From Enhydrobacter aerosaccus (GTDB taxonomy: Bacteria > Pseudomonadota > Alphaproteobacteria > Reyranellales > Reyranellaceae): 64,000 bases of DNA. The first letter of the stretch is position 1. Each line of letters begins with the position of its first letter. Of this stretch, positions 1 through 64,000 are shown in pieces. Under the pieces are notes generated by a model. The model did not search any database. It was not told the origin of the DNA and worked only from the letters and a program-made list of their open reading frames with translations. The stretch covers positions 1 to 64,000 of the forward strand of contig CAIKZO010000077.1 of assembly GCA_903832005.1 (NCBI GenBank), given 5' to 3'. The translations under genes and the position numbers were made by a program.

Positions 1-147
1 AGGCCCACGTGACCCTGGGCCAATGCGTTGCCCTGCTCGGCGGCCTTGAGATGCCAGGCGAGCGCCTCGCGATAGTCGCGCGTCACCGCCTTGCCGCGTT
101 CGTAGAGGCGACCGAGTGTCTCCTGCGCCACCGGATCGCCCGAGATG
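1..147 (-). pseudogene. Sel1-like repeat protein fragment, cut by the window edge
   Basis: Read on the minus strand, the first ~147 bases encode GDPVAQETLGRLYERGKAV followed by an alternating Ala/Gly helix-turn-helix pattern (YREALAWHLKAAEQGNALAQ), which is the Sel1/TPR-like repeat signature. The segment has no start of its own. Upstream, near base 140-147, it abuts a different coding segment in another reading frame. I therefore read it as the 3' part of a Sel1 gene that lost its beginning. The rest lies beyond the window, so whether it is still expressed cannot be judged. Confidence 0.5.
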
Positions 148-267
148 CTCCGGCGGACACTTACTGACAACGTAGTGGATCAGCGCTTTGAATTTCTGAC
201 GGTCGAACTGTTGCATTGCCTCTTGGGGGCGCGGCGGTTCGCCAGTGCCGTCATTACTGTACACCAT
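140..267 (-). pseudogene. Panacea/SocA-like domain N-terminal remnant
   Basis: An ATG on the minus strand at 267 opens a frame beginning MVYSNDGTGEPPRP, followed by QQFDRQKFKALIHYVVSKC and then PPEHLG. The FDRxKFKAL-HYV pattern resembles the start of Panacea (DUF4065, SocA-like) antitoxin-domain proteins, which normally continue with KLNKILWYSD-type sequence. Here that continuation is missing and the DNA switches to Sel1-repeat coding in another frame. The frame stays open to the window edge, so a chimeric product is possible. The family assignment rests on about 20 residues and is tentative. Confidence 0.4.
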
Positions 268-350
268 GAGACCTCTTGGGAACATCCGTAGAACGCGGGG
301 TATCCCCTGCGGTTGCTGGGTTATCCGCCCCTCCCTTGAGGAGGGTCGGA

Positions 351-360
351 TTATTGTTGC
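351..360 (+). promoter_or_regulatory. Intergenic decamer TTATTGTTGC, copy 1
   Basis: One of three exact copies of TTATTGTTGC in the window (also at 27671 and 31031). All three lie between divergently transcribed genes, and an AT-rich 10-mer is rare in this GC-rich DNA. This copy lies 73 bases before the gene at 433. It could be a regulator site or, read on the minus strand, part of a promoter -10 region. Confidence 0.35.
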
Positions 361-369
361 GAATAACGC

Positions 370-400
370 TTGACTATATAATGCATATATCGCAATATTC
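370..400 (+). promoter_or_regulatory. AT-rich putative promoter of the phage-like gene
   Basis: TTGACT at 370-375 matches a sigma-70 -35 box. It is followed by an AT-rich run (376-410) holding several possible -10 hexamers such as CAATAT about 17 bases downstream. The 345-420 stretch is far more AT-rich than its surroundings, as expected of a promoter on acquired DNA. A stem-loop (CCCTCC, loop CTTGA, GGAGGG) lies just upstream at 329-345. The exact -10 cannot be fixed by eye. Confidence 0.4.
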
Positions 401-432
401 AATATCTAGATTCCATCACCGGAAATTTGGCT

Positions 433-1119
433 ATGCCCCGCATCCGAACCATTGACCCCCACTTTCCCCGAACCCCCAGCCTGTCGCGCGTCAGCCGCGA
501 GGCGCGGCTATTCTTCATCCTGCTCTGGACCCTCGCCGACGATTCCGGCCGCCTGCGGCTCGATCATGAGCGTCTGATCGACCAGCTCTATCCGTTCGAC
601 AGCGATGCGCCGTCGCTGCTGCCGGTCTGGATCGGTGAGCTGGAGTCTGCGCGTTGCATCGAGCTCTATCGTGTCGAGGACGTCGAGTATCTGCGCGTGC
701 GCAAATGGCGGCAGCTGCAGACCTGCATCCAGCGGCCGACCCGCAGCCGGCTGCCGGCGGCGCCTCATGAGGCTCATGAGCCTCATGAGGAATCGCCTCC
801 GATGCAGAAGCGGCGGGCATCGAAGGCCGATCCTCATGAGGAAGAGTTTTTTTTGGAGGGTGTCGAGCTGCCCGGCACGCCCGGAGAGTTCCCGCCCGAT
901 CGCGTGCGCCAGATCCTGGAGATCGCGCTTCGCCAGTCGATGGCGAACAAGAAAGGCCAGACCGCGACAGCGCGGTTCGTCGAACTGGCCGGTCGCACGG
1001 ATGGGACATGGGGCGGACGCGGGACGCCCAACGGCCGCAAGGAGCCCGCGGCCGACGCCGAGCGCAGCATCGGTCCCGCCGAGCTGATGGGGCTGCCGGC
1101 CCCGCGCGCCGGCCGATAG
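433..1119 (+). CDS. Phage replication-organizer-like DNA-binding protein
   Basis: A 228-residue protein. The N-terminal ~110 residues start MPRIRTIDPHF and continue SREARLFFILLWTLADDSGR and YLRVRKWRQLQ. This layout is typical of prophage proteins with a winged-helix, DnaT/replisome-organizer-like N-terminus. The rest is low-complexity: His/Glu-rich, basic and then acidic, ending in a Gly/Arg-rich tail. ATG 433 is preferred over TTG 427 because GGAAA at 421-425 is spaced correctly. The terminase gene follows after 9 bases, supporting a phage origin. The function is inferred from architecture, and the C-terminal half is not recognised. Confidence 0.55.
   Translation: MPRIRTIDPHFPRTPSLSRVSREARLFFILLWTLADDSGRLRLDHERLIDQLYPFDSDAPSLLPVWIGELESARCIELYRVEDVEYLRVRKWRQLQTCIQRPTRSRLPAAPHEAHEPHEESPPMQKRRASKADPHEEEFFLEGVELPGTPGEFPPDRVRQILEIALRQSMANKKGQTATARFVELAGRTDGTWGGRGTPNGRKEPAADAERSIGPAELMGLPAPRAGR
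761..841 (+). repeat. Short palindromic microrepeats CCTCATGAGG inside the phage-like gene
   Basis: Within the gene at 433 the self-complementary TCATGA core recurs four times: three nearly contiguous copies at 764-790 in CCTCATGAGG-type contexts and one at 832-841. They encode an imperfect PHE/AHE peptide repeat in the linker between the N-terminal domain and the tail. Slippage-type expansion is a simple explanation. Confidence 0.6.
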
Positions 1120-1128
1120 GGGCCGCGC

Positions 1129-2574
1129 ATGATGAACGTCAGCCGCGCGCAGCTTTCGGCGTGGGCAGCGTCGCCCGCGCTGTTCGTGCGCGAGATGTTC
1201 GGCGTCGTGCCCGATGCCTGGCAGGAGGAAGTGCTGGCGGCCTTCCCCAAGGCGCCGCGGCTCGCCATGAAGGCGTGCAAGGGGCCGGGCAAGACCGCGG
1301 TCGAGGCGTGGCTCGCCTGGAACTTCCTGGTCACGCGGCCCGAGCCCAAGATCGCCGCCACCTCGATCACCGCCGACAATCTGTTCGACAATCTCTGGGC
1401 CGAGATGGCCAAGTGGCAGCAGCGGTCGGCGTATCTGCGCGAGCACTTCAAGTGGACCAAGGATCGCATCGTCTGCAAGGCGCGCCCCGAGACCTGGTGG
1501 ATGTCGGCGCGCACCTGGAACCGCACCACCGACCGCACCCAGCAGGGCAACACGCTGGCCGGTCTCCATGCCGACCACATCCTCTTTCTTCTCGACGAGA
1601 GCGGCGGCATTCCGGACGCGGTGATGGCGACGGCGGAGGCCGCACTCGCCTCGTGCATCGAGGGCCATATCGTGCAGGCGGGCAATCCCACGCATCTCGA
1701 AGGTCCGCTCTATCGCGCCTGCACGTCGGAGCGCCGCCTGTGGCATGTCACCGAGATCACCGCCGATCCGGACGATGCGCGCCGCTCGTCGCGCGTGCGC
1801 GTCGAATGGGCGAAGGAGCAGATCGAGAAATACGGGCGCGACAATCCCTGGGTGCTGGTCAACGTGTTCGGCAAGTTCCCGCCAGGCTCGCTCAACACGC
1901 TGATCGGGCCGGACGAATGCCGCGCCGCCATGGAGCGGGTCTATCGGCCGGAGGATATCGAGCGCGCGCCGCGCGTGCTGGGCGTCGACGTGGCGCGCTT
2001 CGGCGACGATGCCTCGGTGATCTTCCCGCGCCAGGGGCTGGTGGCGCTGCCGCCGATCAAGATGCGCAACGCCGACGGGGTCCAGGGCGCGGGCGCCGTC
2101 GCACGCAAGGCCGCCGACTGGAAGGTGGACGCGATCTTCGTCGACGATACCGGTGGCTGGGGCGCGTCGTGGATCGATTGCCTGCGCACCTTGGGCCATG
2201 CGCCGATCGGCGTGGGCTTCGCGTCGCGGCCCAACGACCCGCGCTACGACAACAAGCGCACGGAGATGTATTTCGAGGCCGTGCAGTGGATCAAGAACGG
2301 TGGGGCGTTGCCGAATGTGCCGGAGCTGGTCGCGGCGCTGTCGCAGACGACTTATTCCTTTCGCGGCGATCGCCTGCTGCTCGAACCCAAGGAGCAGGTG
2401 AAGGCTCGGCTCGGCTATTCGCCCGACGATGCCGATGCGCTGGCGCTCACTTTCGCCCAGCCGGTGGCGGGCCGCGAGATCTTCGCCGACCGCACGATGC
2501 ACTACGACGCAATGCGCTCGCGTGGCCGCCGCTTCGCGCTCACCGAGTACGATCCGCTGGCGGAGGTTGATTGA
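1129..2574 (+). CDS. Phage terminase large subunit (TerL-like)
   Basis: A 481-residue packaging ATPase/nuclease. The ATPase half has a Walker A-like ACKGPGKTA (around residues 47-55) and a Walker B-like HILFLLDESGG (around 148-158). The C-terminal nuclease half contains GVDVARFGDD and IFVDDTGGWG, the acidic motifs of the RNase H-like fold. The length is normal for TerL. In phages it moves DNA into proheads and cuts it. No small terminase, portal, protease or capsid gene lies nearby, so packaging is unlikely from this locus alone. It is either a remnant or a domesticated copy. The frame is intact. Confidence 0.8.
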   Translation: MMNVSRAQLSAWAASPALFVREMFGVVPDAWQEEVLAAFPKAPRLAMKACKGPGKTAVEAWLAWNFLVTRPEPKIAATSITADNLFDNLWAEMAKWQQRSAYLREHFKWTKDRIVCKARPETWWMSARTWNRTTDRTQQGNTLAGLHADHILFLLDESGGIPDAVMATAEAALASCIEGHIVQAGNPTHLEGPLYRACTSERRLWHVTEITADPDDARRSSRVRVEWAKEQIEKYGRDNPWVLVNVFGKFPPGSLNTLIGPDECRAAMERVYRPEDIERAPRVLGVDVARFGDDASVIFPRQGLVALPPIKMRNADGVQGAGAVARKAADWKVDAIFVDDTGGWGASWIDCLRTLGHAPIGVGFASRPNDPRYDNKRTEMYFEAVQWIKNGGALPNVPELVAALSQTTYSFRGDRLLLEPKEQVKARLGYSPDDADALALTFAQPVAGREIFADRTMHYDAMRSRGRRFALTEYDPLAEVD

Positions 2575-2583
2575 TGAGCCCTT

Positions 2584-2676
2584 CGTCGTCCCGACCGAAG
2601 CGCCGTAGGCGCGCAGTGGAGGGACCTCTCTTCGTTGCGCGCGAAGACAGGCCCCTCGGCTTCGCTCGGGGCGACG
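2584..2676. repeat. Imperfect long inverted repeat (palindromic intergenic element)
   Basis: Arms CGTCGTCCCGACCGAAGC (2584-2601) and GCTTCGCTCGGGGCGACG (2659-2676) pair at 16 of 18 positions. An inner pair, GAGGGACCTCTCTTC against GAAGACAGGCCCCTC, also matches at 13 of 15. The ~93-base unit can fold into one long hairpin. It looks like a dispersed intergenic palindromic element. It separates the terminase gene from the giant gene and could end transcription. No T-run follows. Confidence 0.6.
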
Positions 2677-2823
2677 GGAATCGCGCGCTCCGTTCGTTAC
2701 CGCACGCACAAACGTTCGATGCGTCGTCGTGCGCAAACTTCTTTGGCGACAATTAATTTGCACTCATTGTATGAACACGACGCTTCCCGTCCCTCCGCCG
2801 CTGCCGAGACTCGAGGAAACCAG

Positions 2824-5800
2824 ATGTCCACGCGTGAAAAGCCTGTCTCCGGCACGGCACCGTCTCCGCAGCGCACGCCGCTCCCGGTCGACGTCCTGCG
2901 CAAGGTCGTGGGCGGTCGCGGCGACGACAAGAACGACCGTCCCGATCCGACGGTGCTGGTCGGCCAGAGCATCGCCGCCCATGACGCCAGCGCGGAGGCG
3001 GCCGCTCTTCAGGATGCGGACATCCCCGCGCCGATCAGCGCCGAAGAATTGGTTGAGGATCAGGGCGGCGACGATATCGGCGCGGAGATGGCCGACTTCG
3101 GCGGCACCTTGCCCGAGATGGCGGATTTCAGCGACGAGGCGGTGATGGCGCGGGTGGCCCTCATCGAGGCGCTGCCGGACGACGACATCGAAGAGAGGCT
3201 GAAGGCCGACGGCGACCCTGAGGAGGGCACCGTCTCCGAAGAAGAAGTGCGGTCGCTGGTCGACTACGTTGTCGCCGCGCCGTCCCCGCAAGGCTCGCTG
3301 GAAGCGGCTGACGCGTCGAAGGACGAGGTGTCGGTCGAGAAGGCGCCGGTCGAGTCCGGGGCGGCGAAGACCGGGGCGGAGACGGCCAAAGCGGCCGCGT
3401 CGCCGTCGGACACCGCGGACGAGGCGTCGTCCGACGGTGCCGAGACGATGCAGGACGACGCGATCGGCAAGATGATGCCGGCGAAGCTCGGCGCTCCCGC
3501 GGTCGTCGAGGCCAAGGCTGTGCCTGCCGATCCGGCCGTCGACACGCTGGTGTCGGAAGCGGCGACCAAGGGCACCGATAGCGGCTCGCAACAGACCGCG
3601 CCGGCGACCGAGACGTTGGTCACGCTTCCGGTCTCGAAGAACTATTACGAGCGCGAGCGCGAGCGGAACCAGCTCGGCACTGCCACGACCAAGCTGGTCA
3701 GCCCGCACGATTATCGTCCGACCGCCGAGGGCGTCGCGCAGGTGCACCAGGCGCAGGACGCCTTCGACGCCGCGCGCGGCCGGTCGATTGCCGCCAACAA
3801 GGACTGGGCCCAGAAGGTCGCGGACAAGCGTCCGGCGCCGGAAATTGCCGAGGCCGCGAAGGCCAAGGACCTGGCGGAAGCCGACTTCGCCAAGGCGACG
3901 ACCTTGCTGACGGGCAAGATGCTGCCGGCCGACTACAAGCCGCATCCGCGCACGGACATCCCCAGCCCCTGGCAGGTCGAGCAGATCGCCAAGACGGCCT
4001 ATCTGAAAGCCAAGGCGACGGGCAACGCCGAGCAGATCGCGGCGGCCAAGAAGGCCTACGACGCGGTCAAGCTGCCGGAGAGCAAGGCCGCCACGGTCGA
4101 CCTGATGACGGCCAAGCACAAGGCGGCCGGGACCAAAGTGACCGCGATCTCGATGAAGATCGCCAGCCTCGACAAGAATACCGACACCCTGGCCGAGAAG
4201 AAGGCCACGGCGCAGCCCAAGCTGGTCAAGGACCTGATCGAGTACAAGGCGTTCCTCGAGCGCAATCCGCACATGCGCGACCTGACCTATTACGCGCGCG
4301 AGAAGCTGAAGGACCGCACGCCCGCGCTGATGAAGACGTTCACCGAGTTCCGGGACGCGCGCACGGGCCTGCAGATGAACGCGGCCTTCCGGGCCGAGCT
4401 GGTCAAGGATCTGAACGCCGCCAGCAAGGACCTGGTGCGCACCGCGGCCTTCATCGACGTGGCCCAACAGTCCGACGGCGCGCCGGCGAAGGATCTCGCC
4501 GCCGCCGACGCCAGGATCAAGGACGCGGACGCCAAATGGCTGAAGGCCGGCGAGGGCCTCAAGTCGGCGGTGACGGACGACCAGGTCGCGTCCGACAATC
4601 GCAAGGCCGCGCTTGCCGAGTCGGAAAAGGCGCTGGGCACCCATAACGCCAAGACCGCCGAGTACCGCAAGCTCGACCCGGTCACCGACCAGCGCATCAA
4701 GGCGCTCGAAGCGCAGCAGGACGTCGTGATGAAGGGCGTGTACGGCAAGTTCCACAGCATCGACTACAGCGAATACAGGATGTCCGATGCGCAGATGCGC
4801 ATCAATTCGGCGAAGCAGCTGCTCGGCGACAAGGAACGCGAGCTGATTGCCGCGTTCCGGGGCATCCTGCCGTACGAGAAATGGGACAACACGATCTACG
4901 ACCTGGGCCGCAAGCGCGGCGGCACCACCGAGTGGTCGGTCGGCCAGTTCGACAACTTCGCCGGTGCGGTCAAGCATGCGGGCAAGGTGGCGGGCGAGTA
5001 CAGCGTGTACCAGAGATACATGGCGTTGGCGGTCAAGGATCTCGCCGAGCACAAGGGCATCCATGCGGGCCTGGTCGCGCAATACAATGATCTGGCGCGC
5101 ATGATCGGCTGGGCCAAGATGGGCGGCGAACAGGCCCTCAAGGTGGCGGAAAAGGCCCTGGGCGATTCGGAAAAGAGGCTCCAGGAATTCGGCACGACCT
5201 TCGTGAAGCTGGCCGAGCGTGCCGAGGCAACCCAAAAGGCCGTCGTGGCGGCGAAGCAGAAACTCGATACCACGAGCCTGCAACTGGCCAAGAACGAGGG
5301 GCGGCGGGGACCCCTGTTCGAAGCGCGCGTCGGGCAGATGCGGGTCGACGTCAACGAGGCCAAGGCGGCGCATTTCACCGCCACCCAGCTGGCCGACCAG
5401 GCGCAGGCCGACGTCGACAACTATCGCGGCTACAAGGGCAACGAGATGCCCAAGGCCAATGGGCCGACCCAGATCGAATCGCAGAAGAAGCAGCGGCTGG
5501 TCGATGCCTACGTCCAGGTCTCCAAATGGGCGACCGAGGACAAGGCACGGGCGGAGAGTGCCGACGCCAAAAAGGCCAGGCTGGAGAGCGTGGCCTCGTG
5601 GAACGCCTGGCAGGGCACCGTCGACAAGGCGAAGGCGGCCACGGTGCGCGAGGAGGCGACGACCAGGCGCGCCGCCGACGCGATCCTCGAGGTCAAGGCC
5701 GCGAGCTTCGCGCAGAAGCTGGCGGTGAGCGCCAAGCAGACGATCGAGATCCGCGCCTTCAACTTCCTCGACACGCAGAAGGCGGAGCTGCGCACCAAGG

Positions 5801-7290
5801 TGGCGACGGCGACGGGCGACGCCAAGAAGACGCTGCAGGCCCAGCTCGATCTCACCGAGCGGGCCGAGGCCCGGCTCGGCAAGTCGGTCACGACGCAATA
5901 CCAGGACGACGTGCCGGAAGCCGCCGGCACGGACGCGAAGCCCGCCGCTGGTCCCGCCGACAAGGCAGCGGCCGCGAAGGCCGAGGCGGAGGCCGCCAAG
6001 GCCAAGCCCGACACGAAGAAGGCGCTCGACGGGCTGCAGGCAACGACGAAGTTCACCGGTCCGGGCAAGCTCGAACCGGGCGCTAAGCTCGAGAAGAAGC
6101 CGGACGGCAAGTGGGAGTACAGCCCCGCCAAGAAGCCCGATCCGTCGGTCAGCAAGGCCGAACTGAACAAGAAGGCGAAGGACGCCGCCGTCGATGCGCT
6201 GGCGGAGAAGTTCGGAGCGAAGTCGGGCGAGCTCGCCAAGTCGCTCGCGGGCGACCTGGCGCAGGAGATCACGCGCCTTCATGCCGAGCGTTCGGGCAAG
6301 GTCCTGAAGGTGGCGTACGAAAAGGTCCTCGCGGGCGAGGTCGTGCGCAACGTGTCGGTCGACGGCCTGCGCACGGTCGACACCGTGGCCCAGGTCTCGG
6401 TCAAGGCGCAGGCCGCTGCCTATCTCAGCAATCTCGGCGCCTATGGCACGGCCGAGTTCGGCCTCAAGGCCGAGGCGGGCGCGGCCGGCGCCGGCAAGGC
6501 CACCATCGCGGGCGAGCTCACGGTCGGCGGCAGCGGCAAGGTCTACGCCGCGGGCGGCGTCGACGTGGTCGCCACCGGCGCGGTCAATGCGCTGGGCCTC
6601 TCGGCCGAGATCGTGGCCAAGGCGCATGCGCGCGGCGAGGTCGAAGGCCTGGCGGGCTTCGGCATCGGCGAGCATGTCGAGATGATGCAGGGCGGCAAGG
6701 CGGGCGTCGAGGCGCTGGCCAGCGCCAGCGCCGGCGGCAAGCTCGGCATGGACGGCGCGTCGGTCAAGCTCAGCGCCTCGGCCGAGGCTTCCGCCCGCGC
6801 CGCTTACGTGCAGAACGCCAAGCTCGGCGACCTGAACGTCAAGGGCAACATCGAGGTGTGGGCCAAGGCGCGCGCCGAGGCGGTCGCCAACTTCTCGGCC
6901 GGCATGGTCAAGGGCAACATCGAGCTCAGCGGCAAGATCGGCGCCTCGGCCGGCGCGGGCGTGGGCGTCCAGGCCACGAAGAAGCTCAGCCTGTTCGGCA
7001 TGGAGCTGGAAGTCACCGGTGGCGTCAGCGCCGGCAAGCTGGGCGCCAATGTCGCGGTCGATGTTGGCTACAAGAACGGCGTGTTGCGCTGGAGCGTCGA
7101 TGTCGGCGCGGCGCTCGGCATCGGCATCAACCTGAAGCTGAGCGGCTCGATCGATTTCGTCGAGGTGATCAAGGCGGCCTCCAACTTGCTCGCAAGCATC
7201 TTCCAAGCGACGGCCCCGGAGTTCTCCAACTTCATCAGGCTCGAGGCGTTGAAGTTCTCGGCCCGCAACGGTGGAGATGTGTTCAAGTGA
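2824..7290 (+). CDS. Giant Ala/Lys/Gly-rich protein of unknown function (1488 aa)
   Basis: Not recognised. ATG 2824 is chosen because GAGGAAAC lies just before it; in-frame TTG codons further upstream fall in the palindromic element. Approximate layout: residues 1-270 acidic and Ala/Ser/Pro-rich; 270-1030 long Lys/Ala/Glu-rich helical, probably coiled-coil stretches; 1040-1110 an Ala/Pro/Lys linker; 1170-1440 Gly/Ala-rich alternating small-residue repeats (for example KGNIELSGKIGASAGAGVGV); then a final ~45-residue helix. There is no signal peptide, Cys pair or catalytic motif that I can name. The Gly/Ala segment recalls repeats seen in some large secreted or contractile-injection cargo proteins, but this is only a resemblance. 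It is translationally coupled to the next gene. Confidence 0.7.
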   Translation: MSTREKPVSGTAPSPQRTPLPVDVLRKVVGGRGDDKNDRPDPTVLVGQSIAAHDASAEAAALQDADIPAPISAEELVEDQGGDDIGAEMADFGGTLPEMADFSDEAVMARVALIEALPDDDIEERLKADGDPEEGTVSEEEVRSLVDYVVAAPSPQGSLEAADASKDEVSVEKAPVESGAAKTGAETAKAAASPSDTADEASSDGAETMQDDAIGKMMPAKLGAPAVVEAKAVPADPAVDTLVSEAATKGTDSGSQQTAPATETLVTLPVSKNYYERERERNQLGTATTKLVSPHDYRPTAEGVAQVHQAQDAFDAARGRSIAANKDWAQKVADKRPAPEIAEAAKAKDLAEADFAKATTLLTGKMLPADYKPHPRTDIPSPWQVEQIAKTAYLKAKATGNAEQIAAAKKAYDAVKLPESKAATVDLMTAKHKAAGTKVTAISMKIASLDKNTDTLAEKKATAQPKLVKDLIEYKAFLERNPHMRDLTYYAREKLKDRTPALMKTFTEFRDARTGLQMNAAFRAELVKDLNAASKDLVRTAAFIDVAQQSDGAPAKDLAAADARIKDADAKWLKAGEGLKSAVTDDQVASDNRKAALAESEKALGTHNAKTAEYRKLDPVTDQRIKALEAQQDVVMKGVYGKFHSIDYSEYRMSDAQMRINSAKQLLGDKERELIAAFRGILPYEKWDNTIYDLGRKRGGTTEWSVGQFDNFAGAVKHAGKVAGEYSVYQRYMALAVKDLAEHKGIHAGLVAQYNDLARMIGWAKMGGEQALKVAEKALGDSEKRLQEFGTTFVKLAERAEATQKAVVAAKQKLDTTSLQLAKNEGRRGPLFEARVGQMRVDVNEAKAAHFTATQLADQAQADVDNYRGYKGNEMPKANGPTQIESQKKQRLVDAYVQVSKWATEDKARAESADAKKARLESVASWNAWQGTVDKAKAATVREEATTRRAADAILEVKAASFAQKLAVSAKQTIEIRAFNFLDTQKAELRTKVATATGDAKKTLQAQLDLTERAEARLGKSVTTQYQDDVPEAAGTDAKPAAGPADKAAAAKAEAEAAKAKPDTKKALDGLQATTKFTGPGKLEPGAKLEKKPDGKWEYSPAKKPDPSVSKAELNKKAKDAAVDALAEKFGAKSGELAKSLAGDLAQEITRLHAERSGKVLKVAYEKVLAGEVVRNVSVDGLRTVDTVAQVSVKAQAAAYLSNLGAYGTAEFGLKAEAGAAGAGKATIAGELTVGGSGKVYAAGGVDVVATGAVNALGLSAEIVAKAHARGEVEGLAGFGIGEHVEMMQGGKAGVEALASASAGGKLGMDGASVKLSASAEASARAAYVQNAKLGDLNVKGNIEVWAKARAEAVANFSAGMVKGNIELSGKIGASAGAGVGVQATKKLSLFGMELEVTGGVSAGKLGANVAVDVGYKNGVLRWSVDVGAALGIGINLKLSGSIDFVEVIKAASNLLASIFQATAPEFSNFIRLEALKFSARNGGDVFK

Positions 7291-7835
7291 CAGGCATGGA
7301 CGACACCGCGGAACAGCTGCGCCGCAAGCTGGAGACCGAGCTGCCGCCGGCGCTGGCGGAGTTCGGCCGGCAGGCCCGGTCGACAATCACGCAACTGGCC
7401 GGGGCCGACGGCTGGTCGGAGGACCAGGCGGCGTGGCTCGCCGAGCGTGCGCTGGTGACGATGGTCGAGGATCTCGCGGCCGGCGTGCCGCCCGAGCAGG
7501 CGCTGGCCGACGGCTACAAGAAAGCCTGCCAGGCGCTGTCGCGGGAAGTGTTCGACGGCGCCCTGGCGCGCGGCGCCGAGCGCGACGTGGCCTTCCTGCT
7601 GTTGATCGAGCTCGAGAAGGAAATGGCCGCCCGCCGCGGCGAGGCGCCGCCGCCTTATTCGACGGCGCTGCAGATGGCCGGCTGTCAGGCCGTCGCTTCC
7701 GCCGCCGCGGAGGGGGCTTCGAGCGCCGACCAGATCGAAACCGGCTTCGCGATGATGCGCCAGCTCGCGCGGGAGTTCGGCGACGGTGAAGGTGAGGGCG
7801 AAGACGTCAGCCCAGCTGCTCATCCATCAGCTTGA
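7287..7835 (+). CDS. Small helical protein coupled to the giant gene (182 aa)
   Basis: GTG 7287 overlaps the giant gene's stop (GTGA), with GGAG at 7272-7275 upstream; ATG 7296 is an alternative start. The protein is mostly amphipathic helix, begins MDDTAEQLRRKLETELPP after the alternative start, and ends in an acidic Gly/Glu tail. No family is recognised. The 4-base overlap implies production together with the giant protein, so it may be its chaperone, adaptor or immunity partner; this is inference only. Its 3' end overlaps the convergent cinA-like gene by 29 bases. Confidence 0.6.
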   Translation: MTGMDDTAEQLRRKLETELPPALAEFGRQARSTITQLAGADGWSEDQAAWLAERALVTMVEDLAAGVPPEQALADGYKKACQALSREVFDGALARGAERDVAFLLLIELEKEMAARRGEAPPPYSTALQMAGCQAVASAAAEGASSADQIETGFAMMRQLAREFGDGEGEGEDVSPAAHPSA

Positions 7836-8289
7836 GCGCTTCGAGCGCAAAGGCGCGCATGTTGGCGACACGATCCGGCGACGCGGTCTCGAGGGTGCGC
7901 GCGATCTTGCCTTTAGGGCCGACGACCGCGACGCAGGTGTGGCCCGCGGCATCGCCGTAGCGGTTGCCGGTCGGGCCGGCGGCGCCGGTCTCGGCCAGGC
8001 CCCAGGTCGTGCGCAGGCGGCCGCGCACCAGCTCGGCGGCGAGCGTGGCCCACGGCTCGGAGGAGGAGCGGATGTCGCCGCGCTTCTCCTTGGTGGCGTC
8101 GAGGAAAGCGATGCCGGCGGGGCCGGTGTAGACGACCGCGCCACCCATGAAATAGGCCGAGGCGCCCGGTACCGCGAGCAGCGCCGCCGAGAGCAGGCCG
8201 CCCGAAGAGGATTCGCTGATCGCGATCGTCTCCTTGCGGGCCTTGAGCTTCTCGCCAACCTTGGTGGCGAGGGGGAGGAGGGTGTCCAT
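7807..8289 (-). CDS. CinA-like C-terminal domain protein (nicotinamide-nucleotide amidase type)
   Basis: A 160-residue stand-alone CinA C-terminal domain. Family members (PncC) hydrolyse NMN to nicotinate mononucleotide and ammonia in the cytoplasm. The family motif ESCTGG reads ESSSGG here (residues ~24-29) and the TGIAGP motif reads TGAAGPTG, so the site is recognisable but altered. ATG 8289 (MDTLLPLATKV) is chosen because the domain begins there; the upstream frame is an antisense shadow of the next gene. It follows the DOPA-dioxygenase-like gene by 5 bases and is probably co-transcribed with it. Activity is uncertain because of the substitutions. Confidence 0.8.
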   Translation of the reverse strand: MDTLLPLATKVGEKLKARKETIAISESSSGGLLSAALLAVPGASAYFMGGAVVYTGPAGIAFLDATKEKRGDIRSSSEPWATLAAELVRGRLRTTWGLAETGAAGPTGNRYGDAAGHTCVAVVGPKGKIARTLETASPDRVANMRAFALEALKLMDEQLG

Positions 8290-8294
8290 CGGCG

Positions 8295-8642
8295 TCAGTC
8301 CTTCTTCTTCGTGAACATGTCGAGCAGCAGCGGCACGGATGTCCCGATCCAGATCGCGCGGTCGCGATGGTCCTCGAGGTCGTTGCCGGTGTTGGGATGG
8401 ACGAACACGATCAGCTCGCCATGGTTCAGCGCGAGCCACGATATCACCTGTGTGAACTGATCGTTACGGACGGTGACCTGGTAACTGAACATCGGATGAG
8501 GCCCGACGGGCTTCTCATGGAAGCGGCCCATCTGGATGTCGTGCGTCTGCTCGATCTTCTCCCGCAACGCCCACGCGGCCTCCCGCGATGCAGCATCGAA
8601 GTAGACGTGTGCGTGCCAGTCTCTGATCTCCGGTGTGTTCAT
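8295..8642 (-). CDS. DOPA 4,5-dioxygenase family protein
   Basis: A 115-residue protein matching the DOPA-4,5-dioxygenase family (PF08883). It has WHAHVYF near residues 9-15, GPHPMFSYQV in the middle and HGELIVFVHPNTGNDLEDH with DRAIWIG near the end. The conserved histidines suit a small metal-binding extradiol ring-cleaving enzyme. Bacterial members are mostly uncharacterised and the substrate is unknown. It is the first gene of a two-gene minus-strand operon, and its start lies only 30 bases from the divergent acyl-CoA dehydrogenase gene. Confidence 0.85.
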   Translation of the reverse strand: MNTPEIRDWHAHVYFDAASREAAWALREKIEQTHDIQMGRFHEKPVGPHPMFSYQVTVRNDQFTQVISWLALNHGELIVFVHPNTGNDLEDHRDRAIWIGTSVPLLLDMFTKKKD

Positions 8643-8672
8643 CGCCCAACCCTATGCTAGCCTGACCGCATC

Positions 8673-9773
8673 ATGAACTTCGATTTCTCCGACGACCAGA
8701 AGCTGCTCAAGGAGCAGGTCGCCAAATTCCTCGCCGACAAATGCCCCCTGAAGGTGGTGCGTCGCGTGCTGGATGGCAACGAAGCGTTTGCCGGCGAGGT
8801 CTGGAAGGGCCTCGTCGATCTCGGCGTCCCGGCGATCGGTATCCCCGAAGCCTACGGCGGGCTGGGCATGTCGCCGCTCGAGCTCTGCGTCGTCGCCGAA
8901 GAGATCGGCCGGTGCGCCGCGCCCGTGCCGTTCGACACCTCGGTGGTACTGGCGACCGAAGCGCTGAAGCTCGCGGGCTCGGAGGCACAGAAGAAGAAAT
9001 GGCTGCCGCTACTGGCCTCGGGCCAGGCGATCGGCACCTTGGCGACAGCAGAGGGAGCGCAGACGTCGCGGCCGTCCAACGTGCGCACGCTGTTCGGTGG
9101 CGGACGGCTGAACGGCAAGAAGGTGCCGGTGGCCGACGGCGAGGCCGCGACCTTCGCGATCGCGTTGGCGAAGAATTCTCTGGTGCTGGTCGAGCTTGGG
9201 CAAAAGGGTGTGGCGAAGAAGAATGTCGAGACGATCGATCCGACGCGCAAGCACTGCGAACTCACCTTCACCGACGCGACGGCCGAGCTGCTGGGCGCGG
9301 AAGGCGAAGGCTGGCGGCTGCTCGAACGGCTCTACGATGCGGCGGCGATCTACTTTGCCTTCGCCCAGGTGGGCGGCGCGGAAGCGGCGATGTACATGGC
9401 GCGCGACTATGCGCTGCAGCGCCACGCCTTCGGCCGCGCCATCGGCTCCTACCAGGCGATCAAGCACAAGCTCGCCGACTGCTATGTGAAGCTCGAGCTG
9501 GCGCGCTCCAATGCCTACTACGGCGCGATGATGCTCACCGAAGGCGGCGCCGACTTGCCATTGGCTGCCGCGGCCGCGCGCATCGCCGCGACCGAGGCCT
9601 ATGACTTCGCGTCCAAGGAAAACATCCAGACCCATGGCGGCATCGGCTTCACCTGGGAAGCCGACACGCAGTTCCACCTGCGCCGCGCCCGCGTGCTCGC
9701 GCTATCGATCGGTGGCCCGATGGCGTGGAAAGACAAGCTGGTGAACCGGCTCGAACAGAAGAACGCGGCGTAG
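8673..9773 (+). CDS. Acyl-CoA dehydrogenase (short member of a pair)
   Basis: A 366-residue flavoenzyme of the acyl-CoA dehydrogenase family, introducing an alpha-beta double bond into acyl-CoA thioesters. Visible features are the N-terminal helical domain (FDFSDDQKLLKEQVAKFLAD), GGLGMSPLELCVVAEEIGR, RHAFGRAIGSYQAIKHKLAD and the C-terminal HGGIGFTWEADTQFHLRRA. The middle beta-domain is short and degenerate, as in partner subunits of heteromeric dehydrogenases. A second, longer dehydrogenase follows after 9 bases, suggesting a heteromeric pair. The substrate is unknown; neighbours suggest a branched, aromatic or long-chain acyl-CoA. Confidence 0.9.
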   Translation: MNFDFSDDQKLLKEQVAKFLADKCPLKVVRRVLDGNEAFAGEVWKGLVDLGVPAIGIPEAYGGLGMSPLELCVVAEEIGRCAAPVPFDTSVVLATEALKLAGSEAQKKKWLPLLASGQAIGTLATAEGAQTSRPSNVRTLFGGGRLNGKKVPVADGEAATFAIALAKNSLVLVELGQKGVAKKNVETIDPTRKHCELTFTDATAELLGAEGEGWRLLERLYDAAAIYFAFAQVGGAEAAMYMARDYALQRHAFGRAIGSYQAIKHKLADCYVKLELARSNAYYGAMMLTEGGADLPLAAAAARIAATEAYDFASKENIQTHGGIGFTWEADTQFHLRRARVLALSIGGPMAWKDKLVNRLEQKNAA

Positions 9774-9782
9774 GAGCGATCC

Positions 9783-11009
9783 ATGGACTTCAACGACACG
9801 CCCGAAGAAGCCGCCTTCCGCAAGGAAGTGCGCGCCTGGCTCGATGCGAATGCCACCCGCAAGAGCGACGACAAGCAGAGCTTTCGCGCCCGCAACGACG
9901 ATCCCAAGTTGCTGGTCGAAGCCAAGGCCTGGCAGGCCAAGAAGGCCGCCGCCGGTTATGCGCGCCTGACCTGGCCCGTGGCGTTCGGTGGCCGCAGCGC
10001 CTCGCCGATCCTGCAGGTCATCTACCAGCAGGAGGAAGCGAACTATCTCGTGCCGCTCGGCTTCTTCGACATCGGCCTCGGCATGTGCATTCCCACCATG
10101 ATGGCCTATGCGTCGCCCGAGCAGCTGACGCGCTACGTGAAGCCCGCGTTGCATGGCGACGAAGTCTGGTGCCAGCTCTTCTCCGAGCCCGCGGCCGGTT
10201 CCGACGTGGCCGGCATCCGCACGCGCGCCGAGCGGGATGGTGACGACTGGGTGATCAACGGCCAGAAGGTCTGGACCTCGGGCGCGCATTACTGCGACTA
10301 CGGCATCGTCATCACCCGCACCGATCCGTCGGTGCCGAAGCATGCCGGCCTCACGATGTTCTTCCTGTCGATGAAGACGCCGGGCGTCGAGGTGCGGCCG
10401 ATCAAGCAGATCTCCGGCGGCGCCAACTTCAACGAGGTGTTCTTCACCGACGTGCGCATTCCCGACTCGCAGCGGCTGGGCAAAGTGGGCGAGGGCTGGA
10501 AGGCGGCGCTGACCACGCTCATGAACGAACGACTCGCTGTCGGGCTTCCGTCGGGCGGGCTCGACATCGACGAGCTGATGGAATTGGCACGCGACACCGA
10601 CCTCGACGACGGGCCGGCGATCAAGAACCAGCAGGTGCGCGGCAAGATCGCCGACTGGTACGTCCAGCAGCAGGGGCTGAAGCTGACGCGCTATCGCACG
10701 CTGACGGCGCTCTCCAAGGGCCAGACGCCGGGGCCGGAATCCTCGATCATCAAGATCGTGGCCGCGCCCAAGATGCAGGACATGGGCGCCTTCGCCATGG
10801 AGATCATGGGCCAGGGCGGCATCATGAAGGAAGGCGTGCCGCACGCCGCGGGCTTCCAGGCGCAGTGGATCGGCGGCGCCGGCTTCCGCATCGCCGGCGG
10901 CACCGACGAGATCCTGCGCAACATCGTGGCCGAGCGCGTGCTGGGCATGCCGCCGGACGTGCGCGTCGACAAGGACATTCCATTCAACCAGATGGGCAAG
11001 AAGTCATGA
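9783..11009 (+). CDS. Acyl-CoA dehydrogenase (longer member of the pair)
   Basis: A 408-residue acyl-CoA dehydrogenase. The beta-domain motif FSEPAAGSDVAGIRTRAE with WVINGQKVWTSGAHY and the C-terminal GGTDEILRNIVAERVLG (FAD and substrate-site region) are well conserved. It is likely the partner of the preceding gene. Its TGA overlaps the ATG of the SDR gene (ATGA at 11006), so the three genes form one operon. The predicted pathway is beta-oxidation-like breakdown of an unidentified acyl-CoA. Confidence 0.92.
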   Translation: MDFNDTPEEAAFRKEVRAWLDANATRKSDDKQSFRARNDDPKLLVEAKAWQAKKAAAGYARLTWPVAFGGRSASPILQVIYQQEEANYLVPLGFFDIGLGMCIPTMMAYASPEQLTRYVKPALHGDEVWCQLFSEPAAGSDVAGIRTRAERDGDDWVINGQKVWTSGAHYCDYGIVITRTDPSVPKHAGLTMFFLSMKTPGVEVRPIKQISGGANFNEVFFTDVRIPDSQRLGKVGEGWKAALTTLMNERLAVGLPSGGLDIDELMELARDTDLDDGPAIKNQQVRGKIADWYVQQQGLKLTRYRTLTALSKGQTPGPESSIIKIVAAPKMQDMGAFAMEIMGQGGIMKEGVPHAAGFQAQWIGGAGFRIAGGTDEILRNIVAERVLGMPPDVRVDKDIPFNQMGKKS

Positions 11010-11776
11010 ACAGACTGGACGGCAAGGTCGCGTTCCTTTCGGGTGCGGCGCGCGGTATCGGCGGAGCGACGGCGCGGCTGATGGTCAAGGCGGGTGCGCG
11101 GGTGGCGATCGGCGACGTGCTTGACGAGGTGGGCCGCAAGCTCGCCAAGGAGATCGACTGTTTCTACGTCCATCTCGACGTGACCGACGAGGCGAGCTGG
11201 GCCGAGGCGCTGGACGCCACGGTGAAGAAGTACGGCAAGCTCGACGTGCTGGTGAACAACGCCGGCATCTTCAACGGCAAAGGCGTCGAGGAAGCGACGA
11301 TCGCCGAGTGGCACCGGCTGGTCGCGGTCAATCTCACCGGCGTGGTGCTGGGCACGCGCGCGGCGCTGCCGTACCTCAAGAAGAGCAAGGGCTCGATCGT
11401 CAACACCGCGTCGATCGCGGGCCTCGTGGGCTCGCAGCTCGATCCGCTATATTCGCTCACCAAGGGCGGCGTCACGACGTTCACCAAGTCGACGGCGCTC
11501 GAGTTCGGCCGCAAGGGCTATGGCGTGCGGGTGAACTCGATCCATCCCGGCGTGATCGACACCGACATGGGCCAGCAGACCTTCACCATGCGCGCCAAGG
11601 CGCAGGGCACCAACGACACCGAAGCGACGCGACGGCTGTCCACCACCATGCATCCGATCGGCCGCCTCGGCGTCGCCGACGACATCGCCAAGGGCATCGT
11701 GTTCCTGGCCTCGGACGATTCGTCGTTCATGACCGGCGCGGGCCTGGTGGTCGACGGTGGCTACACGGCGCAATAG
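11006..11776 (+). CDS. Short-chain dehydrogenase/reductase
   Basis: A 256-residue classical SDR. It has a dinucleotide-binding SGAARGIGG (residues ~12-20), NNAG, the catalytic Ser in NTASIAG, YSLTKGG with the YxxxK pair, and a C-terminal FMTGAGLVVDGGYTAQ typical of hydroxyacyl-CoA or steroid-type dehydrogenases. ATG 11006 overlaps the previous stop. After dehydrogenation and hydration it could oxidise the 3-hydroxyacyl intermediate (inference). It converges with the flavodoxin-like gene, which ends one base after it. Confidence 0.9.
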   Translation: MNRLDGKVAFLSGAARGIGGATARLMVKAGARVAIGDVLDEVGRKLAKEIDCFYVHLDVTDEASWAEALDATVKKYGKLDVLVNNAGIFNGKGVEEATIAEWHRLVAVNLTGVVLGTRAALPYLKKSKGSIVNTASIAGLVGSQLDPLYSLTKGGVTTFTKSTALEFGRKGYGVRVNSIHPGVIDTDMGQQTFTMRAKAQGTNDTEATRRLSTTMHPIGRLGVADDIAKGIVFLASDDSSFMTGAGLVVDGGYTAQ

Positions 11777-12235
11777 TCAGAAGATGCCGGCCGCGAGTCC
11801 CGCGGCCATCGCCGCACCGAGTTCCTCGCACTGCTGCACGAAGGCCTCCTGCCACGGGCCCTTGCAGAGCAGCGGCTCCTGCACGGCGCGCCAGCGCAGG
11901 CCGGTGAGGATGGTCTCGACGCCGCGGCGTGTGCCGGTGCCGTCGCTGCCGGCGCGGATATAGAGCGCGGAGGGCAGGCCTTGCGTCTTCTCCAGCAGGG
12001 GATTGTACGAGCGGTCGAAGAAGTCCTTCAGCGCGCCGCTCATGTAGCCGAGGTTCTCTGTCGTGCCGAGGATGATGGCCTGGGCCGCCAGCACGTCGTC
12101 CGGTCCTGCCTGAAGCGGCGCAAGCACGCGGACCTCGACACCGGTTTCGCTGCGCGCGCCGCGCTCCACGGCCGCGCGCAGGGCCAGCGTGTTGTCGGAC
12201 GGGGCATGTGCCACGATCAGGAGCCGTTTCGTCAT
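11777..12235 (-). CDS. Flavodoxin-like/NADPH-dependent FMN reductase family protein
   Basis: A 152-residue flavodoxin-fold protein. The N-terminal beta strand and phosphate loop (LLIVAHAPSDNTLAL) and the flavin-contacting segment AIILGTTENLGYMSGALKDF resemble NAD(P)H-dependent FMN reductases and multimeric flavodoxins. It probably transfers electrons with FMN in the cytoplasm; the partner is unknown. It ends next to the convergent SDR and starts only 14 bases from the divergent carboxylase gene, so both promoters must lie inside the neighbouring coding sequences. Confidence 0.8.
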   Translation of the reverse strand: MTKRLLIVAHAPSDNTLALRAAVERGARSETGVEVRVLAPLQAGPDDVLAAQAIILGTTENLGYMSGALKDFFDRSYNPLLEKTQGLPSALYIRAGSDGTGTRRGVETILTGLRWRAVQEPLLCKGPWQEAFVQQCEELGAAMAAGLAAGIF

Positions 12236-12249
12236 TGCCGGGTTCTACC

Positions 12250-15200
12250 ATGATCAAAAAACTGCTGATCGCCAATCGCGGCGAAATCGCCATCCGCATC
12301 GCCGAGGCGGCGGCGGAACTGGGCATTGCCACCGTTGGCCTCTACTCCGAGGACGACGCGGCCTCGCTGCACACCAAGCGGGTCGACGAGGCGGTGGCGC
12401 TGAAGGGCAAGGGCACCGCGGCCTATCTCGACATTGCGGGCGTGGTCGCCGCGGCCAAGGCGGCCAAGTGTGACGCGGTGCATCCCGGCTACGGCTTCCT
12501 CGCCGAGAATGCGGCCTTCGCGACGGCCTGCGCTGCGGCAAAGATCGTCTTCGTCGGACCCACGCCTGAGCAGCTGGCGCTGTTCGGCGACAAGGCACGG
12601 GCGCGGGCGCAGGCCGCGAAGTGCAAGGTGCCGGTCCTGCCGGGCACCGGCGGCGAGATCGACGTCGCGGGCGCCAAGGCCTTCTTCGCCAAGCATGCCA
12701 AGGCGGGCATCGCGCTGAAAGCGATCGCGGGTGGCGGCGGTCGCGGGATGCGGCTGGTGAAGGCCGAGGCGGAGATCGCCGAGGCCTTCACGCGCGCCTC
12801 AGCCGAGGCTTTGTCCGCGTTCGGCAACGGCGCGCTCTATGCCGAGCGGCTGGTGAGCGGCGCGCGGCACATCGAGATCCAGATCGTGGGTGACGGCAAG
12901 GGCGGCGTGGTGGCACTGGGCGAGCGCGAATGCTCGCTGCAGCGGCGCAGCCAGAAGATCGTCGAGATGGCGCCCAGCCCCGGCCTGAAGCCGGCGGTCG
13001 CCAAGAAGATCGTCGACGCGGCGGTGACGATGGCCAAGTCGGTCAAGTACCGCAGCCTCGGCACGTTCGAGTTCCTGGTCGAGGGCGCCGACTTCTACTT
13101 CATCGAAGCCAATCCGCGCTTGCAGGTCGAGCACACCGTCACGGAAGAAGTCTGGGGCGTCGACTTGGTGCAGGCGCAGCTGCTCGGCACCTTGCCGAAG
13201 GACGCCAGCCCGCGCGGCGTCGCGATCCAGCTGCGCATCAATATGGAGACCATGACCGAGGACGGCTCGGCCAAGCCGGGCGGCGGCACGCTCAGCGTGT
13301 TCGAACCGCCGACGGGGCCGGGCGTGCGGGTCGATACCTATGGCTACGCGGGATACCGCACCAACCCCAACTTCGATTCCCTGCTCGCCAAGGTGATCGT
13401 GCATGCGCCGTCGTTCGACAGCGCGCTGGCACGCGCCGAGCGGGCGCTGGCGGCGTTCCGACTGGAGGGAGCGCCGTCGAATCTCGCCTTCCTGCGTGCC
13501 CTGCTGGCGGACAAGGACGTGCGCGCCGACAAAGTGCATACGCGTTTTGTCGACGAGCATGCCAAGAAACTGATCGCGGCGGCGGCCAAGTTGCAGGGCG
13601 GCCGCTACTTCCAGTCCGCAACTCCGACAGGCAAGCAGGCGGGCGCCAAAGTAGACGCCGTCGATCCGCTGGCTGTTCTTGAATTCGGCAAATCATCCGG
13701 ACCGCGGGCTTCCAGCCCGCTCATGAGCGCGCAGGATGCGCGCGGTCCGGAAGAGGGTGTTTCCGTGTCCGCGCCCATGCAAGGCACGATCGTCAGCCTC
13801 TCCGTGAGCGAGGGCGATGCGGTGGCGGCCGGACAGCCGCTGCTGGTGATGGACGCGATGAAGATGCAACACGAGATCAGGAGTCCGGCGCGCGGCTACG
13901 TGCGGCGGATCGCGGTCGAGGCGGGCGAGACGGTCTACGAAGGCCACGCGCTGCTGTTCGTCGAGGAGGCCGACGTCGAGGTGAAGGGCGCGGCGGTCGA
14001 AGACAAGATCGACCTCGACCATGTGCGGCCCGATCTCGCCGAGTACTTCGAGCGGCGCGCCCTGACGCTCGACGACAAGCGGCCTGACTCGGTGGCGCGA
14101 CGGCGCAAGACCAACCAGCGCACGGCGCGGCAGAACCTCGACGACCTGATCGATCCCGGCTCGTTCGTCGAATACGGCGCCTTCGCTATCGCGAGCCAGC
14201 GCACGCGCCGCACGGTCGAGGACCTGATCGAGAAGACGCCGGCCGACGGGCTGATCACCGGCATCGGTCGCGTGAACGGCGGCCGCGTTGCCATCGCGCA
14301 TTACGACTACACGGTGCTGGCGGGCACGCAGGGCAAGAACAACCATCACAAGAAGGACCGGCTGTTCGAGATCGTCGAGGATCAGCGCCTACCGCTGGTC
14401 TTCTTCACCGAAGGGGGTGGCGGCCGTCCGGGCGACATCGACGTGCAGTCGGTCGCCGGCCTCAACACCATGGCGTTCCACATCTTCGGGCGCCTCAGCG
14501 GCCTGGTGCCATTGGTCGGCATCAACTCCGGCCGATGCTTCGCCGGCAACGCCGCGATCCTGGGCTGCTGCGACGTAGTGATCGCCACCAAGAACTCGTC
14601 GATCGGCATGGGCGGTCCGGCGATGATCGAGGGCGGCAATCTCGGCGTCTACTCACCGGAAGAAGTGGGCCCGATGAGCGTGCAGGTGCCCAACGGCATG
14701 GTCGACATCGCCGTCGAAGACGAGGCCGAGGCAGTGGCGGTCGCCAAGAAATACCTGTCGTACTTCCAGGGTGCGCGGTCCGACTGGAAAGCCGCCGACC
14801 AGCGCCTGCTGCGCCGTGCGATCCCCGAGAATCGGCTCCGCGTCTACGACGTGCGCGAGGTGATCGAGACGATGTGCGACGAGGGCTCGGTGCTGGAGGT
14901 GCGTCGCGCCTTCGGGCCCGGCATGGTGACGGCGCTGGCCCGCGTTGAAGGAAAGCCGTTCGGCATCGTCGCCAACAACCCGATGCATCTTGCCGGCGCG
15001 ATCGATTCGGACGGGTCCGACAAGGCCGCGCGGTTCCTGCAGCTCTGCGATGCCTTCGACCTGCCGATCCTGTTCCTGTGCGACACGCCCGGCATGATGG
15101 TAGGGCCGGAGATCGAGAAGACGGCGCTGGTGCGCCACTGCTCGCGGCTGTTCGTGACCGGCGCCAATCTCGGCGTGCCGTTCGGCACCATCGTGCTGCG

Positions 15201-15558
15201 CAAGGCCTATGGGTTGGGCGCACAAGCGATGGCGGGCGGCTCGTTCCATGCCGGCACCTTCGCCATCTCCTGGCCGACCGGCGAGTTCGGCGGCATGGGG
15301 CTCGAGGGCGCGGTGAAGCTGGGCTACCGCAAGGAACTCGAGGCGATCGCCGATCCCGCCGAGCGCCGGGCGCTGTTCGACAAGATGGTGGCGGCGGCCT
15401 ACGCGCGCGGCAAGGCGCTGAGCACGGCCACCTACTTCGAGGTCGACGAGGTGATCGACCCGGCCGATTCCCGACACTGGATCACGACGGCCCTGCTCGA
15501 AGCCGAGCGCCGGCCGCGCCAGGAGCTGAAGCGGAGGCCCAATATCGACACGTGGTAG
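12250..15558 (+). CDS. Single-chain biotin-dependent acyl-CoA carboxylase (BC-BCCP-CT fusion)
   Basis: 1102 residues combining all parts of an acyl-CoA carboxylase. Biotin carboxylase spans ~1-450 (KKLLIANRGEIAIRI, GGGGRGMRLV, EANPRLQVEHTVTEE). The biotinyl domain spans ~510-585, with the biotin Lys in MDAMKMQHE at residue 538. The carboxyltransferase spans ~600-1100 (RRRKTNQRTARQNLDDLIDPGSF... FFTEGGGGRPGD, CDTPGMMVGPE). Size and order fit the single-chain long-chain acyl-CoA carboxylases (LCC) described in bacteria, rather than split AccABCD or PccAB. ATG 12250 is chosen at the conserved N-terminus. A palindromic element lies in frame in the BC-BCCP linker. The acyl substrate cannot be read from sequence. 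Confidence 0.93.
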   Translation: MIKKLLIANRGEIAIRIAEAAAELGIATVGLYSEDDAASLHTKRVDEAVALKGKGTAAYLDIAGVVAAAKAAKCDAVHPGYGFLAENAAFATACAAAKIVFVGPTPEQLALFGDKARARAQAAKCKVPVLPGTGGEIDVAGAKAFFAKHAKAGIALKAIAGGGGRGMRLVKAEAEIAEAFTRASAEALSAFGNGALYAERLVSGARHIEIQIVGDGKGGVVALGERECSLQRRSQKIVEMAPSPGLKPAVAKKIVDAAVTMAKSVKYRSLGTFEFLVEGADFYFIEANPRLQVEHTVTEEVWGVDLVQAQLLGTLPKDASPRGVAIQLRINMETMTEDGSAKPGGGTLSVFEPPTGPGVRVDTYGYAGYRTNPNFDSLLAKVIVHAPSFDSALARAERALAAFRLEGAPSNLAFLRALLADKDVRADKVHTRFVDEHAKKLIAAAAKLQGGRYFQSATPTGKQAGAKVDAVDPLAVLEFGKSSGPRASSPLMSAQDARGPEEGVSVSAPMQGTIVSLSVSEGDAVAAGQPLLVMDAMKMQHEIRSPARGYVRRIAVEAGETVYEGHALLFVEEADVEVKGAAVEDKIDLDHVRPDLAEYFERRALTLDDKRPDSVARRRKTNQRTARQNLDDLIDPGSFVEYGAFAIASQRTRRTVEDLIEKTPADGLITGIGRVNGGRVAIAHYDYTVLAGTQGKNNHHKKDRLFEIVEDQRLPLVFFTEGGGGRPGDIDVQSVAGLNTMAFHIFGRLSGLVPLVGINSGRCFAGNAAILGCCDVVIATKNSSIGMGGPAMIEGGNLGVYSPEEVGPMSVQVPNGMVDIAVEDEAEAVAVAKKYLSYFQGARSDWKAADQRLLRRAIPENRLRVYDVREVIETMCDEGSVLEVRRAFGPGMVTALARVEGKPFGIVANNPMHLAGAIDSDGSDKAARFLQLCDAFDLPILFLCDTPGMMVGPEIEKTALVRHCSRLFVTGANLGVPFGTIVLRKAYGLGAQAMAGGSFHAGTFAISWPTGEFGGMGLEGAVKLGYRKELEAIADPAERRALFDKMVAAAYARGKALSTATYFEVDEVIDPADSRHWITTALLEAERRPRQELKRRPNIDTW
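13696..13751. repeat. In-frame palindromic element inside the carboxylase gene
   Basis: Perfect 11-base arms TCCGGACCGCG (13696-13706) and CGCGGTCCGGA (13741-13751) enclose two smaller hairpins, GCGGGCT-TCC-AGCCCGC (13704-13720) and GCGCGC-AGGAT-GCGCGC (13727-13743). The 56-base unit keeps the frame open and falls exactly in the variable linker between the carboxylase and biotinyl domains. The shape is that of a small mobile palindromic repeat tolerated within a coding sequence. Confidence 0.7.
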
Positions 15559-15612
15559 CCGACCGGGTTAGTCTTTCCCCAACAAGAAGTCTGAAGCAGA
15601 GGGAGAGAGAGC

Positions 15613-16203
15613 ATGAAACGTATGATTGCCATCGTTGCGGGTGTTGCGTTGCTGGGTGTTGCTGCGTTCGCTCAGGCCCAGGAGCCGAGGTGGACCACGG
15701 TCGTTGACGGCAAGAAGATGGGCGACTTCGGCCGTGTCGGTGCTGCCAACTGGCGGATCGAGGGCGGCGCGATCGTCGCCGACAAGCTCGACGGCAAGGA
15801 CCCCGCCTATCTCGTCACCAAGACGCCATACAAGGACTTCCAGATCTACGCGGAATTCTGGACCGACGAGGAAGCCAACAGCGGCATCTTCATCCGTTGC
15901 AAGGATCCGACGAAGATCGACGCGGTGCTCTGCTACGAGGTCAACATCTTCGACAAGCGCCCCGACCCGAGCTACGGCACCGGCGCCATCGTCGACGTTG
16001 CCAAGGTCGTCCCGATGCCCAAGGCTGCGGGCAAGTGGAACACCTATGAGATCACCGCGCAGGGCAACCACTTCGTGGTCGTCCTGAACGGCCAGAAGAC
16101 CGTGGATGTCACCAACGACCGCCTGCTAGCCGCGGGACCGATCGCGCTCCAGTACGGCTCGGGCGTGGTCAAGTTCCGCAAGGTTCAGATCCGCTCTCTG
16201 TAA
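15613..16203 (+). CDS. Secreted DUF1080 (3-keto-disaccharide hydrolase-like) protein
   Basis: 196 residues with an N-terminal signal peptide (MKRMIAIVAGVALLGVAAFAQA, cleavage around residue 23). The mature part is one DUF1080 beta-sandwich (PF06439): FQIYAEFWTDEEANSGIFIR near 76-95, CYEVNIFD, GKWNTYEITAQGNHFVVVLNG, and a terminal KFRKVQIRSL strand. Members bind or hydrolyse sugars, often in the periplasm. GAGGGAGAGAGAGC precedes the ATG. Exact activity unknown. Confidence 0.88.
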   Translation: MKRMIAIVAGVALLGVAAFAQAQEPRWTTVVDGKKMGDFGRVGAANWRIEGGAIVADKLDGKDPAYLVTKTPYKDFQIYAEFWTDEEANSGIFIRCKDPTKIDAVLCYEVNIFDKRPDPSYGTGAIVDVAKVVPMPKAAGKWNTYEITAQGNHFVVVLNGQKTVDVTNDRLLAAGPIALQYGSGVVKFRKVQIRSL

Positions 16204-16216
16204 CAGGGGTGTTCCG

Positions 16217-17188
16217 ATGAAGGACCTGGCCGGGCGGATCGCCGTCGTCACTGGCGGCGGTTCGGGCATGGGGCGCGAGCTGGTTCGCCAGCTCGTCGCC
16301 GAAGGAGTCAGCATCGCCACCTGCGATGTCTCGGCCAGCGGTCTTGCCGAAACCGAAGGGCTCTGCCGGCAAGAGCGCCTGCCGCAGGGCTTGAAGATCA
16401 CGACGCATCTCCTCGACGTTTCCGACAAGCCGGCCGTCGAGCGCTTCCAGGGCGAAGTCGCCAAGCAGCACGAAACGGACAAGATCCACCTGCTGTTCAA
16501 CAACGCCGGCATCGGCGGCGGCTCGAGCTTCATCACCGCCGAACGCGACGAGTGGGAGCGCACGTTCAACATCTGCTGGGGCGGCGTCTATCTCTGCACC
16601 CGCGCTTTCCTGCCGATGATGCTGAAGGCGGACAAGGGCCACATCGTCAACACCTCGAGCGTCAACGGCTTCTGGGCCACGATCGGCGCCTCTATGCCGC
16701 AGACAGCCTATGGTGCCGCGAAGTTCGCGGTGAAAGGCTTCTCCGAGGCGCTGCAAACCGATCTCCGGCTGAACGCGCCGCACATCAAGTGCTCGGTGGT
16801 GATGCCGGGCCATATCGGCACGGGCATCGCGGGCAACACCGGCAAAGTCCAGGCCGGCACCGACGGCGAGGCGCTGACGCCGACGCAGATCAAGCAGGCG
16901 CGCGCCCGCATTGCCGCCTCGGGTGTCGATCCCTCGAAGATGTCCGACGCCGACGTCGAGAAGGTCGTGCGCGAACGCATCAAGCGCTTCCTCGAAGAGG
17001 CGCCGATGAGCGCGGCCGAGGCGGCCACCGTCATTCTCGATGGGGTCAAGAACGAGCGCTGGCGCATCCTCGTCGGCAAGGACGCGGAGATCCTCGACCG
17101 CCGCGTCCGGGCCGAGCCCGAACGCGCTTACGACGTCGACTTCTTCAAGAGTGTTGCCAAAGAAACCGGCTGGAAAGTCGGCCGGTAA
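16217..17188 (+). CDS. Short-chain dehydrogenase/reductase (long variant)
   Basis: A 323-residue SDR with TGGGSGMGREL for NAD(P) binding (residues ~12-22), FNNAGIGGG, NTSSVNGF and the catalytic YGAAKFAVKGFSEAL. The C-terminal ~70 residues (SDADVEKVVRERIKRFLEEAPM...) are longer than in a standard 250-residue SDR, as in many alphaproteobacterial SDRs annotated near lipid or terpene genes. It lies 13 bases after the DUF1080 gene, possibly in the same operon. Substrate unknown. Confidence 0.9.
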   Translation: MKDLAGRIAVVTGGGSGMGRELVRQLVAEGVSIATCDVSASGLAETEGLCRQERLPQGLKITTHLLDVSDKPAVERFQGEVAKQHETDKIHLLFNNAGIGGGSSFITAERDEWERTFNICWGGVYLCTRAFLPMMLKADKGHIVNTSSVNGFWATIGASMPQTAYGAAKFAVKGFSEALQTDLRLNAPHIKCSVVMPGHIGTGIAGNTGKVQAGTDGEALTPTQIKQARARIAASGVDPSKMSDADVEKVVRERIKRFLEEAPMSAAEAATVILDGVKNERWRILVGKDAEILDRRVRAEPERAYDVDFFKSVAKETGWKVGR

Positions 17189-17192
17189 CTAA

Positions 17193-17387
17193 CTAGCAGG
17201 CGAGACAGGGAGCTTTGGGCTGCTGGAGCGCCGCGGCCGCAAGGCGGGCGTGGCCCAGCGTGTTGAACTCGGTCCCGTCGATTTTCGCGAACGGGGCGCC
17301 AAGCGCGTGAAAGCGGAAAGCCTTGCCTTCCTTGAGGACAAAGCCGGCTGGCTTGCCCCACACTTCGACGACATACGGTTCGGACAT
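17193..17387 (-). CDS. Small conserved-looking hypothetical protein (64 aa)
   Basis: A short protein starting MSEPYVVEVWGKPAGFVLKE and ending in Ala/Leu-rich sequence with CLAC. The strong ribosome site GGAAGGAG six bases before ATG 17387 supports a real gene. The first half reads like two beta strands (YVVEVWG, AGFVLKEGKAFRFHAL). No family or function recognised. It converges with the SDR gene (4-base gap). Confidence 0.6.
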   Translation of the reverse strand: MSEPYVVEVWGKPAGFVLKEGKAFRFHALGAPFAKIDGTEFNTLGHARLAAAALQQPKAPCLAC

Positions 17388-17432
17388 CTCGGTCTCCTTC
17401 CGATCCTCCAACGACTCGCATTTGGGGACTCG

Positions 17433-17448
17433 ATTGTGTCTGCACAAT
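17433..17448. promoter_or_regulatory. Inverted repeat upstream of the 64-aa gene
   Basis: ATTGTG-TCTG-CACAAT is a perfect inverted repeat 46 bases upstream of the minus-strand start at 17387. T-N11-A spacing of this kind is used by LysR-type regulators, but no LysR gene is nearby. Candidate operator or promoter-proximal site only. Confidence 0.3.
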
Positions 17449-17491
17449 GGAAGGCGCTGCTGAATTCGTCGTGCGTCACGACAAGTTATTC

Positions 17492-18220
17492 TTATGCAGC
17501 CTCTTGCCCACCGAGATAGGCGTCGCGGATGCGCGGATCGGCACGCAGCTCAGCCGCCGGGCCATCGAGCACGATGCGGCCGGTCTGCAACACATAAGCA
17601 TGATGGGCGATCTCGAGGGCGAGGCTCGCATTTTGCTCGACCATGAAGACCGTGGTGCCGTCATGGTTGATGGCGGCGATCAGCTCCAGCACGCGGTCGA
17701 CCCAGAGCGGCGAGAGGCCCATCGTCGGCTCGTCCATGCAGATCAGCTTCGGCCGTCCCATGAGGGCGCGCGCCATCGCCACCATCTGCTGCTCGCCGCC
17801 CGATAAAGTGCCGGCGCGTTGGTTCAGACGCTCGGCGAGCTTGGGGAACTGGGTCAGGACCTTGTCGAGATCCTGCGTGACGGCAGCGCGGTCCTTGCGG
17901 GCGAAGGCGCCCATCAGCAGGTTCTCGCGCACGCTCATGTCGCCGAACAGGCGGCGCGCCTCGGGCACCGAGCCGACGCCGCGGCGCACGATCTGCGGCG
18001 TGGTCAGGCCGTTGATCGGTTGGCCGTCGAAGCGGACCGTGCCCGACTGCGGCTTCACCAGTCCCAGGATGATCTTCATGGTCGTCGACTTGCCCGAGGC
18101 GTTGCCGCCCAGCAGGCAAACGATCTGGCCGCGGCCGACGGTAAGGTTCAGGTCGAAATGGGCCTGCACCGGGCCGTAGAAAGTGTTGATCCCCTCGAGG
18201 GCGAGCAGCGTATCGGTCAT
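17492..18220 (-). CDS. livF: Branched-chain amino acid-type ABC transporter ATP-binding protein (LivF-like)
   Basis: A 242-residue ATPase. Walker A reads LLGGNASGKSTTMKI (the usual GRNGAGKTT is changed to GGNASGKST but keeps GKS), signature LSGGEQQMVAMARAL, Walker B LICMDEPTMGLSP, and the switch His within VEQNASLAL context. It powers import with LivG and the fused permease. It is the last gene of a four-gene minus-strand operon, with its start overlapping the stop of livG by 4 bases. The substrate may be an amino acid, amide or aromatic acid. Confidence 0.9.
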   Translation of the reverse strand: MTDTLLALEGINTFYGPVQAHFDLNLTVGRGQIVCLLGGNASGKSTTMKIILGLVKPQSGTVRFDGQPINGLTTPQIVRRGVGSVPEARRLFGDMSVRENLLMGAFARKDRAAVTQDLDKVLTQFPKLAERLNQRAGTLSGGEQQMVAMARALMGRPKLICMDEPTMGLSPLWVDRVLELIAAINHDGTTVFMVEQNASLALEIAHHAYVLQTGRIVLDGPAAELRADPRIRDAYLGGQEAA

Positions 18221-19056
18221 TGCGCCGCCTCCGATGCCGGCCGGCGATGGCCGAGATAGGCCTCGATCACCTTGGGGTCATTGCGGACGTCCGTGGGCTT
18301 GCCCGCCGCGATCACCTTGCCTTCGTCCATCACGATCACCCGGTCGGAGAGCTGCATCACCATGTCGAGCTTGTGCTCGATCAGCAGGATGGTGAGGCCG
18401 CTCTTCTTCAACTCGGCCACCAGCGCCTGCATCTCGGCGGTCTCGGTCTGGTTCATGCCGGCGGTCGGCTCGTCGAGCAGCAACAGCTTGGGACCGAGCG
18501 CCAGCGCCCGGGCGATCTCGACCCGGCGGCGGTTGGCGTAGGACAGGCTGTAGGCCGGGTTGTTGATCCGTGGCGTCAGGCGCTCGCCGAACCGGTCGAT
18601 GATCTTAAGTGCCTCGGTGCGGATCGCGGCTTCCTCGGCCTTGACCGATCCCGGTCGCACCAGCGCCAGGATCAACTCGGCCAGCGGCTCGAGCAGCGAG
18701 AGCGGCCCTGGCCAGGCGGGGCGCACCTTGCGGAAGCGGACATGGGCGCCGACTAGCACGTTGTCGAGCACGCTGAGATTGGCGAAGACGCGGCCGTGCT
18801 GGAAGGTGCGAGCGAGGCCAAGCGCGGCGAGCCGGTCGGCAGAGAACTCGGTCACGTTCTGGCCGGCGAAGGTCACCGTGCCTTCGTCGGCATCGTCGAG
18901 GTCGGTCACCAGGTTGAACAGCGTCGTCTTGCCCGCGCCATTGGGGCCGATGATCGAAACCAGCTCGCCCTCGGCCACGTCGAGGTCGACGGCGTTCACG
19001 GCGGTGAGGCCGCCGAAGCGCCGCGTCAGGCCGCGGATTTCCAGCAGGTTGCTCAT
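18217..19056 (-). CDS. livG: Branched-chain amino acid-type ABC transporter ATP-binding protein (LivG-like)
   Basis: A 279-residue ATPase. Walker A is [13 protein letters not shown] (residues ~37-49), signature [14 protein letters not shown], Walker [17 protein letters not shown] and the H-loop [10 protein letters not shown]. The insertion between Walker A and the signature ([18 protein letters not shown] and following) is typical of LivG rather than LivF. It overlaps the permease gene by 4 bases on one side and livF by 4 on the other, so the operon is tightly coupled. Confidence 0.92.
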
Positions 19057-20876
19057 ACCGTGCCGAACAATCCCTGCGGCCGGAAGCGGACCAGCAGCAG
19101 CAGGACGACACCGTAGATCAGCACGCGATATTCGGCGGCGACGCGGAACACTTCCGGCAAGCCGATCAGCAGGACCGAACCCACCACGGCGCCCGTGACG
19201 TTGCCCATGCCGCCCAGGATCACGATGGTGAGCGCCAGGATCGAGAGCTGGGCGTTGAAGGTCTCGTGGTTGATGTAGGAATAGAGATGCGCGGTGATGC
19301 CGCCCGAGATACCGGCGGCGAAGCTGCCGAAGGCGAAGGCCAGTGCCTTGTAGCGGTCGAGGCGGATGCCGTAGGAGCGCGCCGCCACATCGTCGTCGCG
19401 CATCGCGCGTAACACGCGGCCGAGATGGGAGCTGAGCAGCCGGAACTGCAATAGGGCCAGCACGACCAGGACCGCCAGGGTGAACCAGTAGACCGACTGC
19501 GCCGATTCGAGCTCGACGCCGAACAGCGAGAGTGGCGGGATCGCCGAAAGACCGATCGGCCCGCGCGTCAGACCTTCCCAGTTGAGGATCACCAATGAGA
19601 CGATCTCGCCTACCGCCAGAGTGGCGATCGAGAAATAGTGGCCGCGCAGACGGAACGAGGGGAAGACAAGGATCGTGCCCAAGGCTGCGGTGATCACGCC
19701 GGCCAGCAGGATCGTGAAGCCGACCGGGATGCCGAAGTTGAGCGCCAGCAAGGCCGAGGCATAACCGCCGATCGCCAGCAGCGCGGCGTGGCCGAGCGAG
19801 ATCATGCCCACCGTGCCCGCGATCAAAGTGAGGCTGAGACCGAGCATGCCGTAGAGCCAGGCGTTGCTGAACGTCTGCATGATGTAGGGATCGGGATAGA
19901 CCGCCGGCAGGAGGGCCAGCGCAATCGTGATGCCGATCAGCACGCGCGGCGACAGAGCGAAGGGCTTGCTGGGGGCAATGAAGGTGCCGGTCATCGGCTC
20001 GGGCGGCGTCTGGCGCGCACTGGCGAACAGGCCGTTGGGTCGCAGCACCAGCACGACCACCAGCAGGACGAAGGCGAAGAGGTTGCGATAGCTCGTGCCG
20101 AACAAGGCGATGCCGTAGCTCTCGACCAGGCCCAACAGCAGGCTGCCGGCGATCGCGCCCGGCACGTTGCCGACGCCACCCACGACCTGCGCCACGACGC
20201 CCTTGAGCGTTGCCTGGAAGCTCATCGCCGGGTCGATGTAGTTGTAATACATGCCGACCAGCAGGCCGGAGACGGCGCCCAGGCCCGAGGCGATGACGAA
20301 GACCGTGCGGTTCACGGCGTTGACGTCGACACCCATCTGCTGCGCGGCGTCGCGGTCCTGCGCTGTCGCGCGCACCGCCCAGCCGAGCTGGGTGAAGCGC
20401 AGGAAATAGTAGAGCAGACCGGCACTGGTCAGGCCGACGGCCGCGATCACCAGGTCGAGCGCGCCGATCGTGCCGGAGCCCAGCTGGAACCGCTTGTCCA
20501 GGAGGTCGCTCGGGAGGGCGCGCGGCGTGGCGGCAAAGGTGAGCTGGACCAACTGGTCGAGCACGAAGCTGATACCGATCGTGGCGAGCAGCGGCGCGAT
20601 GTGGGCGTAGCCCTGCAGCGGCCGCAGCCCAAAGCGTTCGATCACCAGGCCGAGGAGGGCACCCACCGCGACGACCAGCACGAAGGTGACCGGTAGCGGC
20701 AGGCCGAGCATCGTCGTCGCCACGAAACCCGCGTAGGCGCCCACGAGATAGACGGAACCGTGGGCGAAGTTGATCAGCCGGCTCACGCCAAAGATCAGTG
20801 CGAGCCCGACCGCCAGCAACGCATAGATGTTGCCGATGATCAGGCCGTTGATCGTGTAGTCGATCCAGGACGCCAA
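19053..20876 (-). CDS. Fused LivH-LivM permease of a branched-chain amino acid-type ABC importer
   Basis: 607 residues carrying both permease subunits in one chain. Residues ~1-285 are LivH ([48 protein letters not shown]). A ~25-residue linker follows, then LivM from ~310 to the end ([38 protein letters not shown], ending in [11 protein letters not shown]). Around 16-18 membrane helices are expected. In most operons these are two genes. The fusion fixes a 1:1 heterodimer. It sits between the binding protein gene and livG. Confidence 0.92.
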
Positions 20877-20899
20877 GACGTATTGTTCCGCTGACGGTT

Positions 20900-22057
20900 C
20901 TAGCGCGTGGCGATGCTGCCTTCGTGCAGCTGGAAGCGGCCGTCCTTGACCACCAGCTCGACGTTCATCGCGCCGCTGACGCGTCGCGTGGCGGTGTCGA
21001 AGGTCGCCTTGCCGAAGATCACGCTCGGCACGTCCTTCACCTTGGCCAGGCCCTGGTGGATTTGCTCGCGCTCGAAGCCGAACTGGTTCATCACCTGGCC
21101 CATCAGGATGACAGTGTCGTAGGCATAGGCGTTGAACGCGTCGGGCTCCTTGTTGTACTTCGCCTTGAAGGCGGCAACGAAGCTCTTCACCGTCGGCCGC
21201 GGATCATCCGGGAAATAGCGCGAGGCGGTGAACAGGCCCTCGACCGACTCGCCACCCAGCTCGATCAGCTTCGGCGAATAGACCGAGCTCGCAGCCACAA
21301 GCGGCAGCTTGATGCCGGCCTGCTTGACCTGGCGCGCGATCAGCGCGGCATCGGAGTAATAGGACAGCAGCATCAGCCCGTCCGGCTTGGCGTCGCGCAC
21401 GCGCACCAGGGTGGAACGGAAGTCCTTCTCGTCGGGGATGTAGCCTTCGACGGCCACGATCTCCGCGCCATAGTCCTTCGCGGCCTTGATGAAGATGTCC
21501 TTGCTGGTGCGGCCCCAGTCGGTGTTGAGGTGAAGCACCGCGATCTTCTTGAGGCCGAGAGTCTTCACGGCGTAGGCGGCGCTGAGCGGCTGCTCGTCGG
21601 CCTGGCTGACCGAGTTGCTCCACATATAGTCACCGCCCTTGGTGAAGTCGGGGTGCGAGTTGGTGAAGCCGAACTGCACCAGCTTGGCCTTCTGGTAGAT
21701 CGGCGAGGCGGCCATCGAGGCGGGGCTGGCGAAGTCGCCCAGCTCGACCACGATCTTCTTGTCGGCGACGAACTTCTGGGCGACGGCGACGGCCTGACGC
21801 GGATCGCTCTGGCTGTCCTCGAAGACATAGGCCAGCGGACGGCCCTTGATGCCGCCCGCGGCATTGATCTGGTCGAGGGCGAGGTCGAAGCCCTGCTTCC
21901 ATTGCGTGCCGTACTGGGCGTTTGGACCCGTCAGAGGCCCGCTGACGCCCATCGTCACGGGCTCCCCCTTGGCGGGTTCGGCGTGCGCCGGGAGCGACGC
22001 CGCGGCGAGGAGGGCGGCCGAGCCACCGACGAACTGACGACGATTAAAAACCGACAT
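20900..22057 (-). CDS. ABC transporter periplasmic substrate-binding protein (Liv/amide type)
   Basis: 385 residues, type I periplasmic binding protein. A twin-arginine-like leader ([22 protein letters not shown]) is followed by [21 protein letters not shown], the usual ligand-loop start of LivK-type proteins. ATG 22057 is chosen because GAGG lies 6 bases upstream. It is the first gene of the operon with the fused permease, LivG and LivF. The ligand is not deducible; the family binds amino acids, amides, urea or aromatic acids. Confidence 0.9.
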
Positions 22058-22138
22058 GGCACACCTCATTCATCCGGAACGCCGTACGCGCAAAGGGGCG
22101 CAGAAACTCGCAGGCCGCCCGCCCACGGCAAAGAGAAT

Positions 22139-22161
22139 GTTCGCGTCGATTAAACGCGAAC
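22139..22161. promoter_or_regulatory. Inverted repeat GTTCGCGT-N7-ACGCGAAC between divergent operons
   Basis: Perfect 8-base arms with a 7-base spacer (CGATTAA), in the 258-base gap between the Liv binding protein (start 22057, minus) and the luciferase-like gene (start 22316, plus). The position suits an operator controlling one or both operons. No dedicated regulator gene is adjacent. The rest of the gap shows no gene. Confidence 0.45.
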
Positions 22162-22315
22162 CGAAACCACATCCTCGTGCCGTCCAATGACTTCACGATA
22201 AAGTCTATGCACGGACTGTACCAGCCGGTTCGGATGAGGCTTTCTGAGGCACGCCGTCCCGATACTTGGGCACCCGGGCCTTGCATGGAACCGCGCTTCG
22301 CGCGAGGTTCGGGCC

Positions 22316-23350
22316 ATGAAGATGACGACGTCGATCAAGCGCCTCGGGTTCTTTACGCGCCTCCTCGATGAGACCGATGCCGCCGAAAGATACCGGCTGG
22401 CGACCGCGCAGATCGTGCAGGCCGAGAAGTCGGGGTTCGATTCGGCCTGGATCGCGCAGCATCATTTCCATGAGGCCGAGGGCGGCCTGCCGGCGCCGTT
22501 CGTGTTCCTGGCTCATGCGGCGGCCAACACGAGCCGCATCCGCCTCGGCACCGGCATCGTGACCTTGCCGCTCGAATTGCCGGTGCGTGTCGCGGAAGAC
22601 GCCGCGGTGCTCGACCTGATGTGTAACCAGCGCCTCGAGGTCGGAGTCGGGCCCGGCGGCAACCTCACGGCCTTCACCGCCTTCGGTCGCGACAGCAAGG
22701 ACCGCCACACGCTGATGAACGGCAACCTCGACCTGATGCGCACGGCCTGGTCAGGCGGCACCTTGCCGGGCGGCGACAAGCTCTATCCCAACAGCCCGAC
22801 CCTGGTCGATCGCATCTGGCAGGCGACCTTCACGGTCGAGGGCGCGCGCCGCGCCGGTCTGGCGGGCGACGGGCTGATGCTTTCGCGCACCCAGCCGCGC
22901 GCACCCACGGCGCCGAACGCGACCCTGGCCGACATCCAGAACCCGATGCTCGATGCCTATCTCGAGGCGCTGCCCAAAGGCGCCGAGCCGCGCATTCTTG
23001 CGTCGCGCACCGTCTACATCGCCGACGATCCCAAGGAGGCGATGCGCTTTGCCCGCATCGGCCTGCCGCGGCTTGTCGAGAAGCGTATCCTCCAGGGACA
23101 GGCGCCGACGTCGAGCCGGATCGAGGACCTGATCAAGGAATTCGACGTCCACATGGGCACGGCCGACCAGGTGATCGAGTCGCTGATGCAGGACAGCACG
23201 CTGGTGCGCTCGACCGATCTCACCATGCAGGTCCATTCGATCGATCCGCCGCATCCCTATATCCTGCGCTCGATCGAGCTGATGGCCGAGAAGGTGGCGC
23301 CGGCCTTCGGCTGGCAACGCGATACGTCGGCGGTGCGCAAGGTCGCCTGA
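22316..23350 (+). CDS. Luciferase-like FMN-dependent monooxygenase (KPN_01858-type family)
   Basis: A 344-residue TIM-barrel flavin monooxygenase. Features are KRLGFFTRLLDETDAAERYR at the N-terminus, SGFDSAWIAQHHFHEAEGG near residues 40-58, RIRLGTGIVTLPLELP and RLEVGVGPGG. The opening and the two following CMD/AhpD-like genes match the known association of the KPN_01858 monooxygenase family with Avi_7170 and Avi_7169-type partners (TIGR04027, 04029, 04030). The substrate of this set is not established. FMNH2 must come from a reductase encoded elsewhere. Confidence 0.88.
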   Translation: MKMTTSIKRLGFFTRLLDETDAAERYRLATAQIVQAEKSGFDSAWIAQHHFHEAEGGLPAPFVFLAHAAANTSRIRLGTGIVTLPLELPVRVAEDAAVLDLMCNQRLEVGVGPGGNLTAFTAFGRDSKDRHTLMNGNLDLMRTAWSGGTLPGGDKLYPNSPTLVDRIWQATFTVEGARRAGLAGDGLMLSRTQPRAPTAPNATLADIQNPMLDAYLEALPKGAEPRILASRTVYIADDPKEAMRFARIGLPRLVEKRILQGQAPTSSRIEDLIKEFDVHMGTADQVIESLMQDSTLVRSTDLTMQVHSIDPPHPYILRSIELMAEKVAPAFGWQRDTSAVRKVA

Positions 23351-23382
23351 TAACAAAGGACAAGCGGGGGGAAGAAACCGAA

Positions 23383-23976
23383 ATGGTTGCTGACGTCATA
23401 GACACGCTGGCCGACATAGCGCCGGGCTCGAAGCTCGATTTGGCGCGCAACCGGCGCACCGTCGCCCGCCAGCAGGCGCAGGCAAGCTACCTCTCATTGT
23501 TCAAGCCTGCGACGATGGGCGGGGTGAGCGCGCAGGAGCGCTATGCCGTCGCCTGCTTCGTGTCGGGCCTGCACGGCCAGCCGCAATCGGAAGCCTTCTA
23601 CGGTGCGGGCCTCAGCGAGGCCGGAGGAACCGCCGCCCTCAAAGCTGCGATCGCGCTCGCGGTTGCCGCGGGCAAGACGCAGGGCCCGTACGGCGCCTTC
23701 CCGAAGGGCCCGCTCAGCGTCGAAGACACGACGGGAATGATCTTCAAGGTGGCGCCAGACATCGCGCTGGCGCTGGGGCGCCGCCTCGTCGCGGCCTTCG
23801 AGCACACGCACATGCTGGTGTTCCATCCTCGCGACGCGGCCTCGCCCTCGCTGCAGTCGCTGCTCGATGCCGGCTGGTCGACCACCGACGTCGTCACGCT
23901 CTCGCAGCTCGTCGCTTTCCTGTCCTTTCAGATCCGTGTCGTCGCCGGCCTCCGGATCATGGCGACCAAGGTTTGA
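23383..23976 (+). CDS. CMD domain protein, Avi_7170-type
   Basis: A 197-residue all-helical carboxymuconolactone-decarboxylase-like protein. YAVACFVSGLHGQPQSEAFY around residues 52-71 corresponds to the CMD core, but there is no CxxC pair. The gene order (monooxygenase, this protein, then a CxxC AhpD-like protein) fits the Avi_7170 family. GGGGGAAG precedes the start. Its role beside the flavin monooxygenase is unknown; peroxide handling or substrate transfer are options. Confidence 0.82.
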   Translation: MVADVIDTLADIAPGSKLDLARNRRTVARQQAQASYLSLFKPATMGGVSAQERYAVACFVSGLHGQPQSEAFYGAGLSEAGGTAALKAAIALAVAAGKTQGPYGAFPKGPLSVEDTTGMIFKVAPDIALALGRRLVAAFEHTHMLVFHPRDAASPSLQSLLDAGWSTTDVVTLSQLVAFLSFQIRVVAGLRIMATKV

Positions 23977-23984
23977 GGCCCGTC

Positions 23985-24590
23985 ATGACCGACAAGACCG
24001 TCCCGCAATCCGGCCACACCGTTCCCACCGTCTTCACGCGCGACATGCTCGACTGGCTGCCGTGGCTCGAGCCGATGGAGGCCGAGAAGATGAGCCAGCA
24101 TCACCTCGACAGCCTGATCGATGCGTCCCGCGTGAAGTCGCCGTACTTCCGCCTGCTGGCGCGCGATCCTGACGTGCTCGCGGCGCGCACGCGGACCGAC
24201 AAGGACATCTTCTACAATCCCGAGGCGGGCCTGCCGCGCGCCGAGCGCGAGCTTGCTGCCGCCGCGACCTCGCGCCTCAACGGCTGCATCTACTGCGCCT
24301 CGGTGCACGCGCGCTTCGCCGCGACCTATTCGAAGAAGGTACCCGAGGTCGAGAAGCTGCTGGCGGAAGGCACCGGCGCCGATCTCGACAAGCGCTGGAA
24401 TGCGATCGTCGCGGCCTCGGTGGCGCTGACTTCGACGCCGATCGCGTTCGGCCCCAAGCATGTCGACGCGTTGCGCGCGGAAGGTCTCGACGACGAGGCG
24501 ATCCTCGACGTGATCAGCGCCGCCTCGTTCTTCAACTGGGCCAACCGCCTGATGCTGTCGCTCGGCGAACCCACTCCGGCAGCGAGCTGA
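23985..24590 (+). CDS. Alkylhydroperoxidase-like protein, Avi_7169-type
   Basis: A 201-residue AhpD/CMD-fold protein. The peroxidatic motif NGCIYCASVHARF (CxxCxxxH) lies near residues 101-113 and is intact. ATG 23985 is preferred over an in-frame TTG that overlaps the previous stop. It is the third gene of the monooxygenase cluster. By family it would use a cysteine pair for peroxide or thiol chemistry, perhaps protecting against peroxide from uncoupled flavin turnover (inference). Confidence 0.85.
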   Translation: MTDKTVPQSGHTVPTVFTRDMLDWLPWLEPMEAEKMSQHHLDSLIDASRVKSPYFRLLARDPDVLAARTRTDKDIFYNPEAGLPRAERELAAAATSRLNGCIYCASVHARFAATYSKKVPEVEKLLAEGTGADLDKRWNAIVAASVALTSTPIAFGPKHVDALRAEGLDDEAILDVISAASFFNWANRLMLSLGEPTPAAS

Positions 24591-24591
24591 C

Positions 24592-26514
24592 CTAGCTCGC
24601 GAACCAGAAGGTGTCGGGTTTGTAGAGGCCGATGTAGCCGCCCGGATCGTAGGCGTAGAAGCCTTCCTTCGGCACGTTGCGGACCTTCGGGCCGACCACG
24701 ATCGGCTGCAGGATGCCGTTCACGGTGCCGATCGAGAAGACCTGCTCCATGTTGACGTCGAGCACGCGGTCCCAGACCTTGCCGCGGGTCGCCTCGTCGG
24801 CGGAGTCTTCCCATTCCTGGAGGTAGTCGAGCAGCTGGCTCGCCTCCTTCATGTCGCACTTCTCGCCCTGCTTGCCCTTGCTCTCGATGAACATGCCCCA
24901 GCGCGGCCACTGCAGGCCGCCCAGCATGGTAGGCGCGAACTCCTTGGGGCTGGTGTCGACGCTCGGCAGCGCCGTCGTCAGGCCGGCATATGCCGTCATG
25001 TTCGCCTCGCCCGAGAAGGCGCGCAGGCGGAAGTTGTTCAGCGATTGCGGCTTGAACAGCATCTTGATGCCGACCTTCTTCCAGTGGTCGGCGATCAGCG
25101 ACATGGCGTCGGTGTCGCTCGATTCCTCGCTCTGGTGCTCGACCACGATCGTGGCTTCGCGGCCATCGGGCAGGAGACGGAAGCCCACATCGTTTCGCTT
25201 GTTGAGGCCGGCCTCGTCGAGCAGGGCGTTGGCTTGCTTGGGATCGTGGGTCGCCCACTTGCTGGCGTATTCCGGCTTGAACAGCGGCGAGCGCGCCATG
25301 ATCGTGTTGTTCGAGGGCTTGGCCAAGCCGGTGTAGATCACCTGGTTCAGCTCGTCGCGATCGATCGCCAGCGACAGCGCGCGGCGGTAGCGGACGTCGC
25401 GATTGAGCGCGCGCCACACCTCGTCCTTGGCGTTGAGGTTCGGATAGAAGGCGAGCTGCGAGCCCGAGCCTTCCTCCCACAGACGCACTTCGACGCCCGA
25501 AGTCTTGGCACTCTTCCGCAGGAACGTGTAGTCGCGCAGGCTGAGATAACGGCACTGCAGGTCGGCTTCGCCGAGGCCCGCCTTGGCCGGTACGAGGTTG
25601 GCCGCGGCCAGCGTGAAGATCACGCGATCGAAGTAGGGCAGCTGCGTGCCCTTGCTGTCGATGCGGTAATAGTAGGGATTGCGCTCGTAGACGAAGCGCT
25701 GGGCCGGCGGCGTCGTCATCAGGATCCAGGGATTGAGCGTCGGCAGATCCGGGTTGTCGTTGTTGTACATCACGTCGACGCGGCGGTGGATCTGGACCCA
25801 GTTCGGGTTCTGGCCCTGGCCGCCCTTGGCCTGCTTGGCGATTTCCTCGAGCGACGTGTACTTGATGTGGAATTTCTTGAGGTAGTGCGAGGGACGGAAC
25901 AGCCACAACGGCGCCGCGCGCGCCTGGCTCGGGATGAAGTAGGGGTTGGGCTTCTCCCAAGTGTAGCGAATCGTCAGCTCGTCGATGATGTCGACCTTGG
26001 GCGGCTCGCCGTGCACCAGCAGCTCGACGTTGGGGCCGCCGGCCGAGAGTTCCTTGTTGTTGGCGACGTCTTCCCAGAAGTAACGGAAGTCCTCGGTCGT
26101 GAACGGTGCGCCGTCGGACCATTTGTGGCCGGCGCGCAGCTTCAGGGTGAACTCGCGGCCTTCCTTGACCTCGTAGCTGGCCAGGACGTCGGGATGCAGC
26201 TTGAGCTTGTCATCGTACACGATCAGGCGGGTGTTCGCGTAAAGCGTCATGAGACGCGTGTCGCGGGCGTTGGCGATCAGCATGTTGCATTCGCCGCCGT
26301 TACGACCCGGCCCGTCGCTTCCATAGAAGGTCTCGACGATCGACGGCTGGGTGGGGATGCGCTGGGCGACCGGCGGCAGGCCTGCCTTCACCTTGTCGGC
26401 GAGCGAGGGGACTTCCGTCATCGCGGGCGTGTCGGCCTTGGCAAGCGTTGCCCGCCCGACCAATGCACCGGCAGCCATTGCCACCGTGAACTGGCGACTC
26501 TTCATGCCTCGCAT
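24592..26514 (-). CDS. Orphan family-5 (oligopeptide-type) ABC substrate-binding protein
   Basis: About 640 residues, periplasmic, with a Sec-type leader (FTVAMAAGALVGRATLAKA). Family 5 features include TLKLRAGHKWSDGAPFTTED near residue 125, and VRYRRALSLAIDRDELNQ near residue 382. ATG 26514 has GGGGAG 7 bases upstream; ATG 26532 and ATG 26505 are alternatives. No permease or ATPase gene accompanies it. A remnant of a Bug/TctC binding protein lies directly upstream and shares its ribosome-site region. The ligand may be a peptide, opine or another small molecule. Confidence 0.88.
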   Translation of the reverse strand: MRGMKSRQFTVAMAAGALVGRATLAKADTPAMTEVPSLADKVKAGLPPVAQRIPTQPSIVETFYGSDGPGRNGGECNMLIANARDTRLMTLYANTRLIVYDDKLKLHPDVLASYEVKEGREFTLKLRAGHKWSDGAPFTTEDFRYFWEDVANNKELSAGGPNVELLVHGEPPKVDIIDELTIRYTWEKPNPYFIPSQARAAPLWLFRPSHYLKKFHIKYTSLEEIAKQAKGGQGQNPNWVQIHRRVDVMYNNDNPDLPTLNPWILMTTPPAQRFVYERNPYYYRIDSKGTQLPYFDRVIFTLAAANLVPAKAGLGEADLQCRYLSLRDYTFLRKSAKTSGVEVRLWEEGSGSQLAFYPNLNAKDEVWRALNRDVRYRRALSLAIDRDELNQVIYTGLAKPSNNTIMARSPLFKPEYASKWATHDPKQANALLDEAGLNKRNDVGFRLLPDGREATIVVEHQSEESSDTDAMSLIADHWKKVGIKMLFKPQSLNNFRLRAFSGEANMTAYAGLTTALPSVDTSPKEFAPTMLGGLQWPRWGMFIESKGKQGEKCDMKEASQLLDYLQEWEDSADEATRGKVWDRVLDVNMEQVFSIGTVNGILQPIVVGPKVRNVPKEGFYAYDPGGYIGLYKPDTFWFAS

Positions 26515-26518
26515 ACCC

Positions 26519-26674
26519 TTACTCCCCATCATTCAGCTGTGCTCCCGAGAGTTTGACCATCTCGGCCCATCGACCAGCCTCATTGGCGATGAAATCGTTG
26601 AACGCGGTCACCGTCAATGGCGAGGGGGCCACGCCTATTTGACGCAGGCGCCCTGCAAAGACTGCATCCGCCAT
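26519..26674 (-). pseudogene. C-terminal remnant of a Bug/TctC-type binding protein (51 codons)
   Basis: Between the tauD-like stop and the family-5 binding protein, the minus strand encodes MADAVFAGRLRQIGVAPSPL, then TVTAFNDFIANEAGRWAEMV, ending KLSGAQLNDGE. This is the typical C-terminus of tripartite tricarboxylate transporter receptors (LxxxGxxP...F..FI..E..RW...V+.SGA), but only the last ~50 of about 320 residues are present. It begins one base after the tauD-like stop codon, pointing to a deletion junction there. Its TAA lies inside the ribosome-site region of the next gene. Confidence 0.6.
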
Positions 26675-26675
26675 C

Positions 26676-27656
26676 CTAGTAACGATCGAAGGCGCGCTTG
26701 GGCCCTGGCCGCGTGCCGTCGGCGATCGCGGGTTTTACCGTGCCGTTGGCCGGCACGGTATCGACGGTGTAGTCGCCGCTTATCCCTCGGGGCCGGTCAC
26801 CCTTCACCGTCACGCGCTCCATGGTGCGGCGCGCGGGATAGTAATCGTGCGCGGCATAGTGCTGGACCGAGCGGTTGTCCCACATCACCAGCGTGTTGGG
26901 CTGCCACTTCACGCGCAGCTGGTACTCCGGGATCGTGGCCTGGCGGTAGAGGAATTCGAGCAGCGCGTCGCTCTCGTCGGCCTTGAGGTCCTTGATGCGC
27001 GTGCAGAACTGGCGATTGACGTAGAGCACGCGCCGGCCGGTCACGGGATGCACGCGTACGACGGGATGCCACGGATTGGGAAAGTCGTCCTCGAGCTTGC
27101 GCAGCTTGGCGCGGTCGCTGTGACCGAACAGCGGGCGCCACGGCTTGAAGTCGTGCTGTGCTTCCAGACCATGGATGTGTTGCTTCATGCGTTCGCTGAG
27201 GCCGCGATAGGCCGCACTCATGCTGGCGAACATCGTGTCGCCGCCGACCTCGGGCACAGTCTTGGCGCGCAGGATGGTGGCCAGCGGCGGCGTCTCGCGG
27301 AACGTCTCGTCGACATGCCAGATGTCGGTCAGCGCCGGCGGATTGTCGGCCGAGTAATCGAGAACGATGACTTCGGGCTTGTCCGGCAGGTTGGGCGAGA
27401 AGGGATGGATCGAGAGGTCGCCGAAGCGCGCACCGAACGCCATCTGCTGGTCGACCGTGATGTCCTGGTCGCGCAGCACGATCACCTCGTAGTTCACGAA
27501 GGCGTCGTGGACGATCTTGAACTGCTCGGGCGACAGCGGATGTCGCAGGTCGACGCCCTCGATCTCGGCACCGATGAAGCCGTTGATCGGCTTGACGGTG
27601 ATTTTCGCTTCGCTGTGCAACACGGCCGCGGCCGATCCGCTCCTCTGCGCTGCCAT
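26676..27656 (-). CDS. TauD/TfdA-family 2-oxoglutarate-dependent dioxygenase
   Basis: 326 residues. The Fe(II) site is visible as WHVDETF (HxD, near residue 117) and a distal His in HYAAHDYYPARRTMERVTVKG, which also carries the Arg that holds 2-oxoglutarate. Family members hydroxylate taurine, alkylsulfates or aryloxyalkanoates. GGAGGAAGCG before ATG 27656 fixes the start. It is divergent from the alpha-hydroxy-acid oxidase with a 56-base shared promoter region containing the TTATTGTTGC decamer. Substrate not determined. Confidence 0.9.
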   Translation of the reverse strand: MAAQRSGSAAAVLHSEAKITVKPINGFIGAEIEGVDLRHPLSPEQFKIVHDAFVNYEVIVLRDQDITVDQQMAFGARFGDLSIHPFSPNLPDKPEVIVLDYSADNPPALTDIWHVDETFRETPPLATILRAKTVPEVGGDTMFASMSAAYRGLSERMKQHIHGLEAQHDFKPWRPLFGHSDRAKLRKLEDDFPNPWHPVVRVHPVTGRRVLYVNRQFCTRIKDLKADESDALLEFLYRQATIPEYQLRVKWQPNTLVMWDNRSVQHYAAHDYYPARRTMERVTVKGDRPRGISGDYTVDTVPANGTVKPAIADGTRPGPKRAFDRY

Positions 27657-27670
27657 CGCTTCCTCCGTGC

Positions 27671-27680
27671 TTATTGTTGC
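27671..27680 (+). promoter_or_regulatory. Intergenic decamer TTATTGTTGC, copy 2
   Basis: Exact copy in the 56-base gap between divergent dioxygenase and oxidase genes. On the minus strand it reads TTAGCGCAACAATAAG, similar to copy 3 (TTAGCGATGCAACAATAAG), so the conserved block extends beyond 10 bases. Confidence 0.35.
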
Positions 27681-27712
27681 GCTAATTCTAGCCCCCTTAG
27701 GGAGATCGAACC

Positions 27713-28807
27713 ATGGCAAGCGGGCTGGAAAACGAATTCGCGACGCTCCACGAGATCGTCAAAGCGGCAAAAATCCGGCTCACGCCAAATATCTGGGACT
27801 ACCTGATTGGCGCCACCGAGACCGAGACGACGATGCGGCGCAACCGCATGGCGCTCGACTCGATCGCCTTCAAGCCGCGCGTGCTGCGCAACGTGGCGAA
27901 GATCGATCCGTCGTCGGAATTGCTGGGCAAGAAGCTGCGCATCCCGGTAATGCTGGCGCCGGTCGGCTCGCTCGAATCCTTCGAACCGGGCGGTGGGATC
28001 ACCGTCGCCAAGGGCGCGGGCCTGGGCAGCGTCGGCATGCTGATCAGCTCGGTGACCACGCTCAAGCTCGAGGACATCGTGAAGGGCGGCAACGGCCCCA
28101 AGATCTACCAGCTCTATGTGCGCGGCGACGACAAGTGGGTGGCCGAGCGCGTGAAGCAGGCGATGGACGCGGGCTACGACGCCTTCTGCATCACCGTCGA
28201 CACGGCGGTCTATTCACGCCGCGAGCGCGACATCGCCAAGCGCTTCGTGAAGTCATGGCGCGCCGCGGCCGTCGGGCACGACCATCAGGCGGGCTTCGCC
28301 TGGGACAATTTCAAGCGCGTGAAGGACCAGTTCCCCGACGTGAAGTTTGCCCTCAAGGGCATCGGATGCGGTGAAGATGCGGAGATCGCGGTCAAGGAAG
28401 GCGTGTGGGGCGTCTATTGCTCCAACCACGGTGGCCGCCAGCTCGATCACGGGCGTGGCTCGGCGGCGGTGCTGCCGGAGATCGTCGACGTGGTGAAGGG
28501 CAAGGCCAAGGTGATGGTCGACGGCTCGTTCAGCCGCGGCTCCGACATCGTGAAGGCGATCTGCATGGGCGCCGATTGGGTCGGCATCGGCCGGCTCTAT
28601 TGCTATGGCCTGGCCGCCGCGGGTGCCGCCGGCATCGAGCGCGTCGTCGAACTCCTCGAAGAGGAGATGAAAGAGGTGATGGGCCTGCTCGGCGTCAGCA
28701 GCCTGAAGCAGCTCGACAAGAGCTACATTAGCCCGGCGATGCCGACCAACCTGCCGCACGTCCACAGCGCCTTCCCGCTGCTCAACCTCGAAGACCCGGG
28801 CTATTAG
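27713..28807 (+). CDS. FMN-dependent alpha-hydroxy-acid oxidase/dehydrogenase (LldD-like)
   Basis: 364 residues of the LldD/glycolate-oxidase family TIM barrel. KPRVLRNVAKIDPSSELLGK near residue 51, PVMLAPVGSLESFEP, and the active-site CSNHGGRQLDHGRGS with the catalytic His-Gly-Gly-Arg are conserved. It oxidises an L-2-hydroxy acid to the 2-oxo acid with FMN; oxidase, dehydrogenase or 2-monooxygenase cannot be told apart here. GGGAGATC lies before the ATG. A stem-loop overlaps its stop codon. Confidence 0.9.
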   Translation: MASGLENEFATLHEIVKAAKIRLTPNIWDYLIGATETETTMRRNRMALDSIAFKPRVLRNVAKIDPSSELLGKKLRIPVMLAPVGSLESFEPGGGITVAKGAGLGSVGMLISSVTTLKLEDIVKGGNGPKIYQLYVRGDDKWVAERVKQAMDAGYDAFCITVDTAVYSRRERDIAKRFVKSWRAAAVGHDHQAGFAWDNFKRVKDQFPDVKFALKGIGCGEDAEIAVKEGVWGVYCSNHGGRQLDHGRGSAAVLPEIVDVVKGKAKVMVDGSFSRGSDIVKAICMGADWVGIGRLYCYGLAAAGAAGIERVVELLEEEMKEVMGLLGVSSLKQLDKSYISPAMPTNLPHVHSAFPLLNLEDPGY

Positions 28808-28813
28808 CCCGGG
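28795..28813. terminator. Stem-loop between convergent genes
   Basis: CCCGGGCT-ATT-AGCCCGGG forms a perfect 8-base-pair stem spanning the stop codon of the oxidase gene, 16 bases before the end of the convergent autotransporter gene. No T-run follows, so intrinsic termination is uncertain; transcript-end protection is an alternative. Confidence 0.4.
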
Positions 28814-28829
28814 CCGCTAGCGCAGGCGA

Positions 28830-30965
28830 CTAGAACGACCAGACGCCGCGGATCACGCCCGACCAGATATCGAGGCCGTTGACGCCGATCGAGTCGTAGC
28901 TGCCCTGAACCCGGAGCGAGAAGCCTTTCTGGCTGCGGATCGACACGCCGGCGCCCAGCGAGCCCGAACCGTTCGTGCCCGGGCGCACCACGATCGGCAC
29001 ACCGGCCGAGGAGGTCGAGATCGTGGCCGAAGCGAAGTCGATCGCGCCCTTCAGGCTGACGAACGGCTCGACCGCCACGCCCGGCTCGACGTTATAGAAC
29101 GTGTAGCCGATCTCGGGACCGGCCTCGATGCGGCCGTAGCTGACGACCTGTCCCGGAACGACATTGCCCGCCGAATCGGTGTAGCCCGTCTGCGTCTCGT
29201 TGCCGTAGCTGCCCGAGAGTGTGGGAGAGAAGCGCCACGGACCGTCGTGCCAGGTACCGGCGATCGAGCCGCCGGTCATGAAGCGTAGTCCGTTGAACCC
29301 GCCGGTCGTGCCGGGGACCGGACTGGTGTTGTAGGCTAGGGTCGAGACGCCGACGAAGGCCGAGGCGATCAGGTTGTCGTCGATCTTGAAGCCGATGTAG
29401 GGCAGCGCCGAGAAGCCCAGCATGGTCATGCGGGCGCCCTGGTTGCCCGAGCGGTTGTCGAAGGACTCGATGCTGAAGCTCATGCCGAGCGTCAGCCGCG
29501 GCAACACCTTGTAGTCGGCGCCCGCCGCGCCGACGATGCCGGAGGAGTTCGACACGGTGAGCGTGTCGTTCACCGCGGTCGCGCGGCCTTCCATCCAGAC
29601 GTTCCACTTCTGGCCGAAATCCTCGCAGAAGGAATCGCAGACGCCGGCGAGCTGCCTGGCATTGAGATGGAGTGCGGGTGCGGCTGCGGCGGGCGCGATC
29701 GCTTCCGCGATCGGTCCGTCCCATATCGCCACGACAGGCGCTGTCTGCCGTTCTGCAGGAGGTTGGGCGATCTTGGCTTCGAGTTCCGCGTAGGCGAGTT
29801 CCTGGCGGCTCGCGGCCAGACTGAGTTCGGTGGTGCGGACGCGCCCGTCGGTCGGGCCGACGCCGTCCTCGCGCAGGTCGGCAGCCTGGATTTCGAGGTC
29901 GTGCACCCTGCGGGTGAGCGTGGCGACGCGAGTCGAACTCTCCCGCTCGATCGAGGTGCGCGGCGGAGGAGGGGCTGCTGGCGCTGCCGGTGGCGCGGTG
30001 TCTGGCACGGGCTGCGGAGCGGCGGGCGGCGTCGGCGCTGTGGGTGCAGTCGGTGGCGCCATGTCCGGCACGGGTGGCGGCGGCGAGGCAGGCGGTCTCG
30101 GTGCTGTGGGTGCAGTCGGTGCTGCCATGTCGGGCACGGGCGGCGGCGGCGAGGCCGGCGGTCGCGGTGCTGTGGGTGCAGTCGGTGCCGCCATGTCGGG
30201 CACGGGCGGCGGCGGCGAGGCCGGCGGCCTCGGTGCTGCGGGTGCAGTTGGTGCTGCCAAGTTGGGCACAGGTGGCGGGGGTGTAGTCGGCGGTCTCGGT
30301 GCTGACGGCGGCGTCGGCGGTGCCATGTCAGCTACAGGCGGCGGTGGCGCGGTTGGCGGCCTCGGCGCCGCTGGCGGCGTCGGTGGTGCCATGTCGGCAT
30401 TGACGCCGAAGCTCGAGCCGACGGCGGTCGCGGCGAAGCCCACGAGGCTCCTCATGGTCGCCTGGCCCATCGTGGTGGCTTGCTGCGCGTTGTTGGCGCT
30501 CTGGATGGCGGGCGACGCCCGATTGACCGGCGTCGCGGCCGCGCCGGCGACCGAGCAGGTCACCGACACGGTCGGCACCGCAATGCTCGACCGGTTGTAT
30601 CCGTAACTCACGGCGCCGGTTCCGGCCGCACTGAGCGTTTGTGTGACCGCGCCCGATGTCGTGGCGAGCGATATGCCTGCGCCCTGGAGACTGAGCTGGC
30701 TCACCGTGCCGCCGGCGACGGGACCGAAGGTGATGGTGTCGCCGGCGTCGAAGGTGAGATTGCCGATCAGCTTCACGCTCGGCGTCAGGACCGGGCCGTT
30801 CAGGGAGATGGTCCCCAAGTTCGCCAAGGTCGTGCAGCCCGTCGAGGCGAATGCCGGGTCGCCGCCGCTTGTCAGCGCCGCCAAGCCCGCAAGCGGTGCA
30901 ATCAACCCAGAGAATCGCAGAGCATAGTGGCGCGCGAACGCCACGGCCGACCGTGCGCGAAGCAT
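28830..30965 (-). CDS. Autotransporter with proline-rich repeat stalk
   Basis: 711 residues in three parts. Residues 1-~185 hold a leader (ending around DPAFA near residue 40) and a beta-rich passenger segment. Residues 191-~335 are six to seven 22-residue Pro-rich repeats (DMAAPTAPTAPRPPASPPPP type). A short coiled coil (RVATLTRRVHDLEIQAADLR) leads to a C-terminal ~260-residue autotransporter beta-barrel ending in GVIRGVWSF with the terminal aromatic residue needed for outer-membrane insertion. It probably displays a small passenger on a stiff Pro stalk. It is divergent from a regulator gene. Confidence 0.85.
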   Translation of the reverse strand: MLRARSAVAFARHYALRFSGLIAPLAGLAALTSGGDPAFASTGCTTLANLGTISLNGPVLTPSVKLIGNLTFDAGDTITFGPVAGGTVSQLSLQGAGISLATTSGAVTQTLSAAGTGAVSYGYNRSSIAVPTVSVTCSVAGAAATPVNRASPAIQSANNAQQATTMGQATMRSLVGFAATAVGSSFGVNADMAPPTPPAAPRPPTAPPPPVADMAPPTPPSAPRPPTTPPPPVPNLAAPTAPAAPRPPASPPPPVPDMAAPTAPTAPRPPASPPPPVPDMAAPTAPTAPRPPASPPPPVPDMAPPTAPTAPTPPAAPQPVPDTAPPAAPAAPPPPRTSIERESSTRVATLTRRVHDLEIQAADLREDGVGPTDGRVRTTELSLAASRQELAYAELEAKIAQPPAERQTAPVVAIWDGPIAEAIAPAAAAPALHLNARQLAGVCDSFCEDFGQKWNVWMEGRATAVNDTLTVSNSSGIVGAAGADYKVLPRLTLGMSFSIESFDNRSGNQGARMTMLGFSALPYIGFKIDDNLIASAFVGVSTLAYNTSPVPGTTGGFNGLRFMTGGSIAGTWHDGPWRFSPTLSGSYGNETQTGYTDSAGNVVPGQVVSYGRIEAGPEIGYTFYNVEPGVAVEPFVSLKGAIDFASATISTSSAGVPIVVRPGTNGSGSLGAGVSIRSQKGFSLRVQGSYDSIGVNGLDIWSGVIRGVWSF
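29960..30395 (-). repeat. 66-bp tandem repeats encoding a Pro-rich stalk
   Basis: Six to seven head-to-tail units of 66 bp (22 codons) inside the autotransporter gene. Units 4 and 5 are identical at protein level; outer units diverge (DMAPPTPP versus DMAAPTAP) and the last is shortened to 21 codons then degenerates. The copy number is likely to vary between strains. Confidence 0.8.
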
Positions 30966-31030
30966 ACGGAAAAGTCCCCCATCCCCACCGTGGCCCTTGT
31001 TTCCCCAAAGCCATCGGGAGTGGTGCGACC

Positions 31031-31040
31031 TTATTGTTGC
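31031..31040 (+). promoter_or_regulatory. Intergenic decamer TTATTGTTGC, copy 3
   Basis: Exact copy between the divergent autotransporter (start 30965) and regulator (start 31117) genes, 24 bases from the ATACCCAA palindrome. It shares the extended TTAGCG...GCAACAATAAG block with copy 2. Confidence 0.35.
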
Positions 31041-31063
31041 ATCGCTAAAGCAAGGTTCTCGAT

Positions 31064-31080
31064 ATACCCAAATTGGGTAT
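31064..31080. promoter_or_regulatory. Operator-like palindrome ATACCCAAATTGGGTAT
   Basis: Perfect 8-base arms around one central base, 36 bases before the regulator's ATG and ~100 bases before the autotransporter start. The position suits autoregulation by the downstream winged-helix protein. Confidence 0.55.
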
Positions 31081-31116
31081 CAGGGGTCTCCGTACGGAAG
31101 CAAACGATGGAAGCGC

Positions 31117-31632
31117 ATGAATAGCCGCGCGGTGCTGGGCCGCAAACGCAAGGGACGCATCGTGCGACCGGCGGGCGGCGCCGACCAGTTCCGCCTCTTC
31201 TGCTACGTGTTCTTCAACTTCATCCAGCGTCTCGATCGCGTGCGCCGGCAGACCTTCTTCGACGACATGGAACTTGCGATCATCACCGATGCGATCGCGC
31301 TCTCGGCGATCGAGCCGCGCATGCGCGATGGGGAGTTCCGTCAGCAGTATCGCAGCGTCAACAAGGTGGTCGGCGTCGAGCCGCAGCGTGGCGTCAACGC
31401 TCTGTCGGTTGCGCAGGCCACCGGCATTCCGCGCGAGACGGCGCGGCGTAAGATCAAGAAGCTGATCGAGTACGGCGCCGTCGTCGAAGTGAAGCGTGGC
31501 GAATACGTGCTGAAGCCCGGCTTCCTGCAGCAGAAGCCGGTGCAGGAAGCCCTGGATCAGATCATGGTCGATACCGTGCGTCTCATGAACGACAGTCTCG
31601 ACCAGGGGCTCTTCGCCTGGGCCCCCGAATAG
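31117..31632 (+). CDS. Winged-helix transcriptional regulator
   Basis: 171 residues. The C-terminal half holds a clear helix-turn-helix, VAQATGIPRETARRKIKKLI, followed by a wing (YGAVVEVKRGEYVLKPG), similar to MarR/Crp-type DNA-binding domains. The N-terminal half (DQFRLFCYVFFNFIQRL) is helical and may dimerise. ATG 31117 is chosen as the first Met with a basic start (MNSRAVLGRKRKGR). A 17-base palindrome lies upstream. No ligand-binding domain is recognised. Confidence 0.75.
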   Translation: MNSRAVLGRKRKGRIVRPAGGADQFRLFCYVFFNFIQRLDRVRRQTFFDDMELAIITDAIALSAIEPRMRDGEFRQQYRSVNKVVGVEPQRGVNALSVAQATGIPRETARRKIKKLIEYGAVVEVKRGEYVLKPGFLQQKPVQEALDQIMVDTVRLMNDSLDQGLFAWAPE

Positions 31633-31635
31633 AGA

Positions 31636-32385
31636 CTAGCCGCGGCCGACGAACGGCATCTTGGTCGCCATCACCGTCATGAACTGCACGTTGGCGTCGA
31701 GCGGCAGGCTGTCCATGTAGAGGATCGCGTTGGCGACGGCCTCGACGTCCATGCGCGGCTCGACGATCGTCGAGCCGTTGGGCTGCAGCACGCCCTTGGT
31801 CATGCGCTCGGTCATCGGTGTGGCGGCATTGCCGATGTCGATCTGGCCGCAGGCGATGTCGTACTGGCGGCAGTCGAGCGAGGTCGACTTGGTCAGGCCG
31901 GTGATCGCATGCTTGGTCGAGGTGTAGGCGACCGAGAAGGGACGCGGCGCGTGCGCGGAGATCGAACCGTTGTTGATGATGCGGCCACCGCGCGGCTTCT
32001 GGTCCTTCATGATCTTGATCGCTTCCTGCGTGCACAGGAACGGACCGGTGAGGTTCGCGGCCACGACCGTGAGCCAGGTCTCGTATGGCAGGTCTTCCAG
32101 CGGGACCGGCGGGGCGCCGCCGCCGGCATTGTTGAAGATCAGGTCGAGGCGGCCGTGAGCAGCCTTCACCTTGGCGAAGAGCGCGAGGATATCGTCGCGC
32201 TTGGTGACGTCGCACGGCACGGCCATGGCGTTGGGCGCATTGTTGCCGGCCATCTGGGCGGTCTCGTCGAGCGCCTCCTTGCGCCGGCCCGTGAGAGCGA
32301 CCTTGTAGCCGTTCTTCAGCAGAGCGAGTGCAGACGCGCGACCGATGCCGCTGCCCGCGCCGGTGATGATTGCGATCTTGGCCAT
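31636..32385 (-). CDS. Short-chain dehydrogenase/reductase
   Basis: A 249-residue SDR with [15 protein letters not shown] (residues ~9-23), [15 protein letters not shown] and catalytic [13 protein letters not shown]. The loop [16 protein letters not shown] replaces the usual NxxxPGxxxT. GAGGAAAC before ATG 32385 fixes the start. Ends next to the convergent regulator gene and is divergent from the PhoD-type gene. Substrate unknown. Confidence 0.9.
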
Positions 32386-32469
32386 GATTGTTTCCTCCTC
32401 GAAGGCGGCGACCCTAGCAGACCGGGGCGCCGTCATTGAAGTGCCGCGTTCTGCGGGTCAAATTGAGCC

Positions 32470-33987
32470 ATGCAACGTCGTATATTCGTCTCCGGCCTCG
32501 CTACTGCCCTGTGGTTGCCGTCGTTGGCGCGCGCCGCGGCGCCGCTGGCTCCCAATCCTTTCGGCCTCGGCGTAGCGTCCGGCCGTCCGCTGCCGACCTC
32601 CGTCGTGCTGTGGACGCGATTGGTCACCGCCGATCCCGCCGAGCGTCCGGGCGGCGTCATTCCGGTTGCCTGGGCGATCGCCGAGGACGAGGGCATGCAG
32701 AAGGTCGTGCGCTCGGGCGAAGCGACCGCCGAGCCGCGCTGGGGTCATTCGGTTCATATCGATGTCGAGGGACTGTGGCCCAATCGGCCCTACTGGTACC
32801 GCTTCACGGTGCAGGGCAAAGCGAGCCCGGTCGGTCGCACGCGCACCGCGCCTGACGCCGCGGATCCGACGGCGGTGCTGCGCTTCTCCTTCGCTTCGTG
32901 CCAGCAATATGAACAGGGCTTCTACTCCGCCCAGCGCGCCATCGCGGAGGAGGAGCTGAACGCCGTCCTGTTCGTCGGCGACTATATCTACGAGACCTCG
33001 TGGGGCCGCGATCACGTGCGCCATCACGGGGCAGGCCGTCCGACGACGCTCGAGGAATATCGCAACCGGTACGCGCTCTATAAGGCCGACGCCGATCTGC
33101 AGGCCGCCCACGCCGCGCACCCGTGGATCGTGACCTGGGACGACCATGAGGTCGTGAACGACTATGCCAACGACACCTCGCCGACCGATCTCGATCCCAA
33201 ACCGTTCCTGGCGATCCGGGCCGCCGCTTATCAGGCCTTCTGGGAGCACATGCCGCTGTCGAACAAACTCAAGCCCGAGGGGCCGGCGTTCAAGCTCTAC
33301 GATCGCTATCGCTTCGGCGATCTGGCGGAAATAACCGTCATCGACGACCGGCAGTATCGTTCGCCCAATGCCTGCTTTCCCGCGAGCTACAAGGATCGCT
33401 ACCTGGTCAATTGCGCCGACCGGCTCGATCCGGCGCGTTCGATGCTGGGCGCCGAGCAGGAGGCGTGGTTCGCCGACGGCATGAAGCGCGCCTCGACGCG
33501 CTGGAATCTGGTGGCGCAACAGACGCTGATGACGGAGGCCGATACCGGCACGGGCGGCGTCCATCGTTACTGGGCCGACGGCTGGGACGGCTATCCGATG
33601 GCGCGCCAGAAGCTGCTCGACGCGGTGGCGGCATCGCCGACGCGCGACACGCTGGTGCTGGGCGGCGACGTGCACTCCTTCTGGGCCGCCGATCTCAAGC
33701 GCGACTATGCCGATGCCAAGGCGCCGACCGTGGCGACCGAGTTCGTCGGCGGCTCGATCACCTCTCAGACGCCGTCCGACAAGGCGACGCAGATGATCGT
33801 GAAGCTCAATCCAAATATCCGCTACGGCCGAGGCGACGTGAACGGCTACGGCATCGTGGCGCTCGAAGCCAAGAAGGCCACGGTGTCGTTCCGCACCGTC
33901 AAGTCGGTGAAGGAGCAGAACTCGCCGGTCGAGACACGCGTCAGCTTTGTCGTCGAAGCCGGCCAGCCCGGCGTGAAGCCGGCCTAA
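32470..33987 (+). CDS. phoD: PhoD-type alkaline phosphatase/phosphodiesterase (Tat-exported)
   Basis: 505 residues. The leader MQRRIFVSGLATALWLPSLA is twin-arginine-like, as expected for PhoD enzymes, which fold with metals before export. An N-terminal Ig-like region (FGLGVASGRPLPTSVVLWTR) precedes the metallophosphatase core with SFASCQQYEQGFY, LFVGDYIYE and VTWDDHEVVNDYAND, and a later LGGDVHSFWAAD. It releases phosphate from phosphate mono- or diesters in the periplasm. The downstream region to the next convergent gene is a folded repeat element. Confidence 0.92.
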   Translation: MQRRIFVSGLATALWLPSLARAAAPLAPNPFGLGVASGRPLPTSVVLWTRLVTADPAERPGGVIPVAWAIAEDEGMQKVVRSGEATAEPRWGHSVHIDVEGLWPNRPYWYRFTVQGKASPVGRTRTAPDAADPTAVLRFSFASCQQYEQGFYSAQRAIAEEELNAVLFVGDYIYETSWGRDHVRHHGAGRPTTLEEYRNRYALYKADADLQAAHAAHPWIVTWDDHEVVNDYANDTSPTDLDPKPFLAIRAAAYQAFWEHMPLSNKLKPEGPAFKLYDRYRFGDLAEITVIDDRQYRSPNACFPASYKDRYLVNCADRLDPARSMLGAEQEAWFADGMKRASTRWNLVAQQTLMTEADTGTGGVHRYWADGWDGYPMARQKLLDAVAASPTRDTLVLGGDVHSFWAADLKRDYADAKAPTVATEFVGGSITSQTPSDKATQMIVKLNPNIRYGRGDVNGYGIVALEAKKATVSFRTVKSVKEQNSPVETRVSFVVEAGQPGVKPA

Positions 33988-33989
33988 AA

Positions 33990-34149
33990 CCCCTCCCCCG
34001 TCTTCGGGGGAGGTGCCCGAAGGGCGGAGGGGGAAAGCCACACACGTGCTGTCCCCGAGTCCGACGTCATGGAGTTGGGACATCGCCTGTGTGGCTCTCC
34101 CCTCCGTCACCGTATGACGGTGCCACCTCCCCCGATTACGGGGGAGGGA
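33990..34149. repeat. 160-bp multi-hairpin inverted-repeat element
   Basis: Two near-identical outer hairpins, CCTCCCCCG-TCTT-CGGGGGAGG (33992-34013) and CCTCCCCCG-ATTA-CGGGGGAGG (34126-34147), flank an inner hairpin CACCGT-ATG-ACGGTG (34108-34122) and a long-range pair GCCACACA/TGTGTGGC (34037-34044 with 34088-34095). The whole unit is an imperfect inverted repeat filling the gap between convergent phoD and atzF-like genes. It may act as a bidirectional terminator; the form suggests a dispersed mobile repeat. Confidence 0.7.
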
Positions 34150-34155
34150 AGATAT

Positions 34156-35922
34156 TTAGAGAGTCTTCAGATAGGCGCGCCAGCCGCCGAGCGCGGTGAT
34201 GTCCGTGGCGCCCATGGTGGCGTGGCTCTCGCAGAGGAAGCCCAGCACGCTCGATCCGTCGGCCATGGCGATCGTGCCGATACCGAGTGGCGCGGGCACC
34301 TGACTGATGAACGCACCGACGGCGGCGCTGGGCAGGCTCCAGACCTCGAGTTCGATGGCGCCGCCGCCCTCGGTCATCCGCACAAGGCCGGGCCGCTGCG
34401 GCGGTCCGCCGGGCAGGGCGTAGAGGCGGTAGACCGGCGCCGACGTGCCGGCGCTCTCCAGGCGTCCGCCGAGTGAGGTCAGCTGGCCGTTGAGCGGCAA
34501 TCCCTCCATGTGCGCGCCCACGACGGCGATCGACACCCGATCCTCGGCGACGACGGGATCGTTGGCCGGCGGCGGCAGGGTCGAGGCGGTCTTGCCGAGC
34601 GGCAACGACAGCGATCTCTGCCAGCGCGCGCCGAAGGCGAGCAGGGCGCGCTCGGTGAAGGGCTGCGCCACCAGGGTGATGCCGAAGGGGAGACCATCGG
34701 GCCGGAAGCCGAACGGGAGTGCCAGCGCCGACAGGCCGAAGAAATTCACGAAGTTGGTGTAGTGGCCGAGATGCGCATTGTAGAGGATCGGCTCGTGCCG
34801 GAGCTGGGCCACCGTATAGATCGTGGCGGCCGTCGGAAGCGCCAGGAAATCCAGCCCCTGCGTGGCCGCTGTCGCGCGCGCTTTGAGTTCCGCGAGCTCG
34901 TACTGGCCCTCGAACGCATCGACGGCGCTGTACTCGCGACCGCCCAGGATGATCTGGCGCGTCTCGGGCCAGACGCCCGCGCCTTCGTGGACTTCCTCGA
35001 GAAAGGCGCCGACGGCGGCGGTGCGCTCGGCGACCCACGGGCCGTTGTAGAGAAGCTGCGCGGCCTCGCGAAACGGCGCGTAGTCGAACTCGACCGCGGT
35101 GCCGCCCATCGCCTTCAGTTTTTCGACGGCCTCGGCGTAGAGCGCGGCGTAGGCGCTGTCGCCGTGGAATTCGAGCGGCTTGGGAACGCCGAAGCGGAAC
35201 GTCCTGCCGATCGCCGGCGTCTTCTTCGGCGATGCGGTTACAGCCAGCACGGCATCGGCGTCGGCGCAGGAGAGCGCGAACACCGACACGCAGTCGAGCG
35301 AGGCGCAGGCCGGCACGACGCCGTCGGTGCTGAGCAGACCGGGCGTGGGCTTGAGGCCGACGATGTTGTTGAAGCCCGCCGGCACGCGGCCCGATCCCGC
35401 CGTGTCGGTGCCGAGCGCAAAGCTCACGAGACCTGCTGCTACCGCGACCGCCGAGCCCGAGCTCGATCCGCCCGGCACATAGTGCGCGTCGAACGGATTG
35501 CGCGGCACGCCATAGGGCGAGCGCACGCCCACCAGGCCGGTCGCGAACTGATCGAGATTGGTCTTGCCGATCACGATGGCGCCCGCATCGATCAGGCGCT
35601 GGACGGTCTCCGCGGTCTTCTCGGGGCTGTAAGCGAAGCCCGGGCAGGCGGCCGTGGTCTGGAGACCGATGACGTCGATATTGTCCTTCACCGCGAAGGG
35701 CACGCCGTAGAGCGGCAGGGACTCGATCTCGCCGCGCCGAGCCTCGAGTACCGCGGCGGCATCGCGCAGGGCTTCGTCGGGCAGGCGGCTGATCCAGACC
35801 TTGTCGTCGCCGGCGTCGGCAATGCGCTTCAGCACCTCTTCGACGACGGTGGAGCATTTGAGCGTACCCGCGCGGTACGCCGCGCGGAGCGAGTGGACGC
35901 CGAGGTCGGGAACGCTGGTCAT
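34156..35922 (-). CDS. atzF: Allophanate hydrolase (AtzF-like)
   Basis: 588 residues: an amidase-signature domain (1-~450) plus the smaller C-terminal domain found in AtzF/DUR1,2-type allophanate hydrolases. The Ser-cisSer-Lys triad is visible as K79 (FAVKDNID), S153 (GGSSSGS) and S177 (DTAGSGRVP), with spacing like characterised AtzF. It hydrolyses allophanate to ammonia and CO2 (with the C-terminal domain contributing in some enzymes). ATG 35922 is chosen where homology begins. It is divergent from atzG-atzE. No urea carboxylase or cyanuric acid hydrolase is in the window, so the allophanate source is not shown. Confidence 0.85.
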   Translation of the reverse strand: MTSVPDLGVHSLRAAYRAGTLKCSTVVEEVLKRIADAGDDKVWISRLPDEALRDAAAVLEARRGEIESLPLYGVPFAVKDNIDVIGLQTTAACPGFAYSPEKTAETVQRLIDAGAIVIGKTNLDQFATGLVGVRSPYGVPRNPFDAHYVPGGSSSGSAVAVAAGLVSFALGTDTAGSGRVPAGFNNIVGLKPTPGLLSTDGVVPACASLDCVSVFALSCADADAVLAVTASPKKTPAIGRTFRFGVPKPLEFHGDSAYAALYAEAVEKLKAMGGTAVEFDYAPFREAAQLLYNGPWVAERTAAVGAFLEEVHEGAGVWPETRQIILGGREYSAVDAFEGQYELAELKARATAATQGLDFLALPTAATIYTVAQLRHEPILYNAHLGHYTNFVNFFGLSALALPFGFRPDGLPFGITLVAQPFTERALLAFGARWQRSLSLPLGKTASTLPPPANDPVVAEDRVSIAVVGAHMEGLPLNGQLTSLGGRLESAGTSAPVYRLYALPGGPPQRPGLVRMTEGGGAIELEVWSLPSAAVGAFISQVPAPLGIGTIAMADGSSVLGFLCESHATMGATDITALGGWRAYLKTL

Positions 35923-35967
35923 GCTCCCTTCTAGCGAAGCCCCGCGGGGATTGCAGCCGCCAGATGC

Positions 35968-35984
35968 TTGGCATGCTCCTTGCG
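35968..35984 (+). promoter_or_regulatory. Sigma-54-type promoter candidate before atzG
   Basis: TTGGCATGCTCCTTGCG keeps the invariant GG and GC dinucleotides at the correct spacing (TGGCATG-N4-TTGC). It differs from consensus at three positions (T for C, a C at the purine, a final G). It ends 31 bases before ATG 36016. It lies in the 93-base divergent gap with atzF. Confidence 0.45.
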
Positions 35985-36015
35985 TTTCGGCCATATTGAA
36001 GGGGCCGGAGGAACG

Positions 36016-36204
36016 ATGAGCGAAAAGAAGCCCGACATAGCGAAATGGGTCGATGAAGCGGCCCTGGCGATCGGCCTGCCGATCGCGCCGCAGTATCGCG
36101 CCAACGTCATCCTGAACGTCGAGCGGTCGCTGGCGATCGCGGCCCCGCTGCTGGCCCTCGACCTCGACGACGACCTCAATCCGGCGCCGGTTTACCGGCC
36201 ATGA
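36016..36204 (+). CDS. atzG: DUF4089 small subunit (AtzG/HpxX-like)
   Basis: 62 residues, helical, with WVDEAALAIGLPIAPQYR and VERSLAIAAPLLAL typical of DUF4089. Such proteins form a complex with AtzE-type amidases and resemble a GatC-like partner. ATG 36016 has GGAGGAAC just upstream. The following amidase gene overlaps its stop by 4 bases (ATGA), consistent with a stoichiometric complex. The previous in-frame TTG start would cover the sigma-54 site and is rejected. Confidence 0.85.
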   Translation: MSEKKPDIAKWVDEAALAIGLPIAPQYRANVILNVERSLAIAAPLLALDLDDDLNPAPVYRP

Positions 36205-37583
36205 ATGACCCTCTGTCGAAGGCCGCGACGGCGGCCGAAATCGCGCGCGCCGTCAGCACCGGCAAGGTCAAAGCCGCCGCGGTGGTCGAAGCCGCCCTGG
36301 CCCGCATCCAGGCCGCCGAGCCGACGGTCAATGCCTTCACCGACGTCGTGGCCCAGCGCGCCCGCAAGCGTGCGGCCGAGATCGACGCCGGCCAGCACAT
36401 CGGGCCGCTGAGTGGCGTGCCGTTCGCGGTCAAGAACCTGTTCGACATCGAGGGCCTGCCGACGTGCGCCGGCTCCAAGATCAACGTCGACGGCCCGAAG
36501 GCCACGCGCGACGGAGCGCTGGTGCGCAAGCTCGAGGCGGCGGGCGCGATCCTGCTGGGCGGCCTCAACATGGGCGAATACGCCTACGACTTCACCGGCG
36601 AGAACGCGCACTACGGCCCGTCCCGCAATCCGCACGATCCCACGCGCATGACCGGCGGCTCGTCCGGCGGGTCGGGCGCCGCCGTCGCCGCCGGCGAAGT
36701 GCCGCTGTCGCTGGGCTCCGACACCAACGGCTCGATCCGCGTGCCCTCGTCGCTGTGCGGCTTGTTTGGCCTGAAGCCAACCTATGGGCGCCTGAGCCGC
36801 GCCGGGTCGTTTCCCTTCGTCGACGCTTTCGATCACCTGGGACCGTTGGCCCGCTCGACGGAAGATCTCGCTCTGTCGTTCGACGCCATGCAGGGCTGGG
36901 ATCCCGACGACAGCGCCTGCACCGACCGGATCGCCGAACCGACCCTGACTCGCCTGAAGGAGGGCATCGGCGGGCTGCGCATCGCCATCGCCGGCGACTA
37001 CTTCGCCAAGGGCGGCGAGCCGGAAGCCTTCGAAGCGGTGGCCACCGTCGCCAGGGCGCTGGGCGCCACGAAGACCGTCGTGCTGCCGCAGGCGGCGGCG
37101 GCGCGCGCGGCCGCCTACGTCATCACCGCAATGGAAGGCGGCCAGCTCCATCTCGAACGCCTCAAGAGCCGGCCGCAGGATTTCGACGGCGACACGCGCG
37201 AACGGCTGATGGCGGGCAACCTGCTGCCGGGCGCGTGGTACGTGAAAGCCCAGCGCTTCCGCCGCCACTATCGCGCCGCCGTACTTAAGATATTCGAGGA
37301 GGTCGACATCGTGCTGGCGCCGGCGACGCCGCGCTCCGCGCCCAAGCTCGGCCAGACCATGATGACGATCGATGGCGTCGAACTGCCGGTGCGTGCCAGC
37401 CTCGGCCTGTTCACCCAGCCAATCTCCTTCATCGGCCTGCCGGTGGTCGCCGTGCCGACCCGCAAACCGGGCGCCATGCCTATCGGCGTGCAGGTGATCG
37501 CCAAACCCTTCGACGAACAGGCGGCGTTGCGCGTGTCCGCCCATCTCGAGAAAGAACGCGTCTGCGTCTCGGCGCCGGCCTAG
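36201..37583 (+). CDS. atzE: AtzE/HpxY-like amidase (ureido-amide hydrolase)
   Basis: 460 residues of the amidase-signature family, with triad K78 (FAVKNLFD), S154 in TGGSSGGSG and S178 in DTNGSIRVPS. Opening and overall length match the AtzE family: AtzE hydrolyses 1-carboxybiuret, while the related HpxY acts in oxalurate breakdown. Translationally coupled to the DUF4089 partner and followed by the AtzH/HpxZ-like gene. Which substrate applies here cannot be settled from sequence. Confidence 0.88.
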   Translation: MNDPLSKAATAAEIARAVSTGKVKAAAVVEAALARIQAAEPTVNAFTDVVAQRARKRAAEIDAGQHIGPLSGVPFAVKNLFDIEGLPTCAGSKINVDGPKATRDGALVRKLEAAGAILLGGLNMGEYAYDFTGENAHYGPSRNPHDPTRMTGGSSGGSGAAVAAGEVPLSLGSDTNGSIRVPSSLCGLFGLKPTYGRLSRAGSFPFVDAFDHLGPLARSTEDLALSFDAMQGWDPDDSACTDRIAEPTLTRLKEGIGGLRIAIAGDYFAKGGEPEAFEAVATVARALGATKTVVLPQAAAARAAAYVITAMEGGQLHLERLKSRPQDFDGDTRERLMAGNLLPGAWYVKAQRFRRHYRAAVLKIFEEVDIVLAPATPRSAPKLGQTMMTIDGVELPVRASLGLFTQPISFIGLPVVAVPTRKPGAMPIGVQVIAKPFDEQAALRVSAHLEKERVCVSAPA

Positions 37584-37592
37584 GAGAAGCAA

Positions 37593-38003
37593 ATGGAAAT
37601 CAATATCCCCGCGGTCGTGGCCGAAGTGACCGCCGCGTTCCACCGCTACGAGACGGCGCTCAACAGCAACGACGTCGCCACGCTCGACGAGCTGTTCTGG
37701 AACAGCCCGCATACGCTTCGTTATGGCGTGGGCGAGCAACTCTACGGCGCCGAACAAATCGCCGCGTTCCGCGCCGGCCGCGATCCCGGCACGGGCGGCA
37801 GTGCGGTGAAGCGCGACCTGCTGAAGCTCTGGGTCGTGACCTACGGCCACGACTTCGGCACCGCCAATTGCGAGTTCCTGCGCCAAGGCGCCAGCAAGAT
37901 CGGTCGCCAGAGCCACACCTGGATGCGCACGTCCGAGGGTTGGCGCATCGTCGCCGCGCACGTCTCGCTGCTGGGTGACCCGACGCCGATGAAGAAGGCG
38001 TAG
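37593..38003 (+). CDS. AtzH/HpxZ-like SnoaL-fold protein (DUF3225)
   Basis: 136 residues, cystatin/NTF2-like fold. [20 protein letters not shown] at residues ~7-26, [14 protein letters not shown] and [20 protein letters not shown] are typical of HpxZ/AtzH proteins. AtzH is reported to accompany AtzG-AtzE in cyanurate-degrading operons, and HpxZ accompanies HpxXY in oxalurate use. AGGAGAAGC precedes the ATG. Part of the atzG-atzE operon (9-base gap). Confidence 0.85.
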
Positions 38004-38305
38004 TTCAAGCGATAAACGTCAGTAACGACCATAAGTCGGGATTCTGGACAACGCTTCTATAGTAGCGGCACGCCGCTGCTTCAGGGGAGCTTGTTGAGAT
38101 GTTCGACGACCCGAAACGTCCGTTGCGCAATGCAACAGATGTAAAAACGCTTTCGAGCGGTTTTCCGTGTGAGCCCTTGGCGGAAACGCCTGATTCCACT
38201 GCATCGGATCGCGCCGCCGGTTTTTCAACGGTTTATAAACCGCGAAAACCGTCTACAGTGCCGGCGGGAACAGATACGGGCACAAGACCCGCGGGAGGAA
38301 ACGAG
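38004..38305. other. 302-base non-coding stretch before the TRAP operon
   Basis: No gene is supported. An open frame from ATG 38099 runs into the TRAP binding protein, but its first 69 codons have no family features, and a strong ribosome site precedes the internal start at 38306. The stretch holds a nested palindrome at 38218-38251 and a moderately AT-rich segment at 38120-38250 that probably contains the promoter. Confidence 0.5.
38218..38251. promoter_or_regulatory. Nested palindromic operator upstream of the TRAP transporter
   Basis: A perfect 12-base palindrome GGTTTATAAACC (38230-38241) sits between outer arms CGGTTTT (38218-38224) and AAAACCG (38245-38251). It lies 55-88 bases upstream of the TRAP binding protein start. 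The pattern suits a dimeric regulator of LacI or GntR type, but no such gene is adjacent. Confidence 0.5.
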
Positions 38306-39307
38306 ATGCGATCAGTCGGGCGTCGTTCGTTCGTGCTGGGTGCCGCGATGGCGCCCGCGATCATCGGCAGGGCCAATGCGGCCACGATGAAGCTCAAGCT
38401 CTCCTCGTCGCTGCCGAACGATCCGAAGTACGCCAACGGCCGCGTCTACTACGACAACCTCGTGAAGCAGATCAAAGCGGGCGGACTCGACGGCGACGTC
38501 GAGGTGGCCTTCTTCCCCGACAACCAGCTCGGCCAGGAGATCGACGTCATCAACTCGGTGAAGCTCGGCGTCATCGACATGATGGTCTCGGGCTCGTCGA
38601 TCTCGGCGAACCTTGTGCCGTTCATCGGCATCCTCGACCTGGGTTACCTCTTCACCAGCTATCCGCAGATGACCAAGGCGCTCGACGCAGGTGCCGCCAA
38701 GCCGTTCGAGGATGCGCTGCTGAAGGGCGCCAACATCCACATCATCGCCTGGGCCTATAATTTTGGCGCGCGCAGCGTGCTGTCCAAGAAGCCGGTGAAG
38801 ACGCCGGAGGACCTGGCGGGGCTCAAGATTCGTACCCTGCCGAACCCGATTATCACCGAGTGCCTCCGCCTGATGGGCGCCGCGGCGACGCCGCTCGCGT
38901 TCGGCGAGATCTACACGGCGCTGCAGGCGGGTGTGCTCGACGGGCTGGAGCACGATCCGCCCACCATCCTCGCCAGCAAGTTCTTCGAGACGGCGAAATA
39001 CTATGCGCTCACCGAGCACATCTTCTCGCCGCTCACGACCTACATGAGCGACGCCACCTTCAAGCGCATGCCGGCCAAGCTGCGCGACGGCTTCATCGAC
39101 GCGGCGAAGAAGGCCGCCGTCGATACTCGCGCGCACGGCCTCGCCGTCGAGAAGGAGGCGCTCGAGACGCTCAAGACCAAGGGCGTCACGGTGGTCGAGT
39201 GCGATAAGGAAGCCTTCCGCAAGCGCGTGCTGCCGCAGACCGACAACTTCATGAAGACGCGCCCCGAATCGAAGGCGGTCATCGAGATGATCCGCGCGAC
39301 GACCTAG
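38306..39307 (+). CDS. TRAP transporter substrate-binding protein (DctP type)
   Basis: 333 residues. Twin-arginine-like leader GRRSFVLGAAMAPAIIG; mature part starts near MKLKLSSSLPNDPKYANGR. DctP hallmarks include ELxxQLG-like FFPDNQLGQEIDVINSVKLG, FGARSVLSKKPVKTPEDLAG and IRTLPNPIITECLRLMGA, where the Arg binds the ligand carboxylate. GGGAGGAAACGAG before ATG 38306 fixes the start. It delivers an organic acid to the fused permease encoded 11 bases downstream. Confidence 0.92.
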   Translation: MRSVGRRSFVLGAAMAPAIIGRANAATMKLKLSSSLPNDPKYANGRVYYDNLVKQIKAGGLDGDVEVAFFPDNQLGQEIDVINSVKLGVIDMMVSGSSISANLVPFIGILDLGYLFTSYPQMTKALDAGAAKPFEDALLKGANIHIIAWAYNFGARSVLSKKPVKTPEDLAGLKIRTLPNPIITECLRLMGAAATPLAFGEIYTALQAGVLDGLEHDPPTILASKFFETAKYYALTEHIFSPLTTYMSDATFKRMPAKLRDGFIDAAKKAAVDTRAHGLAVEKEALETLKTKGVTVVECDKEAFRKRVLPQTDNFMKTRPESKAVIEMIRATT

Positions 39308-39318
39308 GCACGATCCGC

Positions 39319-41130
39319 GTGCCGTTCCTGCTGCGTCTCACCGATGCCGTCGCGGCGCTGCTGCTCGCGGCGGATCTGGTCGTCGTCTGCGGATCGGTGA
39401 TCCTGCGCTCGTGGTTCGGCGCGCCGGTGGAGTGGGCCGACGACGTGGCGCGCGGCCTGATGGTGGGCTCGAGCTTCTTCGGCGCGGCCAGCGCGATCGC
39501 GCGGTCGGAAAATCCCGGCGTGTCGTTCTTCGTCGACCTGCTGCCCCCGGGGCCGCGCAAGGTGCTCGATTCGATGGGCGCGCTGCTGGTCGCGGTTGTG
39601 TCGGCCTATGTCGCGGGCACGGCCCTCACCATGGGTTTCCTGACGACCGGCCAGACCACCGGCTCGGGCCTGCCGCTCGAATGGACCTTCTATCCGATGG
39701 GCGTGGGCGCGCTTTGCATGACGCTGTTCGCGCTCGACATCTTCCGCCGCCGCCCGGTGCGCGAGATCGCCACCGGCATCGCGGCGACAGCGGCCATCGC
39801 GGTTCTCTATGTTGCCTGGGATCAGCTCTCGCCGAACACCGTGCCGTCGTCGATGAGTCTGATGCTGCTGGGCTTTGTGGTCGTGCTGGTGGGCGGCCTG
39901 CCGATCGGCTTTGCGCTGGCCCTCTCTGCGCTGATCTTCATCTGGGTCGAGGGTACGTTGCCCGGCGTGATCTTCGCGCAGCAAATGGCGCGCGGGATCG
40001 ACAATTTCGTGCTGCTCGCCATCCCGTTCTTCATTCTGGTCGGCTATCTGATGGAAGCCAACGGCATGTCGGTGCGCCTGATCGCGCTCCTGCAGCGGCT
40101 GATCGGCAACATGCGCGGCGGCCTGAACGTCGTGATGGTGGCCTCGATGGTGCTGTTCTCCGGCATCTCGGGCTCCAAGATGGCCGATGTCGCCGCGGTC
40201 GGCTCGGTGCTGATCCCGGCCGCGCGCCGCTCGGGCCAGAAGCCCGGCAGTGCGGTGGCCTTGCTCGCGGCCTCGGCGGTGATGGCTGAGACCATCCCGC
40301 CCTGCATCAATCTCATCATCCTGGGCTTTGTCGCCAACATCTCGATCGGCGGCCTGTTCATGGCGGGGCTGCTGCCGGCCGGGCTGATGGCGGTGGCGTT
40401 GATCGTCGTGTCGATCGTCTTCGGCAAGCGCGCCGTGGCGGCCAAGCTCGAGGCGGCGCCCGAGATGACGACGTCGAGTCTGTGGGGCGGTGGCCTTGCG
40501 TCGTTCGGCCTGATCGCGCTGATCTTCGGCGGCTTCAAGAGCGGCTTCGCGACCGCGACCGAGATCTCGGCCTTTGCCGTGGTCTATGCGCTGGTCGTGG
40601 GCGGCATTGTGTTCCGCGAGTTGGGCGTGAAGTCGGCCGCCCAGAGCTTCGTTTATGCCGCGACCCGCTCGGGCCTCGTGCTGTTCATCGTCTCGGCGGC
40701 GCAGTCGCTGGCCTTCGTGCTCACCTTGCAACAGGTGCCGCATGCCGTGGCCGATCTGCTGATCCAGCTCTCGGGCACCGGCACGTGGCTCTTCCTGCTG
40801 CTGTCGATCGGCATCCTGGTGGTGATGGGATCGGTGCTGGAGGGCGCGGCGGCCTTGATCATCTTCGGGCCGCTCTTGATGCCGGTGGCGGTGAAGCTCG
40901 GTGTCGATCCGCTGCATTTCGGCGTCGTGCTGGTGTTTGGCATGGGCATCGGATTGTTTGCCCCACCGCTCGGCCTCGGCCTCTACGGCGCCTGCCTGAT
41001 CGGCAAGGTGCCGATCGAGGAGACGGTGAAGCCGATCCTGGGCTATCTCGGTCTGTTGTTCCTCTGCCTGTTGGTGATCGCCTTCGTGCCGGCGATCAGT
41101 ACCTGGCTGCCGCATGCGTTAGGCTACTGA
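39319..41130 (+). CDS. Fused TRAP transporter permease (DctQ-DctM)
   Basis: 603 residues joining both permease parts. Residues ~1-165 are the four-helix DctQ part (VVVCGSVILRSWFGAPVEWADD). Residues ~175-603 are DctM with about 12 helices (LPIGFALALSALIFIWVEG, FSGISGSKMADVAAVGSVLI, IPPCINLIILGFVANISIGG). It drives Na+- or H+-coupled uptake of the ligand bound by the upstream DctP. GTG is the start codon; no strong ribosome site is visible. Fusion of Q and M is known but less common than separate genes. Confidence 0.92.
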   Translation: MPFLLRLTDAVAALLLAADLVVVCGSVILRSWFGAPVEWADDVARGLMVGSSFFGAASAIARSENPGVSFFVDLLPPGPRKVLDSMGALLVAVVSAYVAGTALTMGFLTTGQTTGSGLPLEWTFYPMGVGALCMTLFALDIFRRRPVREIATGIAATAAIAVLYVAWDQLSPNTVPSSMSLMLLGFVVVLVGGLPIGFALALSALIFIWVEGTLPGVIFAQQMARGIDNFVLLAIPFFILVGYLMEANGMSVRLIALLQRLIGNMRGGLNVVMVASMVLFSGISGSKMADVAAVGSVLIPAARRSGQKPGSAVALLAASAVMAETIPPCINLIILGFVANISIGGLFMAGLLPAGLMAVALIVVSIVFGKRAVAAKLEAAPEMTTSSLWGGGLASFGLIALIFGGFKSGFATATEISAFAVVYALVVGGIVFRELGVKSAAQSFVYAATRSGLVLFIVSAAQSLAFVLTLQQVPHAVADLLIQLSGTGTWLFLLLSIGILVVMGSVLEGAAALIIFGPLLMPVAVKLGVDPLHFGVVLVFGMGIGLFAPPLGLGLYGACLIGKVPIEETVKPILGYLGLLFLCLLVIAFVPAISTWLPHALGY

Positions 41131-41131
41131 T

Positions 41132-42109
41132 ATGAAGCTGTTGCTGACCCACGTGCCGCAGGCGCGGACCCAATATTATGGCGCGGCGGCCCTTGCCGAG
41201 TTGAAGTCGCTGATCGAGGTCGTGCAGCACGAAGGCGCCGTACCGCTCGACGCCAAGGGCCTGATCGCGGCCGCCCGCGACGTCGATTTCATCATCGCCG
41301 ACCGCACCACGCCGGTGCCGGCGGAAGTCTTCGAGAATTTGCCCAGGCTCAAGGTCGTGATGCGGAGCGCCATCGACATCCGCAACATCGACCAGGCGGC
41401 CGCGTCGAAGGCGGGCGTGCTGGTGACCCATGCCGAGGCAGGCTTCGTGCCGTCGGTGGTCGAGCTCACGGTCGGCTTCCTGGTCGATCTTTCGCGCGGC
41501 ATCTCGCGTGCCTCGACGCAGTATCGCGACGGCCAAAAGCCCGAGATCAAAGTGGGCCGCCAGCTCTCGGGCAGCACCGTCGGCATCATCGGCTACGGCC
41601 GCATCTCGCGCGCGCTGGCGCCGGTGCTGGCGGCGATGGGCATGAAAGTGACGGTGAGCGATCCCTATGCGCAGGTCGACGACCGCCGCTTCGTGAAGCT
41701 GCCGATGGACGAGTTGCTGGCCCAGGCCGACTACGTAGTCTGCCTCGCCATCGCCAACGAGGAGACCGAGAACCTGCTCGACGCGGCGGCCTTCGCGCGC
41801 ATGAAGCCCGACGCCTTCTTCATCAACATGTCGCGCGGCAACCTGATCGATGAGGCGGCATTGGCGAAGGTGCTGAGCGAAGGCCGCATCGCCGGCGCCG
41901 CGATGGACGTCGGCCGCGCAGCGGACCAGATGCCGTCGCCCGAACTGGCGCGCCTGCCCAATGTCATCGCCACGCCACATATCGGCGGCCTGACGCCGCC
42001 TGCCAGCGAGAGCCAGGCTTTCGATACGGTGCGCCAGGTGGCGGCATTGATGAAAGGCGAGATGCCGCCGGGCGCGGCCAATCCCAAAGAGTGGACACGT
42101 CGGGCTTGA
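41132..42109 (+). CDS. D-isomer-specific 2-hydroxyacid dehydrogenase
   Basis: 325 residues. NAD-binding GIIGYGRISRALAPVLAAMG near residues 148-167, catalytic Arg in NMSRGNLIDEAAL and the catalytic His in IATPHIGGLTPPASESQ. It reduces a 2-oxo acid or oxidises a D-2-hydroxy acid. It starts directly after the permease gene (1-base gap), so it probably handles the TRAP-imported acid. Confidence 0.9.
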   Translation: MKLLLTHVPQARTQYYGAAALAELKSLIEVVQHEGAVPLDAKGLIAAARDVDFIIADRTTPVPAEVFENLPRLKVVMRSAIDIRNIDQAAASKAGVLVTHAEAGFVPSVVELTVGFLVDLSRGISRASTQYRDGQKPEIKVGRQLSGSTVGIIGYGRISRALAPVLAAMGMKVTVSDPYAQVDDRRFVKLPMDELLAQADYVVCLAIANEETENLLDAAAFARMKPDAFFINMSRGNLIDEAALAKVLSEGRIAGAAMDVGRAADQMPSPELARLPNVIATPHIGGLTPPASESQAFDTVRQVAALMKGEMPPGAANPKEWTRRA

Positions 42110-42139
42110 TACCGCGGGGCGGAGGATTACCTTCCGCAG

Positions 42140-42319
42140 ATGACCAACGTGCAGGACCTGTTCCCCGTGAACGTCGCCGAATCGGAGCTCGAGGATTACA
42201 GCGTCACCGACGCCGGGTGGTATGCCGTCGACGATGCCGAGAAGATCGTCCTTGGGCCGTTCGTGAGCCTGGAAGAATGCGAGCGCGCGATCCGCGAGCG
42301 GTCGAGGCCGCCGGTCTAG
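42140..42319 (+). CDS. Small acidic hypothetical protein (59 aa)
   Basis: ATG 42140 to TAG 42317-42319 encodes MTNVQDLFPVNVAESELEDY, then SVTDAGWYAVDDAEKIVLGP, then a short helix with EECERAIRERSR. The pattern GWYAVDD...KIVLGPFVSLEECERAI resembles small SPOR-like or surface-binding modules, but no family is assigned. It fits exactly between the dehydrogenase and the next gene (2-base gap), and codon use matches its neighbours. Probably real. Confidence 0.55.
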   Translation: MTNVQDLFPVNVAESELEDYSVTDAGWYAVDDAEKIVLGPFVSLEECERAIRERSRPPV

Positions 42320-42321
42320 CC

Positions 42322-43167
42322 GTGAGATTGCTGCGGCTGGTCCTGCCGATCCTGGTGCTGGTCGGTGTTTCGTCCGCCCAAGCGCAGACGCTGGACTACG
42401 GATGGCGTGCGGGGATGGTGGTCTCGATCCTCGGCATGGACGGGCGCGACACGGCGCACGCCGTTATCCGCATCAAACATACCCGCGATAATGCCATCGC
42501 CTTCTGCCGGGACTTTGTGCGCAACGTCACCGAGGACTGCATCCGCGACACGCTGGCGGAAGAGACCCTCAAGGACACGCTCACCGGCAATTGCGACAGC
42601 GGTGAGTTCACCGATTTCTACGGCACGCACTACCGCTTCCTGGGACGCAATCCCAAGGCGGACTACTTCGCCGACGACAAATATCTCATCAAGGATCTCG
42701 ACGCGGACGAGATGGCCGACGGATCGGAGCGGAGTCGATACCTGATCAATCTGGGCGTCCATCGCGCGCTCTGCCCGGCGCACGCGCCGATCGATATGGA
42801 CGCTACCGTCGTCAGCATGGTGGGCCGCGACACGGCCGCCGCGGTCATTCACGTCAAGCACACGCACGAAGACGCGACGCATTCGTGCCAGGAGTCGGGG
42901 ACGGTGCAGAAGCCGACCGAGGCCTGCATCCGTGCGGAACTGGCCAAGCGGACGAAGGACACGGTGACCGCCGACTGTGTGAAGGGCGTGTTCACCGATT
43001 ATTACGGCAATCGTTATCAGGTCAGTCCGAACACCGATCCGACCTATCCCGCCGCCAAGGTCAACATCGTCAACCTGGCGACGGGCAAGAAGGTCGATCA
43101 GTTCTCAGCTGATCGCACGATCCGGCAGCCGCTGCCGATCTATCGTGCGCTCTGCCCGGGCTCTTAG
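42322..43167 (+). CDS. Secreted protein with a duplicated Cys-containing domain (unknown)
   Basis: 281 residues, GTG start. Leader RLLRLVLPILVLVGVSSAQA is followed by two related ~130-residue units. Unit 1 has VVSILGMDGRDTAHAVIRIK, FCRDFVRNVTEDCIRDTL and DFYGTHYRF; unit 2 has VVSMVGRDTAAAVIHVKHTH, CQESGTVQKPTEACIRAEL and DYYGNRYQV. Each unit holds Cys in equivalent positions (C...C...C and ALCP ends), suggesting intradomain disulfides. No family recognised. It ends 4 bases into the convergent gene's stop. Confidence 0.65.
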   Translation: MRLLRLVLPILVLVGVSSAQAQTLDYGWRAGMVVSILGMDGRDTAHAVIRIKHTRDNAIAFCRDFVRNVTEDCIRDTLAEETLKDTLTGNCDSGEFTDFYGTHYRFLGRNPKADYFADDKYLIKDLDADEMADGSERSRYLINLGVHRALCPAHAPIDMDATVVSMVGRDTAAAVIHVKHTHEDATHSCQESGTVQKPTEACIRAELAKRTKDTVTADCVKGVFTDYYGNRYQVSPNTDPTYPAAKVNIVNLATGKKVDQFSADRTIRQPLPIYRALCPGS

Positions 43168-44195
43168 TTACCGGGGCCGCGTTCCATCGAGTAGGGCTGC
43201 CAGCGCAGCAGCTTCGACTTCTCAAGCACCATCGGGTTGACGCAGGCGCGCGGCCACTTTCCGGAGAGCACCAGCGACAGTTCGGCGCCGACGCGGCGCT
43301 TGCGCGCCTTGTCGAAGCGGTCGGAGGCCGAGGCCACGTGCGCGGTCAAGATGACGTTGTCCATGCCGAGCAGCGGATTGTTGTGGCCGACCGGCTCGGT
43401 CTCGAGCACGTCGAGGCCGGCGCCGGCGATCCAGCCTTCCTGCAGCGCCTTGATCATGGCCGGCTCGTCCACCGTCGAGCCGCGGCCGGTGTTCACGAAC
43501 AGCGCCGTCTTCTTCATCTTCTTGAACTGAGCTTCCTTCATCAGGTGATGCGCGTCCTTGGTACCGGGCGCGTGCATCGAGACGATGTCGGAGCGCTGCA
43601 GCAGCTCGTCATAGCCGACCGGCTGCACGCCGTAGTCGCTCATCACCAGCTCCTCGATGTAGGGATCGTAGGCCAGCATCTGGAAGCCGAACGGTGCCGC
43701 ACGCTTGGCGACGGCGCGGGCGACATGGCCGAAGGAGATGAAGCCCAGGGTCATGCCCATCAAGCGCGGGAACTGGTAGAGGGCGGGGCGCGCCTTGGTC
43801 CACTCGCCCTTGCGCACCATGCGGTCCTGCTCGACCAGCCGGCGCCACGAAGCGAGGATGAGGGTCATGGCATGGTCGGCCACTTCCTCGATGAACGTGT
43901 CGGGCACGTTGGTGACCGGGATGCCCAGTTCCGTGGCGGTCGCGACATCGACCGAATCGACGCCGACGCTGCCCAGCGACACGACCTTCAGCTTCTTGCC
44001 GGCCTGGATCACCTTGGCGGAGATGGAGGGGCGGCCCTTGCCGTAGATCGCATCGGCATCGGCCACGGCCTTGATCAGGTCGTCCTCGGTGCCGGTAACT
44101 TCGACGATCTCCGCGCCGATATTGGCCAGGGTCTCCATTTCGAACGAATGGTCGGTCTTTCCGGGACCGGTCGTCACAATTTTGAATTTCGCCAC
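43164..44195 (-). CDS. 2-hydroxyacid dehydrogenase (phosphoglycerate dehydrogenase-like)
   Basis: 343 residues. Start GTG 44195 after GGAGGAGAC (product begins AKFKIVTTGPGKTDHSFEME). The Rossmann segment is LGFISFGHVARAVAKRAAPF, where the usual GxGxxG is changed to GFISFGHV; the catalytic Arg lies in NTGRGSTVDEPAM and His in LTAHVASASDRF. A distinctive C-terminal tail (LLRWQPYSMERGPGN) follows. Divergent from the phosphonate monoester hydrolase gene (69-base gap). Confidence 0.88.
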   Translation of the reverse strand: MAKFKIVTTGPGKTDHSFEMETLANIGAEIVEVTGTEDDLIKAVADADAIYGKGRPSISAKVIQAGKKLKVVSLGSVGVDSVDVATATELGIPVTNVPDTFIEEVADHAMTLILASWRRLVEQDRMVRKGEWTKARPALYQFPRLMGMTLGFISFGHVARAVAKRAAPFGFQMLAYDPYIEELVMSDYGVQPVGYDELLQRSDIVSMHAPGTKDAHHLMKEAQFKKMKKTALFVNTGRGSTVDEPAMIKALQEGWIAGAGLDVLETEPVGHNNPLLGMDNVILTAHVASASDRFDKARKRRVGAELSLVLSGKWPRACVNPMVLEKSKLLRWQPYSMERGPGN

Positions 44196-44264
44196 GTCTA
44201 GTCTCCTCCGCTTGTTTGTCCGACTGTACCGTATAATCGTGCCGGTCCAACCTTGAGGAAACGC

Positions 44265-45794
44265 ATGCCAGCCAAGAACGTCCTGTTGATCGTGGTTGAC
44301 CAGTGGCGCGGCCTGATGCTGCCCAAGTTGGGAGCGGACTACTTGAAGCTTCCCAACCTCGACCGGCTGTGCGCCGAAGGCGTGACCTTCCGCAATCATT
44401 TCACCCAGTGCGTGCCCTGCGGCCCGGCGCGGGCCAGCCTGCTGACCGGCCAGTACCTGATGAACCATCGCGCCGTGCAGAACACGATTCCGCTGGCGAG
44501 TCGGTTCACCAACCTCGCACAGGAACTGCGGCGCGGCGGCTACGATCCCGCGCTGGTCGGCTACACCACGACGACGCCAGATCCGCGCACGACGTCGCCG
44601 AACGATCCGCGCTTCTTCGTCCTGGGCGACATCATGGAGGGCTTCCATTCGGTCGGCGCCTTCGAGAACCGCGACGCCTATTTCGGCTGGGTCGAAGGGC
44701 AGGGCTTCAAGCTGCCCAAGAACCGCGACGACGTCTGGCTGCCGCAAGGCCCTGCGAGCGCGGGGGCGACGGCGCAGCCGGCGGTCATTCCGGAGGAACT
44801 CTCCGACACCGCGTGGTTCACCGAGCGTGGGCTCGCCTATCTGCGGGGCCGCGCCGGCAAGCCGTGGTTCCTGCATCTGGGCTATTACCGGCCGCATCCG
44901 CCGTTCATCGCCTCGGCGCCCTACAACGCGATGTACAAGCCCGAAGACATGCCGAAGCCTGTGCGCGCTGCGTCGGCCGCCGAGGAAGCCAAGCAGAACG
45001 CGCTGCTGGCCTACTATGTGAACAACATCAAGCAGGCGAGCTTCTTCCAGGACGGCAAGGCGCTGGGCTCGGAGATGACCGAGGAACAGATCGCCCAGAT
45101 GCGCGCGACCTATTGCGGCTTGATGAGCGAGATCGACGATCATCTTGGCCGGGTGTTCGACTACTTGAAAGAGACCGGCCAGTGGGACGACACGCTGATC
45201 GTCTTCACCTGCGATCACGGCGAGCAATCGGGCGATCATCACCTGCTGGGCAAGATTGGCTACTTCGACGAGTCCTACCGCATCCCGATGATCATCCGCG
45301 ATCCGGGCGCCGACGCGAACGCCACGCGCGGGACGATCGTGGAGAAGTTCACCGAGACCATCGACACCATGCCGACGATCCTCGAATGGCTCGACCTCCC
45401 GGTGCCGCGCCAGTGCGACGGTCGTTCGCTGCTGCCGTTCTGCTCGAGCGGGGCGCCGTCCGATTGGCGGACGGAAGTGCACTACGAATTCGATTTCCGC
45501 GATCTGCACTATAGCCAGCCGGAATCGTCGCTCGGCGTGCCGATGGATAAATGCGGTCTCGCTGTCGTGCAGGACGAGAACTACAAGTACGTCCACTTCG
45601 CAGCTCTTCCGCCGCTGTTCTTCGACCTCAAGGCGGATCCCGGCCAGTTCGTGAACCGCGCGACCGATCCTGCCTATGCCGCTCGCATGGGCGAGTACGC
45701 CGCCAAGATGCTGAACTGGCGCCTGGGTTTCGCGGAGCGCTCGCTGACCGGCTACCGCTCCTCGCCCCGCGGGCTGGAGGTGCGCGCGGCGTGA
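44265..45794 (+). CDS. Phosphonate monoester hydrolase (alkaline phosphatase/sulfatase superfamily)
   Basis: 509 residues. It starts KNVLLIVVDQWRG, with the catalytic Cys at residue 52 in QCVPCGPARASLLTGQYLM (CxPxR, expected to become formylglycine). TTTTPDPRTTSPNDPRFFVL, LHLGYYRPHPPF and CDHGEQSGDHHLLGKIGYFD closely match phosphonate monoester hydrolases known from Rhizobium and Burkholderia. These hydrolyse phosphonate monoesters, phosphodiesters and sulfate esters. A formylglycine-generating system must be encoded elsewhere. GAGGAAACGC precedes ATG 44265. Confidence 0.9.
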   Translation: MPAKNVLLIVVDQWRGLMLPKLGADYLKLPNLDRLCAEGVTFRNHFTQCVPCGPARASLLTGQYLMNHRAVQNTIPLASRFTNLAQELRRGGYDPALVGYTTTTPDPRTTSPNDPRFFVLGDIMEGFHSVGAFENRDAYFGWVEGQGFKLPKNRDDVWLPQGPASAGATAQPAVIPEELSDTAWFTERGLAYLRGRAGKPWFLHLGYYRPHPPFIASAPYNAMYKPEDMPKPVRAASAAEEAKQNALLAYYVNNIKQASFFQDGKALGSEMTEEQIAQMRATYCGLMSEIDDHLGRVFDYLKETGQWDDTLIVFTCDHGEQSGDHHLLGKIGYFDESYRIPMIIRDPGADANATRGTIVEKFTETIDTMPTILEWLDLPVPRQCDGRSLLPFCSSGAPSDWRTEVHYEFDFRDLHYSQPESSLGVPMDKCGLAVVQDENYKYVHFAALPPLFFDLKADPGQFVNRATDPAYAARMGEYAAKMLNWRLGFAERSLTGYRSSPRGLEVRAA

Positions 45795-45814
45795 TCGGGC
45801 TGTAAAGTCGGGAC

Positions 45815-46510
45815 ATGGAAAAAGACACCTACCGCCGGCCAGCCGCCGGCCAGCATCCCGCCAACCTGTCGCCGGCCTACAAGTCGACGCCGACGCGGTC
45901 GCCCAAGCAGCCGGCGATCGTGCTGCCGCAGAGCCTGTCGGAAATCACCGGCCCGTCGCTCGCCACTGAGCGGCTGAATGCGCTGGAGAGCGACCTTACC
46001 AAGCAGCGCATGGGCGAGCCGTTGGGCGAGCGCATCGTGGTTCATGGTCGCGTGCTCGACGAGGACGGCAAGCCGGTGCCCAAGGCGATGCTGGAGATCT
46101 GGCAGTGCAACGCCGCCGGCCGCTATCACCATCCGGGCGACCAGCACGACGCGCCGCTCGATCCCAACTTCACCGGCGGTGGCCGCGCCCGCGCCGACGA
46201 AGAGGGCAAGTACGAGTTCATCACCATCAAGCCCGGCGCCTATCCGTGGAAGAACCACCACAACGCCTGGCGCCCCGCGCACATCCACTTCTCGCTGTTC
46301 GGGCCGGCATTCGCGACGCGCCTGATCACGCAGATGTATTTCCCCGACGATCCGCTGCTGGGCTACGACCCGATCTACCAATCGGTGCCCGAAGCCGCGC
46401 GCAAGCGCCTGCAGGCGCGGTTCGACATCGAGACGACGCGGCCGGAATGGGCGCTCGCCTACAAGTTCGACATCGTACTGCGTGGCCGCAACGCCACGCC
46501 GATGGAGTAG
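45815..46510 (+). CDS. pcaH: Protocatechuate 3,4-dioxygenase beta subunit
   Basis: 231 residues, catalytic subunit of the intradiol dioxygenase that opens protocatechuate to 3-carboxy-cis,cis-muconate. All four Fe(III) ligands are present with family spacing: Y104 (AGRYHH), Y143 (GAYPWKNHHN), H156 and H158 (RPAHIHFS). It is followed after 4 bases by pcaG and then pcaB, so the first two steps of the beta-ketoadipate branch are encoded together. No pcaD, pcaC or regulator appears in the window. Confidence 0.95.
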   Translation: MEKDTYRRPAAGQHPANLSPAYKSTPTRSPKQPAIVLPQSLSEITGPSLATERLNALESDLTKQRMGEPLGERIVVHGRVLDEDGKPVPKAMLEIWQCNAAGRYHHPGDQHDAPLDPNFTGGGRARADEEGKYEFITIKPGAYPWKNHHNAWRPAHIHFSLFGPAFATRLITQMYFPDDPLLGYDPIYQSVPEAARKRLQARFDIETTRPEWALAYKFDIVLRGRNATPME

Positions 46511-46514
46511 ACCC

Positions 46515-47078
46515 GTGTCGCATGTTTTGACTCCGTCGCAGACGATCGGCCCGTTCTATTTCGGCACCCTGGTGAACGGCTATCGCGCCGACCTCGCGCC
46601 TGCGGGTGTGGCGGGCGAGCGTATCGAACTGGTGCTGTCGCTGTTCGACACTGAAGGCGTGCTGGTGCCCGACGGTCTGTTCGAGATCTGGCAGGCCAAC
46701 AGCCACGGCCGCTACAACCATCCCGACGACCGGCGCAACCTGCCGCTCGATGCGGGCTTCGAGGGCTTCGGCCGCGCCTCCACCGACATGAAGGGCGAGG
46801 CGCACTTCACGACGGTGCGTCCGGGTCGCGTGCCGTGGCCGGCGGGCGGCGAGCAGGCCGCGCACGTCAACATCAACGTCTTCGCGCGCGGCGTGCTCAA
46901 CCGCCTCGCCACACGACTCTATTTCGACGGCGATCCGGCGCTTGCCGAGGACCCCGTGCTGAAGCTGGTCGATGCCAAGCGGCGGCCGACCTTGATCGCC
47001 AAGCGCGATGCCGGCGGTGTCTGGCGCCTGCCGATCCATATCGGCGGCGGGCGCGAAACTGTCTTCTTCGACGTCTGA
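46515..47078 (+). CDS. pcaG: Protocatechuate 3,4-dioxygenase alpha subunit
   Basis: 187 residues, GTG start (SHVLTPSQTIGPFYFG). It shares the intradiol fold with PcaH (GLFEIWQANSHGRYNHPDD) but the iron-binding HxH is replaced by AAHVNINVF, as in alpha subunits. It forms the alpha-beta protomer with PcaH and shapes the substrate pocket. Directly downstream of pcaH. Confidence 0.94.
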   Translation: MSHVLTPSQTIGPFYFGTLVNGYRADLAPAGVAGERIELVLSLFDTEGVLVPDGLFEIWQANSHGRYNHPDDRRNLPLDAGFEGFGRASTDMKGEAHFTTVRPGRVPWPAGGEQAAHVNINVFARGVLNRLATRLYFDGDPALAEDPVLKLVDAKRRPTLIAKRDAGGVWRLPIHIGGGRETVFFDV

Positions 47079-47082
47079 TCCC

Positions 47083-48396
47083 ATGGCCGGTCGTCTGGTG
47101 AATGCGTTGGGCTCGGCGTCGCGGACGGCCGAAGCCTTCTCCGATTCCGCCACGTTGCGGCACATGCTGCGCTTTGAAGCAGCTCTCGCGCATGCGACGG
47201 CGGCCGCGGGCCTGATCCCGAAGAAGGCCGCCGCCGCGATCGAGCGGGCGTGCGACGCCACGCTCTACGATTTCGGGCCGTTGGCCGAAGCCGCGCGCCG
47301 CACGGCGACGCTCACCGTGCCGGTGGTCAAGGCGCTGACGGCCGAGGTGAAGAAGCGCAACGCGGCCGCGGCGGCCTACGTGCATTGGGGCGCCACCAGC
47401 CAGGACGTGCTCGATTGCGCGATGGTGCTGCAGCTGGGCGAGGCACTGCCGCCGTTGCTGAAGGACCTCGGCACGATCGTCGATGCGCTGGCCAGGCTCG
47501 CGAAGAAACATCGCACGACGACGATGCTGGGACGCACGCTGCTCCAGCCCGCGACGCCGCTGGCGTTGGGCCAGAAGATCGCCGGCTGGGCGTCGGACAT
47601 CGACCGCGCCAAGCGGCGCCTGGCCGAGAGTTTCGCCGAGACGCAGATCGTGCAGTTCGGCGGCGCCTCGGGCTCGCTCTCGGCGTTGGGTGCCAAAGCC
47701 GAGCCGGTGATGAAGCTGCTGGCCCGACAACTGGAACTCACGCTGCCGCCCGGTCCGTGGTTCACGCAGCGCGTGCGCGTGGCCGCTCTGGCGCAGGACA
47801 TCGCGCTGGTCTGCGGTGCGCTGGGCAAGGCTGCACGCGACATCTCGTTGATGATGCAGATCGAAGTGGGTGAGGCCTCGGAGCCGTCAGGTCCCGGCCG
47901 CGGTGGTTCCTCGACCATGCCGCACAAGCGCAACCCGGTTGGTGCGGCGCTTATCCTGGCCGCCGCGAACCGCGCGCCGCATCTCGCGGCCACGATCGTA
48001 TCGGGCATGGTCCAGGAGCATGAGCGCGCATTGGGCGGCTGGCAGTCGGAATGGCCGACCCTCGCGGCGCTGTGCGAGACCCTGGGCTCTGCCGTCGAGG
48101 CGATGGCTGAAGTGGCACCCGGCCTCGCGATTGATGCCGACGCGATCCAAGCCAACATGGACGCGACGGAACCAGCCGTGTTCGCCGAGCGCGCGACCTT
48201 CCTGCTCGCCGAGAAGATGGGCAAGGAAAAGGCGCATGCCCTGGTCGAGGCCGCGCTCGCAGAATCGGCAAAGGGTGGCGGCTCGTTCATCGAGGCGCTG
48301 GGCCAGCTCAAGAAAGAGCTGTCCGACGAGAAGACACTGCTGGGCTACTCACCCAAGTTCGTGGATCGGCTGCTGGCGGACCTCAAACGTAGGTGA
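47083..48396 (+). CDS. pcaB: 3-carboxy-cis,cis-muconate cycloisomerase
   Basis: 437 residues, fumarase/aspartase superfamily. The signature GGSSTMPHKRNPVGAALI lies near residues 272-289, with VHWGATSQDVLDCAMVL and QLGEALPPLL earlier. It converts 3-carboxymuconate to 4-carboxymuconolactone, the step after PcaGH. ATG 47083 follows pcaG by 4 bases. The length is normal for bacterial PcaB. Confidence 0.94.
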   Translation: MAGRLVNALGSASRTAEAFSDSATLRHMLRFEAALAHATAAAGLIPKKAAAAIERACDATLYDFGPLAEAARRTATLTVPVVKALTAEVKKRNAAAAAYVHWGATSQDVLDCAMVLQLGEALPPLLKDLGTIVDALARLAKKHRTTTMLGRTLLQPATPLALGQKIAGWASDIDRAKRRLAESFAETQIVQFGGASGSLSALGAKAEPVMKLLARQLELTLPPGPWFTQRVRVAALAQDIALVCGALGKAARDISLMMQIEVGEASEPSGPGRGGSSTMPHKRNPVGAALILAAANRAPHLAATIVSGMVQEHERALGGWQSEWPTLAALCETLGSAVEAMAEVAPGLAIDADAIQANMDATEPAVFAERATFLLAEKMGKEKAHALVEAALAESAKGGGSFIEALGQLKKELSDEKTLLGYSPKFVDRLLADLKRR

Positions 48397-48407
48397 AGAG
48401 CCTGCTC

Positions 48408-48424
48408 TTGGCACGAGAGTCGCA
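48408..48424 (+). promoter_or_regulatory. Sigma-54-type promoter candidate before the binding protein gene
   Basis: TTGGCACGAGAGTCGCA matches the consensus TGGCACG-N4-TTGC with one change (TCGC), with GG and GC at the exact spacing. It lies 36 bases before ATG 48461 and just after pcaB, so the binding protein is likely transcribed on its own. Confidence 0.55.
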
Positions 48425-48460
48425 TGGAATGTGCGATTCTCGAATGGCCAGGGGAAAATA

Positions 48461-50053
48461 ATGAAGCTTTCACGCCGCTCAGTGCTCGCCGGAACCGCTG
48501 CCCTCACGCTGCCGCAGGCGGCCTGGGCGCAGGAAAAGGTGGTGCGCTACGCCATCTCCATGGCCGATATCCCGCTCACCACCGGCCAGCCCGATCGCGG
48601 TGCCGGCGGCTATCAATATACCGGCCTCACGATCTATGACCCGCTGATCGCTTGGGAGCTCGATGTCGAGGACCGGCCGGGCAAGATGATTCCGGGCCTC
48701 GCGACCGAGTGGAAGGTGAACGAGGCCGACAAGACGCTGTGGACGTTCAAGCTGCGCGAGGGCGTGAAGTTCCATGACGGCTCGGCTTTCGATGCCGACG
48801 CGGTGATGTGGAACTTCGAGAAGATCTTCAACAAGGATGCTCCGCAGTTCGATACACGTCAGGCCGCGCAGGTGCGTCCGCGCATTCCGGGCATGGCGGG
48901 CGTCGGGAGCTACAAGAAGACCGGTCCGATGGAGATCGAGGTCAAGACCAAGGACGTCGATTCGCTCTTCCCCTATCAGTTCCTGTGGTTCCTCGTATCG
49001 AGCCCGACTCAGTGGGAGAAGGTCGGCAAGGACTGGAACAAGTTTGCGTCGGATCCGTCCGGCACCGGCCCGTTCAAGCTGGCGCGCCTCGTGCCGCGCG
49101 AGCGTGCCGAGCTGGTGAAGAACGATGGCTATTGGAATCCCAAGCGCATTCCCAAGACCGACAAGATGATCCTGCTCTGCGTGCCGGAGGATTCGACGCG
49201 CAGCGCCGCGCTGCTCTCCGGCGCCGCCGACATGATCGATGCGCCGGCGCCCGACGCGATCGATCGCCTGAAGCAAAGCGGCGCGCGCATCGCCAGCAAC
49301 ATCACGCCACACGTGTTCCAGTACCATCCTTCGGTGCAGCCGGGCTCGCCGTGGGCCGACATCAAGGTGCGCAAGGCGGCCAACCTCGCGATCGACCGTG
49401 ACGCGATCGTGGGCCTGCTCAAGGGTCTCGCGAAGCCCGCCTACGGCGAGGTCGACCGCTCGAGCCCGTGGTTCGGCAAGCCCACCTTCATCCTAAAGTA
49501 TGCGCCCGACGAGGCGCGCAAGCTCATGACCGAGGCGGGCTACAGCAAGGACAAGCCGATGAAGACCAAGGTCTCCATCCAGGCCGGCGGCACCTTCCAG
49601 ACGGTGAACGAGGCGATCCAGGAGATGTTCAAGGAGATCTACATCGATCTCGGCATCGTGCCGCTCGACCTCGAGGCGCTGATGACCGGATGGCGCAGCG
49701 GCGCCAAGGCCGACATGAACAGGGACGTGCAGGCGACCAACGTCACGCACGTCACGTCCGATCCGTTCTATGCCGTGAACCGCTTCTTTGCGTCCGACCA
49801 GATGGCGCCGGTCGGCGTGAACTGGAGCGGCTACAAGAACGCCGAGGTCGACAAGATTGTGCTCGAGCTCAAGAACACCTTCGATCCGGTCAAGCAGGAC
49901 GAGCTGGCGGCCAAGGCCCATGCGCTCGCGGTCGACGATGCCGCGATGATCTGGGTCTATCACGACACCACGCCGCACGCGCTCTCGGCCAAGATCAAGT
50001 CCTATACCCAGGCCCAGAGCTGGTTCCAGGATATCGGACTGGTAGGCGTCTGA
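48461..50053 (+). CDS. Orphan family-5 ABC substrate-binding protein
   Basis: 530 residues. Twin-arginine-like leader SRRSVLAGTAALTLPQAAWA. Family 5 landmarks are TFKLREGVKFHDGSAFDADA near residue 94, KLARLVPRERAELVKNDGYW and VRKAANLAIDRDAIVGLLKG. GGGGAAA lies upstream of the ATG. There is no permease or ATPase next to it, so it must use components encoded elsewhere. The putative sigma-54 promoter suggests a nitrogen-containing ligand such as a peptide or opine (inference). Confidence 0.9.
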   Translation: MKLSRRSVLAGTAALTLPQAAWAQEKVVRYAISMADIPLTTGQPDRGAGGYQYTGLTIYDPLIAWELDVEDRPGKMIPGLATEWKVNEADKTLWTFKLREGVKFHDGSAFDADAVMWNFEKIFNKDAPQFDTRQAAQVRPRIPGMAGVGSYKKTGPMEIEVKTKDVDSLFPYQFLWFLVSSPTQWEKVGKDWNKFASDPSGTGPFKLARLVPRERAELVKNDGYWNPKRIPKTDKMILLCVPEDSTRSAALLSGAADMIDAPAPDAIDRLKQSGARIASNITPHVFQYHPSVQPGSPWADIKVRKAANLAIDRDAIVGLLKGLAKPAYGEVDRSSPWFGKPTFILKYAPDEARKLMTEAGYSKDKPMKTKVSIQAGGTFQTVNEAIQEMFKEIYIDLGIVPLDLEALMTGWRSGAKADMNRDVQATNVTHVTSDPFYAVNRFFASDQMAPVGVNWSGYKNAEVDKIVLELKNTFDPVKQDELAAKAHALAVDDAAMIWVYHDTTPHALSAKIKSYTQAQSWFQDIGLVGV

Positions 50054-50092
50054 CGCATCGCATTGGGCGCAATCGTGCGGTAGAACCGCACG

Positions 50093-50728
50093 ATGTTGCT
50101 GAAGAACCCGATCCCTGAGGGCTGCACGGTCTATTACGTGCGGCACGGCCAAACCGACTGGAATGCGCAGGAGCGCATGATCGGTCTCACTGATCTGCCG
50201 CTCAATGATCTGGGGCGGCAGCAAGCTGCCGGCGCGGGATCGCTGCTGGGCTGGCTGGACAAGAAAGCCGGGGAACTGGATTTCGTCGCGGGGCCGCTGC
50301 TCCGGACGCGCCAGACCGCCGAGATCGTGCGCACGACGCTCGGGTTGGACGCCGCGGCCTATCGCCAGGACGCGCGCCTGAAGGAACTCGACTTCGGCAA
50401 ATGGGAGGGGCTGACCTGGCCCCAGATCCGCGAGACCGATCCGGCGAACTTTGCGCTGCGTCAGGCCGATCCGTGGGGCTTTCCCATGCCGGGCGGCGAG
50501 AGCTACGCCCAAGTCGCCGAACGGGTGGGCGAGTGTCTTGCTTCGGTGCGCTGCGACACGGTGATCGTTTCCCACGGCGGGATATGCCGGACGGTGCTGG
50601 CGCTTGCGGCAGGCTTTGCGGTCGAACAGACGCCCAAGCTCAGGATCCCGCAGAACCAGATCCTGATCCTGCGCGATGGCCGCTTTGCCTGGGTGCAGTC
50701 GACGACCGAAATGGGAATCCTGGGCTAA
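50093..50728 (+). CDS. Histidine phosphatase family protein (phosphoglycerate mutase-like)
   Basis: 211 residues. The phosphohistidine motif YYVRHGQTDWN has the catalytic His at residue 18. GPLLRTRQTAEIVR and the second catalytic His in VIVSHGGICRTVLALA complete the site. It acts on small phosphate esters in the cytoplasm; individual substrates vary widely. It converges with greB across a 4-base gap. Confidence 0.9.
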   Translation: MLLKNPIPEGCTVYYVRHGQTDWNAQERMIGLTDLPLNDLGRQQAAGAGSLLGWLDKKAGELDFVAGPLLRTRQTAEIVRTTLGLDAAAYRQDARLKELDFGKWEGLTWPQIRETDPANFALRQADPWGFPMPGGESYAQVAERVGECLASVRCDTVIVSHGGICRTVLALAAGFAVEQTPKLRIPQNQILILRDGRFAWVQSTTEMGILG

Positions 50729-50732
50729 GGCC

Positions 50733-51284
<552 letters not shown>

Positions 51285-51297
51285 GGCCTCCATCCTA

Positions 51298-51672
51298 TCA
51301 AACAAGCGGCGCCAGCGAGAGGGCGGCCATTGCCACGAAAATCGGCCAGGCGAAGTGCTTCCAGCGGCTCGACAACGCGATCACGACGGCTGTCGCGAGG
51401 AACGTTGCAGCGATTGCCATCAGGGCCGCCCGGATCTGGAAACCGGGAGGCGACAGGGCCAGCGCCGCCAGGATCGTGCCCAGGCCGCACCAAGCGAGCG
51501 TCGTCAGATGCCATGCCCAGCGCAAAGTCGAGCCCGCGAACCGGCTGCGCGCCAGCATGCCGGTCGGTTGGGAGAGCAGGGGGCGTATCAGGCGGGTCTC
51601 GCCCAGCCAGGAGTGGGCGGCGCCGAGCGCCCAGGCGAGCAGTGCGACGGCGAGCAACGCAACGGTCGTCAT
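51298..51672 (-). CDS. Small membrane protein (hypothetical), TetR-linked
   Basis: 124 residues with about four hydrophobic segments (VALLAVALLAWALGAAHSW, LTTLAWCGLGTILAALAL, AALMAIAATFLATAVVIAL, WPIFVAMAALSLAPLV). No family is assigned with confidence. GGGAGG lies before ATG 51672. It is divergent from the TetR regulator, with an operator-like palindrome 15 bases before its start, so it is probably the regulator's target. Confidence 0.7.
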   Translation of the reverse strand: MTTVALLAVALLAWALGAAHSWLGETRLIRPLLSQPTGMLARSRFAGSTLRWAWHLTTLAWCGLGTILAALALSPPGFQIRAALMAIAATFLATAVVIALSSRWKHFAWPIFVAMAALSLAPLV

Positions 51673-51687
51673 GTCCGGCCTCCCTTT

Positions 51688-51705
51688 CCATACGGTTCCG
51701 TATGG
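51688..51705. promoter_or_regulatory. TetR operator candidate 1 (CCATACGGTTCCGTATGG)
   Basis: Perfect 8-base arms CCATACGG and CCGTATGG around TT. It lies between the divergent membrane-protein and TetR genes, and a second imperfect copy lies 47 bases away. TetR dimers typically bind such palindromes. Confidence 0.65.
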
Positions 51706-51734
51706 AGAGAAGTAGGAGGCTCGCTTGCCGCTGT

Positions 51735-51752
51735 CAATACGCCACCGTATGG
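51735..51752. promoter_or_regulatory. TetR operator candidate 2 (CAATACGCCACCGTATGG)
   Basis: Imperfect copy of operator 1: the right arm CCGTATGG is identical and the left arm CAATACGC matches at 6 of 8. It ends 6 bases before the TetR ATG, so binding would block the regulator's own translation start region or promoter. Confidence 0.55.
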
Positions 51753-51758
51753 TTGGGC

Positions 51759-52307
51759 ATGGACGGGAAACTGGGCCGCCAGGAATGGATCGACGCCGGC
51801 CTGCGCACGATGGCGGCGCATGGCATCGAGGCGGTGCGGGTCGAGCGCCTGGCCGAGGCGCTGGGCGTCACCAAGGGCAGCTTTTACTGGCACTTCAAGG
51901 ACCGTCCGGCCCTGCTGGACGCGCTGCTCGAGACCTGGAAGGCGCGCACCGTCAACGACATCATCGTCGAGGTCGAGGCCAAGGGGGGCGATGCCGCAAC
52001 GCGGCTGAAGACGCTCTCCACCATCGCGGCCCGGCAGGACGGTCGTCTCGATATCGCGATCCGGATCTGGGCTCGGCAGGACGCCAAGGCGCGCGCCGCG
52101 CTGGAACAGGTCGACCGGCGGCGCCTCGCCTATCTCGACCAGCTCTTCGAGGCGTTGGGCTTTTCGCCGGCCGAGGCCTCGGCGCGGTCGCGGCTTGTCT
52201 ATCACGCGCTCATCGGGCAGTTCGTGAGGGGCATGTCCACGCGACAGAACAAGCGCCCCGACGACTGGCTCGAGATCGTCTATCCGATGCTGGTCCGCAG
52301 GACGTGA
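51759..52307 (+). CDS. TetR-family transcriptional regulator
   Basis: 182 residues. The N-terminal helix-turn-helix reads VERLAEALGVTKGSFYWHFK (residues ~29-48) followed by DRPALLDALLETW. The C-terminal ligand domain is helical and unassigned. ATG 51759 follows operator 2. It is divergent from a membrane-protein gene and lies 8 bases upstream of ureD, so the urease operon may share its transcript; the operators imply autoregulation. Confidence 0.88.
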   Translation: MDGKLGRQEWIDAGLRTMAAHGIEAVRVERLAEALGVTKGSFYWHFKDRPALLDALLETWKARTVNDIIVEVEAKGGDAATRLKTLSTIAARQDGRLDIAIRIWARQDAKARAALEQVDRRRLAYLDQLFEALGFSPAEASARSRLVYHALIGQFVRGMSTRQNKRPDDWLEIVYPMLVRRT

Positions 52308-52315
52308 GCGGCGTG

Positions 52316-53122
52316 ATGACTCCGCGTATGCAGCGCGCGTCCGGCGAAAGCCGCGTGACCTTTGCCGTGCGGGACGGGCAGACACGGCTTACCGACCTCT
52401 ATCAACGCGATCCCTGCCGTATTTTGTTCCCCGATCCGGAGCCCGGCGAGCCGCCGCAGGCCGTCCTGGTGACGACGTCGGGCGGCATCGCGGGCGGCGA
52501 TACGCTCAAGATGGCGGTCGAAATAGGGCCCGGCGGCCATGCCGTGGTGGCGACGCAGGCGGCCGAGAAGATCTATCGTGCCGCCACCGACAGCGATCCC
52601 TGCATCATCGACATTGCGATCGAGGTGGGCGAGGGGGCGATCCTGGATTGGCTGCCGCAGGAGACCATCGTCTTCCAGGGCTCGAAGCTGAAGCGCCGCA
52701 CGGTGGCGGACGTCGGCGCGGGCGGCTCGCTGCTCGCCTGCGAGATGGTCGTGCTGGGCCGCGCCGCCTCGGGCGAGCGCTTCACCGGTGGGCTGCTGCT
52801 CGACGCCTGGTCGGTGAAACGTGCCGGCAAGCTCGTCTGGACCGACACGCTGCGGGTCGAGGGCGAGACGCCGCTGGGCGCAGGCTTTGGCACAGCCAGT
52901 GCGCTGGCAACCGTGATCGGCGTCTGGGACGCGCCGCAGCCGCTGCTCGAGAAGGCGCGCGGCCTGCTCGAAAGTGCGGACAAAGTGCGGGCCGGTGTCA
53001 CTTTGGTGAACGGCGTGATGGTGGCGCGCCTGCTGGGCGAGGCGACCGAGGTGAGAGGCGCGACCATTCGCTTCCTGACGGACTTCCGTGGGCAGCGGCT
53101 GCCGCGCGTTTGGCATATTTGA
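52316..53122 (+). CDS. ureD: Urease accessory protein UreD
   Basis: 268 residues. Typical UreD segments are QRASGESRVTFAVRDGQTRL, VTTSGGIAGGDTLKMAVEIG, THATQAAEKIYRA-like VVATQAAEKIYRAAT, and LDWLPQETIVFQGSKLKRRT. It binds apo-urease and forms the scaffold for UreF and UreG during nickel insertion. ATG 52316 is preferred; GTG 52304 overlapping the tetR stop is possible. First gene of the urease operon. Confidence 0.94.
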   Translation: MTPRMQRASGESRVTFAVRDGQTRLTDLYQRDPCRILFPDPEPGEPPQAVLVTTSGGIAGGDTLKMAVEIGPGGHAVVATQAAEKIYRAATDSDPCIIDIAIEVGEGAILDWLPQETIVFQGSKLKRRTVADVGAGGSLLACEMVVLGRAASGERFTGGLLLDAWSVKRAGKLVWTDTLRVEGETPLGAGFGTASALATVIGVWDAPQPLLEKARGLLESADKVRAGVTLVNGVMVARLLGEATEVRGATIRFLTDFRGQRLPRVWHI

Positions 53123-53158
53123 TGCTCCGCTCTTATAGTTGAGGGAGCAGGGGGAAAC

Positions 53159-53461
53159 ATGAATCTCACGCCGCGGGAAAAAGACAAGTTGCTGGTCGCC
53201 ATGGCCGCCAACGTGGCGCGCCGTCGGCTCGAACGCGGCGTGAAGCTCAATCATCCGGAAGCGGTGGCGCTGATCAGCGACTTCGTGGTCGAGGGCGCGC
53301 GCGACGGCCGCTCGGTGGCCGAGCTGATGCGCGACGGCGGCACCGTCATCAAGCGCGAGCAGGTGATGGAAGGCGTGGCGGACATGATCCACGACATCCA
53401 GGTCGAGGCGACCTTTCCCGACGGCACCAAGCTCGTCACCGTCCACAATCCGATCCGCTGA
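53159..53461 (+). CDS. ureA: Urease gamma subunit
   Basis: 100 residues, starting [20 protein letters not shown] and ending VHNPIR, the full standard length of bacterial UreA. It is the smallest structural subunit of urease, which splits urea to ammonia and carbamate. GGGGGAAAC precedes the ATG. The fused beta-alpha subunit follows after 11 bases. Confidence 0.96.
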
Positions 53462-53472
53462 GGGAGCGCACC

Positions 53473-55518
53473 ATGAAGCCAGGTGAGATCTTCCCCGCGA
53501 AGGGCGAGCTCGAGCTCAACAAGGGCCGCAACCCGATCCATATCGAGGTCTCCAACACCGGCGACCGGCCGATCCAGGTCGGCAGCCACTATCATTTCTT
53601 CGAGACCAACGACGCGCTGAAGTTCGATCGCAAGCGCGCGAAGGGCATGCGGCTCGACATCGCCGCCGGCACCGCCGTGCGTTTCGAGCCAGGCCAGTCG
53701 CGCACTGTGCGGCTCACGCCCTATCTCGGCGCGCGCGAAAGCCACGGCTTCCAGGCCAAGGTCTCAGGCAAGCTCGGTCCTATCGCCAAGGTCGGCCCGT
53801 CGAACGAAGGCCCGACGCGAATCTCGCGCGCGGCCTATGCCGGCATGTTCGGTCCCACAACCGGCGACAAGGTGCGGCTGGCCGACACCGATCTCTTCAT
53901 CGAGGTCGAGAAGGACCACACGACCTACGGCGAAGAGGTGAAGTTCGGCGGCGGCAAGGTAATCCGCGACGGCATGGGCCAGAGCCAGCGCACGCGCGCG
54001 CAGGGCGCGGTCGATACCGTGATCACCAACGCGCTGATCCTCGACCACTGGGGCATCGTGAAGGCCGACATCGGCCTCAAGGACGGCCGCATCGTCGCCA
54101 TCGGCAAGGCCGGCAATCCCGACATCCAGCCCAAGGTCGATATCATTATCGGCCCAGGCACCGAGGCGATCGCGGCCGAAGGCAAGATCATCACCGCGGG
54201 CGGCATCGACTGCCACATCCACTTCATCGCTCCGCAGCAGATCGACGACGCGCTCTACAGTGGCGTGACGACGATGTTGGGTGGCGGCACGGGTCCTGCG
54301 CACGGCACGCTCGCGACGACGGTGACACCGGGCCCCTGGCACATGGGCCGCATGCTGCAGGCGGCAGAAGGCCTGCCGATGAACCTCGGCTTCTTCGGCA
54401 AGGGCAACACCAGCAAGCCCGCCGGCATCAAGGAGCAGATCGAGGGCGGCGCCTGCGGCCTCAAGCTGCACGAAGACTGGGGCACGACTCCGGCTGCGAT
54501 CGACAACTGCCTGACGGTCGCCGACCGCATGGATGTGCAGGTCGCGATCCACACGGACACGCTGAACGAATCGGGTTTCGTCGAGACGACGCGGGCCGCC
54601 TTCAAGGGCCGCGCCATCGCCACCTTCCACACCGAGGGTGCGGGCGGCGGTCATGCGCCGGACATCATCCGGCTCGCGGGCGAGAAGAACGTGCTGCCGT
54701 CGTCGACCAATCCGACGATGCCCTACACGGTCAACACCGTGGACGAGCATCTCGACATGCTGATGGTCTGCCATCATCTCGACGCGCGCATCCCGGAAGA
54801 CGTGGCCTTCGCCGAGAGCCGCATCCGGCGCGAGACGATCGCGGCCGAGGACATCCTGCACGACATGGGCGCCTTCTCGATGATGTCGTCCGACAGCCAG
54901 GCGATGGGCCGGGTCGGCGAGGTCGTGATCCGCACCTGGCAGACTGCCGACAAGATGAAGAAGCAGCGTGGCCGGCTGAAGGAAGAGACCGGCGACAACG
55001 ACAACGTGCGGGCCAAACGCTATATCGCCAAGTACACGATCAATCCCGCGATCACCCACGGCATCTCCAAGCACGTGGGCTCGGTCGAGGTTGGCAAGCG
55101 TGCCGATCTGGTGATGTGGTCGCCGGCCTTCTTTGGCGTGAAGCCCGACATGATCCTGATCGGCGGCTCGATTGCGGCAGCACCCATGGGCGATCCCAAT
55201 GCTTCAATCCCGACGCCGCAACCGGTGCACTATCGGCCGATGTTCGGCGCTTTCGGCCGCAGCCTCGTGATCAGCCCGGCGCTGTTCGTCTCGCAGGCCG
55301 GCCTCGACAAGAACATCGCCAAGAAATGGGGCATCCAACGGCCGATGCTGGCCGTGAAAGGCACGCGCAAGATCGGCAAGAAGGACATGGTGCACAATTC
55401 GCTCTGTCCCAAGATCGAAGTCGATTCGGAGACCTACGAGGTGCGGGCCGATGGCGAGCTGCTGACCTGCGAGCCCGCCAAGACCCTGCCGATGGCGCAA
55501 CGCTACTTCCTGTTCTGA
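53473..55518 (+). CDS. ureC: Fused urease beta-alpha subunit (UreB-UreC in one chain)
   Basis: 681 residues. Residues 1-~98 are UreB ([34 protein letters not shown]); a short linker ([17 protein letters not shown]) joins to UreC from about 115 ([20 protein letters not shown]). Nickel-site residues are intact: H248 and H250 (CHIHFIAP), carbamylated K331 ([10 protein letters not shown]), [14 protein letters not shown] and [12 protein letters not shown]. The flap His lies in [11 protein letters not shown]. There is no stop or restart between the parts, so the subunits are covalently joined. Bacteria usually keep B and C separate; gamma-beta fusions (Helicobacter) and full fusions (plants) are the better known forms. 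Confidence 0.95.
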
Positions 55519-55519
55519 T

Positions 55520-56008
55520 ATGAAGCGGGCCACCGACGTCGTGCGCGCGGGCCGCTGGCCCGTGGCGGAGAAGACCGACAGCGTCACCCTGCTGTTCGAC
55601 GACCGCTATCGCCGGCGCCTGCGCATGCTGGGCGACAACGGCCTCGACTTCCTGCTCGACCTGGTGGAGCCGGTGGTGCTGCACGGCGGCGATGGACTCA
55701 GGCTGGAAGAGGGCGGTTTCGTCGAGGTGAAGGCAGCCCTCGAAGACCTGGTCGAGATCCGCGGCCGCGATGCCGCGTCCTTCGCGCGGCTCGCCTGGCA
55801 TCTCGGCAACCGCCATCTGCCAGCGCAGATCGACGCCGACCGCATCCTGATCCGCGACGATCATGTGATCATCGACATGCTGAAGGGGCTGGGCGCCGAG
55901 GTGAAGAAGGTGCGCGTGCCGTTCGATCCCGAAGGCGGCGCCTACGGCCAGCACAATCACGATCCCGACCATCGCCACGGCGCCCTGCACGCCGAACGTC
56001 ATGGATAG
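55520..56008 (+). CDS. ureE: Urease accessory protein UreE (nickel chaperone)
   Basis: 162 residues. The N-terminal peptide-binding domain (VTLLFDDRYRRRLRMLGDNG) and the nickel-binding domain (WHLGNRHLPAQIDADRILI with the conserved GNRH) are present. The His-rich tail [20 protein letters not shown] stores nickel. It passes nickel to UreG. The start lies one base after the ureC stop, and the end overlaps ureF by 8 bases. Confidence 0.94.
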   Translation: MKRATDVVRAGRWPVAEKTDSVTLLFDDRYRRRLRMLGDNGLDFLLDLVEPVVLHGGDGLRLEEGGFVEVKAALEDLVEIRGRDAASFARLAWHLGNRHLPAQIDADRILIRDDHVIIDMLKGLGAEVKKVRVPFDPEGGAYGQHNHDPDHRHGALHAERHG

Positions 56009-56669
56009 GAGTCTTTATCGGCTGCTGGCCTGGCTGTCGCCCGCCTATCCGATCGGCGCATTCAGCTACAGCCATGGCGTCGAGACGGCGGTCGAGGAAG
56101 GCTTCATCAAGGATCGTGTCTCGCTGGTGACCTGGCTCGAGACGGTGCTGGGCGACGGTACGGGCCGGGTCGATGGCGCGTTGTTCGCCACGGCGTGGCG
56201 CGCGGCGGACGCGCGCGATTGGCCGGGTTTCAGGGAGATCGCCGAGCGCGCCGCGGCGTGGCGCGGCACGTCGGAGATGGCGCTGGAGTCGCGCCAGCAA
56301 GGCGGCTCGTTCCTGTCGATCACCCGCACTGCCTGGCCGCATCCCGATTTCAATGAGGTCGAGGCCGATCTTGCCCTGCCGGTTGCCGTGGCGCTGGCGA
56401 CCGCGCTGCACGGCATCGCGCTGGAAACGGCGTTGGAAGCCTACCTGCACGCCTTTATGGCCAATCTCATCTCGGCGGCGGTGCGTACGGTGCCGCTCGG
56501 GCAGACCGACGGGCAGTTGGCACTGGCGGCGCTCGAAGACGCTGTCCGCAGGGCCGTGCAGGCGGCCGTTGCCGTCACCGATCTCGATGACGTGGGCACC
56601 GCGACGCCCCTGCTCGACTGGTGCTCGCTGCATCACGAGATTCAGTATACGAGACTGTTCCGCTCATGA
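56001..56669 (+). CDS. ureF: Urease accessory protein UreF
   Basis: 222 residues, all helical: [20 protein letters not shown] at the N-terminus and [20 protein letters not shown] are the conserved UreF opening. It gates GTPase-dependent nickel delivery in the UreD-UreF-UreG complex. It overlaps ureE upstream and the DUF3995 gene downstream (ATGA). Confidence 0.93.
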
Positions 56670-57085
56670 TCCTTCCGCTTTCCCTGACCGTTATCGTCGC
56701 CCTGCTGGCCGCGGCACATGCCTGGTGGGCGGTCGGGGGAATCTGGCCGGCGGCCAGCGAACCGGACCTGGCGCGGGCCGTGATCGGCGATGGCCGGATC
56801 CGCATGCCGCCGCCCTGGCAGTGCGCTGCGGTGGCCGTCGCGCTGGTCTGCGTCGCCGCCTGGCCGTGGGCGATCCTGGCGTGGCCTGCCAGCCCGCTCG
56901 TGCTGATCGTCTCGATCGTGATCGGCGCCATCTTCTTCATCCGGGGCAGCGCAGGCTACAGCCCGCGCTGGCGGGGCAGGTTCAGAAGCGAACCGTTCCG
57001 CACCCGCGATTTCTATTTCTATTCGCCGCTCTGCCTGGCGCTGGGCGTGGCCTTCATCAAGCTTCTGACGCGGGAGATGCAGTAA
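56666..57085 (+). CDS. DUF3995 membrane protein inserted in the urease operon
   Basis: 139 residues with three to four hydrophobic helices ([60 protein letters not shown]) and a basic C-terminus. The AHAWWA-GG opening and RGSAGY...[14 protein letters not shown] match DUF3995. It overlaps the ureF stop by 4 bases and ends in TAATG shared with ureG, so it is translated as part of the operon. No role in urease is established. Nickel or urea/ammonia movement is conceivable, but unsupported. Confidence 0.8.
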
Positions 57086-57702
57086 TGGAGTTGCGGGGTC
57101 CCCTGCGCGTCGGTGTCGGCGGTCCGGTCGGGTCGGGCAAGACGGCGCTGGTCGAGCGCCTGTGCAAGAAGATGCGCGACGACTACGACATCTGCGTCGT
57201 CACCAACGACATCTACACCAAGGAAGACGCCGAGTTCCTCACGCGCGCCGGGGCGCTCGAGCCCGACCGCATCGTGGGCGTCGAGACAGGCGGTTGCCCG
57301 CATACGGCCATTCGCGAGGACGCTTCGATCAATCTTGCGGCTGTGTCGGATATCGTACGCAAGTGGCCGAAGGTCGAGATCGTGTTCGTCGAGTCGGGTG
57401 GCGACAATCTCGCGGCCACCTTCTCGCCCGAGCTGGCCGATCTCACCATCTATGTGATCGACGTGGCGGCCGGCGAGAAGATCCCACGCAAGGGCGGTCC
57501 GGGCATCACGCGCTCGGACTTGCTGGTGATCAACAAGATCGATCTCGCGCCAATGGTTGGCGCGAATCTTGAAGTCATGGACCGTGATGCGCGCAAGATG
57601 CGCGGCCAGCGGCCGTTCCTGTTCTCCAATCTCAAGGAGAACAAGGGTGTCGACGAGGTCGCCGCTTTCATCGTTCGCCAAGGCGGTCTAGAAGCGCGTT
57701 GA
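57085..57702 (+). CDS. ureG: Urease accessory GTPase UreG
   Basis: 205 residues. P-loop [11 protein letters not shown] (residues ~12-22), the nickel-binding Cys-Pro-His in [20 protein letters not shown], and the G4-type motif VINKIDLAP. It powers nickel insertion into urease by GTP hydrolysis. Start ATG 57085 shares a base with the preceding stop (TAATG). Highly conserved. Confidence 0.96.
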
Positions 57703-57734
57703 GTTCGGCGTTGAGGAATTGGGGAGGGGAACCC

Positions 57735-58307
57735 ATGACGTCTCGCGTTTTCACGCTCTCGGCCATCCTGGTACTGGCGGCGCTGCCGGTGCTCGCCCAT
57801 CCGGGCCATACCGAGGACGGCTTCCTTCATCCTTTCAACGGCCTCGACCATATCCTGGCGATGACCGGCGTCGGCCTGTGGGCTGCGCTGCTGGCGGGGC
57901 GCAAGCCGTCGGCGGCTTTTCTATTGCCGCTGTCTTTTATGGCGATGATGGCTGCCGGGGCAGCTGCCGGGTTCGCGGGCATGAAACTGCCCATTGCTGA
58001 GGCGGGTATCCTTGCCTCGGTGTTTTTGCTGGGCGGCCTTGTGTTGATTGCAGTGCGAGTGCCTCCCCCCACAGCCATGGGTGTCGTGGCCGTGTTCGCG
58101 CTGTTCCACGGCTACGTGCACGCAGTCGAGGCTCCGACTGCAGATACTGGCGAATACATGTTGGGTTTTCTGGCTGCCACGACCCTTCTGTTGGCCGGCG
58201 GGCTGGGACTCGGCTGGGTTGTACGCCGGCTGGTCGGCGACCTGGGTCTGCGCGCCCTCGGCGGCCTCATTTTGGCCGGCGGCGCGTTTGTCCTTGTAAC
58301 CCAGTAA
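57735..58307 (+). CDS. ureJ: HupE/UreJ-family nickel permease-like protein
   Basis: 190 residues with a leader (FTLSAILVLAALPVLA) and the HupE/UreJ motif HPGHTEDGFLHPFNGLDHIL, whose histidines and aspartate bind nickel, followed by six or so membrane helices and FHGYVHAVEA. It probably imports nickel for urease. GGGGAGGGGAACCC precedes the ATG. Last gene of the urease operon, 32 bases after ureG. Confidence 0.9.
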   Translation: MTSRVFTLSAILVLAALPVLAHPGHTEDGFLHPFNGLDHILAMTGVGLWAALLAGRKPSAAFLLPLSFMAMMAAGAAAGFAGMKLPIAEAGILASVFLLGGLVLIAVRVPPPTAMGVVAVFALFHGYVHAVEAPTADTGEYMLGFLAATTLLLAGGLGLGWVVRRLVGDLGLRALGGLILAGGAFVLVTQ

Positions 58308-58335
58308 GGTAAATCACGTCGCCCCGTGGGGCATT

Positions 58336-58352
58336 TGGCACGGCTTTCGCTT
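58336..58352 (+). promoter_or_regulatory. Sigma-54-type promoter before urtA
   Basis: TTGGCACGGCTTTCGCT matches TGGCACG-N4-TTGC with one change (TCGC); GG and GC are correctly spaced. It lies 47 bases before ATG 58400. A GC palindrome (GCCCCGTGGGGC, 58322-58333) sits directly upstream and may be a stem-loop after ureJ. Nitrogen-controlled sigma-54 transcription of urea uptake would be logical. Confidence 0.6.
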
Positions 58353-58399
58353 CCCCAAGCTTTGGCGGGGGTTTCCGTCGAAGGAAAAAGGAGAGCGTG

Positions 58400-59701
58400 A
58401 TGAAGTTGGGAGCAATGATTCGGACGGGCCTCGTCGCGGCCGGCCTGGTGGCCAGCGCAACGACCGGCGCGTTCGCCCAGAGCGGAGATACGATCAAGGT
58501 CGGCATCCTCCATTCGCTGTCGGGCACGATGGCGATCTCGGAGACGACCCTGAAGGACGTCATGCTGATGTTGATCGATCAGCAGAACAAGAAGGGCGGC
58601 CTCCTGGGCAAGAAGCTCGAAGCCGTCGTCGTCGATCCGGCGTCGAACTGGCCGCTGTTCGCCGAAAAGGCGCGCGAGCTGCTGCAGAAGGACAAGGTTG
58701 CCGCAGTGTTCGGCTGCTGGACCTCGGTGAGCCGCAAGTCGGTTCTGCCGGTGTTCGAGGAGCTGAACGGCATCCTGTTCTACCCGGTCCAGTATGAGGG
58801 CCAGGAGAGCCAGAAGAACGTGTTCTACACGGGCGCCGCTCCGAACCAGCAGGCGATCCCGGCCGTCGACTACCTGATGAGCAAGGATGGCGGCGAAGTG
58901 AAGCGTTGGGTCCTCGCGGGCACCGACTACGTCTATCCGCGCACGACCAACAAGATCCTCGAGGCCTACCTTCTCCAGAAGGGCGTCGCCAAGGAAGACA
59001 TCATGATCAACTACACGCCGTTCGGTCATTCCGACTGGCAGTCGATCGTGGCCGACATCAAGAAGTTCGGTTCGGCTGGCAAGAAGACGGCGGTGGTCTC
59101 GACCATCAACGGCGACGCCAACGTTCCGTTCTACAAGGAGCTCGGCAACCAGGGCATCAAGGCCAAGGACATCCCGGTCGTGGCGTTCTCGGTCGGCGAA
59201 GAAGAGCTGGCCGGTATCGACACCAAGCCGCTGGTCGGCCATCTCGCCGCCTGGAACTACTTCGAGTCGGTGAAGAACCCGGCGAACGAGCAGTTCATCA
59301 AGGACTGGCAGGCGTTCACCAAGAACCCCAAGCGCGTGACCAACGATCCGATGGAAGCGCACTACATCGGCTTCAACATGTGGGTCGCCGCGGTGACGAA
59401 GGCCGGCACGACGGACCCGAGCAAGGTGATCCCCGCGATGATCGGCGTGAAGGCGCCGAACCTGACGGGCGGCGTCTCCGAGATGCTCCCGAACCACCAC
59501 ATCACCAAGCCGGTTCTGATCGGCGAGATCGAGGCCAATGGCCAGTTCGATGTCGTCTGGAAGACCCCGGGCCTGGTCCCGGGCGCCGCGTGGTCGCCGA
59601 TCCTCGACGACTCCAAGAACCTGGTCGCCGATTGGTCGCCGGCGTTGAACTGCGGCAACTACGACAACGTCGCGAAGAAGTGCATCGGCTCGGGCAAGTA
59701 A
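58400..59701 (+). CDS. urtA: Urea ABC transporter substrate-binding protein UrtA
   Basis: 433 residues. Leader GLVAAGLVASATTGAFA. The mature start DTIKVGILHSLSGTMAISET and GCWTSVSRKSVLPVFEELNG, YPVQYEGQESQKNVFYTGA and FGHSDWQSIVADIK are characteristic of UrtA rather than LivK. It captures urea in the periplasm at low concentration. AAGGAGAGCGTG precedes ATG 58400. A strong terminator follows, so it is probably made in excess over the other Urt subunits. Confidence 0.95.
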   Translation: MKLGAMIRTGLVAAGLVASATTGAFAQSGDTIKVGILHSLSGTMAISETTLKDVMLMLIDQQNKKGGLLGKKLEAVVVDPASNWPLFAEKARELLQKDKVAAVFGCWTSVSRKSVLPVFEELNGILFYPVQYEGQESQKNVFYTGAAPNQQAIPAVDYLMSKDGGEVKRWVLAGTDYVYPRTTNKILEAYLLQKGVAKEDIMINYTPFGHSDWQSIVADIKKFGSAGKKTAVVSTINGDANVPFYKELGNQGIKAKDIPVVAFSVGEEELAGIDTKPLVGHLAAWNYFESVKNPANEQFIKDWQAFTKNPKRVTNDPMEAHYIGFNMWVAAVTKAGTTDPSKVIPAMIGVKAPNLTGGVSEMLPNHHITKPVLIGEIEANGQFDVVWKTPGLVPGAAWSPILDDSKNLVADWSPALNCGNYDNVAKKCIGSGK

Positions 59702-59740
59702 ACCCGACCTGATCAACTCGCCTATCGAGTACACACAGGG

Positions 59741-59774
59741 ACGGGGCGACTTTCGAGTCGCCCCGTTTCTTTCT
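59741..59774 (+). terminator. Intrinsic terminator/attenuator between urtA and urtB
   Basis: A perfect 11-base-pair stem (ACGGGGCGACT with AGTCGCCCCGT) capped by TTCG is followed by TTCTTTCT. It lies in the 91-base gap after urtA. Partial read-through would give more binding protein than permease, a common arrangement. Confidence 0.8.
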
Positions 59775-59792
59775 AAAGGCTAATTCATCGAT

Positions 59793-61418
59793 ATGTCGCA
59801 AAAGCGTCTTCTTGCGTGGCTCTTGCCGTTCCTTGCCATCGTTGCGGTGGCAGGCTCCGCGTTTGCGGCCGATCTCGGCTCCCTGGTGACGAACCTCGTC
59901 ACCGGCGGCTACAGCGAGCGCGACGACGCGATCAAGGCGCTTGCCACCTCGGGTGAGGCGCGCGCCGCGCCGATCTTGCAGGCGCTGAGCGCCGGCGATC
60001 TCTACGTTCGAAATTCCGACAAGCTCGTCGTCATCGGGAAAGTTAGCGCGAGTGGTGGCAGCGGCAAACTCGCCCTGACCGACGCCGTCACCGGCAAGGA
60101 TGCCGGCACCGCGGCCGAGGACGACCTCGACAAGGTCAAGGTCAACAACCGCTTGCGTGGCACCATCGATGCCGCGATGGGCTCGCTCACCTTGATGAGC
60201 CCCGATCCGAAGGTACGCAGGCAGGCCGCCGAGTCGCTGTTCACGCGGCGCGACGCCTCGGCGCTCGCGGCGCTCGAGCCGGCGCTGGCCGCCGAGAAGG
60301 ACGACAGTATCAAGCGGTCGATGATCGAGGCGCGGGCCGCGATCGTGCTTACGACCCCGGACACGACGCCGGCGCAGAAGCTGGCAGCGGTTGCCGTCGT
60401 GCGCGATCGCGGCGACCGCGACGCCATGGCCGTGCTCCAGGCCGCCGCCCAGTCCACGAACGGCGAGGTCAAGGCGGCGGCGCTGGCCGGAGCCGAATCG
60501 GTCCGCAATACGCTGCAGGCGTGGACCCAGGCGCAGAACGTCTGGTACGGCATCTCGCTCGGCTCGGTGCTGCTGCTGGCCGCGATCGGGCTCGCCATCA
60601 CCTTCGGCACCATGGGCGTCATCAACATGGCGCACGGCGAGATGGTGATGCTGGGCGCCTACACGACCTTCGTCGTGCAGCAGGCGCTGCGCAGCTACGC
60701 CCCTGGGCTCAATGAAATCTCGGTCATCATCGCGCTGCCGCTTGCCTTCCTGGTCTCTGGCGCGGTCGGCGTGCTGATCGAACGCACGATCATCCGCTTC
60801 CTCTACGGCCGCTCGCTCGACACGCTGCTGGCGACCTGGGGCCTGTCACTGGTGCTGCAGCAGGCCGTGCGCTCGATCTTCGGCCCGACCAATCGCGAGG
60901 TCAGCTCGCCGTCCTGGATGTCGGGCTCGTTCCATGTCGGCCAGCTCGACGTCACCTACGGCCGACTCTGGATCATCGTCTTCGCGTTGCTGGTGTTCGC
61001 GGCCCTGCTGTTGCTGCTACGCAAGACGCCGCTCGGTCTCTACATGCGCGCGGTCACGCAGAACCGTCCGATGGCGGCCGCCGTCGGCATCCGCACGCCT
61101 CGGGTCGATGCGCTCACCTTCGGCCTGGGCTCCGGCATCGCGGGCCTCGCGGGCGTGGCGCTGAGCCAGATCGACAACGTCAGCCCCAACCTCGGCCAAG
61201 GCTACATCATCGACTCTTTCATGGTCGTTGTGTTCGGCGGCGTCGGCAATCTCTTCGGCACGCTCGTGGGCGCCACCGCATTGGGCATCGTGAACAAGTT
61301 CCTCGAACCCTATGCCGGCGCGGTGCTGGGCAAGATCCTGGTGCTGGTCTTCATCATCCTGTTCATCCAGCGCCGTCCGCGCGGCCTCTTTGCCCTGAAG
61401 GGGCGGTCTGTCGAATGA
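59793..61418 (+). CDS. urtB: Urea ABC transporter permease UrtB (long form)
   Basis: 541 residues. A leader (LLPFLAIVAVAGSAFA) and a ~215-residue HEAT-like, Ala-rich soluble region (residues ~30-240) precede the LivH-type permease (GISLGSVLLLAAIGLAITFG, MGVINMAHGEMVMLGAY, GSGIAGLAGVALSQIDNVSP). The soluble N-terminal region is usual for proteobacterial UrtB and would face the periplasm. It pairs with UrtC. Downstream of the attenuator. Confidence 0.94.
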   Translation: MSQKRLLAWLLPFLAIVAVAGSAFAADLGSLVTNLVTGGYSERDDAIKALATSGEARAAPILQALSAGDLYVRNSDKLVVIGKVSASGGSGKLALTDAVTGKDAGTAAEDDLDKVKVNNRLRGTIDAAMGSLTLMSPDPKVRRQAAESLFTRRDASALAALEPALAAEKDDSIKRSMIEARAAIVLTTPDTTPAQKLAAVAVVRDRGDRDAMAVLQAAAQSTNGEVKAAALAGAESVRNTLQAWTQAQNVWYGISLGSVLLLAAIGLAITFGTMGVINMAHGEMVMLGAYTTFVVQQALRSYAPGLNEISVIIALPLAFLVSGAVGVLIERTIIRFLYGRSLDTLLATWGLSLVLQQAVRSIFGPTNREVSSPSWMSGSFHVGQLDVTYGRLWIIVFALLVFAALLLLLRKTPLGLYMRAVTQNRPMAAAVGIRTPRVDALTFGLGSGIAGLAGVALSQIDNVSPNLGQGYIIDSFMVVVFGGVGNLFGTLVGATALGIVNKFLEPYAGAVLGKILVLVFIILFIQRRPRGLFALKGRSVE

Positions 61419-61428
61419 GTATGGGCGA

Positions 61429-62540
61429 ATGATCACGCGCTTCCTCTGGACCGGCATGGGCCGCAACCTGCGCCTCTTCGTGCTGCTGGTATTGGCGGTC
61501 GGCATCGTCGTGCCGGCGCTCAACCTGCTGATGCCCAAGACGAGCGCCTTCTACGTGCCGGCCTATGCGCTGCAGCTGATCGGCAAGTATCTCTGCTACG
61601 CCTCGCTGGCGCTCGCAGTCGACCTCGTGTGGGGCTTCTGCGGGATCCTGACGCTCGGCCACGCCGCCTTCTTCGCACTGGGCGGTTACTGCATGGGCAT
61701 GTACCTGATGCGCCAGATCGGCGCGCGCGGCGTCTACGGCAATCCGATCCTGCCCGACTTCATGGTGTTCCTGAACTATCCGGAGCTGCCGTGGTTCTGG
61801 CACGGCTTTAACCACTTCTGGTTTGCCGCCGCCATGATCGTCATCGTGCCGAGCGTGCTGGCGCTGGCGCTGGGCTGGTTCGCCTTCCGCAGCCGCGTCA
61901 CCGGCGTTTATCTGTCGATCATCACCCAGGCGATGACCTTCGCCCTGTTGCTGGCCTTCTTCCGCAACGACATGGGCTTCGGCGGCAACAACGGCATGAC
62001 CGACTTCAAGGACATCCTGGGCTACTCCGTGCAGGCCGACACGACGCGCGCCGCGCTGTGCTTTGCCTCCGCGCTGGCGCTGGCAATCTTCCTGGTGATC
62101 TCGGGCGCGATCATCGGTTCGCGCTTCGGCACGGCGCTGATCGCGGTGCGCGACGCCGAGAGCCGCATGCGCTTCCTGGGCTACCGCGCCGAGACCTACA
62201 AGCTCTTCGTCTTCGTGCTGTCGGCGGCGATGGCGGGCATCGCGGGCGCGCTCTACGTGCCGCAGATCGGCATCATCAACCCCAGCGAATTCGCGCCCGG
62301 CAACTCGATCGAGGCGGTGCTGTGGGTCGCCGTCGGCGGCCGCGGCACCCTGATCGGGCCGGTGATCGGCGCCTTCATCGTCAACTTCGCCAAGACCTAT
62401 CTCACCGGCGCGCTGCCCGAAGTCTGGCTGTTTGCGCTCGGCGCCCTGTTCATCGTCGTCACCCTGTTCCTGCCCAAGGGTGTCGTCGGCCTGTGGGCCC
62501 AGCTGCGTGCCCGCAACCTCGCGAGGAAGGCGACCGCGGC

Positions 62541-62544
<4 letters not shown>
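61429..62544 (+). CDS. urtC: Urea ABC transporter permease UrtC
   Basis: 371 residues of LivM type with about ten helices. KYLCYASLALAVDLVWGFCG, LTLGHAAFFALGGYCMGMYL, GGNNGMTDFKDILGY and FLGYRAETYKLFVFVLSAAM are UrtC-like. Forms the membrane channel with UrtB. ATG 61429; its TGA overlaps the urtD ATG by 4 bases. Confidence 0.95.
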
Positions 62545-63295
<751 letters not shown>

Positions 63296-63299
<4 letters not shown>

Positions 63300-63997
63300 C
63301 CATGCTGAAGGTCGAGAACGTCAACCTCTTCTACGGTGCCGCCCAGGCGCTGCGCGGCGTGTCGCTCACCGCCACCATCGGCCGGGTGACCTGCCTGCTG
63401 GGCCGCAACGGCGTCGGCAAGACCAGCCTGCTGCGCGCCATCTCCGGCCTGCAGCCGATCGCCTCGGGCTCGATCGCGCTCGACGGCAAGGACGTCTCGA
63501 AATTGCCGGCCTACGAGCGCGCGCGGCTTGGCGTGGCGCTCGTGCCGCAGGGCCGCGAGATCTTCTCGCTGCTCACGGTGAAGGAGAACCTCGAGACCGG
63601 CTTCGCTCCCGTGAAGCGCGAGTTCAAGAAGGTCCCCGACGAGGTGTTCGAGCTCTTCCCCGTGCTGCAGACAATGCTGCGCCGCCGCGGCGGCGACCTG
63701 TCGGGCGGCCAGCAGCAGCAGCTCGCGATCGGCCGCGCGCTGACCATGCGGCCGAAGCTCCTCGTGCTCGACGAGCCGACCGAAGGCATCCAGCCATCGG
63801 TCATCAAGGACATCGGCCGCGCCATCACCTATCTGCGCAACCGCGGCGACATGGCGATCCTGCTGGTCGAGCAGTATCTCGAATTCGCCCACGAGCTGGC
63901 CGACGATTTCGCCGTCATGGACCGCGGTGAGGTCGTGATGTCCGGCACCCGCGAGACCTTCGACGCCGATGCCGTCCGCAAGCACATGACGGTGTGA
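63296..63997 (+). CDS. urtE: Urea ABC transporter ATPase UrtE
   Basis: 233 residues, complete within the window (TGA at 63995-63997). Walker A LLGRNGVGKTSLLRAISG, signature LSGGQQQQLAIGRAL, Walker B LLVLDEPTEGIQPSVIKDIG, and VEQYLEFAHELADDFAVMDR as the UrtE H-loop region. LivF-type partner of UrtD. ATG 63296 overlaps the urtD stop; ATG 63302 is an alternative. Confidence 0.95.
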
Positions 63998-64000
63998 GCA

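What the first reader, a model, noticed from the sequence alone, without database searches (positions are those of the whole stretch)
2824..7835. Giant low-complexity protein with a translationally coupled small partner behind a lone phage terminase
A 1488-residue protein with an acidic head, ~750 residues of Lys/Ala helical sequence and a ~270-residue Gly/Ala repeat segment, coupled by GTGA to a 182-residue helical protein. I recognise neither. The upstream genes are phage-derived, and the usual portal and capsid genes are absent. Possible readings include a secreted or injected cargo with its chaperone, or a prophage morphogenesis protein repurposed by the host. This is the strongest candidate for an undescribed two-gene system here.
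Basis: partly seen in the sequence, partly recalled or inferred. Interest (0 to 1): 0.75.

Follow-up and report, generated by a model that had tools for sequence, protein, structure and literature searches.

The report
Giant double-glycine-leader secreted protein with partner
An alphaproteobacterium carries a 157-kDa protein bearing the cut-off export tag normally found on tiny bacteriocins, next to a small acidic helper; relatives keep such pairs beside a matching peptidase-exporter, so this is probably a giant cargo of a machine thought to export only small peptides.

Summary
The two genes are real but are not phage morphogenesis genes. The 1488-aa protein (2824-7290) starts with a double-glycine leader (L20-x4-L25-x2-V28-x-G30-G31), the signal read by C39-peptidase ABC exporters. 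Homologues in the same genus (G281, G284; more distantly G267, G282) and a similar locus outside it (G430) lie beside NHLM-type exporter genes. In the genus, the HlyDs of these loci form one clade (100/96), apart from those of NHLM loci without giants. The exporter's C39 catalytic residues are intact. The giant is Cys-free, with an acidic head, a ~770-aa coiled-coil-like region and a ~266-aa Ala/Gly beta-like region. The small partner is acidic, all-helical, 16-19 kDa, and follows the giant in four of five exporter loci. Best reading: a giant type I secretion substrate with a cytosolic export chaperone. Secretion is strongly inferred; the chaperone role is a guess, preferred over immunity. A 2021 review gives active-C39 exporters a ~10 kDa cargo limit; this cargo is ~157 kDa. 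Caveat: the window's own assembly (90% complete) holds no exporter of the matching clade. The phage genes merely share a variable site downstream of cinA.

The parts
2824..7290 (+). giant Cys-free protein, 1488 aa, 157 kDa precursor: putative double-glycine-leader type I secretion substrate
2824..2916 (+). double-glycine leader, aa 1-31; predicted C39 cleavage after Gly31
   Evidence: strict pattern L....L..[VIM].GG in window, G281 and G430 N-termini, 0 of 236 control genes; consensus from PMC6959990
2917..3633 (+). acidic head, aa 32-270, pI 4.05
3634..5943 (+). Lys/Ala helical, coiled-coil-like region, aa 271-1040, heptad-like period 3.51
   Evidence: 0 of 300 shuffles
6364..7161 (+). Ala/Gly-rich beta-like region, aa 1181-1446, inside the best conserved part (53% over aa 1110-1487 with G281)
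7296..7835 (+). small acidic all-helical partner, 179 aa from the conserved ATG (182 aa if GTG 7287 is used), pI 4.40
427..1119 (+). phage replication-initiation-like protein; co-resident of the island, probably not part of the system
   Evidence: phrog_2149, 2.8e-19
1129..2574 (+). phage terminase large subunit; co-resident, probably not part of the system
   Evidence: phrog_2, 7e-25; 58% identity to Xanthomonas phage terminase

Best explanation
The pair is the cargo half of a peptidase-containing (C39/NHLM-type) type I secretion system. The giant is made in the cytosol with an N-terminal double-glycine leader; the C39 domain of an ABC exporter docks the leader through L(-12), L(-7) and V(-4), cuts after Gly31, and the ~153 kDa Cys-free chain is threaded through the ABC exporter, NHLM HlyD and a TolC-like channel to the outside, where it would form a long coiled-coil-like stalk ending in an Ala/Gly beta-rich domain. 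The small acidic helical protein made right after it most likely stays in the cytosol as a dedicated chaperone or export adaptor. Shown here: leader motif, homologue neighbourhoods, exporter clade, intact C39 residues, partner conservation and physical properties. Inferred: secretion itself, the cleavage, the chaperone role, and the outside function (adhesion or contact-dependent antagonism). Not shown: which exporter serves the window copy.
For: Homologous loci in G281, G284, G267, G282 and G430 lie directly beside NHLM exporter genes: TIGR03794 HlyD above cutoff in G281, G267, G284 and G282, with TIGR03796/TIGR03797 the best families of the ABC genes scanned in G281, G267, G284 and G430. The giant-associated HlyDs form one clade, 100/96, one change, 0 of 500 shuffles. 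Leader motif in all five other-than-truncated N-termini, strict form in three, 0 of 236 control genes. C39 Cys, His and Asp align with LahT 6MPZ and PCAT1. Zero Cys in 1488 + 1542 aa, P about 1e-11 from local gene composition. Partner in four exporter loci plus the window, all pI 4.35-4.56, 16-19 kDa, no TM segment. All four genus genomes with the partner are among the 15 of 65 with NHLM HlyD (chance 0.002 by my calculation).
Against: No exporter of the giant clade was found in the window's assembly; its two NHLM HlyDs (contig C19) belong to another clade and the neighbouring C39-ABC is truncated. The assembly is 90% complete, so this is inconclusive. The ABC genes score below the curated cutoffs of TIGR03796 and TIGR03797. 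G284 has a giant and exporter but no recognisable partner, so the partner is not always needed. The G430 giant is related by layout and partner, not by detectable sequence to the window giant. No experiment exists.
Confidence: 0.7

Rival explanations
1. Same secretion route, but the giant is an antibacterial, surface-retained contact toxin and the small protein is its cytosolic immunity protein (like Cdz in principle).
For: GG leader and NHLM exporter are typical of bacteriocin systems; Cdz shows surface-retained Gly-rich bacteriocins in an alphaproteobacterium (PMC5380434); the partner gene is in an immunity-like position.
Against: Partner is recognisable beside giants whose bodies are unrelated in sequence, the opposite of toxin-specific immunity; it has no TM segment whereas CdzI is a membrane protein; the G284 giant has none.
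Confidence: 0.15
2. The window copy is a stranded cargo gene: it lost its exporter when phage or other DNA entered the site, and is no longer secreted.
For: Exporter of the right clade not found in the genome; terminase occupies the place where G281 has HlyD; variable site.
Against: Both reading frames are intact, and small gene and C-domain differ from G281 mostly at third positions with dN/dS about 0.5; assembly only 90% complete.
Confidence: 0.2
3. A prophage structural or injected protein repurposed by the host.
For: Phage replication-initiation and terminase genes immediately upstream.
Against: No phage-family match to the giant, no relatives in phage or viral collections; homologues lie with exporters.
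Confidence: 0.03

Closest known systems
NHLM/PCAT export systems of Nif11- or nitrile-hydratase-type leader peptides (TIGR03794/03796/03797; PMC2887384)
   Same: Exporter genes of the same families, HlyD above cutoff, GG leader pattern, intact C39 residues
   Different: Cargo is ~380-1540 aa rather than a small peptide; no NHLP/Nif11 leader domain; an extra small acidic partner; separate HlyD clade
Caulobacter Cdz system (CdzC/CdzD, PMC5380434)
   Same: Alphaproteobacterial type I cargo, Gly/Ala-rich, possibly surface-retained
   Different: CdzC/D are 84-86 aa; the immunity protein has three TM segments; the window giant is 1488 aa and its partner is soluble
RTX/LapA-type giant type I proteins with C39-like (inactive) or no C39 domain
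   Same: Very large, Cys-free cargo (comparison from general knowledge)
   Different: Those carry C-terminal uncleaved signals and Ca-binding repeats; here an N-terminal GG leader, exporters with intact C39 residues and no RTX match
SecB-dependent HasA type I secretion (PMC11026475)
   Same: A cytosolic chaperone assists a type I cargo
   Different: SecB is a general chaperone; here a dedicated partner encoded next to the cargo is proposed, untested

Membership tests
C39/PCAT (NHLM) type I secretion cargo | N-terminal double-glycine leader L(-12)..L(-7)..GG | tested here: met
   consensus in PMC6959990
C39/PCAT (NHLM) type I secretion cargo | encoded with a C39-ABC exporter and HlyD | tested here: inconclusive
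   met for loci in G284, G267, G282; ABC2 and HlyD only in G281 and ABC genes only in G430, where contigs end; for the window copy no cognate exporter found in a 90% complete assembly
C39/PCAT (NHLM) type I secretion cargo | exporter C39 catalytic Cys/His/Asp present | tested here: met
   G267 exporter against 6MPZ and PCAT1; G284 and G282 by eye
NHLM equivalogs TIGR03796/TIGR03797 | score above curated cutoff | tested here: not met
   694.6 vs 853.3, 555.1 vs 853.3, 506.9 vs 709.4, 627.3 vs 709.4; HlyD TIGR03794 is met
NHLP / Nif11-type precursor peptides | TIGR03793/TIGR03798 leader domain | tested here: not met
   no such NCBIfam match to N-termini or whole proteins
RTX proteins | Ca-binding nonapeptide repeats | tested here: not met
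   no Pfam match at E<=1 for P0001 or G281 giant
Cdz bacteriocins | two small (<90 aa) glycine-zipper proteins plus membrane immunity protein | tested here: not met
   sizes and hydropathy; definition from PMC5380434
Phage morphogenesis proteins | match to a phage structural family or phage-borne homologues | tested here: not met
Dedicated secretion chaperones | binds the cargo and keeps it export-competent | not testable with these tools
   only size, pI, helicity and position were tested

The most novel reading that the evidence does not exclude
A separate branch of active-C39 type I secretion that exports whole ~40-157 kDa proteins through N-terminal double-glycine leader cleavage, usually with a dedicated cytosolic chaperone, breaking the proposed ~10 kDa cargo limit for active C39 exporters.
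Probability: 0.5. Interest if true: 0.75.

Novelty: new variant of a known kind. Interest (0 to 1): 0.6.

Why it matters
A 2021 review holds that exporters with an active C39 peptidase appear to carry only small cargo, up to about 10 kDa, while large cargo goes with inactive C39-like domains and C-terminal signals (PMC8277102). A set of giant GG-leader proteins beside exporters with intact C39 residues, plus a small partner, would break that rule and make it testable whether leader cleavage can start export of a 150-kDa chain and whether type I secretion can use dedicated chaperones.

Tried and rejected
Whole-protein searches with the giant found nothing; only the C-terminal segment found homologues. 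Weak hits to hydantoinase-B-like genes (G004, G019, G274, G013, G278, G276, G003, G011) and of the partner to antisense, TetR-like or SMC-like frames (G241, G041, G181, G734) were rejected as chance. AlphaFold of the C-terminal segment failed (pLDDT 34), so nothing is claimed about its fold. The partner model is good, but Foldseek and VIA-align gave only common helical arrangements (best E 0.34; best Z 7.0 over 50 residues), and profile hits to designed helical repeats were taken as helix composition. NCBIfam, Pfam and PADLOC gave no family for either protein. A dN/dS run on the helical region failed from a frame slip and was dropped.

Full report
What is there. The 1488-codon gene at 2824-7290 and the small gene behind it are intact. 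The giant divides into a leader (aa 1-31), an acidic head (32-270, pI 4.05), a Lys/Ala helical region (271-1040) with a heptad-like hydrophobic period of 3.51 that none of 300 shuffles reach, a short linker, and an Ala/Gly-rich region (about 1181-1446) with a local period near 2, typical of strands, that none of 500 shuffles reach. It has no cysteine. The small protein is predicted as six helices with mean pLDDT 87. No Pfam, NCBIfam, PADLOC or PDB family fits either protein; PHROGs gives only a weak hit of unknown function to the partner (E 0.039).

How homologues were found. Whole-protein searches missed everything. The C-terminal 306 residues alone found a homologue in G281 of the same genus (E 5e-94, 58% identity over this segment) and weaker ones in G284 and G267. 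G281 matches the MAG contig JAFEFH010000001, isolate SZAS LIN-13. Over aa 1110-1487 the window and G281 giants are 53% identical; aa 17-938 align at about 26%. A profile of the small partner (window, G281, G267) then found G282 and, outside the genus, G430 (E 4.6e-8). Wider draws found no further convincing member. The family is therefore rare in what is sampled.

The neighbourhood. In G281 the order is ABC2, HlyD, giant, small partner. In G267 it is giant, small, C39-ABC, ABC2, HlyD; in G282 giant, small, C39-ABC, ABC2, HlyD; in G284 HlyD, giant, C39-ABC, ABC2 with no recognisable partner; in G430 two exporter ABC genes, a 382-aa GG-leader protein, then the partner. NCBIfam calls the HlyDs TIGR03794 above cutoff; TIGR03796 and TIGR03797 are the best families of the ABC genes scanned but stay below their cutoffs. 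NHLM HlyD genes occur in 15 of 65 genus genomes. All four genus genomes with the partner are among them; by chance that has probability 0.002 (my calculation). I fetched 20 other NHLM loci of the genus: none holds a homologue of the giants or the partner, and several have small Nif11-like leader peptides by eye. A maximum-likelihood tree of 26 HlyDs puts the four giant-associated ones in one clade, support 100/96. The two HlyDs of the window's own genome, on contig C19, group instead with G284:C159.

The leader. The five N-termini that can be read (window, G281, G284, G282, G430; G267 is cut by its contig end) carry L/V at -12, L/A at -7, a hydrophobic residue at -4 and GG or AG at -2,-1. The strict pattern L....L..[VIM].GG is in the window, G281 and G430 and in none of 236 control genes; shuffled N-termini match in 0.005-0.035% of draws. 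L(-12), L(-7), position -4 and GG are the positions shown by structure to matter in PCAT1 and LahT (PMC6959990). The C39 Cys, His and Asp of the G267 exporter align with those of 6MPZ and PCAT1, so it should be an active peptidase, not a C39-like domain.

The partner. All five are 156-180 aa, pI 4.35-4.56, without a TM segment. They lie from 5 to about 43 nt after the giant's stop. The window's GTG overlapping the stop is not conserved; ATG 7296 is. Size, charge and position recall dedicated secretion chaperones (general knowledge, not tested here). The partner is recognisable next to giants of unrelated body sequence, which argues for a role with the exporter or leader more than for toxin-specific immunity. 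This step is inference.

The site. cinA, the DOPA-dioxygenase-like gene and the acyl-CoA dehydrogenase are adjacent in the window and in the relatives read. Beyond cinA many relatives have a small membrane protein and an SDR gene; G023 and G024 have toxin-antitoxin-like pairs, and the window has the giant pair and the phage genes. So the pair sits at a variable site, and the terminase (58% identical to Xanthomonas phage terminases) is best read as another resident.

Limits. The window is the start of a contig of a 90% complete assembly, and no exporter of the right clade was found in that genome; tblastn to this contig finds only general ABC ATPases. Whether this copy is secreted is therefore open. 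Function after secretion (adhesin, matrix, antagonist) is not decided by any evidence here.

Novelty. The parts are of a known kind (C39/NHLM type I secretion); the size of the cargo, the separate exporter clade and the partner make it a new variant. A 2021 review states that active-C39 exporters appear to carry cargo up to about 10 kDa (PMC8277102). Searches of the open literature turned up no description of such giants, within that library's limits.

Noticed in passing
G000:C19 = L026:1-4835: The window genome's only NHLM HlyDs: two tandem HlyD genes and a C39-ABC that breaks off near the contig end, where the sequence looks like the start of an IS3-type transposase gene; a terminase-like fragment sits at the other end.
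   Followed up: partly
L018:500-1702 (-), L035:17452-18516 (+): Both G267 and G282 exporter loci end with a gene that looks like a formylglycine-generating-enzyme-type protein; its role with the giant is unknown.
   Followed up: no
L084:2801-3429 (+), L094:796-1424 (-): The site downstream of cinA is variable in the genus: PIN-domain-like toxin-antitoxin pairs occupy it in G023 and G024.
   Followed up: partly
L066, L076, L079, L081: Other NHLM loci in the genus carry short Nif11-like leader peptides beside the exporter: probable unexplored small peptide systems.
   Followed up: no
window 2575-2823: The gap between terminase and giant has a GC-rich repeat-like stretch; possible recombination boundary of the island.
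   Followed up: no
window 28830-30965 (-): A 711-aa ORF with a signal-peptide-like start in the most GC-rich part of the window; possibly an autotransporter, not examined.
   Followed up: no
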